In this document: positions 1 through 23,022 of the stretch, in pieces
How positions within the stretch are numbered: position 1 is the first letter of the stretch
How the letters are laid out: each line of letters opens with the position of its first letter
Assembly: GCA_003557485.1 (NCBI GenBank)
Contig: PWOI01000094.1
Location: 1 to 23,022 of the forward strand
Reading direction: 5' to 3'
DNA: 23,022 nt
Source of the DNA: Elusimicrobiota bacterium
GTDB lineage: Bacteria; CG03; SLGR01; PWQF01
Position numbers and translations under genes: made by a program
The notes under the pieces: generated by a model
Told to the model about the DNA's origin: nothing
Seen by the model: only the letters and a program-made list of their open reading frames with translations
Database searches by the model: none

Positions 1-28
1 GAGAGTTTCCTATAGTTTCTGTAAAAGT
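1..28 (+). repeat. Left terminal inverted repeat of the IS
   Basis: The reverse complement of this stretch aligns with 1342-1369. The inner 12 bases are identical and the outer 16 bases match partially, including the terminal GAG. It lies outside the transposase gene and is the expected transposase binding and cleavage end. Confidence 0.8.
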
Positions 29-60
29 AGATCTTTGAAAACTTGAGTGGGTCACCAAAA

Positions 61-98
61 ACCTCCATAATGGGTAGTATACAGTACTCAAAAGGAGG
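61..98 (+). promoter_or_regulatory. Possible hairpin hiding the transposase ribosome binding site
   Basis: CCTCC at 62-66 is fully complementary to the Shine-Dalgarno core GGAGG at 94-98. Between them AGTA (76-79) can pair with TACT (85-88) around a five-base loop. Together they could fold the leader so that the ribosome binding site is masked. Several insertion sequences are known to hide the transposase start in transcripts entering from outside. Whether this one does so is inference; the fold was paired by eye without an energy calculation. Confidence 0.4.
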
Positions 99-100
99 AG

Positions 101-1342
101 ATGATGACCCAGTTAGATGGTACGCAATTGAGAGAAGTTTTGCAAGAAGCGCTGAAGAATGACCAGGATTTTCTTAAAGAGGTCTTGGGTGTAACGCTGC
201 AGGATTTTCTGGAATTTGAACGAGATGAGCAGATTGCTGTAGGCAAGAATGTTAGAGACGAGAATCGTCAGGGAACGCGTAACGGATACAAAGACCGAAG
301 CCTAAATACGCGCCTAGGCCGATTGCAGCTAAAGAAACCCCAGATCAGAGAGTTTCCGTTCACAACAAATCTCTTTGAGAACTATCAGCGCAGTGAAAAA
401 GCGCTACTCATTGCGATCCAGCAGATAGTGATAGATGGTGTATCTACAAATAAAGTTAAGAAGATACTCTCTAAACTTTCTGAGGATTTGAGTTTCTCAA
501 AATCCTCCGTAAGTCGACTGATGCAGGAACTTGACCCAATGATAAAAGAATGGCGAATGAGACAGCTAAGAGAGCGCTACGCTTATTTAATTTCTGACGC
601 CTGTTATTTCTATATCAGGGAGAACAAGAAAGTTGTGAGTATGCCGCTGCTTGTTTCAATCGGGATAGATGAGGAAGGGCGTAGAGATATTCTTGGAGTG
701 GATATGGCTGTCTCTGAAAGTGAAGAAGCCTGGAGAGAGCATCATAGAAAGCTGAAAGCTCGGGGGCTTAAAACAGTAAGCCTCACAATTTCTGACAAGC
801 TTGCAGGACTTGTGAGAGTTCTTAATGAGGAATATGCAGGCAGTCCTCATCAGAGATGCATGGTTCATTTTGAAAGAAATGTGCTTTCAAAGGTCCCTTA
901 CAAAGAAAGGAAAGAACTCGGGAATTATTTAAAGCAGATATATAATTCTCCGACTAGGAAAATGGCTTTGCAAATTGCTTCAATGATTGCGGATGAATAC
1001 AAAAACAGATACCCGGCGGTATCGAGGATATTGAACAGACATGTTGAGGAAACACTCTCATATTTTGAGTTTGCCGAGCATCACTGGAGAAAGATTCGTA
1101 CGACGAATTTAATTGAAGGAACATTAAACAGTATCCTAAAAAAACGGGCTAAAGTAGTAGGAATATTTCCTAATCGTGAATCCTGCATAAGATACGCCTG
1201 CTGTCAGTTGATGGAAATAGCGGAAGATTGGCAAACCGGCAGAAGGTACATGAGAATGAATGGAAATGAGGCTGAAGATGCGGGTGAATTATTAGAGGAA
1301 ATTAGGAAAGTAAAAATGACGGAGGAATTGGTTGCTCACTAA
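101..1342 (+). CDS. IS256-family transposase
   Basis: This 413-residue DDE transposase catalyses cut-and-paste or copy-out movement of the surrounding element. The IS256/MULE-like signature is visible: first catalytic Asp at D166 (ISDACYFYIR), second at D232 (TISDKLAGL), the C-x2-H block QRCMVHFERNVLSKVP starting near 251, and the catalytic Glu at E339 in RTTNLIEGTLN. No frameshift or internal stop is present, so the enzyme may be active. Two ATG codons lie in tandem at 101 and 104. The AAAGGAGG at 91-98 leaves only two bases before the first but five before the second, so translation may begin at 104. The stop codon (1340-1342) touches the right terminal repeat. Nothing downstream on the same strand belongs to the element. 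Confidence 0.95.
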   Translation: MMTQLDGTQLREVLQEALKNDQDFLKEVLGVTLQDFLEFERDEQIAVGKNVRDENRQGTRNGYKDRSLNTRLGRLQLKKPQIREFPFTTNLFENYQRSEKALLIAIQQIVIDGVSTNKVKKILSKLSEDLSFSKSSVSRLMQELDPMIKEWRMRQLRERYAYLISDACYFYIRENKKVVSMPLLVSIGIDEEGRRDILGVDMAVSESEEAWREHHRKLKARGLKTVSLTISDKLAGLVRVLNEEYAGSPHQRCMVHFERNVLSKVPYKERKELGNYLKQIYNSPTRKMALQIASMIADEYKNRYPAVSRILNRHVEETLSYFEFAEHHWRKIRTTNLIEGTLNSILKKRAKVVGIFPNRESCIRYACCQLMEIAEDWQTGRRYMRMNGNEAEDAGELLEEIRKVKMTEELVAH

Positions 1343-1369
1343 CTTTTACAGAACAATTGGGATTGACTC
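1342..1369 (-). repeat. Right terminal inverted repeat of the IS
   Basis: Partner of the repeat at 1-28. The inner 12 bases (1342-1353) are a perfect complement of 17-28, and the outer end closes with GACTC. It begins at the last base of the transposase stop codon, so the element has almost no 3' untranslated part. Confidence 0.8.
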
Positions 1370-1727
1370 GCAAGAGGCCGAATAAGACGTTTTTATTTTA
1401 TCCGAAGGGTCTTATACCCAGCAAAAATACGCAAAAAGGCTTATTTTCAGCCTTGTAGATTAAAATGGCAGTTCGGTAGTTTTCATAATTGAAAATACAA
1501 ATTAGGCGGGTTCAATAATCTGACTTGTTTAAATATAAGATACAAAAACAATCGGGCATCGTTAAAACTGAAGCACTTTCCAGAATTAAAAATAAAAACA
1601 GGTTAAGAAGCGGATTGTTAAACTACATGATTAAGAAGGCGCTGGTTTAAATATGATATTACAGTAATTAGCCCGGTTACAATTAAACGGATCCGTTTTA
1701 TAATAGAAATTCTTAATTAATGGTATT
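1370..1727. other. AT-rich non-coding stretch between the IS and the M16 gene
   Basis: I see no convincing gene in these 358 bases. They hold a 7-bp inverted repeat with a 20-base spacer (ATAAGAC at 1382-1388, GTCTTAT at 1409-1415), a short hairpin AAGGCT/AGCCTT at 1436-1454, and a perfect 14-bp palindrome at 1685-1698. The last lies about 30 bases beyond the stop of the minus-strand M16 gene, but it has no following U-run, so a role as terminator is weak. The stretch may be degraded flank left by the insertion. Confidence 0.5.
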
Positions 1728-4520
1728 TTATTGATTATTTAATTTTATAAGGGATGTATCTACAGGCTTGTTAGACATAATCAGTATAAAAACACTATTG
1801 AGATGGCGCGAGGCGGCAATATGCAGCTCTTCAGGAGTCAATTTGAGTATCTGTTCTCTAAAAATACTTCCGTCAGGATCCCCGATACCGTATATAGCGT
1901 CAAGTCCGGCTGCTTCGGCACGGGCGCTGTTCGTCTGGCGTGACGAAAACTCACCGAAAATAACATTTGCAGCCGCCCTTTCTAAATCCTCGTCGGGAAC
2001 AGGCGTTTCAACAGCTCTTTTAAGCACATAAAGGGCCCGATTTACAGATTCCGGAGCAAGATCGGCGGATGTATTAAAGGTCATCTCAAAATATCCCGGC
2101 ACAAGACCGGTAACGGGCCTTGCCCAGGCAGCATATACGAGCCCGGGCCCATCGCCCCGGAGGGCCTGTTCGAGCCATCCGGACGGAAAATCGCTTATAA
2201 CGGCAGAAAGGACCCTCAGAGCGGGATAATCGGGGCTTGAATGGTCTACATAGGGCCCTATACCCATTTTTACTGCTGTAACGGGCTTTGCCGTTTTAAC
2301 AGTTTTTATAGCTGCAGAAGGCGGCACGGGAAGCGGAGGAACGAACTTTTTATCGTCTTTTGCCGGTATATCTCCAAATAGTTCCTCTGCCTTTTTAAAT
2401 ACTTCTTCTGGTTCAATGTCTCCGGTAACGGAAAGAACCATTTCAGCAGGGTTTATCCTATCAGAATGAAAATTTTTCAGTTCGGAGGAAGTGAGATTTT
2501 CAACAGTTTCCCGTCGCCCCGAGGACATCTGAGACCATTGGTGGCCGGCAAAGTAACTGGAACGAAAATGCTCGGTAAGCTCTCCGTACCAGGAATCACT
2601 GCGGCGGTCTATAGATGCTATAATCCTTGGACGCATCTTACCCCATTCATCGTCTAGAAAAGCCGGCCTCAGGGCCGCCTCAGCCATAAGCTCCATAACG
2701 CGGACCCAGTCTTCGCTGAGCGACCTCGCTCTTATATAATCGGTATTATATCCGCTCCCGGCAGACAGGGATGCTCCCAGGTTTTCCACTTCCTCTGAAA
2801 ACTCATCCGCGGTGAAGTTTTTACTACCCCTGGTAAGCATTGACATAGCTGCAGCTGAGCGCCCTTCTCTTCCCTCTTCTTCCGCAAGAAGCCCTCCTTT
2901 GAAGTATAGATTCATCGCAGCCTGGGGCACAACCGTAGAACGCTGAGCTATCACTGTAAGCCCATTTTTAAGCTTAAAAAACTCATAATTCCCGACCTCT
3001 GCCTTACGAACTGCAAAATCCTGTTTTTTACGGCTACGTATTTTATCTGTTATCCTTGAATTATCAAGTTTAATTTTCTCGTGCGAAAAACCGTCTGTAT
3101 CAGCATCATCTATACGCCTTAATGGTTCAGCTCTGTGATCCCCGGTTTCAGGAAGAAGTATGACGGTTATTGTTCTTTCAGGAGACAGATATAAAGATGC
3201 CGCCCTACGGACATCTTCTGCAGTCAGCTTCTGGATCTGTTCCAGGTAATAAAACATATAATCGGGATTTCCGGAATCCATCGCATCGGAAGCAAACCTT
3301 GAAGCAATCTCTCGTACAGACTGGTTTGAAACGAGTATTCTTGAGCGTATATTTCTTTTCGCTCTTTCCAGTTCTTCGTCATCGACAAGCCTCTCCGAAA
3401 TCAATTTTACCTGCTTAAGTATTGATTCCCTGGCCCTGCTGACAGATTCCTCATAGTTTTCCCCTGGGGCGGTTACGGCGTCTATTCCGAAAAACCCCTC
3501 CCCCCATCCAAAACTTAGATTATATGAACTCACGGACGTTACCAGTTGCTCCCTGTCACGCACCTGACGGTTCAGGGGCGAAGTGTCACCGCGGCCGAGT
3601 ATCTCGGCCAGCAGCCCCAGAGCATAAATGTCCTCTTCACCGATCCTTGTTCCCGGCCAGGCAAGGCGCAGGCGGGGCCTGCTTATGTCAGCGCGGCCCG
3701 TCATTTCTACCGGGGAATCCGGAACCGGTTCTACCGGGAATTTTATTTCCGGAACAGGGGATGACGGTACTCCTGCGAAGTTTTTCGATACCCTTTCAAT
3801 TACTTTTTCCGGGTCAATGTCTCCAGCAACCGAGAATATCATATTATTCGGAACGTACATTCTCCTGTAAAAATCCAGAAGGTCTTCCCTTGTTATCTGG
3901 AGAAATTCGTCTATATAACCTATAGTAGGATGCCGGGCCGGATGGGCTGAGTAGCGGGCCTGCTGGGTAAGCCTCCAGAATATACGGTCGGGGTCCCCCT
4001 CTCCCATTGAGAATTCCTGCCGGATTACTTCTCTCTCTCTCTGAAACTCGCTTTCAGGAATGGTTGCATTCAGCATCCAGTCAGACAGAAGGTCAACAAT
4101 TGTATATGCATGCTCTGAAGCAGCATTTACGTAATAAAAGACGCCGTCAAGCCCTGTTGCGGCGTTTTGCTGGGCTCCTATTTTTCCAAGTATACGGGTT
4201 GATTCGATTTCCGGGCGTGTTGTTGTAGAACCGCCGCACAGAAGATGTTCAAGAAAATGAGAAATCCCCGCCCCGCAGTATTCCTGCTCGTATGCCGAAC
4301 CGGTCTCTACCCACACCTGTGCGCTTACAACCGGAGCAACAGGCACCCGGCTGGCTATAACTATCATTCCGTTATCCAGTTCAGCTATTAATCTGTCATC
4401 TCTTTGGTCGATCAATTCGTAATCTCCTTTCTCTACCGTACGGGCGCTGCGGGCAAGGCAACCGTAAAGACAAATCGCCAGAATCAACGGAATTGTCAAT
4501 ACGTAATTCTTTCTCAGCAT
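1728..4520 (-). CDS. M16 (pitrilysin/processing-peptidase family) zinc peptidase, two-domain lipoprotein
   Basis: This 930-residue protein is a predicted outer-membrane-anchored zinc endopeptidase. A lipoprotein signal ends in LYGC with the lipidated Cys at 21. The first M16 unit (about 45-460) carries the inverted zinc motif HFLEH at 88-92 and the third ligand at E169, with 76 residues between as in the family, plus the GRGDTSPLNRQVRDREQ block near 309-325. The second unit (about 512-930) has the same fold markers but GRSAAAMSML where HxxEH should be, so it is the inactive partner half fused in one chain, a common arrangement in bacterial M16 proteins. It is the last gene of the six-gene operon, five bases after metF. 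Possible roles include clearing or maturing peptides at the cell surface; the substrate is unknown. Confidence 0.92.
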   Translation of the reverse strand: MLRKNYVLTIPLILAICLYGCLARSARTVEKGDYELIDQRDDRLIAELDNGMIVIASRVPVAPVVSAQVWVETGSAYEQEYCGAGISHFLEHLLCGGSTTTRPEIESTRILGKIGAQQNAATGLDGVFYYVNAASEHAYTIVDLLSDWMLNATIPESEFQREREVIRQEFSMGEGDPDRIFWRLTQQARYSAHPARHPTIGYIDEFLQITREDLLDFYRRMYVPNNMIFSVAGDIDPEKVIERVSKNFAGVPSSPVPEIKFPVEPVPDSPVEMTGRADISRPRLRLAWPGTRIGEEDIYALGLLAEILGRGDTSPLNRQVRDREQLVTSVSSYNLSFGWGEGFFGIDAVTAPGENYEESVSRARESILKQVKLISERLVDDEELERAKRNIRSRILVSNQSVREIASRFASDAMDSGNPDYMFYYLEQIQKLTAEDVRRAASLYLSPERTITVILLPETGDHRAEPLRRIDDADTDGFSHEKIKLDNSRITDKIRSRKKQDFAVRKAEVGNYEFFKLKNGLTVIAQRSTVVPQAAMNLYFKGGLLAEEEGREGRSAAAMSMLTRGSKNFTADEFSEEVENLGASLSAGSGYNTDYIRARSLSEDWVRVMELMAEAALRPAFLDDEWGKMRPRIIASIDRRSDSWYGELTEHFRSSYFAGHQWSQMSSGRRETVENLTSSELKNFHSDRINPAEMVLSVTGDIEPEEVFKKAEELFGDIPAKDDKKFVPPLPVPPSAAIKTVKTAKPVTAVKMGIGPYVDHSSPDYPALRVLSAVISDFPSGWLEQALRGDGPGLVYAAWARPVTGLVPGYFEMTFNTSADLAPESVNRALYVLKRAVETPVPDEDLERAAANVIFGEFSSRQTNSARAEAAGLDAIYGIGDPDGSIFREQILKLTPEELHIAASRHLNSVFILIMSNKPVDTSLIKLNNQ

Positions 4521-4525
4521 AATTG

Positions 4526-5419
4526 TCAGGAAAGTTTATTTTCGCTCTTCCGAGTGCCGGTTAACCCGCCTAGAATTTCCCGGGCAAGGCGGCCGTAATT
4601 CATTGTATATAAATGTATGCCCTCAGCAGTGCCGCTGGCTATGATTTCTTCTATTTGACGTCTTGCATATTCTACACCTGCCTTTACCATATCTTCAGGG
4701 TTTGAAGAGTACTTTTTAATTACAAAGTCAAGCTCTCCGGGAATTGAAGCTCCGCTCAGCATTACCATTTTCTTAATCATTGACGCCTTGAAAACAGGCA
4801 TTATACCCGCAGATACCGGCACTTTTATACCGGCAGCCCTTATTCTATCTATATAAGAGTAAAAACAATCATTATTAAAAAAAAGCTGTGTTATGATAAA
4901 TTCTCCGCCTGCGTCAATTTTATTCTTGAGGTATATAATATCTTTTTCATAATTTTCGGATTCAGGGTGCCCTTCAGGATAACCGGCAACACCGGCGCAA
5001 AAATTACCGGCAGCCTTTTTAATAAAGCCTGCAAGGTCGCATGCATACCGGAAATCACCGGCCGTATCGCCTTTCTCTCTTCCCTCCGGTATATCCCCCC
5101 TGAGCGCAAGTATGTTGTTTATATTTTTATCATTGAGCTGCCCGAGAAGACTCTCAATATCCTCCCGGGAACTGTCTATGCAGGTCAGATGCATAAGAGG
5201 TTCGAGGCTGTAGCGGTTTTTAATATCAGAGCTTATCTGCATCGTCCTTTTTTTTGTCCCGCCGCCGGCTCCGTAGGTAACACTTACAAAATGGGGATTT
5301 ACACTGCTTATTTCCTCAATTGTACGGTATATTGAACTTAATTCCGATTCCGGACGAGGCGGGAAAATTTCGCAGGAAAAAACTGTACTGTTCTCCCTGT
5401 ATATATCTGATATTCTCAT
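4526..5419 (-). CDS. metF: Methylenetetrahydrofolate reductase
   Basis: This cytoplasmic flavoenzyme reduces 5,10-methylene-tetrahydrofolate to 5-methyl-tetrahydrofolate, the methyl donor for methionine synthesis and, in some anaerobes, part of the Wood-Ljungdahl methyl branch. At 297 residues it has the short bacterial length with only the catalytic barrel. Visible motifs: SCEIFPP (catalytic Glu at E17), VTYGAGG (47-53), LALRGDIP (104-111, Asp 109), AGYPEGHPES (145-154), FIITQLFF with Gln 178, and GIHLYTMN near the C-terminus. Its ATG overlaps the stop of the upstream gene as ATGA, so translation is coupled. No second pathway gene such as metH or folD is in the window, and its place between an exported multidomain protein and a peptidase is unexplained. 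Confidence 0.95.
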   Translation of the reverse strand: MRISDIYRENSTVFSCEIFPPRPESELSSIYRTIEEISSVNPHFVSVTYGAGGGTKKRTMQISSDIKNRYSLEPLMHLTCIDSSREDIESLLGQLNDKNINNILALRGDIPEGREKGDTAGDFRYACDLAGFIKKAAGNFCAGVAGYPEGHPESENYEKDIIYLKNKIDAGGEFIITQLFFNNDCFYSYIDRIRAAGIKVPVSAGIMPVFKASMIKKMVMLSGASIPGELDFVIKKYSSNPEDMVKAGVEYARRQIEEIIASGTAEGIHLYTMNYGRLAREILGGLTGTRKSENKLS

Positions 5420-7563
5420 CTGTCAGCTGAACCTGTAACTATATATGAAGTTATTCCTGTTTTACGGGATGAAGCGGCCAGATATGTATGTGCTTCTTCA
5501 AAAACAATCCATTGTGTTTTCATATCCGCACCGTCTGTTTCTCCCCTGGCAAGAATATTGCCCTCCATATCAAACACAAGGATACGCCCGTCGCGGGTCC
5601 CGCAGGAAAAAATTGCGTCAAAGGGATGCTTTGATGATGAAGTAACAGCAGCAATTTCACTGTATCCAAGTATAAGTTCCCACTTAATGTTACCGTCAAA
5701 GTCAATAAGCTTAAGCACTTCGTTTTCCCTTGAAGTTCCCGAAACAAGTATTGAACCGTTTAGCGGCCTGGCAAAGGAAGTAACTATTCCTGTTTTGATA
5801 ACTTTTTCAAGTTCTCCGAAAGGTGTAAAAATCATAACCGGACCGCCCGCAGAGGCGGCCAGTATACCCGGTGAGTCGCCCCCGTATTCAATAACATCAA
5901 CAGAAACGACATTATGTATCCGGGTGCTGGTAAATATGACTGTGCCGTCGCCAGAAACAGCCTTAAGCCCCTTAAGTCCCGCAAGCCCTAAAATCATTTC
6001 AAACGAGCCGTCAGCTGTTAAATCTGCAGACTTAACGGTATTAACAGAAGGCGGATATGAAAAGACAGAAACTGTTTTAGCTTTTTCATCTACTATATGC
6101 ACGCTGCTTCCTGCATGGCTGTAAAGAATAAAGTTCATCTCTCCCTTATCTTTCAGAGGCATTAATTCAAGCCTGCTGTAATCGGAAGGAATATTAATTG
6201 ACTCTTCTATTTCACCCCGGGAATTAATACTGTAAAGATTCCCGCCCGGCCCGATCGCATATATCTTTTCATTTGTCTTAATATCAGAAACATTAAGAGG
6301 AAGATTCCACTGCGGCAGCATTCCCTTGAATTTTGCGGGCTGAACCATTCCTGCGGAAATAAGTGCGGCTCCCTCCGTTATAAGAGCTGTTTCTTCCGCG
6401 ATTATCGAGCTTAGAGAATCAAAATAGCCGGAATAAGCCTGCTGTATTTCACCCTGAAGGCCTACTGTTACAGCAGAGGGAAATCGCCGGAGTCCTATTG
6501 AGTCCAAAACATACGGCTGCTTATCCAGCGCCCCTGTAAAAATATTACCGGTATCTTCAATAAGTTTCTCAAGCTCCTCTTCGGTTCCGGTACGCGAAAC
6601 AAGGATCAACTCTGTATCTTTCAGCTTGCCATATTCTCTTGCTATCTCTTTAACAAAAGTTCTGGACTCATCTTCTTCCGGCCGGACAAAAATCAGAATA
6701 ACGATACGTCCCTTAAAATCAGATAGACTGAACCTGCGGCCGTCTAATGCGGCAAATGAATAACCACCCATATACCGTCCTGTAAGCGGAAATACGGATT
6801 CTTCCGGCCGCAGAAGATTGTCTGAAACACGGGCGCTGTCCGGGGGAGAAAAAGAAAAAACCATCGGGTCAATCTTACTGTCAAAAACTGCATTATCATA
6901 AATTTCAACATAATGCATATCTACCTGACCCGAGTCGGTATTTGCTGAAACAGTCATATTTAACTCTATTTTTTTTATGGAAAAGGTATCCTTTTCCACA
7001 ACAATAGATACTTTATAGTTGTTTTCCCGCATATCAATAATATAGTAAACTTTACCATCAATTTCTTCGGTACGGGCAGGATAGGCCGAAGAAGTATCTA
7101 TGAAGTTTTCAGGAGACGAAGCAAAAGCAAAAAGAGCAAACTGCTGGATTGTGAAATCACTATACGAATCAAGGTCGGGCACAAGGACCTCCTCAAAAGA
7201 ATCAGGAGCGCCTATAATCGAATACTGTTCAAAATAGGGTACATAAACCCACATATTCTTACCGTCGCTTACAATTGTCCTTCCGAAAACACCGTCCAGA
7301 TGAAGCAGAGAAAACTTATTGGGATGCTGGATATCTATTTTGTACTCGGAAGCAAAACGGTTTTCAGCTCCGGCGCTGCGTATGGTCCTCATTATTCTGG
7401 CATAGGATGAATAGGTTTCAAAGCCGGAATATTTCTCAAATACTTTTTGAAGTATTTCGGAAGAAGACGGAGTAGAACCCTCTGTTGAAGCAGGTACTGA
7501 AAAAATTATAAATGCAAAGACAGTGAGAAGATATTTAAAATGTTTTAATTTATAAGGAAACAC
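5416..7563 (-). CDS. Exported three-domain protein: LolA-like, thioredoxin-like without cysteines, beta-propeller
   Basis: I do not recognise a named family for the whole 715-residue chain. An N-terminal signal peptide (about 1-28) is followed by a LolA/LolB-like lipoprotein-carrier fold (about 32-240: SDGKNMWVYVPY and related strands). Next comes a redoxin/TlpA-like domain (about 262-390) recognisable from the DFKGRIVILIFVR strand and the cis-proline loop RRFPSAVTV (359-367). Where TlpA proteins have WCxxC it reads FVRPEEDES, so redox activity is unlikely. The rest (about 410-715) has repeated beta strands of the PQQ/VCBS propeller kind. The start is GTG at 7561-7563, with GGAGG at 7576-7580 about 12 bases upstream; no later start keeps the signal peptide. 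It lies 2 bases after the ATP-grasp gene and overlaps metF by 4. A periplasmic binding or scaffold role is inference. Confidence 0.75.
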   Translation of the reverse strand: MFPYKLKHFKYLLTVFAFIIFSVPASTEGSTPSSSEILQKVFEKYSGFETYSSYARIMRTIRSAGAENRFASEYKIDIQHPNKFSLLHLDGVFGRTIVSDGKNMWVYVPYFEQYSIIGAPDSFEEVLVPDLDSYSDFTIQQFALFAFASSPENFIDTSSAYPARTEEIDGKVYYIIDMRENNYKVSIVVEKDTFSIKKIELNMTVSANTDSGQVDMHYVEIYDNAVFDSKIDPMVFSFSPPDSARVSDNLLRPEESVFPLTGRYMGGYSFAALDGRRFSLSDFKGRIVILIFVRPEEDESRTFVKEIAREYGKLKDTELILVSRTGTEEELEKLIEDTGNIFTGALDKQPYVLDSIGLRRFPSAVTVGLQGEIQQAYSGYFDSLSSIIAEETALITEGAALISAGMVQPAKFKGMLPQWNLPLNVSDIKTNEKIYAIGPGGNLYSINSRGEIEESINIPSDYSRLELMPLKDKGEMNFILYSHAGSSVHIVDEKAKTVSVFSYPPSVNTVKSADLTADGSFEMILGLAGLKGLKAVSGDGTVIFTSTRIHNVVSVDVIEYGGDSPGILAASAGGPVMIFTPFGELEKVIKTGIVTSFARPLNGSILVSGTSRENEVLKLIDFDGNIKWELILGYSEIAAVTSSSKHPFDAIFSCGTRDGRILVFDMEGNILARGETDGADMKTQWIVFEEAHTYLAASSRKTGITSYIVTGSADR

Positions 7564-7565
7564 GG

Positions 7566-9035
7566 TTATTTGCTTCCTCCTGTTTTCAGAAACGAATAAT
7601 AGTCCAGGGAATCCTGAAACCAGCTCTTTATGTTAGAAGTAAAAGAGTCGAAGTTCTGGGCAAGGCAGAACCCCCTTGCGGAGTCGGCATTTCCCTCGCA
7701 TATAAATCCGTCAACGGGAGCTATATCAAACTGGACCCGCGCCGGTATTTTGCCAGCAAGTTCATCCGGAAAAGTACCAATGAAAATTTTAAACGCTTCC
7801 GCCCCTTTTTTAAGAAGCCCGAAAAACTTACGGCCGCCTCCCGCGGCGCTTACCATTAGAGGATTGACCGGGAGCAACCGGTCAAGCTCAAGCTCTCCTG
7901 TCTGCTTGTTTGAGATGTTGTCCGCGCCTGCATATCCTATTCCTTCATCAGTGAATTTTATCTGGAAAAGCCGGGCATATATAGTTTCAACTATTATTCC
8001 CGCCCTGCTCAAACGGTAATGGGCCCTCAGCCCCCAGGTGCCGAAATTAATATAGCGATTGACAAGAGGAGCATATCTCCTGCTGAATTTCTTTTCAAAA
8101 AGCTCTATGGCACCGGCAAGCTTTTTAACGGCTTGCTCTCTATCCATCAATTCCGGCTTCGGAGATTTTCCAAGCAGATCCTTCAGTTCCTGAGGACTCT
8201 TCAATTCTGTTTCTATATAGTTTTTATTAAGTACCTTTGATGACTTAAATTTATTGTAAATCCACCATAGTTCCTCAATGGCTTCTTTCGAATCGGGGTC
8301 TACAGTCAGTGGCTCTATACGCGTCTCTTCAACTATCCCCGAAAGGCGTGACATATCAGGAAGAGAAAAACAGGTTTTTCCCCCGTTTCTTTTAAGTGTA
8401 AGCCTGAAGCCTCCCAGACCTCCGCCACCGGTAGTGGGTTTAACGAAAAACATATCTGATTCTATATCCGCGCATGCCGCGTCAAGAATAGCAGATGCAA
8501 CATCCGAAGGAGTTTTTCCTTCAGGGTCAATAAATCTGTATTTCGCAATAAGCCCTTCTCCGCCGTTGTCGGCCAGCATACGGTATGTTTTAAGTTTATT
8601 TGAAAAAATACCGCCCGGAGCTGTCCACTGTCCCGGAGAAGAGACGCTGCCCTGTTTTTCTATACGCTCAACTGTTTTAAGGTTATAACAGTTTCGGTTA
8701 ACACACTGTGAAATCACAAGAGAAGAGCCGGGTTTTGCGGAAAGCCGGGCAAGAAGCTCTTTCTCCGTATTAACAACACTCCCTTCTCCACAAACATTTC
8801 TGGATTCGGAAGTTGCCGGCAGTTTGTCATCAGATGCGTCTACCCATATTATATTGTCAGGGAGAATAGACCTTTCTGGATATGTCAGGCGTGTATTTTT
8901 GTACTCATCAAGGGAATTCAGCCATTTGTTGAAGTTTTGCTTTAACTCCTCGGCAAAGGCGTTATCCGAACCGTCAAAGCGGCGGGCCGCCTCAAGAAGT
9001 TCATCTGTATAACTTTTTGGATTTCTTTTATTCAT
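7566..9035 (-). CDS. ATP-grasp-type ligase, divergent (second of the pair)
   Basis: A 489-residue cytoplasmic protein that probably joins a carboxylate to an amine through an acylphosphate using ATP. ATP-grasp landmarks: SNKLKTYRML (145-154), the strand and glycine-rich loop FFVKPTTGGGGLGGFRL (196-212, Lys 199 as adenine-side ligand), and the magnesium-binding end VQFDIAPVDGFICEGNAD (434-451, with D437, E447 and N449). The canonical E-x-N-P-R is EGNADS here, so the family is remote and the substrate unknown. The open frame runs upstream to 9218, but that would overlap the preceding gene by 190 bases. I chose the ATG at 9033-9035, which overlaps the upstream stop as ATGAATAA. It has no close similarity to the neighbouring ATP-grasp protein, so it is not a recent duplicate. 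Confidence 0.75.
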   Translation of the reverse strand: MNKRNPKSYTDELLEAARRFDGSDNAFAEELKQNFNKWLNSLDEYKNTRLTYPERSILPDNIIWVDASDDKLPATSESRNVCGEGSVVNTEKELLARLSAKPGSSLVISQCVNRNCYNLKTVERIEKQGSVSSPGQWTAPGGIFSNKLKTYRMLADNGGEGLIAKYRFIDPEGKTPSDVASAILDAACADIESDMFFVKPTTGGGGLGGFRLTLKRNGGKTCFSLPDMSRLSGIVEETRIEPLTVDPDSKEAIEELWWIYNKFKSSKVLNKNYIETELKSPQELKDLLGKSPKPELMDREQAVKKLAGAIELFEKKFSRRYAPLVNRYINFGTWGLRAHYRLSRAGIIVETIYARLFQIKFTDEGIGYAGADNISNKQTGELELDRLLPVNPLMVSAAGGGRKFFGLLKKGAEAFKIFIGTFPDELAGKIPARVQFDIAPVDGFICEGNADSARGFCLAQNFDSFTSNIKSWFQDSLDYYSFLKTGGSK

Positions 9036-10371
9036 ATATGATCTTATTGTATATTTTTTTGACTGTTCGTTCAATCCGGTTTTTAAGGCTTTTAAGGTCA
9101 TCTTTAAGAACCCTGCCGGGAAAATGAATTTTCGCAACCGGAGCCGAAGGGTCAAGAATACTATCGCTGAAAGGCACTGCGCAGCAGAGCGCAAATTCGC
9201 CCGGCCCCCGGCAGTCATTCACAGAGTATCCTTCTCTCAGAAAAACAGGTTCACCTTTCTTTAATTTATATATTCCGGGGCTGAGACTGCCTTTTATCCG
9301 GATAGTCTTTCCGGTCAGGTTGTGAAGTATAACCTGCGACCCCTCCGGATCAAATATAAAATCATCACCGGAACTGACGGGGAGAAATTGCGCTATATGC
9401 TTAAGTACAAGAGGACTCCTGCGAAATTTCAATTCAAGCTGTGTCAGCAGAGAGGTGGAATTCTGGAACCTGGGGTTTATTTCCACAGGATAAACATTAC
9501 TGCCGTCGCATATAAGGTCCAGCCCCATCATTCCCCGGAAACCATTTTTTGACATATAAAGTCCGGTTTTTTCTGTTATATCATTAATCCTATTTTTAAC
9601 GCTATCGCTCACCGCGGACGCCGATGAAAAGTCGTTACCTGAGAAACCGAATCTCCTGTCAGTCAAAGAAGGAGATCCTATTACCTGCAGAGAAACGGGA
9701 GACAGAAAGACCTCCCCGTTTCCAACTACAGCGTTTATATTCAGCGAAAATCCGTGAAGGTACCTGTATATTATAAGGGGATATATTACGCCGCTTCCCA
9801 GGGCACGGTCAAAATCTTCCAGGGAATGTATTAAGAAAGTGTTTTCCCCGGAGGAACCCACCGGAAACTGAAGAACAAAAGGCAGGCCCCATTTTTTCTT
9901 AAGAGAAGAGTAATTCGCGGCATTTTTTTCCACTATTTCACCGGGCATAGGGTCAATGCCGGATTTAAACTGCCATTTTCTGAAAAGTATCTTATTATCA
10001 AACCTGTTTTTCAATCCTACAGGCGCAGAGATTATTTTTATATTCCCGTTTCCTGCCGCCTCTCTTTCAATACCTTCTATTGAACGGTACATAATGCAGT
10101 TCATAGGCCGAGAAAACTTTTTATCAATTTCTTTTTTAAGTTTTCCCTCAAATACGAATTTAAGATCGTTATTAGAAAAATTCTTTCTTCTTCCCTCCTT
10201 TTTTTCAAGGGATATAATTTTTTCTTCTCCCCATTTTTCAGCTATATCGATTCCCCAATCACAGCAGACCAGAAGGTCCAGCCCCGTAATTTCACTGATG
10301 GCAAGCCCGTCATGGGCTCTCTGGCCCCACCAGCTCCAACGGTATTTTTTTAATTCGTCGAAATTACTCAT
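9028..10371 (-). CDS. ATP-grasp-type carboxylate-amine ligase (first of the pair)
   Basis: A 447-residue protein with a clear ATP-grasp core: the central strand and loop LPFVLQFPVGSSGENTF (163-179), and the magnesium site GFRGMMGLDLICDG to PVEINPRF (277-302, with D285, E297, N299 and R301). This is the classic layout of enzymes that form amide or peptide bonds via an acylphosphate, such as carbamoyl-phosphate and D-Ala ligases or PylC-like enzymes. The C-terminal 130 residues form an extra domain. The N-terminus is unusually rich in Trp (YRWSWWGQRAHDGLA). The ATG at 10369-10371 gives an 8-base overlap (ATGAGTAA) with the DUF1704 gene. A start at 10398 in the same frame is possible but would overlap 35 bases. 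The acceptor and donor cannot be told from sequence. Confidence 0.82.
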   Translation of the reverse strand: MSNFDELKKYRWSWWGQRAHDGLAISEITGLDLLVCCDWGIDIAEKWGEEKIISLEKKEGRRKNFSNNDLKFVFEGKLKKEIDKKFSRPMNCIMYRSIEGIEREAAGNGNIKIISAPVGLKNRFDNKILFRKWQFKSGIDPMPGEIVEKNAANYSSLKKKWGLPFVLQFPVGSSGENTFLIHSLEDFDRALGSGVIYPLIIYRYLHGFSLNINAVVGNGEVFLSPVSLQVIGSPSLTDRRFGFSGNDFSSASAVSDSVKNRINDITEKTGLYMSKNGFRGMMGLDLICDGSNVYPVEINPRFQNSTSLLTQLELKFRRSPLVLKHIAQFLPVSSGDDFIFDPEGSQVILHNLTGKTIRIKGSLSPGIYKLKKGEPVFLREGYSVNDCRGPGEFALCCAVPFSDSILDPSAPVAKIHFPGRVLKDDLKSLKNRIERTVKKIYNKIIYE

Positions 10372-11422
10372 TGACCATATAAGCCGGCGGCAGAACAAGT
10401 CCTTCTTTCATCATGTCTCTTACGCGGCCCCTGTCCCCGAAAGCTATTTTACCCGCAAAAAGTATGCGGGGAAAATCTTTTTCTTTTTTTATTTCCTCTA
10501 TTTTCCTGTATCCCGTTATGTAATGAATATCTTTTGTCAGAGCGCCGGGACAGGATGTGTCTTCCAGTCCTCTTTTTGCCCTTTCTGTAAGCCTGTATGC
10601 CAAATCCGGAGGAAACCACTGCAGAAGTAAATTAAAAACTTCCCTGAAGGATTTTTCAATACCTGAACGGACAGCCATAAGCCGGCCGGCATAAACCTTC
10701 ATCTGTTCCGGGGGAGATTGTCCGCCTGATGTTTCAAAATAAACAGCAAGCCCCTCTTCCGCTTCATTATATCCGGCAGTTCCTGTTTTAAATATAGGCC
10801 ATTTCTGTCTTGCGCCGTTTAATGCGCGAAAAATATGAACCTCTATTTCATGTACAGCCAGTCTTTTATCCTCACCGTGTAAAAATTTTGAAGAACTGTT
10901 TATGCATATGGTATTTTCAGCGGGTTTTATATTCATTTTAGAGGCCATATCTTTTTTCATCTCTATTCTCCAGCCCTTTATTGATCTCTTAAGAAGTTCT
11001 TCTTTAATGGCTTTTTTTATTTCCCGCGCGGTAACAGGCTCGGAAAAATCACTGCCGCTTCCGGAGAGAACTCCATCGGCAAAACTTACATCCTCTTCTG
11101 AAGGCAAGCCGAATATTTTACCGGAAATGTCAGTAAAACGCCCAGGATCCGGGCGGGCGGCAAGAAGAGAGCATTTATGGAGCGTTTCTTTTCTTAGCCT
11201 TCTGTAAAATTCAGATACGGGAGACGGGCCTTCACTTTTTAGATTTTTGGCCATTCTGTATACTTCCATAATGTCAGCGCCGTCATAACTGTACCTGAAA
11301 ACAGGATTATATACGGAAGACCCCAGGAACTTTTTCCTCTCTTCTTCCCTGTTTAAGGGCAGCAGGCGTCTGTAGAAATCCAGTGATTCCTGAATTTTTA
11401 AAAATTGACTGAAAAATTTCAT
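10364..11422 (-). CDS. DUF1704 / MATCAP-like metallopeptidase (QEGLA-motif family)
   Basis: A 352-residue probable zinc carboxypeptidase related to the family that includes the eukaryotic tubulin tyrosine carboxypeptidase MATCAP and the bacterial QEGLA-motif proteins. The signature is present: HEIEVH at 191-196, an HExxxH motif (family form HEIGTH, so GT is replaced by EV), followed by Arg 199, then NEAEEGLAVY with the EEGLA motif at 222-226. No signal peptide is seen, so it should act in the cytoplasm. It is the first gene of the operon and is followed by two ATP-grasp ligase genes through coupled overlaps, implying that all three work on one peptide- or amide-containing compound. No clear Shine-Dalgarno precedes the ATG at 11420-11422. 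Bacterial substrates of this family are not established as far as I know. Confidence 0.82.
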   Translation of the reverse strand: MKFFSQFLKIQESLDFYRRLLPLNREEERKKFLGSSVYNPVFRYSYDGADIMEVYRMAKNLKSEGPSPVSEFYRRLRKETLHKCSLLAARPDPGRFTDISGKIFGLPSEEDVSFADGVLSGSGSDFSEPVTAREIKKAIKEELLKRSIKGWRIEMKKDMASKMNIKPAENTICINSSSKFLHGEDKRLAVHEIEVHIFRALNGARQKWPIFKTGTAGYNEAEEGLAVYFETSGGQSPPEQMKVYAGRLMAVRSGIEKSFREVFNLLLQWFPPDLAYRLTERAKRGLEDTSCPGALTKDIHYITGYRKIEEIKKEKDFPRILFAGKIAFGDRGRVRDMMKEGLVLPPAYMVNE

Positions 11423-11438
11423 CAGAAAAATATTAGCA

Positions 11439-11455
11439 GATTATCAGCTATAATC
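11439..11455. promoter_or_regulatory. Interrupted palindrome over a TATAAT in the divergent intergenic region
   Basis: GATTAT (11439-11444) and ATAATC (11450-11455) are perfect inverted arms around the five-base spacer CAGCT. On the plus strand bases 11449-11454 read TATAAT, a perfect -10 box, which would start the glcD-like transcript near 11461 with a leader of about 55 bases. No good -35 is visible at 17 bases upstream. On the minus strand the same palindrome contains GATAAT for the six-gene operon. The site could be an operator controlling one or both genes. It is the only gap over 60 bases near these starts. Confidence 0.4.
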
Positions 11456-11516
11456 AAGAAGAAGCTGGTTACTAAAAATTTTATTTTTATGAAAATTTTG
11501 ATAACATTAACCTGTA

Positions 11517-12905
11517 ATGTACAGGAAATTAACGGAAAAACGAATAAAGTCACTGAAAAGCATTACCGGCGACAATAATGTTCTTACGGAAACCGCAGAC
11601 ATAGAAAAATACTCTACAGACGAGTCACCGGACCTTAAGTATATGCCGGAAACAGTCCTGACACCTGAAAACCACCGACAGGTACTTGAGATTGCCAGAT
11701 ATGCCGTTTCGGAAAAGTTTGCTCTTACGCCAAGAGGAGGAGGAACCTCGCTTACGGGCTCTCCTCTGCCCGTTTCGGGAGGAGCCGTTATTTCATTTGA
11801 GAAAATGAATAATATACTTGATATTGATACTTCTTCGCGCATGGCGGTGCTTCAGCCGGGGGTTATAACCGGTGATCTGGACAGACAGGCTGCTAAATAC
11901 GGGCTTTTTTACCCTGTTAATCCTGCATCTCTTGACTCCTGCACGCTTGGAGGAAATGCAGCAACTGCGGCAGGAGGAGCAAATACAGTCCGGTACGGAA
12001 CTACAAGAAATTACCTGTCAGGGATAAAGGCGGTAGACGGGAATGCCGCAGAGTGGCAAGCCGGCGGAAAGATAGTAAAAAATTCAACAGACCAACAGCT
12101 TCTGCAGCTGGTTGCAGGAAGCGAAGGAACCCTCTCTATTTTCACTTCCCTTGTCTTCAGGCTGACTGAAAGGCCTGAAAAAAACGCATGGATTATAGCT
12201 CCGTTCCGTGACACAGCCAAAGTTCCGGTGGCGGCGGCAAAAATATTTTCCCTTTCACTTAATCCCACGATGGTTGAACTAATGGACAGGCTTACGCTTG
12301 ATTGCTGCCGGAAATATACAGGGGAGAAAATAGAATTTGATGAATACAGCCATCTTCTTATACGCCTTGATTCCGGCGGGCATCTTTCATCTTCTGCCTT
12401 CCAGGACATTCTCTTTACTGCAGGACAGGCCTGCCTTCAGGCAGGCGCGGAGGATGTTCTTATTGCAGAGTCCGCCGCAGAGCAGGAAAAAATATGGAAG
12501 ATCCGTAGTTCCATACACGACGCGATAAAGGAAACCTGCGGCTCCATATTTGAGGAAGACGTTACAGTCCCTGTAGGGCAGGTCTCACAGCTCCTGACAG
12601 AAGCACGCAATATTTCTGAATCCACAGGTTATGAAACGGCTGTATACGGCCACCTGGGAGACGGTAATATACATGTAAATTTTACCGGCAGGAACGCGCC
12701 GGCAAAAAAGATTAAAGAAATGAAAAAATCAATTTTCGAGGCGGCACTGAAACTTGGAGGAAAACTCTCAGGTGAGCACGGTATAGGACTTACAAAGAAA
12801 GATTATTTCTGCAGGTACGTTGACCCCTCCTATGTCAACCTTCTCAGGAAAGTAAAAAAACAGTTTGATCCGGAGAACATACTTAATCCGGGCAAAATAT
12901 TTTAA
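11517..12905 (+). CDS. FAD-binding oxidase, GlcD / D-lactate dehydrogenase family
   Basis: A 462-residue flavoprotein of the VAO/PCMH fold that oxidises a 2-hydroxy acid such as glycolate or D-lactate to the 2-oxo acid. The FAD-binding half shows TPRGGGTSLTG (71-81), the AAGGANTVRYGTTRNYLSG block (151-169) and VAGSEGTLSIFT (199-210). The C-terminal FAD-oxidase half shows YGHLGDGNIHVNF (377-389), LSGEHGIGLTKKDYF (418-431) and the closing DPENILNPGKIF. Length and motifs are complete. It is the only host gene on the plus strand and has no adjacent glcE, glcF or electron-transfer flavoprotein genes, so its electron acceptor is unclear. The ATG at 11517 has no obvious Shine-Dalgarno. The 3' end overlaps the convergent COG3014-like gene by four bases. 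Confidence 0.92.
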   Translation: MYRKLTEKRIKSLKSITGDNNVLTETADIEKYSTDESPDLKYMPETVLTPENHRQVLEIARYAVSEKFALTPRGGGTSLTGSPLPVSGGAVISFEKMNNILDIDTSSRMAVLQPGVITGDLDRQAAKYGLFYPVNPASLDSCTLGGNAATAAGGANTVRYGTTRNYLSGIKAVDGNAAEWQAGGKIVKNSTDQQLLQLVAGSEGTLSIFTSLVFRLTERPEKNAWIIAPFRDTAKVPVAAAKIFSLSLNPTMVELMDRLTLDCCRKYTGEKIEFDEYSHLLIRLDSGGHLSSSAFQDILFTAGQACLQAGAEDVLIAESAAEQEKIWKIRSSIHDAIKETCGSIFEEDVTVPVGQVSQLLTEARNISESTGYETAVYGHLGDGNIHVNFTGRNAPAKKIKEMKKSIFEAALKLGGKLSGEHGIGLTKKDYFCRYVDPSYVNLLRKVKKQFDPENILNPGKIF

Positions 12906-14197
12906 TTTATTCTTTTGGTTATAAATTTAATTTCGCCCTCGCCAAGGCTGAAATCAAATTTTTCTGTTTTAATCCTTCCGGATGATGTGCGTACAAGGGC
13001 GCTGAAACTGTATTCGCCGGGAGAAAGATACTGCCTTGCAAAGTATATATTATTAGGAAGTGTCAGCCACGACCTTGTATCGGCCCTTTCAGTAGCCGCA
13101 CCAAAAATATTAGTAAGAGCTGCCAGAAACCCCCGCACTCCGGATTCATCCTCATCGGGATCCCCCCTGACCTGCCTGTATCCTACATATTTAGCTATGG
13201 CTCTTGCTATAGCCCTTGCAACTATGGCTCCCTGCATTTTTTCAAAGTTGACAAGAGCCAGTTTTCCCGGGCTTTCTGCAAGCTCCATCTGAATGGAACC
13301 TCCCCTGTAGTTTAGAACAATCTCCGTAACTGTTTCTTCTGGAAGAACATATTCCGGAAGAGCTACCCTGAGATGATAGACATCCGCAAGCTGGTCTCTG
13401 TACTGATCTCTCTTTTTCTGGGGAATCGCCATATGTACTGCCGTTTCCTTTTTATGAGGGGCAAAGCCGGTTTCAAAGAGGAAAACAACCTGACCGTATC
13501 TCTCCGGAAGCTCAAAGGGAACTTGAGCCTGGCTTGGCATCTCGCTCCTGCGGACAAACCGCGTACGCTCCAGGAATGCCCATATGTCTTTTCTAAGCTG
13601 CCGCGGAGGGCCTATCCCCAGGTCTTCAGAATACCATCCGGTATAGGATTCATAGGCCTTTTTATACTCTATAAATGCGCTTGAAACTTCTCCGGCGGCT
13701 TCATAAAGAATAGCAGTTATGTAATGAAAAAAAGCACTGTCGGTTTCAAAAAGAGAAAGTTTATGGTTTATCCTCCTAACTTCAACCAGCGCTCCTTCGA
13801 GGTCTGCAAGATAGAGGTAATTGAGCATCTTGTAGTAGTTTACGAAGAGATAGTCATAATAGTGTCCGCGGTACGGAAGAACAAGGTCAGATGAAAGGAG
13901 TGCAGCAGCTTCGGCGCTTATACTTCTGGTATACATTTCATCAGATATCCATTCAGCCCGCTCCAGAAAATAATTGCTTTGCCGGTAGTCTCCGGCAAGA
14001 TGATAAAGAAGTCCCGCTTCCAGGTGGTAAAGAAGCCGGTCTCTGCGGCGTTTATGCAGGCCGGCGGATTCAAGCCCCCCGAAAGCCCTCTCTACTCTTC
14101 CCTCACTTATATCTCTCCGGACAGGAGCCATATGCTCCGGATATGTTTTTGCGCAGGCCGGCAGCGCCAGAAGTACTGCCAGCAGAAACTTACTCAT
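12902..14197 (-). CDS. COG3014-like TPR lipoprotein
   Basis: A 431-residue predicted outer-membrane lipoprotein: the signal ends in LPAC with Cys 15 lipidated and Ala at +2. Residues about 28-200 look like helical TPR-type repeats (AGLLYHLAGDYRQSNYFLERAEW, ITAILYEAAGEVSSAFIEYKKAY). The second half is a mixed alpha/beta domain with the conserved-looking VVFLFETGFAPHKKE block and IARAIAKYVGYRQV. The overall pattern matches what I remember of COG3014 proteins, which in gamma-proteobacteria sit beside lpoB. The same adjacency is seen here, which supports both calls. The function is unknown but probably concerns the cell envelope or peptidoglycan. It is the last gene of the long operon, 13 bases after the second lpoB-like gene, and ends in a four-base convergent overlap with the oxidase gene. 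Confidence 0.75.
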   Translation of the reverse strand: MSKFLLAVLLALPACAKTYPEHMAPVRRDISEGRVERAFGGLESAGLHKRRRDRLLYHLEAGLLYHLAGDYRQSNYFLERAEWISDEMYTRSISAEAAALLSSDLVLPYRGHYYDYLFVNYYKMLNYLYLADLEGALVEVRRINHKLSLFETDSAFFHYITAILYEAAGEVSSAFIEYKKAYESYTGWYSEDLGIGPPRQLRKDIWAFLERTRFVRRSEMPSQAQVPFELPERYGQVVFLFETGFAPHKKETAVHMAIPQKKRDQYRDQLADVYHLRVALPEYVLPEETVTEIVLNYRGGSIQMELAESPGKLALVNFEKMQGAIVARAIARAIAKYVGYRQVRGDPDEDESGVRGFLAALTNIFGAATERADTRSWLTLPNNIYFARQYLSPGEYSFSALVRTSSGRIKTEKFDFSLGEGEIKFITKRIN

Positions 14198-14210
14198 TTA
14201 AAGATTAAGA

Positions 14211-14801
14211 TCAGCCCCTTATATATTTTTTGATCTCTTTATTTCCAATCCAGACTTTCTGGTTGGTCGCAGTATGGATAAGCTCAAGGTTTACCTGGTA
14301 ATATATTACCCGCCTTCTTCCTTCCTGGTCTACTATTGAATTTACGCTGCCTGTAAGCATATAGTCGGCTCCTATTTCACGCATAAACTCAGCTACGGTC
14401 TCCTCGGAGGCCCATTCCTGCATATCCATACGTTCCTCCCGGACCTGCTCCCTCTCATCTGCTGAAGCAACCATATTAACCATACCGGAATTAATAAAAG
14501 CCCTTTCCAGGTCTTTAGTGAAAGTTTCGGTTACTATATGCTCGTCCGTCCTGTTAACAACGTTGCCCACTATAACCGTAGGCTGTTTACCTTCACGCTC
14601 TATGAAATTTCCGAGCCACGGCCTTTCAAGCGCATCTTTTATCATTTCTTCCGATACCAGGCGGGAATCGGTGGCGTTCCACCTGCCTGAAAGGTCGATC
14701 TGTTCATCAACTCCTATCCTGGCAACCCGTTTACGGCCACACCCCGATGCAATACCGGCAACAAGAACAAACGCGGCTAATAATAGATAACTTCTTTTCA
14801 T
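14211..14801 (-). CDS. LpoB-like lipoprotein, copy 2
   Basis: A 196-residue lipoprotein (lipobox ASGC, Cys 21, Gly at +2) of the LpoB family. In Escherichia coli LpoB crosses the periplasm from the outer membrane to activate the peptidoglycan synthase PBP1B. The family pattern is clear: DLSGRWNATDSRLV (36-49), PTVIVGNVVNRTDEHI, TFTKDLERAFINSG, SADEREQVREERMDMQ, GADYMLTGSVNSI and the ending YYQVNLELIHTATNQKVWIGNKEIKKYI. It is a paralogue of the gene just upstream. The strong Shine-Dalgarno GGGAGGAAGG lies 6-7 bases before the ATG in a 65-base gap, so this copy can be translated independently of its neighbour. No penicillin-binding protein gene is in the window. Confidence 0.88.
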   Translation of the reverse strand: MKRSYLLLAAFVLVAGIASGCGRKRVARIGVDEQIDLSGRWNATDSRLVSEEMIKDALERPWLGNFIEREGKQPTVIVGNVVNRTDEHIVTETFTKDLERAFINSGMVNMVASADEREQVREERMDMQEWASEETVAEFMREIGADYMLTGSVNSIVDQEGRRRVIYYQVNLELIHTATNQKVWIGNKEIKKYIRG

Positions 14802-14866
14802 TTCTTCCTTCCTCCCTTTTAAACGGTTCTTTCAACCCCTCTAATATTAATTTTAATCAAACAGCC

Positions 14867-15472
14867 TTAAAAAGCAAACAGCGGCCTTCGTATATATTTT
14901 TTAATACTTTCCTGTCCCGACCAGATCACCCTGTTGGTTTCAAGGTCTATGAGGTTCAGGTCTGCCTGATAATAAACTACACGTTCCCCTCCCTCCTCGT
15001 CCAATATGGAATTAAGGACACCTGTAAGAATAAAATCAGCTCCGTACTCTGCTCCGAACTCCCTTGCGGTTTCTATTGAGGCCCACTGCTGCATATCGGC
15101 CCTTTCCTCTCTGACCTGTTCTCTTTCCTCTGCCGAGGCCACCAGATTTATTTCACCGGAGTTAAGCATTTCCCTTTCGAGATCCTTTATAAAAGTAAGA
15201 ACATCTATATGCTCGAAAGTCCTGTTTCTGACACGCCCTACTATAACTACGGGGTTTCTCTCTTCCCGGGAGTGGAACCTCCTGTACCATCCCCCGTCAA
15301 GAACCTGGTTGATAAGAGATTCAGCCACAAGTGCGGAATCTGTTGAACTCCAGCGCCCGGAAAGTTCTATCTCATAATCCGATTCCAGCCGCGCAACTCT
15401 TTTACCGCCGCAGCCTGCTGTAATCATAACGGCAAATAAAAGAAACGCTGCTGCGCAACTGCCCGGCTTCAT
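14867..15472 (-). CDS. LpoB-like lipoprotein, copy 1
   Basis: A 201-residue lipoprotein (lipobox TAGC, Cys 21, Gly at +2) with the same family pattern as the downstream copy: ELSGRWSSTDSALV, PVVIVGRVRNRTFEHI, TFIKDLEREMLNSG, SAEEREQVREERADMQ, GADFILTGVLNSI and YYQADLNLIDLETNRVIWSGQESIKKYI. The two copies share motifs throughout yet differ at many positions, so the duplication is old or the copies have diverged to serve different partners. Its ATG overlaps the stop of the FecR-domain gene as ATGA, so those two are translationally coupled. An activator of a class A penicillin-binding protein is the family role; here it is inferred. Confidence 0.88.
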   Translation of the reverse strand: MKPGSCAAAFLLFAVMITAGCGGKRVARLESDYEIELSGRWSSTDSALVAESLINQVLDGGWYRRFHSREERNPVVIVGRVRNRTFEHIDVLTFIKDLEREMLNSGEINLVASAEEREQVREERADMQQWASIETAREFGAEYGADFILTGVLNSILDEEGGERVVYYQADLNLIDLETNRVIWSGQESIKKYIRRPLFAF

Positions 15473-16476
15473 TTTTCTTCAAGCTCCCGCCTTCTTCTCT
15501 GCCTTTCCTCTTCTATTCTCTTCAAGCGCTGCTCTATAATCTCTTTTCTCTGCTGCTCTATAATCAATCGCCTGCGTTCTGCCTGCTCCTGTCTTATTCC
15601 GCTGTAGCGGAGCCTTATTTCTTCAAGAATTTCTGACCGGGCCTCTTTTTCTCTTTCCAGAGCAGCCTGCTCCGTTCTGAGACGGCCTATTTTTTCTCTT
15701 ATCGGACCCTGTTCTTCAGCAGGAGCGGCGCGCAAAAGGCCTCTCTGGCGCCTGAGATATGCCTCCACGGCCCGGAGGCGCCTGAGATTAAGAAAAGACT
15801 GCATCCTTTCATCAAAGTGTATCCACCGCAGCTGCCTTGTATCGGTTATTTCACCTATAATTACCGGAGCCTCTGCAAGACGTGCGGATGCAGCAAAATT
15901 TTCACTTACTTCAACAGGGGGAAAATATGCCTCTTCTGCCGGGACTGCTGCCAGCAATATACTCCCCCCGTATACTTCAACTTCACATAAACCTTCTTTT
16001 TCATATATCACTGCAAAATCAGTTCCTCTCACTGAAGCTACGGCAACGGGCGTATGTATATCCATCTTTTCCCGGTCAATGCCGGATATGCGGGCCCGGA
16101 GGGCGCCGTAAAACATTTCAATAGAGGTTTCTTCTCCTTTTGACTTTACTTCAAAAGAAGTTTCTTCATCCATATCTATCTGCTTATCAGCATCCAGATA
16201 GATACGCGCAAATGAATCCGGACCCGTTCTGACAGTCGACCCTTCTTCTAAAACCGTTCCGCTCTCTACAACGGTCCATTCGCTTTCACCGGGAAGAATT
16301 ACCATAACCTCTCCCTCAAAGTAAGAAAAACTCTCAAGAGGGCTAGCCGGAACTGATATTTCTTCGGGTTTAGGATCAAGCGGTACCGCGGTATCAGGAG
16401 AGGTTTTAGCGCACCCGTACAATATCAATAAAAATAAGCTCACAAACGTTAAAAAATATTTCATGTTTCTATTCAA
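15469..16476 (-). CDS. FecR-domain lipoprotein with C-terminal coiled coil
   Basis: A 335-residue predicted outer-membrane lipoprotein (LYGC, Cys 22, Ala at +2). Residues about 52-175 form a FecR beta domain, with the hallmark TPVAVASVRGTDFAV at 142-156 and a GDGSxVRT-like GSTVRTGPDSFARIYL at 79-94. From about 215 to the end the chain is almost pure Arg/Glu/Gln/Leu heptad-like helix, probably a long coiled coil. There is no TonB receptor or sigma factor nearby, so it is not the FecIR iron-signalling type; FecR domains also occur in peptidoglycan-associated proteins. The start is TTG at 16474-16476, chosen because AGGAGA at 16484-16489 is seven bases before it, while the first ATG (16462-16464) is 19 bases away and would shorten the signal peptide. 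Confidence 0.82.
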   Translation of the reverse strand: MNRNMKYFLTFVSLFLLILYGCAKTSPDTAVPLDPKPEEISVPASPLESFSYFEGEVMVILPGESEWTVVESGTVLEEGSTVRTGPDSFARIYLDADKQIDMDEETSFEVKSKGEETSIEMFYGALRARISGIDREKMDIHTPVAVASVRGTDFAVIYEKEGLCEVEVYGGSILLAAVPAEEAYFPPVEVSENFAASARLAEAPVIIGEITDTRQLRWIHFDERMQSFLNLRRLRAVEAYLRRQRGLLRAAPAEEQGPIREKIGRLRTEQAALEREKEARSEILEEIRLRYSGIRQEQAERRRLIIEQQRKEIIEQRLKRIEEERQRRRRELEEK

Positions 16477-16483
16477 AGCATAT

Positions 16484-16489
16484 TCTCCT
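16484..16489 (-). promoter_or_regulatory. Shine-Dalgarno that fixes a TTG start
   Basis: AGGAGA on the minus strand, seven bases before the TTG at 16476 and overlapping the 14-base gap after the DUF362 gene. It supports TTG over the ATG at 16464. Confidence 0.65.
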
Positions 16490-16490
16490 G

Positions 16491-17612
16491 TTAGTCAAAA
16501 ATAGCTGCAAGCAGCCTTTTTTTCTCTGCAATAGCACTTTCCGGACACCGCTCACCGCAGCAGAAACACCTGATGCACTTTTTTAAGTTAAATTCCGGTA
16601 TCCTTTCCGAAAAGGAAACTGCATCAACCGGGCATATCTCTGCGCATTTTCTGCAATAAGTGCAGTTTTGCCTCTCCACCCGCGGGTACCTGTCAAGCAG
16701 CGGAGAAAACATACCAAGAGCAAACCGGGGTATAAACCTTCCAAGCCTGGGTACGAGAGGGACCCTGAACCCGTCAAATTCCCTGTCGTTTTCCTTGTAA
16801 TGTCTTATTATATCAATATTGTTGATTTTTCCCAAGCCCCTCTCATAAACTTCTCTTGTTATGGGGACACTCAAAGGGTCTGCGCCGCACATTTTTTCAA
16901 CTACCGCATCCAGAGCGTTAGTTTCAGCGGAACAGAATATGCGGTTAATTTTTCTTGTCCGGCCGTTTACGGGCCCGTCCCCCTCCATTGCCTCTATTGC
17001 ATCCATAACTGTAAAATCGGGTTTAACAACGGAATATAGATCCGCAATCGCGCACGCGAATTTTTCCGGATGAGGCGCCCTTTTATGAAAAATGCTTTTA
17101 GCCAGGCCAGGAACCACTCCCATCATATTCTTGACTCCCAGGGTAAAAACAGTCAATGAGTGAGTCTTAAGTTTGGGAAGGTTTATAACAGTATCGTATT
17201 TAAGATAGTTTTCCGGAAGGCTTATTTCCCTGTAAACAGTTCCGCCTTTAATTTTTACCTGACGGGTAGGGCTCCCGTCAAATATTTCAAATTTTATACC
17301 CATTTCTTCGGCTACTTTGAGAAGCCCTGTCTTACCTGCAGCTTCCAGGGCGTTTTTTCTGCCCCAACCTGAAGGGCTGTCTCCGATAGCGCATTCCCCG
17401 CCCAGCTCCATTACTATCTCTGCTACCGCCTTTACAACAACAGGGTGAGTGGTAACATTCCTGCCGGGCTCGTGAGCCTGAAGCATATTAGGTTTAAGAA
17501 GAACTTTCTTGCCGTAAAAATCCTCCCGCGTGAAATAGCTCCGCAGTATATCCCTGACAGGACCGCCTTCATAAGATTCCGTTCTGTATATCTCTACCCT
17601 GGGTCTTATCAT
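16491..17612 (-). CDS. DUF362 protein with two 4Fe-4S ferredoxin clusters
   Basis: A 373-residue probably cytoplasmic iron-sulfur protein. The DUF362 domain covers about 35-250, with LLKPNMLQAHEPGRNVTTHP, AIGDSPSG, VINLPKLKTHSLTVFTLGVKNMMGVVPG and a PDFTVMDAIEAMEGDGP stretch. The C-terminus carries a double ferredoxin: Cys 317, 320, 323 and 327 (CTYCRKCAEICP), and Cys 346, 349, 352 and 356 (CIRCFCCGERCP). Members are common in anaerobes and are often labelled ferredoxin; the reaction of the DUF362 part is not established. The ATG follows the xerD stop after one base. It has no evident metabolic partner in the operon, so co-expression with envelope and DNA genes does not reveal its role. Confidence 0.88.
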   Translation of the reverse strand: MIRPRVEIYRTESYEGGPVRDILRSYFTREDFYGKKVLLKPNMLQAHEPGRNVTTHPVVVKAVAEIVMELGGECAIGDSPSGWGRKNALEAAGKTGLLKVAEEMGIKFEIFDGSPTRQVKIKGGTVYREISLPENYLKYDTVINLPKLKTHSLTVFTLGVKNMMGVVPGLAKSIFHKRAPHPEKFACAIADLYSVVKPDFTVMDAIEAMEGDGPVNGRTRKINRIFCSAETNALDAVVEKMCGADPLSVPITREVYERGLGKINNIDIIRHYKENDREFDGFRVPLVPRLGRFIPRFALGMFSPLLDRYPRVERQNCTYCRKCAEICPVDAVSFSERIPEFNLKKCIRCFCCGERCPESAIAEKKRLLAAIFD

Positions 17613-17613
17613 C

Positions 17614-18471
17614 TCAGGACCTGGGGTGATACCTGCTGTGCATTTCTTTAATATTTCTTCTGTTCACGTGAGTATAAATCTGGGTTGTATCTATATTTGA
17701 GTGGCCCAGGAGAACCTGTATGCTTCTCAAGTCAGCTCCATGTTCCAGAAGATGAGTGGCAAAAGTATGCCTGAGTGTATGGGGAGCTATTGATTTCTTT
17801 ATTCCCGCCCTTTTAGCGCAGCGCTTTATGAGCCTCCATATGCCTTCACGGCTCATAGGCGCGCCGCGGTGGCCCCTGACAACAAACCCCTCATTTATGC
17901 CTTTTTCAGAAAAATATCTTTTCATAAGACGGGCAGTTTTTACCGAAAACGGAACAAACCTTTCCTTTCTACCCTTTCCTATTACTTTTATCCACTTTTC
18001 ATTTAAATCTATATCCGAAACCTTCAAAGCTGAAAGTTCACTCACTCTCATACCGGTGGAATAAAGAATCTCAAGTATAAAGTGTTCCTTTATGTTTGCG
18101 GAAGCAGATATGAACAATTCGATTTCATCTTCCGTAAGTACAACGGGAAGTTTTTCCTCAAGACGCGGCCCTCCTATATCCGAAGCAGGGCTGGAATCAA
18201 TTATATTATCAAGAACCATAAACTTCAAAAAACTTTTAATTGCGGCCAGCAGGCGTGAAATGGAAGGGGCGCCCAGGGTTTTCCTTCTTTCTATAAGATA
18301 ATCCATTATATGGTTTCTTTTAAGCTTATCCAGGGGAACTCCGCGCTCATCCAGAAAAGAGGCAAAGCCTTCTACATCTCTGCGGTATGCCTGAAGAGTA
18401 TTGCCGGAACACCCTCTCTCAACGTAAAGATAATTTATGAAGCCTTCTATTATCTTTTTATCATTTAACAA
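17614..18471 (-). CDS. xerD: Tyrosine site-specific recombinase, XerD-type
   Basis: A 285-residue recombinase that resolves chromosome dimers at dif with a partner (or alone in single-Xer lineages). The N-terminal SAM-like DNA-binding domain covers about 5-90 (SGNTLQAYRRDVEGFASFL). The catalytic domain has all expected residues: R142 (STGMRVSELSAL), the beta-hairpin Lys 167, H231 and R234 (HTLRHTFATHLLEHGADLRSIQVLLGHS), H257, and nucleophile Y266. Length and the DTTQIYTHV ending fit XerC/XerD. The choice of xerD over xerC is not secure. The start is TTG at 18469-18471, overlapping the upstream stop by 11 bases, with AAGGAAA about ten bases before. It shares an operon with ftsK, whose gamma domain activates XerD in other bacteria. 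No phage or integron context is seen. Confidence 0.9.
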   Translation of the reverse strand: MLNDKKIIEGFINYLYVERGCSGNTLQAYRRDVEGFASFLDERGVPLDKLKRNHIMDYLIERRKTLGAPSISRLLAAIKSFLKFMVLDNIIDSSPASDIGGPRLEEKLPVVLTEDEIELFISASANIKEHFILEILYSTGMRVSELSALKVSDIDLNEKWIKVIGKGRKERFVPFSVKTARLMKRYFSEKGINEGFVVRGHRGAPMSREGIWRLIKRCAKRAGIKKSIAPHTLRHTFATHLLEHGADLRSIQVLLGHSNIDTTQIYTHVNRRNIKEMHSRYHPRS

Positions 18472-19069
18472 AAGGGTTATTTTCCTTTTCCCATCCGACT
18501 GAAGTTTCCGGACCGTGCCCCGGATATATCTTTGTATCGTCAGGTAAAGTAAATATTTTCTCCCTGATGCTTTTTTCGAGTTTCTCCCAGCTTGACCCCG
18601 GAAAATCAGTCCTTCCTACAGAACTCATAAATACTGTATCCCCGCAGAATAGAGAGCCGGGAAGATATACCGAAATAGCTCCGGGAGAGTGTCCCGGAGT
18701 AGAAAGTATTTTAAGGAAAGTTCCCCCCAGTTCTGGTTCTTCGGATTCATCTATAAACCTGTCGGGAGATTCAATCTCAGAGGGGAGTCCGGGTATATGC
18801 AGAAACGACATCTGATCTATTATCTCTTCTTCTCCTTTTCCGGCAAGTATCTCCGCGCCGGTCTTTTTTTTCAGGTAGGAAGCACCTCCCGTATGGTCTA
18901 TATGGCAATGCGTATAAATAATATACTTAAGCCGGCAGGCAGATTTCTTTATCTCATCAAATATCAGGTCACCTTCATCAGCCGGATCAATTACGGCTGC
19001 CTCACCGCCTCCGGTGAGCAGATAACAGTTTGTAGCAAGAGGGCCTAATGTAAGGCAGGTAAAATTCAA
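18461..19069 (-). CDS. Metallo-beta-lactamase-fold hydrolase, glyoxalase II-like
   Basis: A 202-residue cytoplasmic binuclear metal hydrolase of the hydroxyacylglutathione hydrolase-like group. All ligands are visible: THCHIDH (H54, H56, D58, H59), H127 in TPGHSPG, D144 in FCGDTVF and H185 in YPGHGPET. The opening LGPLATNCYLL and IDPADEG are typical of the short bacterial members, which lack the C-terminal substrate domain of true glyoxalase II, so the thioester substrate is uncertain. The start is TTG at 19067-19069, one base after the recA stop, so translation probably re-initiates. No ATG is available near the conserved N-terminus. Confidence 0.88.
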   Translation of the reverse strand: MNFTCLTLGPLATNCYLLTGGGEAAVIDPADEGDLIFDEIKKSACRLKYIIYTHCHIDHTGGASYLKKKTGAEILAGKGEEEIIDQMSFLHIPGLPSEIESPDRFIDESEEPELGGTFLKILSTPGHSPGAISVYLPGSLFCGDTVFMSSVGRTDFPGSSWEKLEKSIREKIFTLPDDTKIYPGHGPETSVGWEKENNPFVK

Positions 19070-19070
19070 C

Positions 19071-20069
19071 TTACTTATCAGGAAAGAGCTTTGCCCTTAC
19101 CTGTTTATCAAGCTCCTTTTTAATTTTTTCGTTCTGCTGCAGGAACTCGATTGAGTTTGTCCTGCCCTGTCCTATCTGGGTATCTTTGTAGGAATACCAG
19201 GTTCCGCTTTTTTCTATTAATTTATGTTCCAGTCCAAGATCAAGAAGTGTCCCTTCATAAGAGACGCCCTGCCCGTAAATAATATCAAACTCCGCCTTTT
19301 TGAATGGCGGGGCGACCTTATTCTTGACAACCTTGACACGGACCCTGTTTCCAATACTGTCAGTCCCCGACTTTATTGCGCCGATCCTTCTGATGTCAAG
19401 TCTTACGGAAGAATAGAATTTAAGGGCCCTGCCGCCCGGCGTTGTTTCGGGATTTCCAAACATAACACCTATTTTCTCTCTTATCTGGTTTACAAATATT
19501 GTAGTAGTGGTCGACTTTGAAATAGTAGCGGTAAGTTTCCTGAGAGCCTGGGACATAAGGCGCGCCTGAAGCCCGACGTGGGAATCGCCCATTTCACCTT
19601 CAAGTTCCGCCTTGGGTACAAGGGCGGCTACACTGTCAACAACTATCACATCAACCGCACCGCTGCGTACCAGGGCCTCGGTAACTTCCAGGGCCTGCTC
19701 CCCGAAATCAGGCTGTGATATAAGAAGGTTGTCAACATCAACTCCTATGTTTTTTGAATACACGGGGTCAAGCGCATGCTCGGCATCTATATATGCAGCG
19801 TTGCCCCCCTGCTTCTGGGCATTAGCTACTATTTCAAGGGCAAGTGTTGTCTTTCCGGATGATTCGGGGCCGAATATCTCCACCACGCGACCGCGCGGTA
19901 TCCCGCCGACGCCAAGAGCCATGTCCAGGGTAAGAGAACCAGTGGGAATGGCAGCTATCCCCGGCCTGTATTTTTCATCGCCGAGGCGCATTATGGATCC
20001 TTTGCCGAATCTGCTTTCCAGCTGTTTTACGGTTCTTTCAAGCGCCTTTTGTTTCTTGTCGTCTGTCAT
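19071..20069 (-). CDS. recA: Recombinase RecA
   Basis: This 332-residue protein forms ATP-driven filaments on single-stranded DNA, catalyses strand exchange and triggers LexA self-cleavage where LexA exists. Walker [10 protein letters not shown] is at 67-75. The [22 protein letters not shown] block, loop L2 with [22 protein letters not shown], and the C-terminal [14 protein letters not shown] are all intact. The C-terminal acidic tail is short. The ATG has AAGGAG at 20078-20083, eight bases upstream. The 25-base gap after pgpA has no recognisable LexA box, so any damage control must act elsewhere or from an internal promoter. It sits in the middle of the long operon between phospholipid and hydrolase genes. 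Confidence 0.98.
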
Positions 20070-20077
20070 TTTAATTT

Positions 20078-20083
20078 CTCCTT
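20078..20083 (-). promoter_or_regulatory. Shine-Dalgarno of recA
   Basis: AAGGAG on the minus strand, eight bases before the ATG and within the 25-base gap after pgpA. It is stronger than at most junctions of this operon, fitting a highly translated recA. Confidence 0.6.
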
Positions 20084-20094
20084 GAAATTCTAAC

Positions 20095-20538
20095 TTACAG
20101 ATGTATTATTATTCTCAATATTAAATTCGTGACAATGCCGGCGTATATGTCGTCAAGCATTATTCCCAGCCCGCCGGCTACAACCTGAAGCTTGTTTATC
20201 GGATATACTTTTACAATATCAAGAAACCTGAATATTACAAGGCCTATTATTACATACTCAAGCCTTTTGGGAAGAAAAGCCATAGCTATCAGAAAACCTA
20301 CAATCTCATCTATGACGACTTCCGGAGGGTCTATTTTCCCTTTGATCTGTTCTGTTTTTCCTGCCGTTATTACTCCAATAAAAGAAAGAAGTATGAGCAT
20401 TGTCCAGTAAAAGGCCGGGTCCACGGGCAGAAATATATAGAAAAGAGCTGCCGCGGCAAGCGAGGCAACCGTTCCCGGAGCCGGGACTTTCTCGCCTATA
20501 TAAAAACCTGTTGCTATAAATTTCACTAACCATTCCAT
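20095..20538 (-). CDS. pgpA: Phosphatidylglycerophosphatase A
   Basis: A 147-residue membrane phosphatase that removes phosphate from phosphatidylglycerophosphate to give phosphatidylglycerol. Family motifs: [13 protein letters not shown] (15-27), [13 protein letters not shown] (69-81, acidic metal-binding residues), [12 protein letters not shown] (103-114, a variant of RxFDxxKPxPI) and [13 protein letters not shown] (122-134, with D129 and D130). Three to four hydrophobic segments are visible. The ATG has a strong GGAGG at 20546-20550, seven bases upstream. It follows pgsA after 19 bases, so the two consecutive enzymes of the pathway are made together. Confidence 0.92.
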
Positions 20539-20557
20539 GTTTTTTCCTCCTGTATTT

Positions 20558-21118
20558 TTACGGTTTATTACTCCGCGTTATTATATCTATATTATTCTTT
20601 ATGTAAACTGCGCCCGAATATACTGTATATGCGGAAACTATTGCAAGAAGCGGATAAACAGATCCAAGCCACCTATCTATAATTATAAAAATAATTATAA
20701 CCGCAACTGCCGTCATCTGAAGAGCTGTTTTAATTTTTCCTTCCTTTTCAGCCCCTACAACTATTCCCTTTGAAGAGGCAAACGACCTGAAAGCGTTTAT
20801 AATAAACTCCCTGCATATAATTACTATGACAGGCCACACAGGAAGATAAACGGGTTCCTTCACAAGGAAAATTATAAGAGCAGTGCAAATAAAAAGCTTA
20901 TCGGCAAGGGGGTCAAGAAACTTGCCGAGTGAAGATACTTCCTGTCTTTTCCTCGCGATTTTACCGTCAAGAAAATCCGTAGCTGCGGCTATCAGAAGCA
21001 GGGCAAGAGACGCAACCATAAAGTAAGGATTCTCCGATGCAAGGAAAAACCCGAATGGTATTACAAGAAACGCCCTGGCAGCTGTTAATTTATTTGCTAA
21101 ATTCTTTTGTAAATTCAA
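20558..21118 (-). CDS. pgsA: CDP-diacylglycerol-glycerol-3-phosphate 3-phosphatidyltransferase
   Basis: A 186-residue inner-membrane enzyme that joins CDP-diacylglycerol and glycerol 3-phosphate into phosphatidylglycerophosphate. The CDP-alcohol phosphotransferase signature is complete: D48, D51, G52, A55, R56, G65, D69 and D73 in DFLDGKIARKRQEVSSLGKF followed by LDPLAD. Several membrane helices are evident, and the N-terminal NLANKLTAARAF is typical of PgsA. The start is TTG at 21116-21118, overlapping the rodZ-like gene by 29 bases. No ATG or GTG lies between it and the conserved region and I see no strong Shine-Dalgarno, so translation is probably coupled. Confidence 0.93.
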   Translation of the reverse strand: MNLQKNLANKLTAARAFLVIPFGFFLASENPYFMVASLALLLIAAATDFLDGKIARKRQEVSSLGKFLDPLADKLFICTALIIFLVKEPVYLPVWPVIVIICREFIINAFRSFASSKGIVVGAEKEGKIKTALQMTAVAVIIIFIIIDRWLGSVYPLLAIVSAYTVYSGAVYIKNNIDIITRSNKP

Positions 21119-21767
21119 GTTCGTTTACCCAGCCCGCGCTTCCGCTGTCTATATCAACCCGTGTAAATTCCGCATCCGGCCTGTTGCGGTAGTAAAGGTC
21201 CATGCCGCGCGTGTATCCTATCCTTATTCTGAGAGACTCATCAGCTGTATAATACCTGGTTGACGGCGCGGTCAGCAGGGATTCCTCTATCATTACCCCA
21301 TCCGCCAAGACCCGGACCCAGGTAGGCTGACTGACAACTGTCCTGATTTCCACCATTTCCGGAGCCGGCGCTTCAGGTGCGGATAACTGAACTTCTATTT
21401 CCCTTCCCACCCTGTTCAGATAAATGCCGGCCAGGGACATAAGAAGGACCAGTATGAGCGCCACACCGATGATTTTAGGCAACGGGGACTGCGTATGTTT
21501 CTCGGGGACCTGCAGTTTATCGGCGCCGGGGAAAATAGGCGAGATCTCATCCAGTTTAATTTCAGCCGTATGATCTATTTCAACACCCAGAAACTCCGCA
21601 TAATTCTTAAGAAAACTTCTGGCGTAAAAGGAAGAAGCAAAGAAGGAATAATTTTCTTCCTCAAGAGCCTTTATTTTTTCAGGGCTTATATTTAATTTAG
21701 CCGCAGCATCCTTTACAGTTAAATCTTTTTTTATTCTTGTTTTTTTTAAATTTTCTCCGGTACTCAT
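21090..21767 (-). CDS. RodZ-like cell-shape protein (HTH, membrane helix, DUF4115)
   Basis: A 225-residue bitopic membrane protein. Residues about 3-65 form a RodZ-type helix-turn-helix (GENLKKTRIKKDLTVKDAAAKLNISPEKIKALEEENY, FYARSFLKNYAEFLGVE). A membrane helix spans about 98-117. The periplasmic part (about 138-222) is a DUF4115 beta domain (TWVRVLADGVMIEESLL, RIRIGYTRGMDLYYRN). In known bacteria RodZ links MreB filaments to the wall-elongation machinery. The protein is shorter than E. coli RodZ, with a shorter linker, as in many other phyla. The ATG shares its A with the TGA stop of lolA (TGATG), so translation is coupled. mreB is not in the window. Confidence 0.87.
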   Translation of the reverse strand: MSTGENLKKTRIKKDLTVKDAAAKLNISPEKIKALEEENYSFFASSFYARSFLKNYAEFLGVEIDHTAEIKLDEISPIFPGADKLQVPEKHTQSPLPKIIGVALILVLLMSLAGIYLNRVGREIEVQLSAPEAPAPEMVEIRTVVSQPTWVRVLADGVMIEESLLTAPSTRYYTADESLRIRIGYTRGMDLYYRNRPDAEFTRVDIDSGSAGWVNELEFTKEFSK

Positions 21768-22417
21768 CAGTTTTCTATCCTTATAAAGTTTACGTTATCC
21801 GGCGGAATGAAAATAAATCTTTCTTTTTCAACCCCGGAATTAATCCTGTAGTTTTCAAATTCCGTAACAGAAGAAGCATATTCAGATACTACCGCGGTCT
21901 TAAGCGGCCTAAGCGTTTCTGAATCAAATTCTATAATCATTTCAGTGTACTCCCTGGCGGTGCGGGGAACCGCTCTTATAGAAATTGTATCGTTTCCAGT
22001 TTCCTTTAATTCAAGACGATGCGAGTTTTCCAGATTTTCAAGTCCTGACGAAGAATATATGAGAGATACCGAGACCCCTAATATCTCATCGTTGTAGTCA
22101 GTTTTTCTGGCAACTGCCTGCCTTATCCGCGGTGTATAGGTTACCAGATCTTTACCGTCAAAATATAATTCCTGCCTTACGGGTTCTGTATACCTCACAT
22201 GAAAAAAATTTGGCCTTTTATAAACCACTTCGGCCTTAACTGTATCTGTGGCCCCGGCTACAAAAACCTTCTGAGTAAATTCAAAAGATATGTCATTAAT
22301 TTCTGAAACTTCAGATTTAAATGCGTCGGCAAAACCTTCAAAAGAATCAACGGCAAAGACGGTTGTAATTGCCTGAAAAAAAAGCAAGGATGAAAATATG
22401 AAAACTTTAATTTTCAC
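21767..22417 (-). CDS. lolA: Outer-membrane lipoprotein carrier protein LolA
   Basis: A 216-residue periplasmic chaperone that carries lipoproteins from the inner membrane LolCDE transporter to the outer membrane. A cleavable signal peptide ends near TTVFA-VD (22/23). The mature part shows the LolA fold pattern: ISFEFTQKVFV, KAEVVYKRPNFFHVRYTEPVRQELYFDGKDLVTYTP and MIIEFDSETLRPLKTAV. Probable clients in this window are the five predicted lipoproteins. The start is GTG at 22415-22417, fixed by GGAGG at 22424-22428, six bases upstream and inside the end of ftsK; the overlap with ftsK is 11 bases. Neither lolB nor lolCDE is in the window. Confidence 0.92.
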   Translation of the reverse strand: MKIKVFIFSSLLFFQAITTVFAVDSFEGFADAFKSEVSEINDISFEFTQKVFVAGATDTVKAEVVYKRPNFFHVRYTEPVRQELYFDGKDLVTYTPRIRQAVARKTDYNDEILGVSVSLIYSSSGLENLENSHRLELKETGNDTISIRAVPRTAREYTEMIIEFDSETLRPLKTAVVSEYASSVTEFENYRINSGVEKERFIFIPPDNVNFIRIEN

Positions 22418-23022
22418 CTATTTCCTCCAGGTATTCATTTCCTACAAGTATTTGTCTTGGCTTTGTCCCCTCTTCGGGTCCAACAACGCCGTTTTTATCC
22501 ATTGTATCTATTATTCGGGCAGCGCGGTTGTATCCTATTCTAAGTTTTCTCTGAAGCAGCGAAATGGAGGCCTTCCTGGTCTTGAGTATAACCTTTACTG
22601 CCTCCGGGTAGAGCTCGTCTTCATAGTGTGTTTCCTTTTCTTTTTCCTCGACAGTTTTTTTAATATCATAATCGCTGTATTCGTCGGCCGGAACATTCTG
22701 TTTCAAATATTTTACAACTTCTTCTATCTCACCCCGGGTCATAAAAGATCCCTGAATCCTGAGAGGCTGGGGAAGGCTTGGAGGCAGATAGAGGAGATCA
22801 CCTTTTCCAAGAAGTTTTTCAGCACCGTTTACATCCAATATGGTACGTGAATCAACCCCGCTGAGGACATTAAAAGCTATCCTTGCCGGAAGGTTTGCCT
22901 TTATAAGGCCCGTTATTACGTCTACTGAAGGCCTCTGCGTCGCCAGCACCAGATGTATTCCGACAGCCCGGGACATCTGCGCAAGACGCACTATTGAACG
23001 TTCTACTTTATCCTTGGCAAGC
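22407..23022 (-). CDS. ftsK: DNA translocase FtsK, C-terminal part (runs off the window)
   Basis: The last 200 or so residues of a septal DNA pump; the reading frame stays open to base 23022, so the gene is cut by the window edge. The motor end is seen in RLAQMSRAVGIHLVLATQRPSVDVITG, LIKANLPARIAFNVLSGVDSRTILDVNGAEKLLGKGDLLYLPP and a beta-strand block. The C-terminal gamma winged helix (ELYPEAVKVILKTRKASISLLQRKLRIGYNRAARIIDTMDKNGVVGP) reads polarity sequences and activates XerD in E. coli. An acidic, lysine-rich linker precedes it. It is the most upstream gene seen in the long minus-strand operon. The membrane domain should lie beyond the window. FtsK or SpoIIIE naming depends on that missing half. 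Confidence 0.95.
   Translation of the reverse strand, partial: LAKDKVERSIVRLAQMSRAVGIHLVLATQRPSVDVITGLIKANLPARIAFNVLSGVDSRTILDVNGAEKLLGKGDLLYLPPSLPQPLRIQGSFMTRGEIEEVVKYLKQNVPADEYSDYDIKKTVEEKEKETHYEDELYPEAVKVILKTRKASISLLQRKLRIGYNRAARIIDTMDKNGVVGPEEGTKPRQILVGNEYLEEIGEN
22424..22428 (-). promoter_or_regulatory. Shine-Dalgarno that fixes the GTG start of lolA
   Basis: GGAGG on the minus strand, six bases before GTG 22417 and inside the last codons of ftsK. No ATG competes nearby. Confidence 0.7.

What the first reader, a model, noticed from the sequence alone, without database searches (positions are those of the whole stretch)
7566..11422. Coupled cassette of a DUF1704 metallopeptidase and two unrelated ATP-grasp ligases
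The three genes are joined by two 8-base overlaps, so they are made together. An HExxxH/EEGLA peptidase (H191, E192, H196, E222/E223) next to two ATP-dependent ligases (one with a classic D285/E297/N299 site, one remote with a GGGG loop) implies that a peptide or amide is built and then trimmed or recycled. MATCAP, the characterised relative, removes a C-terminal tyrosine. I know of no defined bacterial pathway with this set. It could make a short peptide, a modified amino acid or a conjugated cofactor. This is the best candidate in the window for an undescribed system.
Basis: partly seen in the sequence, partly recalled or inferred. Interest (0 to 1): 0.72.

Follow-up and report, generated by a model that had tools for sequence, protein, structure and literature searches.

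The report
Two peptide ligases plus trimming peptidase
Three overlapping genes of an uncultured Elusimicrobia-type bacterium encode two enzymes that probably join amino acids and one relative of the human tubulin-trimming peptidase MATCAP; the block is kept or lost as a unit, and it is a new variant of the known 'ligase plus peptidase' theme whose product is unknown.

Summary
Three minus-strand genes overlap by 8 bp twice: a MATCAP/DUF1704 metallopeptidase (11422-10364), an ATP-grasp ligase of the D-Ala-D-Ala ligase/CPSase type (10371-9028), and a 489-aa protein (9035-7566) with ATP-grasp-like motifs but no Pfam or NCBIfam match. The refutation test is passed: the same three genes are contiguous in another family of the order (44-52% identity) and split only by a contig end in a congener. 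In same-order genomes lacking them, the corresponding site is empty, so they behave as one block. The ligase pair is the more stable unit: it recurs in another phylum, where 14 of 18 genomes have the second ligase and none has MATCAP, with a P-loop enzyme between the ligases. MATCAP genes elsewhere often sit beside other ATP-grasp genes; all six long-form loci have a GshB-like ATP-grasp directly downstream. So 'ligase plus MATCAP peptidase' is a recurring bacterial theme, and this set is a new variant with an undescribed ligase family. Best guess: a small non-ribosomal peptide or amide is built by two ligases and trimmed or recycled by the carboxypeptidase; a protein-tag writer/eraser pair is the main rival. 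Substrates are unknown.

The parts
10364..11422 (-). MATCAP/DUF1704 zinc metallopeptidase, 352 aa, HEIEVH 191-196 and EEGL 222-225, short 'EEGL' class, no signal peptide apparent
   Evidence: PF08014 150 bits over cut-off 27; TIGR02421 155 bits, below its cut-off 338.65; matches human KIAA0895L structure 7z5g at 6e-21; tree
10364..10371 (-). 8-bp overlap ATGAGTAA between peptidase and first ligase
   Evidence: sequence
9028..10371 (-). ATP-grasp ligase 1 (P0002), 447 aa, catalytic D285/E297/N299
   Evidence: PF02655 34 bits over cut-off 23; Foldseek and VIA matches to biotin carboxylase/PurK/CPSase/D-Ala-D-Ala ligase; conserved residues
9028..9035 (-). 8-bp overlap ATGAATAA between ligase 1 and ligase 2
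   Evidence: sequence
7566..9035 (-). Probable ATP-grasp ligase 2 (P0001), 489 aa, undescribed family; SNKxxTY 145-151, FFVKPxxGGGGxG 196-208, Dx9EGN 437-449; long insertion between the last two motifs
   Evidence: no Pfam/NCBIfam hit; 16-sequence alignment; weak profile match to GshB-like only at the glycine loop
5416..7563 (-). Operon context, not part of the cassette: exported DUF2092/LolA-like + redoxin + propeller protein
   Evidence: 2-nt gap to ligase 2; kept in the order without the cassette
4526..5419 (-). Operon context: MetF (methylenetetrahydrofolate reductase family)
   Evidence: follows the DUF2092 gene with the cassette and, in G004 and G007, without it

Best explanation
The three genes encode one cytosolic pathway that makes and trims a small non-ribosomal peptide or amide. 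Ligase 1 (ATP-grasp, amino-acid-ligase type) activates a carboxylate as acyl phosphate and joins it to an amine. Ligase 2, a divergent ATP-grasp, makes a second bond, giving a two-step product. The MATCAP-type zinc carboxypeptidase removes a C-terminal residue from the product or from a precursor, to finish, proofread or recycle it. Shown: gene order, overlaps, conservation, block behaviour, catalytic residues, fold of ligase 1, fixed pairing of the ligases across two phyla, recurrence of MATCAP beside ATP-grasp genes. Inferred: that ligase 2 is ATP-grasp, that both bonds are peptide/amide bonds, the direction of the pathway, and that the target is a small molecule.
For: Same three genes, same order, contiguous in G002 at 44-52% identity and split only by a contig end in G001 at 70-79%. 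All three are confined to the same 3 of 16 phylum genomes. In G003, G004 and G005 the corresponding site, upstream of CobO-DUF2092 and next to a GlcD-type oxidase in G004 and G005, is empty. The ligases recur as a pair in another phylum: ligase 2 in 14 of 18 genomes, the P-loop gene and then ligase 1 beside it in all loci long enough to show them, MATCAP in 0 of 18. That a BioD/DUF1611-like P-loop enzyme takes the third place, beside a Dpp-type peptide ABC transporter, fits small-peptide metabolism. Six of six long MATCAP loci have a GshB-like ATP-grasp overlapping or within about 33 nt downstream; L010 has a circularly permuted ATP-grasp 1 nt downstream. GshB and QEGLA genes with consecutive locus tags are listed at 38- and 28-fold in a Photobacterium low-salinity experiment (PMC10308900).
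Against: No substrate or product is known. Ligase 2 has no profile-level link to ATP-grasp (probability 3% and 2%). The exact three-gene set is seen only in one order. The ligases persist without MATCAP in another phylum, so the peptidase is not essential to their chemistry. Short-class MATCAPs in G403, G404 and G133 have no ATP-grasp neighbour recognised. By fold alone ligase 1 could be carboxylase-like rather than an amino-acid ligase.
Confidence: 0.5

Rival explanations
1. Protein-tag writer and eraser: the ligases add residues to the C terminus or a side chain of a protein and MATCAP removes them, as RimK/RimB do on ribosomal protein S6 and TTL(L)/MATCAP do on tubulin.
For: The characterised MATCAP homologues act on protein C-terminal tails and remove Tyr and Glu (PMC10499314). 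An ATP-grasp ligase paired with a peptidase that undoes its work is established in bacteria for RimB/RimK (PMC11957791; PMC12239564). The human sequence aligns through the RAKRGxxDTSxPG..KD segment.
Against: No target protein gene travels with the block. The pair without MATCAP carries a P-loop metabolic-type enzyme and lies by a peptide transporter. Two distant ligases are not needed for one tag.
Confidence: 0.22
2. Cofactor conjugation: the ligases attach amino acids to folate or another pterin/corrinoid and MATCAP trims them; MetF and CobO neighbours would be the pathway context.
For: MetF follows in G000, G001 and G002 and CobO in G002.
Against: CobO-DUF2092 is kept in order members without the cassette, and DUF2092-MetF in G004 and G007, so the link is to the site, not to the cassette. 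FolC is present in all seven genomes tested, so no folate ligase is being replaced.
Confidence: 0.1
3. Graspetide-like RiPP maturation, with the peptidase as leader protease.
For: ATP-grasp enzymes mature graspetides (PMC8939145, abstract).
Against: Overlapping genes leave no room inside the block for a precursor; ligase 1 and 2 score to none of the graspetide maturase models.
Confidence: 0.04
4. No shared pathway: three accessory genes that merely travel and are transcribed together.
For: Only three genomes of one order carry the full set, and the ligases and MATCAP live apart elsewhere.
Against: Overlaps, 44-52% divergence without rearrangement, whole-block presence or absence, and the repeated pairing of MATCAP with ATP-grasp genes of other lineages.
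Confidence: 0.14

Closest known systems
FGase - long DUF1704 (QEGLA) - GshB-like ATP-grasp loci (annotated as N-formylglutamate amidohydrolase, 'flavohemoglobin expression-modulating QEGLA motif protein', glutathione synthase)
   Same: MATCAP-family peptidase directly coupled to an ATP-grasp ligase; 6 of 6 long loci examined
   Different: Peptidase about 610-635 aa with an extra N-terminal part and a QEG(L/I) motif, in a separate starred clade; one ligase of GshB type; FGase gene upstream where seen (L013, L014, L046, L048). Its own function is also undetermined in the papers held.
Human MATCAP/TMCP1 (KIAA0895L) and the tubulin tyrosination/glutamylation cycle (TTL and TTLL are ATP-grasp ligases)
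   Same: Same peptidase family and motifs; pairing of an adding ATP-grasp ligase with a removing carboxypeptidase
   Different: Ligases here belong to other ATP-grasp branches; no tubulin or other target is known; only the catalytic C-terminal half aligns well
RimB-RimK (and RloA-RloC) of Pseudomonas
   Same: ATP-grasp ligase and peptidase in one operon; RimB removes what RimK adds (PMC11957791, PMC12239564)
   Different: Peptidase is retropepsin-like, not a zinc HExxxH enzyme; ligase is RimK; one ligase, not two
PRK06524-type 'biotin carboxylase' ATP-grasp loci of Rhizobium/Roseobacter plasmids
   Same: Nearest named relatives of ligase 1 (NF005096, 83 bits; about 25-28% identity); in Roseobacter ponti next to an aminotransferase, a C45 peptidase and a peptide ABC transporter
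   Different: Far below that family's cut-off (684); no ligase 2 relative in the plasmid collection; other peptidase
P0005-P0006-P0004 trio in the phylum of G289/G152
   Same: Both ligases, 27-37% identical, in one locus
   Different: MATCAP absent (0 of 18 genomes); a BioD/DUF1611-like P-loop protein lies between the ligases

Membership tests
MATCAP / DUF1704 (PF08014) | Whole-protein score over the curated cut-off | tested here: met
   150.2 bits against 27
MATCAP / DUF1704 (PF08014) | HExxxH plus EEG/QEG metal site | tested here: met
   HEIEVH 191-196, EEGL 222-225; same motifs described for TMCP1 (PMC10499314)
MATCAP / DUF1704 (PF08014) | Carboxypeptidase activity on a peptide C terminus | not testable with these tools
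   needs an enzyme assay
QEGLA equivalog TIGR02421 | Score over NCBI cut-off 338.65 | tested here: not met
   155.1 bits
ATP-grasp superfamily, ligase 1 | Profile over cut-off and metal/ATP residues | tested here: met
   PF02655 34.4 over 23.2; D285, E297, N299 invariant; ATP-grasp folds top the structure lists, from a model of mean pLDDT 53
ATP-grasp superfamily, ligase 1 | Amino-acid ligase rather than carboxylase activity | not testable with these tools
   fold matches include D-Ala-D-Ala ligase, SAOUHSC_02373 (7r8q), CPSase, PurK and biotin carboxylase
ATP-grasp superfamily, ligase 2 | Profile match to a known ATP-grasp family | tested here: inconclusive
   no ATP-grasp Pfam hit in any of 16 members; hhalign to GshB-like covers 21 columns at the glycine loop, probability 3%
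ATP-grasp superfamily, ligase 2 | Ordered motifs: NK..Y, KP.xGGGG, D..E.N | tested here: met
   invariant or nearly invariant positions in A8; judged by eye, not independent of the hypothesis
ATP-grasp superfamily, ligase 2 | ATP-grasp fold | tested here: inconclusive
   AlphaFold pLDDT 37 with three sequences
RimB-RimK system | Retropepsin-type peptidase with RimK ligase | tested here: not met
   peptidase is PF08014; neither ligase matches the RimK models
Graspetide (RiPP) pathway | Precursor peptide gene inside the block | tested here: not met
   genes overlap, no room for one within the block; a distant precursor is not excluded
Folate polyglutamylation (FolC replacement) | FolC missing where the cassette is present | tested here: not met
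   FolC over cut-off in 7 of 7 genomes

The most novel reading that the evidence does not exclude
The two ligases define an unrecognised two-step non-ribosomal peptide (or amide) pathway, one ligase from an undescribed ATP-grasp branch, whose third enzyme is interchangeable between phyla (MATCAP carboxypeptidase or a BioD/DUF1611-like P-loop enzyme); and bacterial MATCAP enzymes in general erase what neighbouring ATP-grasp ligases write, a bacterial counterpart of the eukaryotic tubulin tyrosination/glutamylation cycle.
Probability: 0.3. Interest if true: 0.75.

Novelty: new variant of a known kind. Interest (0 to 1): 0.52.

Why it matters
To my knowledge bacterial members of the MATCAP family have no established substrate, and the eukaryotic ones were recognised as tubulin carboxypeptidases only recently. 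Showing that bacterial MATCAPs are repeatedly coupled to ATP-grasp ligases of different lineages gives a testable handle on what they cleave: the product of the neighbouring ligase. The cassette is compact (three genes, no export signal apparent) and includes a ligase family with no name, so one co-expression and mass-spectrometry experiment could reveal a new peptide or a new protein modification.

Tried and rejected
AlphaFold of ligase 2 with a 3-sequence alignment gave pLDDT 37 and was not used for fold search. Profile comparison of the two ligases with each other and with GshB-like sequences gave no usable alignment. Solved-structure searches with ligase 2 hit only VPS28 helical regions and other chance-level entries. 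Ligase 2 has no relative in the plasmid collection. A genome-contig scan found only the two near relatives. A motif regex was tried, but it was tuned on the family and missed the GshB-like proteins themselves, so it is not evidence. MetF/CobO/DUF2092 as pathway partners were rejected because they stay together without the cassette. Folate-ligase replacement was rejected by FolC presence. No anti-phage model matches. The divergent ATP-grasp gene next to the G233 MATCAP is 444 bp away and is not conserved in G403/G404, so it is not counted as support. GC and GC3 of the cassette do not differ clearly from neighbours, so there is no compositional sign of recent transfer. Repeat and promoter/terminator scans gave nothing specific. 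Iyer et al. 2009 on amidoligases is not held, so whether it already lists DUF1704-ATP-grasp neighbourhoods could not be checked.
Full report
Observation. The peptidase gene runs 11422-10364 (352 aa), ligase 1 10371-9028 (447 aa) and ligase 2 9035-7566 (489 aa), all on the minus strand, with 8-bp overlaps ATGAGTAA and ATGAATAA. Downstream genes follow with almost no gaps: a DUF2092/redoxin/propeller protein, MetF and an M16-type peptidase, so the cassette heads a longer probable operon.

Identity of the proteins. The peptidase is MATCAP/DUF1704 (150 bits, cut-off 27) but falls far below the NCBI QEGLA equivalog cut-off. Its HEIEVH and EEGL motifs are kept across bacteria, and a four-sequence profile matches human KIAA0895L structures at 6e-21 through the catalytic half. 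Ligase 1 passes Pfam ATP-grasp_3; its nearest named relative is the PRK06524 'biotin carboxylase' family (83 bits). A modest model (pLDDT 53) matches ATP-grasp folds of the biotin carboxylase, PurK, CPSase and D-Ala-D-Ala ligase groups. Ligase 2 has no Pfam or NCBIfam match, and its 15 homologues have only scattered chance-level Pfam hits. It carries three ATP-grasp-like motifs in the right order, conserved across the 16 sequences, and the only profile alignment to a GshB-like set is at the glycine loop, at low probability. I call it a probable ATP-grasp, at about 85% by judgement; its model is unusable.

Conservation of the block. Close relatives are deposited as Elusimicrobia. In a congener (G001) and in another family of the order (G002) the three genes occur in the same order at 70-79% and 44-52% identity; in G001 a contig break falls inside ligase 1. 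Of 16 genomes of the phylum, the same three carry the peptidase, ligase 1 at ortholog level and ligase 2. In order members without the cassette (G003, G004, G005) the site reads CobO - DUF2092, with a divergent GlcD-type FAD oxidase on the other side in G004 and G005. In the window the three genes lie exactly between the same oxidase (11517-12905) and the DUF2092 gene; in G002 they precede CobO, and the oxidase flank is beyond the contig end. So the block is gained or lost whole. Whether it was inserted or deleted is not resolved. DUF2092 with CobO, and with MetF in G004 and G007, stay together without the cassette, so these neighbours belong to the site rather than to the cassette.

Wider distribution. 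A search of 386 sampled genomes with the ligase 2 profile found it in only one further lineage, G152 and G289 (a third weak hit at E 0.004 is chance-level). In that phylum 14 of 18 genomes carry it. There ligase 1 and ligase 2 homologues flank a 389-aa protein with a BioD/DUF1611-type P-loop, beside a divergent Dpp-type ABC transporter, and no MATCAP is found. The two ligases are therefore the stable core and the third gene is exchangeable.

MATCAP elsewhere. Sixteen of 386 sampled genomes have it. Three groups appear. The long form (about 610-635 aa; six loci, a starred clade) is in all six followed directly by a GshB-like ATP-grasp gene, with an FGase-like gene upstream in L013, L014, L046 and L048. 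The 450-aa form (L012, L043, L044, L045) shows no ATP-grasp neighbour with the probes used. The short EEGL form is mixed: the window and its two relatives with two ligases; L010 with a circularly permuted ATP-grasp 1 nt downstream; G403, G404 and G133 with none recognised. In Photobacterium damselae, genes annotated GshB and QEGLA with consecutive locus tags RS17020 and RS17025 are listed at 38- and 28-fold in a low-salinity experiment (PMC10308900), which fits a shared operon. The pairing of MATCAP with ATP-grasp genes of several lineages is the strongest general hint that the peptidase acts on ligase products.

Mechanism. The favoured reading is a short pathway: two ATP-dependent ligations and a C-terminal trimming step, for a small peptide or amide. 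Established knowledge used: ATP-grasp enzymes form acyl phosphates and join carboxylates to amines; human MATCAP/TMCP enzymes remove C-terminal tyrosine and glutamates from tubulin and shorten glutamate side chains (PMC10499314); RimB undoes RimK glutamylation (PMC11957791). The main rival, a protein tag written by the ligases and erased by MATCAP, is not excluded. A cofactor role is weakened by FolC being present in all seven genomes tested and by the neighbours being independent of the cassette. A graspetide role is weakened by the lack of room for a precursor gene in the block.

Known or new. The general kind (ATP-grasp ligase plus peptidase) is known, and MATCAP-ATP-grasp neighbourhoods recur. 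New here are the composition, the undescribed ligase 2 family, the fixed ligase pair across two phyla with an exchanged third enzyme, and the whole-block behaviour. No paper held describes it, but the 2009 amidoligase survey, the most likely place for a prior mention, could not be read.

Noticed in passing
window 4526-7563 (minus): An exported DUF2092/LolA-like + redoxin + beta-propeller protein stays next to MetF and/or CobO through the order, with or without the cassette; the reason for this pairing is not known.
   Followed up: partly
L037 8924-10093 and relatives in L038, L053-L066: A 389-aa protein with a BioD/DUF1611-type P-loop, no family over cut-off, between the two ligase homologues throughout that phylum.
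   Followed up: partly
L037 3794-7201: A nucleotide-carrier-like membrane protein apparently fused to HEAT repeats and a cyclic-nucleotide-binding domain follows ligase 2 in the second phylum and is conserved there.
   Followed up: no
window 14211-15472 (minus): Two tandem homologous small lipoproteins next to a FecR-like domain protein (15469-16476); the lipoproteins are syntenic in another order member (L093).
   Followed up: no
window 101-1342 (+): Mutator/IS256-type transposase gene near the window edge.
   Followed up: no
L041 936-3249 (minus): A MATCAP gene directly followed by a PqqD-like/membrane protein and an efflux-adaptor-like gene, suggesting yet another MATCAP context.
   Followed up: no
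L019 6674-7189: MetF in the congener MAG reads as a truncated ORF in the list, although translated similarity continues over the full length (L086).
   Followed up: no
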